Below are positions 1 through 10,054 of a stretch of DNA of 10,054 bases, one piece after another; the first letter of the stretch is position 1, and the number at the start of each line of letters is the position of its first letter. Position numbers and translations under genes: made by a program. The notes beneath the pieces were generated by a model that searched no databases, was not told the origin of the DNA, and saw nothing but the letters and a program-made list of their open reading frames with translations. The stretch lies in assembly GCA_014189685.1 (NCBI GenBank), contig DVAB01000041.1, forward strand, positions 1 to 10,054. Reading direction: 5' to 3'. Origin of the DNA: Candidatus Naiadarchaeum limnaeum. GTDB taxonomy: Archaea; Undinarchaeota; Undinarchaeia; Undinarchaeales; Naiadarchaeaceae.

Positions 1-1
1 C

Positions 2-1231
2 AATATTACAATCCAAACAGATGGTTACACAGACGGAGCAAACAGAACTTATAAAATGTCAGTTTCTGGCTCAGGTCATTTAAATATTACTTTAGTCTGG
101 GACGATGTTGCAGGCGCCCCATATGCAGCAAAAGAGCTTGTGAATGATTTGGATTTGATTGTTCTTGAGCCAGATGGAACTACACAACATTATCCATGGA
201 CTTTAAGCAATTCCTCTCCCGCAAGCCCTGCTGTTCAAACCCAACCAAACACTATTGATAATGTTGAACAAGTCGTTGTGAACAGCCCAGCAGCAGGAGA
301 ATGGACAGTAATAATTAAAGGAACATCAGTTCCATTCGCGCCTGAACAATTCTCCCTAGTAACTTCCCACCCAATAACAAAAGAAGTTGACTTTGTTCCT
401 CCAGTTGCGCCGCAATTGCAAAAAGCAATTTTAACCCCGCCGCCGACCTTTGGAAATGTTGAAATTACCTGGCAAGCTTCTTCTGATGAAGGACAGCCGG
501 GCGGAACTACACAATACAAAATTTACCGCGCAACAAACAACTATAATGGCCCATACGACATTCAAGGAACTGTATCAGCAGGAACTTACACATTCACAGA
601 TAACCCAGCAGGAAACGGCGACCCAAACACTTACTACTATGTTGTAATGGCAGTTGACGCAGAAGGAAACAAAAACTGGAATGGAGTTGCTGGAAAGTTT
701 GCAAAATCTTTGCCGTATGAAAAAGAATTTGTTTCTGCGCCTTTCATACAGTATTCTGAATTAGTTCCAACTGTTTTGCAGACAACAAACTTCGCTCAAG
801 CACGGTATTACAACGCTTCAGACACAACAGACCCTTGGAAAGCTTATATCACAGCTAAACCCTCCCCTGGAGATTTTAGACAGATAAATCATTCCATGGG
901 ATTCTGGATTGGAGACAGCTCACTTATTGGAAACTATTTTACAGTTGCAGGAATAATCCCACAGCAGACTCAGATTCAGCTCTATAATGGTTGGACTATG
1001 GTTGGATTTCCGTCTGTAGAAAATAAGCTGGTTAGCGATGTGCTCTTAGGAATTTCTTACACCTCTATAGAAGAATTTGACCAAAATGCTGGTCCCTATT
1101 ATTTAAAAATAAAATCCTCCACAAGTACAATGAGCATGGGAAATGCTTACTGGATATGGAAGAAAGATTTACCTGCGCAAACTATAACACTAACAAATCC
1201 AATGCCAACCGGCGCGGTTTTTAACGGCTAA
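2..1231 (+). CDS. C-terminal part of a subtilisin-like (S8) secreted protease, 5' end outside the window
   Basis: The frame is open from base 2, so the ATG at 56 is an internal Met and the true start lies upstream. Numbering from that Met, residues 1-105 match the beta-sandwich that follows the catalytic domain in KP-43-like S8 proteases: LNITLVWDD (9-17), then LVNDLDLIV, then GEWTVIIKG. This jelly-roll is related to the proprotein convertase P domain. A fibronectin-III-like domain follows (about 115-215: VEITWQASSDEG, YKIYRAT, YYYVVMAVDAEGN). The end (220-391) holds two related modules with NHSMGFWIGDSS, YNGWTMVGFPS and GNAYWIWKK, resembling the end of the large surface protein encoded at 2153. 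No membrane anchor or sorting motif is visible at the C terminus. The Asp/His/Ser triad is not in the window, so protease activity is inferred from domain architecture. It is probably exported and acts outside the cell. Confidence 0.8.
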   Translation, partial: NITIQTDGYTDGANRTYKMSVSGSGHLNITLVWDDVAGAPYAAKELVNDLDLIVLEPDGTTQHYPWTLSNSSPASPAVQTQPNTIDNVEQVVVNSPAAGEWTVIIKGTSVPFAPEQFSLVTSHPITKEVDFVPPVAPQLQKAILTPPPTFGNVEITWQASSDEGQPGGTTQYKIYRATNNYNGPYDIQGTVSAGTYTFTDNPAGNGDPNTYYYVVMAVDAEGNKNWNGVAGKFAKSLPYEKEFVSAPFIQYSELVPTVLQTTNFAQARYYNASDTTDPWKAYITAKPSPGDFRQINHSMGFWIGDSSLIGNYFTVAGIIPQQTQIQLYNGWTMVGFPSVENKLVSDVLLGISYTSIEEFDQNAGPYYLKIKSSTSTMSMGNAYWIWKKDLPAQTITLTNPMPTGAVFNG

Positions 1232-1236
1232 CAATA

Positions 1237-1244
1237 TTTATATA
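1237..1244 (+). promoter_or_regulatory. TATA box for the PKD-domain gene
   Basis: TTTATATA is centred about 29 nt before the ATG at 1270, where an archaeal TATA box would place transcription start at or just before the start codon. No Shine-Dalgarno sequence precedes the ATG, consistent with a leaderless transcript. The box lies inside a short inverted repeat (1232-1247, CAATAT and ATATTG around TTAT), immediately after the stop codon of the protease gene. Confidence 0.6.
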
Positions 1245-1269
1245 TTGCAAAACTCACGATATTCTAGTT

Positions 1270-2109
1270 ATGAGTATGCCAAAATCAAAGCTGATAGATA
1301 AACTGTTCCCTGGAATTTTTGTAGCAATTGTGATACTTGGAATAATAAGCGGGAGCATTTCTTTTTTCAGGCCTAACCTAGAAATTTCATCTGAAAGCCC
1401 AACTGCTTTTGCACTTTCTATTATTTCTCCCACTGGCTCACAGGTTTCAAAAGTTCTTGTTAGCGCTGGCAATGATCAAGTTGCCCAAATAAATTCAAAA
1501 GTAAATTTGGAAGCAGTTGTTCCCTCAGGCGCAAGAGTAACTTATTTTTCCTGGCAAATACTTTCGCCCTCTGGAAAAACAGAGAGCAAATTTGGAAGAA
1601 AGATAACTTTTGACGCAAAAGAGGCTGGAAATTATTTTGCAATACTAACTTATTCAAAAGATGTTAAGGATAGAGATTCTGCAGTAATTACCGTGCTTCC
1701 AAAAACCGAATATTCTAAATTTGCTCAGGATTTGAAAATAGCGCAGACAGAGGAAAGAACTAGAAAAACCACTGCAGCCGCAGTAAACAAACTTCCGAAT
1801 GCGCGCATTCTTTTGGTTTATCCAAATCCTGCTGTTGAGGGCGGAACAATTAGATTTTTAGCCTATGCTTTTGACCCTGACGGGCAAATAGTAAGCTATG
1901 AATGGCGAGTGAAAAATCGAATTATTTCAACAAAAAATTCTTTCACTGCTCTTAAAACCGCCCCTGGAACTTATGTGTTTACTTTAACAGTGCGCGATAA
2001 CAAAGGCGCAACTGCAAGAGCAACTAAAACAGTTGTTGTGAAGCCAATTGACACTAGAAAGCCAACTCCCACAGCAGATGATGGAATTTCCTTCTTCGAA
2101 GTTGATTAA
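1270..2109 (+). CDS. Membrane-anchored extracellular protein with two PKD-like domains
   Basis: The 279-residue product begins with a basic segment and one hydrophobic helix (about 14-33, FPGIFVAIVILGIISGSISF), which should anchor it in the membrane with the rest outside. A first Ig/PKD-like domain covers about 62-143. A lysine/arginine/threonine-rich linker (144-176) leads to a clearer PKD domain (178-258) with the family landmarks FDPDGQIVSYEW and GTYVFTLTVRDNKGA. A Pro/Thr-rich, then acidic tail ends the protein. PKD domains are beta-sandwiches that mediate protein or glycan contacts and often accompany extracellular proteases; no catalytic residues are visible. The start at 1270 is chosen because it lies at the expected distance from the TATA element; Met3 (1276) is an alternative. 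It sits between two genes for secreted proteins, so a role in cell-surface structure or attachment is plausible but inferred. Confidence 0.8.
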   Translation: MSMPKSKLIDKLFPGIFVAIVILGIISGSISFFRPNLEISSESPTAFALSIISPTGSQVSKVLVSAGNDQVAQINSKVNLEAVVPSGARVTYFSWQILSPSGKTESKFGRKITFDAKEAGNYFAILTYSKDVKDRDSAVITVLPKTEYSKFAQDLKIAQTEERTRKTTAAAVNKLPNARILLVYPNPAVEGGTIRFLAYAFDPDGQIVSYEWRVKNRIISTKNSFTALKTAPGTYVFTLTVRDNKGATARATKTVVVKPIDTRKPTPTADDGISFFEVD

Positions 2110-2115
2110 ATAATA

Positions 2116-2126
2116 ATATATAAATA
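2116..2126 (+). promoter_or_regulatory. TATA box for the large surface-protein gene
   Basis: ATATATAAATA is centred about 32 nt before the ATG at 2153. It occupies most of the 43-nt gap after the stop codon of the PKD gene. There is no convincing ribosome-binding site in front of the ATG, so a leaderless or near-leaderless transcript is expected. It suggests that this gene is transcribed independently of its upstream neighbour. Confidence 0.6.
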
Positions 2127-2152
2127 CTCCCAAAAAGAGAATATACAAAGCG

Positions 2153-5100
2153 ATGTCCCCTAAAGGCTATAGCAAAATTGTGTTCGCAAGTTTTATTGCA
2201 ATATTTCTAACTCTGAGTATTGCTGCTCTCGCGCAATTCGCTGATTATCCTCCAGGCGCTGTTTTGCCAGGAGGAGGAGTTGCGCCACCCCCGCCTTCTT
2301 ATGTAGAACCAACTTCACAGCCAGGGCCCATTTATGTATCTCCAACAGGATTCATTACAGGAGGAGGGCCAACTGGATTTCAAATAGCATCTCAGCCAGT
2401 TACACAACAGCTGGGGACTTGTGCAAAATTACCCTTTTCAACACTTTGTTCACAAACACAGGCCGTTGACTTCGGGCAAGAATATACGGTTTCAAAAATA
2501 AAATTTGAGGCAAGGCCTGGCGGCTCCACTCCTCCTTGCGGTGCTACTACTGTGACATTTACAGGCTATGGTAAAGATTTAATTTTTCCAACTATAATAC
2601 AGCCTGTTTCATCCTCTGCCCAAAATTGGGGCTCTGCTGAGATTTCTGTAAATAATCTAAAAGTGCAAAGGGTTATTGCATCAGTTACCTCTGGCTGCCA
2701 ATATTTAGATGATATAAAAGTTACACTTACTCCCTCAACTATTACAACTTTAACTCTCACTGCTGGATTAACAACTCCCAATTCTGTTCAATTAAGCTGG
2801 AATTCTTACCCAGGGGCAGTTGATTATGTCCCACAGTACAGAAGTGCAGTATTACCTATAGGGTGGGCTGATGCCCCACGTGTAATATCTACCTCTACAA
2901 CAATCTCAGGTTTAAGCTCAAACACTAATTATGAGTTCAGGGTTATCGCAATGGGAAGAATTCTTAATATTATTCCTACACAACTTGCAGAGAGCAATAT
3001 TGTAGCAAGACAAACTCTTCCATTCGTGTTTACGCTTACTGCCGGAACAGCAACAGCCACTTCTGTTCCGCTAAGCTGGAATTCTATTTCAGGCGCAACA
3101 GAATATTTGCCGCAGTATAGAGGTGCCGGCACAACTTCCTGGAGCAATGCCCCACTTGTAACAACAACCTCAACAACAATTGGAGGTCTTGCTACCGGGA
3201 ATTCCTATGATTTTAAAGTGATAGCAATTGCAACAGTATTCGGCGTGAAAATACCATTTGCAGAAAGCAATGTTGTGCCAAAAACAGCATCGGCACCCCC
3301 GGCAGCTGACACAACCAAGCCAACAGTTTCTGTTTCTCGTAATCCTTCAGCTCCAAAAGTCGGAGACAAAGTTACACTTTCGGCAACAGCATCCGATGCG
3401 AGCGGAATAGGAGAACTTGCTATTTATTATGGAACAACTGCAACCTCTCTTATTAAACAGGTAGGCACTCCTGGGGGGTCAGCATCTGCTACAGTAACGC
3501 CGCCTACTGCTGGAACTTACTACTATCTTGCTAACGCAACAGACAAAGCCTCTCCTGTAAATATCGGCCGCGACCCTGCAACAGGAACAAAGAGCTTTAC
3601 AGTCTCAGCAGCCACACCAATAACTTATCAATTAACAGTTTCTAAATCAGGAACAGGCACAGGAACAGTTACTGCAACAGGAATTAATTGTGGAGCAGAT
3701 TGTTCTGAATCTTATAATTTTGGAACTTCAGTTACACTAACAACATCTCCTTCATCTGGCTCAACTTTTGCAGGCTGGAGCGGTGCTTGTACAGGAACTT
3801 CAACAACTTGTACTGTTACTATGAATGCTGCGAAAACAGCAACTGCAACTTTTTCAACAACTACAACAACACAATACGCTCTAACAGTTACAAAACCCGG
3901 AACAGGATCAGGAACTATAACCTCTTCTCCAACAGGAATTAGCTGTGGAACAGATTGCTCTGGAACTTATAATTCTGGAACTGTTGTTACTCTGACAGCA
4001 ACTCCTTTCTCTGGCTCAACTTTCACAGGCTGGAATTACTGTGCCAGCATCACAGAAACAAGTTGCACTGTTACAATGAATTCTATAAAAAGTGTAAATG
4101 CACATTTTGTATCACCAAGTGTTACCACCTATTCCTTAACCGTTCTTAAGGCCGGAACAGGCTCAGGAACTGTAACTTCTTCTCCTCAAGGAATTAACTG
4201 TGGAACAACTGATTGTTCTGAAAACTATAATTCAGGAACTAATGTTCTCCTTACAGCAAATCCATCAAGCGGCTCAACATTTGCAGGATGGAGCGGAGCT
4301 TGTACAGGTACTTCAACCTGCCAACTTTCTATGACTGCTGCAAAAAGTGTAACCGCAAGTTTCTCAACAACTACAACAACACAATACGCTCTAACAGTTT
4401 CTAAATCAGGAACAGGCACAGGAACAGTTACTGGAACAGGTATTAATTGTGGAAATGATTGTTCACAATCATATAATTCTGGAACTCAAGTAGAACTAAC
4501 AGCAACTTCCCTTGAAGGCTCAACATTTGGAGGCTTTTCCGGAGCAGGATGCGTCTTAGTAACAAGCCTAATAACTAGAAAATGTACAGTTTCTATGGAT
4601 GCAGCAAAAACAGTAGCCGCAAACTTTATCTCTCCTATACCATCAATTCCATCAATTGGAACTTCAACAACAGTCAACTTAGGCTCAGGCTGGAATCTAA
4701 TTTCAATCCCAGGGGACTTCTCAACAGCAACTACTACTTGCAGCGGAATAACGATCTATTTCTTTGATGCAAATACCCAACAATATTCAAATGCGAAAAC
4801 TTTTGATGGAGTAAAGGATAGTACTGCAGATAAACAAGTAGGAAAGAAAACTTCATGGTGGGCATACGCTCCAAGTGCATGCAGCATAACTTACACAGTT
4901 GCTATTTATCAATCATACAGTGGAATTCCAGTTAAACAGGGCTGGAACTTCCTTCCAATCACAAATGATATGAGCGGAAAGAAACTGGATAACATAAAAG
5001 GAAGCTGCGATATCACAGTTGCTTACAGATTTAACACAGCCTCAAATAATTGGGTTTCATTGCCGCTCACAGCAAACTTTGGCAATACAGACCGCTTTAA

Positions 5101-5203
5101 TGGAATTGTAGCTTACAGCAATAATGCCTGCACACTGGGGGGCAGCACATCAACTGGGTCCGCAGCCGGAAGCTCATCAGTTGAGCACACAGACGGAAAC
5201 TAA
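2153..5203 (+). CDS. Large secreted multidomain surface protein (FNIII, Ig-like, four InlB-B-like repeats)
   Basis: The 1016-residue product has a Sec signal peptide: Lys-containing N terminus, hydrophobic core 9-26, likely cleavage after IAALA (28). A Pro/Gly-rich linker (30-75) follows, then a cysteine-containing beta-rich domain of unknown type (85-196), two fibronectin-III-like domains (197-288 and 290-378; LSWNS, NYEFRVIA, SYDFKVIA), and an Ig-like domain (384-486). Four tandem repeats (492-568, 575-652, 660-738, 745-826) match the divergent InlB B-repeat pattern: LTVSKSGTGTGTV, INCGxDCSxSYNxGT, STFAGWSGAC, TVTMxAAKxVxAxF. Each carries four cysteines, probably two disulfides. The end has two Gly-Trp modules (845-918, GSGWNLISIP; 926-995, KQGWNFLPIT) like those closing the protease at the left edge. 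A Ser/Gly-rich tail has no membrane helix, so attachment to the cell is unclear. An adhesion or structural role is inferred; no enzymatic motif is seen. Confidence 0.85.
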   Translation: MSPKGYSKIVFASFIAIFLTLSIAALAQFADYPPGAVLPGGGVAPPPPSYVEPTSQPGPIYVSPTGFITGGGPTGFQIASQPVTQQLGTCAKLPFSTLCSQTQAVDFGQEYTVSKIKFEARPGGSTPPCGATTVTFTGYGKDLIFPTIIQPVSSSAQNWGSAEISVNNLKVQRVIASVTSGCQYLDDIKVTLTPSTITTLTLTAGLTTPNSVQLSWNSYPGAVDYVPQYRSAVLPIGWADAPRVISTSTTISGLSSNTNYEFRVIAMGRILNIIPTQLAESNIVARQTLPFVFTLTAGTATATSVPLSWNSISGATEYLPQYRGAGTTSWSNAPLVTTTSTTIGGLATGNSYDFKVIAIATVFGVKIPFAESNVVPKTASAPPAADTTKPTVSVSRNPSAPKVGDKVTLSATASDASGIGELAIYYGTTATSLIKQVGTPGGSASATVTPPTAGTYYYLANATDKASPVNIGRDPATGTKSFTVSAATPITYQLTVSKSGTGTGTVTATGINCGADCSESYNFGTSVTLTTSPSSGSTFAGWSGACTGTSTTCTVTMNAAKTATATFSTTTTTQYALTVTKPGTGSGTITSSPTGISCGTDCSGTYNSGTVVTLTATPFSGSTFTGWNYCASITETSCTVTMNSIKSVNAHFVSPSVTTYSLTVLKAGTGSGTVTSSPQGINCGTTDCSENYNSGTNVLLTANPSSGSTFAGWSGACTGTSTCQLSMTAAKSVTASFSTTTTTQYALTVSKSGTGTGTVTGTGINCGNDCSQSYNSGTQVELTATSLEGSTFGGFSGAGCVLVTSLITRKCTVSMDAAKTVAANFISPIPSIPSIGTSTTVNLGSGWNLISIPGDFSTATTTCSGITIYFFDANTQQYSNAKTFDGVKDSTADKQVGKKTSWWAYAPSACSITYTVAIYQSYSGIPVKQGWNFLPITNDMSGKKLDNIKGSCDITVAYRFNTASNNWVSLPLTANFGNTDRFNGIVAYSNNACTLGGSTSTGSAAGSSSVEHTDGN
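3626..4630 (+). repeat. Four tandem about 83-85-codon repeats inside the surface-protein gene
   Basis: The copies lie at about 3626-3856, 3875-4108, 4130-4366 and 4385-4630, with register 83, 85 and 85 codons. Cysteines fall at protein positions 513/517/546/553, 598/602/630/638, 683/688/717/723 and 766/770/800/811. Thr-rich linkers separate copies 1/2 and 3/4. Two exact nucleotide repeats stand out: 3854-3889 equals 4364-4399 (36 nt), and 3633-3674 equals 4392-4433 (42 nt). The start of copy 4 is therefore a mosaic of the linker before copy 2 and the start of copy 1. Confidence 0.85.
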
Positions 5204-5240
5204 AACTACTTCTTAAATCAGCTATATCTAAGCTACGAAA

Positions 5241-5250
5241 TTTTATATAT
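5241..5250 (+). promoter_or_regulatory. TATA box for tRNA-Val
   Basis: TTTTATATAT is centred about 29 nt before the first base of the tRNA-Val gene, the usual archaeal promoter spacing. Confidence 0.6.
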
Positions 5251-5274
5251 CAATTAAAACATTCCACTCTAGCT

Positions 5275-5347
5275 GGGCCCGTAGTCTAGTGGTTATGATG
5301 CTTCCTTGACATGGAAGAGGTCGCAAGTTCAAATCTTGCCGGGCCCA
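5275..5347 (+). tRNA. tRNA-Val (anticodon GAC)
   Basis: A 73-nt cloverleaf fits throughout. The acceptor strands GGGCCCG (5275-5281) and CGGGCCC (5340-5346) pair perfectly, with discriminator A5347. The anticodon stem CTTCC/GGAAG (5301-5305 and 5313-5317) closes the loop TTGACAT, giving anticodon GAC at 5308-5310. The T arm is GCAAG/CTTGC around TTCAAAT. The D arm follows the archaeal tRNA-Val pattern. No CCA is encoded and no intron is present. No T-run follows directly, so termination is not obvious. Confidence 0.96.
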
Positions 5348-5422
5348 TTCCATAAGCTGAACTTCACAATGCATAAAATTGCAAAGCAGTCTGTTGGATT
5401 TTCGGTAGAAGAGCCATTGCTT

Positions 5423-5433
5423 AAATTATAAAT
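5423..5433 (+). promoter_or_regulatory. TATA box for tRNA-Phe
   Basis: AAATTATAAAT is centred about 32 nt before the tRNA-Phe gene. The preceding part of the spacer between the two tRNAs (5348-5420) shows no other feature I can support. Confidence 0.55.
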
Positions 5434-5460
5434 ATGCTCCTTTCTATTGGATTATGAAAT

Positions 5461-5575
5461 GGGACTGTAGCTCAGCCCGGGAGAGCGCCAGGCTGAAGTC
5501 TTAGGTATTTTGACTCTGCAAAGAGAATGAAAGGCAGATACCTGGGTGTCGCCAGTTCAAATCTGGCCAGTCCCA
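5461..5575 (+). tRNA. tRNA-Phe (anticodon GAA) with a 41-nt intron
   Basis: The acceptor GGGACTG (5461-5467) pairs perfectly with CAGTCCC (5568-5574), with discriminator A5575. D stem GCTC/GAGC is at 5470-5473 and 5483-5486. Anticodon stem CCAGG (5488-5492) pairs with CCTGG (5541-5545) once the intron is removed. T arm GCCAG/CTGGC encloses TTCAAAT. The joined anticodon loop reads CTGAAGA, with anticodon GAA at 5495-5497. The body GTAGCTCAGCCCGGGAGAGC is typical of archaeal tRNA-Phe. The mature RNA is 74 nt and no CCA is encoded. The 3' end is duplicated exactly at 5666-5688. Both subunits of the enzyme that charges this tRNA are encoded in the same window. Confidence 0.95.
5499..5539 (+). other. 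tRNA-Phe intron at canonical position 37/38
   Basis: The bulge-helix-bulge substrate for archaeal tRNA splicing endonuclease can be drawn. The outer helix is the anticodon stem. The 3' bulge ATA (5538-5540) is cut after its second base. The central helix pairs CTGA (5493-5496) with GCAG (5534-5537), three pairs plus an A-G mismatch. The 5' bulge AGT (5497-5499) is also cut after its second base, and the inner helix pairs CTT (5500-5502) with AAG (5531-5533). Inside the intron, CTCT/AGAG (5514-5517 and 5522-5525) closes a GCAA tetraloop. At 41 nt the intron is too short to encode a homing endonuclease. Confidence 0.88.
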
Positions 5576-5582
5576 TTCTTTT
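5560..5582 (+). repeat. Direct repeat, copy 1: 3' end of tRNA-Phe plus 7 nt downstream
   Basis: This 23-nt stretch covers the end of the T loop, the 3' T strand, the 3' acceptor strand, the discriminator base and the next TTCTTTT. It is identical to 5666-5688. The tRNA 3' half is a common attachment site for archaeal and bacterial tyrosine integrases, which leave an intact tRNA at one end and a copy of its 3' end at the other. Confidence 0.85.
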
Positions 5583-5588
5583 CTTTTT
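5579..5588 (+). terminator. T-rich terminator after tRNA-Phe
   Basis: The run TTTTCTTTTT starts 4 nt after the discriminator base, as in archaeal intrinsic termination at T tracts. A similar T-run (5685-5690) follows the downstream copy of the tRNA 3' end. No stem-loop other than the tRNA itself is needed. Confidence 0.5.
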
Positions 5589-5665
5589 ATAATTGGTGCT
5601 AAACTAACACCTGGCACTGGAGGTATCGGAACCGGCACAAATTTCACAACAGGTTCTGATGTGGG
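5583..5665 (+). mobile_element. Possible remnant of an integrated element between the tRNA-Phe 3' end and its copy
   Basis: Only 83 bp separate the two 23-nt repeats, far too short for an integrase or any autonomous element. The segment is richer in G and C than the surrounding spacers. In the frame starting at 5592 it reads like an extracellular protein fragment (TPGTGGIGTGTNFTTGSDVG), without a start codon. It may be the decayed interior of an element that once integrated at tRNA-Phe, or foreign DNA caught with a partial tRNA duplication. The mobile-element interpretation rests only on the flanking repeats. Confidence 0.35.
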
Positions 5666-5688
5666 AATCTGGCCAGTCCCATTCTTTT
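5666..5688 (+). repeat. Direct repeat, copy 2: partial tRNA-Phe 3' end (putative distal att site)
   Basis: It is an exact 23-nt copy of 5560-5582. It contains CTGGC and CAGTCCC of the T arm and acceptor plus the discriminator A, but no matching 5' tRNA half precedes it, so it is not a tRNA gene. It ends in a T-run and lies just before the TATA element of the MinD-like gene. Confidence 0.85.
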
Positions 5689-5698
5689 TTCTAACAAA

Positions 5699-5709
5699 TT
5701 ATTTATATT
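5699..5709 (+). promoter_or_regulatory. TATA box for the MinD-like operon
   Basis: TTATTTATATT is centred about 31 nt before the ATG at 5735. No Shine-Dalgarno sequence lies between, consistent with a leaderless message. It begins 10 nt after the copied tRNA-Phe 3' end, so any integration event at that tRNA would also have changed what lies upstream of this promoter. Confidence 0.6.
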
Positions 5710-5734
5710 CAATAAACCACTCTTTTAACTGTAA

Positions 5735-6505
5735 ATGACTCGCTTAATAGCAGTTGCTTCTGGAAAAGGCGGAGTTGGGAAAACAACAACAGTTGTAAAC
5801 CTCGCCGCCTCACTTGCGAAATTTGGAAAAAATGTAATCATCGTTGATGCGAATTTAACTACCCCGAACATTGGCATTCATTTGGGAATGAAGCCGCCAA
5901 TGAAAACTTTGCACGATGTTATTGCTGGAAAAGCTTCAATTACAGATGCTATTTATTTGCACGATTCAGGCTTTCGGGTTATACCAGCAGGAGTTCACTT
6001 AAAACATTTGAAATTTTCAATCCCACACAAGCTGTGGGATATTGTTCTTGGTTTGTTTGGGACAGCTGATGCTGTTATTTTAGATACTCCTGCGGGCCTT
6101 GAAAAAGGTGCAAAAGCAGTTTTAGACGCTGCCGAGGAAGTTATAATGATTACAAATCCTGAATTGCCTGCGGTTACAGATGCCTTAAAAACAATTCGCA
6201 TTGCGCAGAAATCAGGATCGAATGTTTTAGGAGCTGTGATAAATAAAGTTCATGGAAAGCACTGGGAATTGAGCGCCCGCGCAATAGAGCATGAACTTGA
6301 ATTGCCGATTTTAGCAAAAATCCCTTATGATATTTCTGTTCAACACGCGATTAGAGCAAAGAAGCCAGTTGTTTTGCACAATCCTCATTCTCCAGCTGCA
6401 AAAGAATTTACAAAACTGGCTGCAGATTTATTTGATATTGAGCATGAATCGAAATCAGGCGGTTGGAATATTGGAAGAATTTTGAAAAGAATTTTTGGAA
6501 TGTAA
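5735..6505 (+). CDS. minD: MinD/ParA-family ATPase with C-terminal membrane-targeting helix
   Basis: The 256-residue product is a full-length member of the deviant-Walker P-loop ATPases that position division or surface structures or move cargo along membranes. Visible motifs are the deviant Walker A box SGKGGVGKTT (9-18, signature Lys11 and P-loop Lys16), switch I around VDAN (37-40, Asp38), and Walker B with switch II, VILDTP (114-119, Asp117). The C terminus GWNIGRILKRIFGM (243-256) can form a basic amphipathic helix like the membrane-targeting sequence of MinD, which argues for MinD rather than a ParA or iron-sulfur Mrp/NBP35 scaffold. Archaea usually lack MinE and carry several MinD paralogues, so the cellular role here is open. 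The start at 5735 is supported by TATA spacing and by the family N terminus MxRxIAVASGKGG. It is transcribed with the following gene, whose ATG abuts its stop. Confidence 0.85.
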   Translation: MTRLIAVASGKGGVGKTTTVVNLAASLAKFGKNVIIVDANLTTPNIGIHLGMKPPMKTLHDVIAGKASITDAIYLHDSGFRVIPAGVHLKHLKFSIPHKLWDIVLGLFGTADAVILDTPAGLEKGAKAVLDAAEEVIMITNPELPAVTDALKTIRIAQKSGSNVLGAVINKVHGKHWELSARAIEHELELPILAKIPYDISVQHAIRAKKPVVLHNPHSPAAKEFTKLAADLFDIEHESKSGGWNIGRILKRIFGM

Positions 6506-6841
6506 ATGGATGAGAAACAGAGAGCTAAGTTAAGAGAGCTAGAGGTTATTTTTGGAGCTTTGTCTGCCTTAAGATACCAGCTTTGGGACTGTTTTAAAAT
6601 TTCAATATTTTTTTATGCTTGTAAAGGTTTGGAATTTGATGCGATAGTTGGTCAATTGCACCTCGAGTTGCCAAAATATCCTAAAGATGAAATCTCAACA
6701 ACAGTGAGAGCTGTTATCAGGGATTTCATGCCCATACTTCTTTCAAAAAGAAAAATAACAAGTGGCCAAGTGGCTTTTGAGCCAACACCTCTTGGAAGAA
6801 AACTTTTTAAGTTAATAAAGGAATACACTGGCCTAAGTTAA
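6506..6841 (+). CDS. Hypothetical 111-residue protein, possible winged-helix fold, cotranscribed with minD
   Basis: I do not recognise this protein. The ATG follows the minD stop codon with no gap, so it is very likely translated from the same message by coupling. It is mostly helical by composition, with a charged N-terminal helix (MDEKQRAKLRELE), an aromatic/hydrophobic stretch (about 22-39, including FKISIFFYACKGL) and an amphipathic segment. It ends with ITSGQVAFEPTPLGRKLFKLIKEY. That last part resembles the wing and final helix of archaeal winged-helix proteins, where TPLGRKL-type endings are common, but this is a weak structural guess. The hydrophobic stretch is too polar and short to call a membrane helix. 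The gene ends at 6841, directly against the last base of pheT on the other strand. A partner or regulator of the MinD-like ATPase is possible from gene order only. Confidence 0.7.
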   Translation: MDEKQRAKLRELEVIFGALSALRYQLWDCFKISIFFYACKGLEFDAIVGQLHLELPKYPKDEISTTVRAVIRDFMPILLSKRKITSGQVAFEPTPLGRKLFKLIKEYTGLS

Positions 6842-8530
6842 TTACTTTAATTTCTCTATATTCAATTCAAACAAAACCACAGGATAATCTATCTTAAAAT
6901 TATTTAAAACCTCTGGATGAATTTCTCCAATAACTCCGATTATTTTTCCACCAACTAAAATTTGCGCAGCTCTGCCACCTATAAATGTTTCATCATCAAT
7001 TTCATTTAATTCAAAATTCGTAAAGGAACTTTGTTCCTTTACGCGCACGGAAGCAAGGCTTCCGTGCTGTTTTCCAAAATTTCTGAAAAATGTTTCCAGA
7101 TTGCTTTTCATTTCTGTAAATCCAATTTTTGAATCAGAAATTCCGGCGCAGAGTTTTAAAACATTTATTGCTCCGGTCTCAGCATTTTTATCAACTTTTA
7201 CTGTTTGCCCCAATTCAAAGATTTTCTGCGGGAATTCATTTGATTGATTTTGTGCAAAAACATTCAATAAACTTGGAATCAAGCTCAATCTTGCCATTGT
7301 GTAATCAACTGTTTTCGGGTTTAAAATTTCAACATGCTCAACCCGTTCCTTTTTAATTTTCTCAAATTCATTTAGTTCATTTGAAAGAATAAAAGTTACA
7401 ACTTCCTGAAATCCAAGTCCAAGCGTGATTTCTCTTATCCTATTTGAATATTCTTCTTTCTCTAATGGATTTGCAATTGTTGCAATTTTTGGCACATGCG
7501 GTTCAAATTTCTCATACCCATGCCCAATTGCGATATCCTCAACTAAATCAATTGGGTGCATGATATCAGTTCTGTAAGCAGGAATTAAAACATCATTCCC
7601 AAGCATTCCAAACCGCATTTTTTCTAAAATTTCTTTCGCTTCTTTTGGCTTCAAATCCAAATCAAGCAGTTCATTTGTGTAATTCAAATCAAGTTTCATT
7701 CTCCTTGCCCGCAAATCCGGAGCGTGAATAACTTTTTTTGTCGGGTAAAATGTTTTCACCTCAAAAATTCTTGCGCCCCTATCTGCAAGAGCTGTTGTAA
7801 CAATATTTAGGATTTCCATAACAGCCTTCCACTCTGTTCCTGTAACTTCAATAAAAATATTTCTTGTTTTTGAAGTTATTTTTGCAAATTCCGCCCCAGT
7901 GAGCGGAACAATTCCCATTATTCTTTTTTTCGCATCAATGTAAACAGGATATTCAATCCAATTCTCAAGCATCTCTCCAAAATCCTTCCCTTTTGGATGC
8001 TTATTTTTTATTTCTTCCAGACTTATCTGCTCAGTGAATCCGAGGGGAACAAATTTTGTGCTTTTTGGAGCAACAGTGTAATTAATTGGAAACCTTAGCT
8101 CATCCAAATCATAAGTCCCGAGTCCAACTTTTTTTCTCTTTCTCCCAATTGTTGTTGCAAGTTTGTCCTGCAATTGCATAAAAGCCGCGATTGACTCATC
8201 TGTAAATTTCAAATCCTTTGCAACTGCAAAAGCAGCGCATCCTCTTAATCCAATTAAACGCTTATCCACACTTACAGAAAAATTGCTTTTTTTCACTTCA
8301 AATTGTGGAAGCCCTGTTTTAATTCCCAAAAATCCCTGCGCCGCGCGCGCAAATCCTTCTACACTTAATAAATCAGACCTGTTTGGGAAAACTTCAAAAT
8401 CAACTTCCTCTTCTGTAATTCTTTCAAGAGGCACCCCGAGCATAACTAATCGGTCAGTATAATCACTATCAGAAAGTTTTTTTCCAATTAATTTTTCCAA
8501 ATCTTTGCGGTTGAAAGTTACGAGGGCCAT
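6842..8530 (-). CDS. pheT: Phenylalanyl-tRNA synthetase beta subunit, archaeal type
   Basis: With PheS it forms the alpha2-beta2 cytoplasmic enzyme that attaches phenylalanine to tRNA-Phe; the beta subunit contributes structure, tRNA contacts and editing. At 562 residues it has the archaeal/eukaryotic length and lacks the N-terminal EMAP-type tRNA-binding domain and C-terminal extension of the roughly 800-residue bacterial form. Order: N-terminal domain (FNRKDLEKLIG, VDFEVFPNRSDLLSVEGFAR, 43-62), B3/4 editing domain (about 90-250), B5 domain (about 268-345, RTDIMHPIDLVEDIAIGHGY), then a degenerate class II core (350-562) ending GEIHPEVLNNF. Residues 489-504, in a variable part before FIGGRAAQILVGGKIIGVIGEIHPE, are encoded by two adjacent palindromes and look inserted. 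The ATG abuts the pheS stop codon, with GAGGTG upstream inside pheS, so translation is coupled. The 3' end abuts the convergent 111-codon gene. Confidence 0.96.
   Translation of the reverse strand: MALVTFNRKDLEKLIGKKLSDSDYTDRLVMLGVPLERITEEEVDFEVFPNRSDLLSVEGFARAAQGFLGIKTGLPQFEVKKSNFSVSVDKRLIGLRGCAAFAVAKDLKFTDESIAAFMQLQDKLATTIGRKRKKVGLGTYDLDELRFPINYTVAPKSTKFVPLGFTEQISLEEIKNKHPKGKDFGEMLENWIEYPVYIDAKKRIMGIVPLTGAEFAKITSKTRNIFIEVTGTEWKAVMEILNIVTTALADRGARIFEVKTFYPTKKVIHAPDLRARRMKLDLNYTNELLDLDLKPKEAKEILEKMRFGMLGNDVLIPAYRTDIMHPIDLVEDIAIGHGYEKFEPHVPKIATIANPLEKEEYSNRIREITLGLGFQEVVTFILSNELNEFEKIKKERVEHVEILNPKTVDYTMARLSLIPSLLNVFAQNQSNEFPQKIFELGQTVKVDKNAETGAINVLKLCAGISDSKIGFTEMKSNLETFFRNFGKQHGSLASVRVKEQSSFTNFELNEIDDETFIGGRAAQILVGGKIIGVIGEIHPEVLNNFKIDYPVVLFELNIEKLK
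7019..7043 (-). repeat. Perfect inverted repeat in pheT, 11-bp arms with 3-nt loop
   Basis: On the + strand the arms are CGTAAAGGAAC (7019-7029) and GTTCCTTTACG (7033-7043), around TTT. In pheT mRNA this forms an 11-bp hairpin with loop AAA. It encodes roughly VKEQSSFT (residues 497-504). One base (7044) separates it from the next palindrome. Confidence 0.92.
7045..7067 (-). repeat. Perfect inverted repeat in pheT, 10-bp arms with 3-nt loop
   Basis: On the + strand the arms are GCACGGAAGC (7045-7054) and GCTTCCGTGC (7058-7067), around AAG. The mRNA hairpin has loop CUU and is GC-rich against an AT-rich gene. It encodes HGSLASV plus part of R496 (residues 489-496). Both palindromes share a GGAA core in the left arm, so they may be diverged copies of one element. 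Confidence 0.92.
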
Positions 8531-10012
8531 TTAAAAAATTCCCACCTCTCTTAACCATTTCAAATTATTGAAATAGTAGAAACTCCTAATATCCTTTAAC
8601 CCCAGTTTTAGCATAATCGGCCTTTCCAAACTCAAACCCCATGCTAAAACAGGAACATCTATCCCCAACGGCTCTGTAACCTCTGGCCTGAAAATTCCTG
8701 AGCCGCCCATTTCAAGCCATTCTCCTCTTTCCTCCAAATAAACCTCAGGCTCTGTGCTCATCTCTGTATATGGGAAATAAGCAGGCCTAAAGCGGATTTT
8801 TTCAAACCCAAGCCTGTAGAAAAATTCTTTTAAATATCCGAGCAAGTCCTTGAAAGTTACATTTTCATCAGCAACAATTCCATCTATCTGAGTGAATTCT
8901 GGCAAATGCTTAAAATCTAAAGTTTCATTTCTGAAAGTTCTCCCAATGCAAAAAACTTTTGCAGGCGGCTTTATTCTTGATAAAGCACGAACAGTGACAG
9001 CTGTTGTATGCGTGCGCAGAATTGATTTTTTTGCCAGTTCCTCATTCCACTTATACCTCCATCCAGTTGAATCCTTTGTTCCCTGCTCATGCGCTTTTTT
9101 TACCTCATCCAAAATTTTTCTGGCCGGCAATTTTGCTTCGGACGGGTTTTTCAGATAAAATGTATCCTGCAAATCCCTTGATGGGTGGTCCTGCGGCTGG
9201 AAAAGCGCATCAAAATTCCAAAATGAACTTTCAATTAAAGGTCCTTCAACTTCTTCAAATCCCAAATCTAAAAAAATTCTTCTGATTTTATTGCGCGCAA
9301 TTGTTAGAGGATGCAATTTCCCTCCATAAAAAGCAGGAACAGGCGCTTTCAAATCATAGCCGCGCAACTTTTTTTCCTTCCAAGCTCCTGTTTTTATCAT
9401 CTCATGCGTTAACTGATGGACTACATCTCCTGTTTCTGTTGCCTCTATTTTAGCGCCCTCTTTAAGCTCCATTTTATATTCATAGTGGCTTCCAACCTCT
9501 ACAACTCCGCGCTTTTTTAAAGGTTCAACAATTTCCCCTTGCACGAATCCGCCTGTGTTAATTTCTTCCAACGCATTTTCCAAATCGCTTTTTTCTTTTG
9601 ATTCAAGCTTTCCGATTTCTGTTAATTCAAGTTCAATTCCCAAATCTCCTTTTCTAATAACTGCCCAGCCATTCTTTTTTAAAATTCCAAAACAAGCTTC
9701 AATCTCTTGCTGGCTTAATCCTGTTGTTTCAATCAGTTCATTCAAAGTCTGCGGCCCACTTTTTAAAACAGAGGCAATTTTTTTCTCAGGCAGTCCTTCT
9801 TTCAAATATTTTTTTCCAAACTCAGTTAATTTCGGTTTTTCAGTAACTTTTTTCTCAAGAACAACTAAGCCCTTCTGGCTTAGAGAGTATCCAAATCTTT
9901 CAGCCTGGATTTTTTCAATTCCTGCCGTCTCTGCAACAACGCTTGCAGAACCTTTTCCGCCGAGCTTTTTCAGGCCTTCGATTACTTTGATTTCTAAAGG
10001 ATGGAGATCCAT
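8531..10012 (-). CDS. pheS: Phenylalanyl-tRNA synthetase alpha subunit, archaeal type
   Basis: This is the catalytic subunit of PheRS, activating phenylalanine with ATP and transferring it to tRNA-Phe. The 493 residues match archaeal PheS length. The N-terminal half (1 to about 200) holds winged-helix-like modules typical of archaeal/eukaryotic alpha subunits (LKKLGGKGSASVVAETAGI, VLKSGPQTLNELIETTGLS). The class II catalytic core (about 225-493) shows motif 1 around GFEEVEGPLIESSFWNFDALF (250-270), motif 2 as RTFRNETLDFKHLPEF (358-373) and motif 3 as GLSLERPIMLKLGLKDIR (459-476). The frame extends six codons upstream to a TTG at 10030, but the ATG at 10012 is preferred: it begins MDLHP as in relatives and sits about 28 nt from the TATA-like element, giving a leaderless transcript. 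It heads the pheS-pheT operon, with a 0-nt gap to pheT. Confidence 0.96.
   Translation of the reverse strand: MDLHPLEIKVIEGLKKLGGKGSASVVAETAGIEKIQAERFGYSLSQKGLVVLEKKVTEKPKLTEFGKKYLKEGLPEKKIASVLKSGPQTLNELIETTGLSQQEIEACFGILKKNGWAVIRKGDLGIELELTEIGKLESKEKSDLENALEEINTGGFVQGEIVEPLKKRGVVEVGSHYEYKMELKEGAKIEATETGDVVHQLTHEMIKTGAWKEKKLRGYDLKAPVPAFYGGKLHPLTIARNKIRRIFLDLGFEEVEGPLIESSFWNFDALFQPQDHPSRDLQDTFYLKNPSEAKLPARKILDEVKKAHEQGTKDSTGWRYKWNEELAKKSILRTHTTAVTVRALSRIKPPAKVFCIGRTFRNETLDFKHLPEFTQIDGIVADENVTFKDLLGYLKEFFYRLGFEKIRFRPAYFPYTEMSTEPEVYLEERGEWLEMGGSGIFRPEVTEPLGIDVPVLAWGLSLERPIMLKLGLKDIRSFYYFNNLKWLREVGIF
8543..8548 (-). promoter_or_regulatory. Ribosome-binding site for pheT inside the end of pheS
   Basis: On the minus strand GAGGTG lies 12 nt before the pheT ATG, within the last codons of pheS. 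It matches the complement of the archaeal 16S rRNA 3' end (anti-SD CACCTC). The spacing is a little long. It is the only clear Shine-Dalgarno sequence in the window, and it serves an operon-internal gene. Confidence 0.55.
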
Positions 10013-10033
10013 AGTTGCATAAACTAGCAAAGG

Positions 10034-10046
10034 AAAGAATAAAAAG
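10034..10046 (-). promoter_or_regulatory. TATA-like element for the pheST operon
   Basis: On the minus strand CTTTTTATTCTTT is centred about 28 nt before the pheS ATG at 10012. It is a weaker match than the other TATA boxes here. No transcription attenuator, leader peptide or T-box-like structure is visible in the few bases available upstream. Confidence 0.4.
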
Positions 10047-10054
10047 GTTTTGGG

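Follow-up and report, generated by a model that had tools for sequence, protein, structure and literature searches.

A twin-hairpin palindromic DNA element dispersed in the genome of Candidatus Naiadarchaeum limnaeum and inserted in frame in pheT

The pheT locus and its twin hairpins

The stretch of DNA analysed here (the window, 10,054 nucleotides) is one entire 10-kb contig of the Candidatus Naiadarchaeum limnaeum genome, an assembly of 984 kb in 52 contigs that is 98% complete. Its minus strand carries pheS (8531-10030) and, following it, pheT (6842-8530), which codes for the beta subunit of phenylalanyl-tRNA synthetase (562 amino acids, with the PheRS beta CLM and B5 domains of Pfam) and is the gene interrupted by the element described below. 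The window also encodes a large, apparently secreted protein (2153-5203) that contains fibronectin-like stretches and four repeats of about 75 amino acids of the type LTVSKSGTGTGTVTxxGINCGxDCS. At 5461-5575 and 5660-5690 lies a tRNA gene missed by ARAGORN, apparently tRNA-Phe (GAA), with an intron of about 40 nt immediately after the anticodon; the last part of the gene, at its 3' end (aatctggccagtcccattctttt), occurs again some 100 bp further downstream, resembling the remnant of an attachment site.

Positions 7019-7067, inside pheT, are occupied by a 25-nt palindrome, a single C and a 23-nt palindrome, both exact. Hairpin 1 (7019-7043, read on the plus strand) is composed of 11-bp arms, CGTAAAGGAAC (7019-7029) and GTTCCTTTACG (7033-7043), around a TTT loop, and hairpin 2 (7045-7067, plus strand) of 10-bp arms, GCACGGAAGC (7045-7054) and GCTTCCGTGC (7058-7067), around an AAG loop; pairing is perfect in both, and both are included in the family alignment A2. 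The spacer C between them (7044, plus strand) is kept in nearly all copies of the element found in this genome. Hairpin 2 is followed by TGTT (7068-7071, plus strand), which matches the TGTC tail present at this place in most copies; GT is invariant in 13/13 aligned copies, and GTAG is absent. The original prediction had placed two exact palindromes here, one base apart, and its coordinates and arm and loop sizes all match; it was also correct in assigning a GGAA core to both hairpins, a core now seen to be conserved in the whole family.

Together with two further bases, the doublet encodes an in-frame insertion of 51 nt (7018-7069, minus strand, with outer limits uncertain by 1-3 nt). In the protein, this corresponds to exactly 17 extra residues (KQHGSLASVRVKEQSSF, approximately residues 488-504) that are absent from 20/20 aligned archaeal PheT orthologues, which are 31-55% identical to the protein and include members of the same order (50-55%). 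The earlier proposal that codons had been inserted with the frame kept is thus confirmed, and its estimate of about 16 codons (489-504) has to be corrected to 17 (488-504). Right after the insertion comes the conserved FIGGRAA strand; the alignment with the human PheRS beta chain also has gaps in this stretch, in agreement with the variable region anticipated at this position.

Copies across the genome and variation of their arms and loops

The same twin-hairpin layout (25+1+23 nt) is found, in both orientations, at about 17 places in the approximately 1-Mb genome, in line with the suggestion of a dispersed palindromic element that tolerates coding sequence. Neither of the two grounds for refutation given with the original prediction, residues shared by relatives or a lack of other copies, applies. 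A blind scan for perfect palindromes, which covered 288 kb of the genome, returned the layout six times, on both strands and with differing sequences, and the core GGAAYNNNRTTCC, searched without any long-arm requirement, yielded 18 places (mostly the same doublet) against a single one for the reversed control. R1, a covariance model built on 13 copies (alignment A2), retrieved 17 copies at E<2e-7, distributed over 16 contigs and both strands. Eleven copies pair perfectly at 21/21 positions, and only 1.5e-6 such doublets would be expected per genome at the given base composition, so that a chance origin, already judged very unlikely from the pheT locus alone, is not tenable. Six of the copies in R1 were first detected by perfect pairing and the percentage of pairing is therefore inflated, which does not affect the existence of the copies found by the core motif only. 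The 288 kb contain 15 triloop palindromes whose arms reach 9 bp or more, versus one in a Markov-2 simulation, and palindromes with loops of 4, 5 or 6 nt stay at background in the same sequence.

Outside genes, there are intergenic copies, copies immediately before start codons (C13, C32) or just past stop codons (C1, C17), and copies adjoining tRNA genes (C28, C6). Three copies are intragenic and in frame, those of pheT, of ftsY (a gene with SRP54 domains by Pfam, in which the element sits in the N-terminal linker) and of a gene for an acidic protein of unknown family, where it lies in the acidic N-terminal region. The element is read in the same frame in pheT and ftsY and in a different one in the third gene, and therefore no particular peptide is carried. 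Some copies are imperfect, being mismatched or short of one base (ftsY on C3, and those on C43, C6, C28, C45 and C51), which is what decay would be expected to give. Several intergenic copies are enclosed by an additional outer stem, which is changed on both sides between C1 and C17 (GGGGAC/GTCCCC versus GGCCAC/GTGGCC). A second type of hairpin, GGAAGC-NNN-GCTTCC or similar with an outer stem around it, was also observed in this genome (L016:3418, L021:5681, L021:10230, L022:16234 and L024:15449); it adjoins a variable-stem hairpin with a GAGYG(N)NARCGA loop, which also flanks some of the doublet copies (C50, C51, C45).

Triloop size and spacing are fixed across copies, and the constant part of the arms is limited to GGAA..TTCC in hairpin 1 and G.AA..TT.C in hairpin 2, all other arm positions differing between copies. 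These differences are symmetrical: 13 of the 21 pairs are altered on both sides (47 two-sided cells), with no one-sided changes and a single U-G pair, while controls in a slid register give only 1-7 two-sided cells. RNA stems evolve via G-U intermediates, and to judge from the aligned copies, two-sided changes with just one G-T pair are unlike this mode of evolution and are as arm-to-arm copying would give, although the comparison of G-T with A-C in this genome rests on few within-arm mismatches. The loops also vary in an ordered manner, appearing as reverse complements in a fixed context: GAA (six copies) versus TTC and AAA (three) versus TTT in hairpin 1, and TTT (six) versus AAA and TTC (two) versus GAA in hairpin 2. 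The same loop pairs, GAA/TTC and TTT/AAA, are seen in another archaeal family (that of G130, see below). Loop inversion in the present family is inferred from paralogous copies, without a dated tree, and TTT/AAA could also be reached by ordinary substitution. Homogenisation of the arms and inversion of the spacer have been reported as the signature of template switching between the arms of inverted repeats, whose products in yeast genes include 11-bp arms with 3-nt spacers (PMC8604942, PMC8794818).

Similar hairpin arrays in other archaea

Hairpin arrays of similar construction occur sporadically in other archaea and are missing from most. At a threshold of 1e-6, R1 matched only three of 394 archaeal genomes, that of Ca. 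N. limnaeum (14 copies), G130 (two) and G279 (one), the last two weakly; the twin-hairpin element was not found in the five other genomes of the same phylum that were examined, and no enrichment of the core motif was detected in five genomes of the same order. A pattern scan of the genome collection identified seven loci in one euryarchaeal MAG, CSMAG_2293 (G031), whose isolate name we take to denote a cold seep. In 216 kb, this MAG contains six hairpins with 4-nt loops but 207 triloop hairpins with arms of 8 bp or more, the latter organised in arrays of up to 15 hairpins with centres 25-27 nt apart; the loop is [G/A]NA or its complement in 189/207 (91%) and is closed by C-G in 196/207 (95%). 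One of its arrays, with four hairpins (L089:1174-1325), keeps the reading frame open at the beginning of a gene resembling a Trm5-type tRNA methyltransferase.

G130 and other members of its family, which are small-genome archaea, have an element of five hairpins whose arms are largely conserved and whose loops change. A four-hairpin block of about 106 nt, located between AGA repeats in G130 (L130:1481-1604), is missing from the congeneric G395 (L176, near 2381) within the same intergenic element, and a second G130 array is missing at the matching place in G398. The G395 locus was considered as an empty site and rejected, because the ends of the element and its last hairpin are retained there and a deletion is at least as likely. 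A generic two-hairpin model added further cases (G285, G153/G333, G172 and G179), for 7/394 genomes in all; in G153 and G333, near-identical triloop pairs, e.g., TGAAAATCT-gca-AGATTTTCA with TTACAAAATGC-aaa-GCATTTTGTAA, were observed at several loci (L215, L216, L221). Control sequence from 20 archaea (108 kb) contained the background level only. These arrays have a grammar in common with the family of the window, not a sequence, and whether this reflects common descent or mechanism alone is undecided. Pattern matches in Chitinophagales, Chryseobacterium, Haloferax, Haladaptatus, Paenibacillus and Erginobacter show poor pairing and were attributed to chance. No real copies were found in viral contigs scanned for hairpins of the own, G130 and CSMAG types (the single pattern match pairs poorly), and pheT DNA had no match in the plasmid collection.

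Nature of the element and relation to known systems

The pheT doublet belongs to a family that is multi-copy, has a fixed layout with free arm sequence, and has intergenic members as well as in-frame ones in pheT, ftsY and a third gene. An ordinary loop insertion of PheT, with palindromes arising by coincidence or from a codon-level effect, would suit the variable stretch in which it lies, but is refuted by sixteen more copies of the same layout and a chance expectation of about 1e-6. A structured RNA (cis-regulatory, processing or small RNA) selected for RNA pairing could account for the strong two-sided covariation, for the copies in 5' leaders or just 3' of genes and for the outer stems enclosing several doublets. 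Nevertheless, G-U pairs are nearly absent among the 47 two-sided changes, the loops are triloops and not tetraloops of the RNA type, copies occur in both orientations (antisense to the gene in pheT and ftsY), and there is no Rfam match, tRNAs being the sole matches at the gathering score in the window and 15 loci. Because G-T pairs are nearly absent and triloops are chosen, the hairpins seem to be kept at the DNA rather than the RNA level, and we regard an RNA element as unlikely, if still conceivable.

Two classes of mobile DNA also have to be weighed. The dispersal of the copies, their lack of coding capacity and their in-frame insertions would all be compatible with a MITE that stems from a DDE or other transposon, the hairpins forming its body and the outer stems of several copies possibly its decayed terminal inverted repeats; this seems improbable, since the copies have neither a constant terminal inverted repeat nor a target duplication in common and the outer-stem sequences differ between them. 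The short palindromes in pairs and arrays, also known from REP/BIME in prokaryotic genomes, and the short conserved TGTC tail recall a REP/BIME-type repeat that depends on a Y1 (RAYT/IS200-like) transposase for its movement, CGTC-tagged repeats with TGTC variants having been described (PMC3733652). REP/BIME elements are, however, associated with RAYT and have a GTAG/CGTC tag, the described CGTC repeats with loops of 4-5 nt (PMC3733652). Here the GTAG tag is lacking, and Y1_Tnp (PF01797), present in 5/14 control genomes, is missing both from the 98% complete Ca. N. limnaeum genome (G000) and from the hairpin-rich G031, so that this origin is very improbable.

The explanation that we favour, with a probability of roughly 0.7, is that the doublet represents a short palindromic DNA element, dispersed and non-autonomous, in which template switching between the arms maintains their perfect pairing. 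The unit, of about 51 nt, would consist of a 25-nt hairpin, the C, a 23-nt hairpin and the TGTC tail, with the extra outer stem in several intergenic copies. It is inferred to act as DNA: in a region made single-stranded by replication, repair or transfer, each unit would fold into a hairpin of one helical turn, the length of a stem of about 10 bp, with a tight triloop at its tip. If DNA polymerase then switches between the arms, one arm may be recopied from the other, which would produce symmetric arm changes and loops flipped to their reverse complement. New copies could originate by insertion or copying of the folded single-stranded DNA through an unidentified host or mobile function, and would survive where an insert of 51 nt (17 codons) is harmless, such as the PheT loop or the FtsY linker. 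C-GNA-G triloops are cited as unusually stable DNA minihairpins (Yoshizawa 1997, as quoted in PMC6479982). No mobilising enzyme was found, Y1 being the sole transposase family searched, and neither a clean target-site duplication nor an empty/full pair in close relatives is available for the family of the window, with one genome of the genus in the set. The evidence does not require that the element serve any function for the host.

It is possible, although this remains tentative, that the element represents an undescribed class of archaeal DNA repeats, modular arrays of perfect triloop palindromes that would spread via single-stranded hairpins by a dedicated, unknown machinery, have a scattered distribution among distant archaea and be able to insert in frame into essential genes. 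The grammar of this putative class would consist of C-[G/A]NA-G loops, purine-first arms of 7-12 bp and centres separated by 25-27 bp (about 2.5 helical turns). The open-access papers searched, the subscription literature being outside the scope, yielded no description of such elements, or of triloop arrays, from archaea.

By analogy, the element appears to behave like the Rickettsia palindromic elements (RPE) and the mitochondrial double-hairpin elements, but it fails the size and peptide features that define RPE and is not one of them. The likeness to RPE proposed in the original prediction stands in principle, both being palindromic repeats scattered over intergenic sites and in-frame sites of unrelated protein genes, and does not extend further: RPE measure about 150 bp and encode a conserved peptide (PMC10969869), whereas the archaeal unit has about 51 nt in two separate hairpins in fixed register, its arm sequence varies freely and, with it, the peptide, and no peptide frame is conserved. 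This judgement is based on length and arm conservation, without alignment to any RPE sequence. The mitochondrial double-hairpin and repetitive hairpin-forming elements of fungi and sponges (RHE in the latter) also consist of adjacent hairpins in fixed order, dispersed and without a known enzyme, although the likeness is structural and not based on sequence comparison. The double-hairpin elements are mitochondrial and mostly intergenic (PMC2800124), unlike the in-frame copies of this archaeal chromosome, and the RHE of sponges have conserved stems and variable loops, whereas in the archaeal element the outer arms vary symmetrically round a fixed GGAA..TTCC core. The organelle palindromes of Volvox and Lobosphaera (short palindromic repeats, LIMP) are likewise numerous short hairpins with short loops, in both orientations, and show complementary stem changes (PMC2670323, PMC4524435), but are intergenic or intronic, with variable stem lengths and fixed TAAA/TTTA or 7-nt loops, and a constant spacing of 25-27 nt has not been reported for them. 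In the mitochondria of Nematomorpha, perfect palindromes also lie inside functional protein genes (PMC6649704), yet their long arms encode conserved protein segments and the archaeal element is a short insert adding extra residues.

It is mainly in Rickettsia and mitochondria that palindromic repeats are known to invade protein genes. The present element would be a compact archaeal version, in which a strict geometry combined with freely varying yet perfectly complementary arms offers a natural test system. It cautions against inferring a functional RNA from covariation alone, and makes it possible to ask how palindromic repeats without an enzyme spread, and whether genomic hairpins may be kept perfect by template switching between their arms rather than by selection. 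It also points to a route by which essential proteins may acquire ready-made loop insertions.
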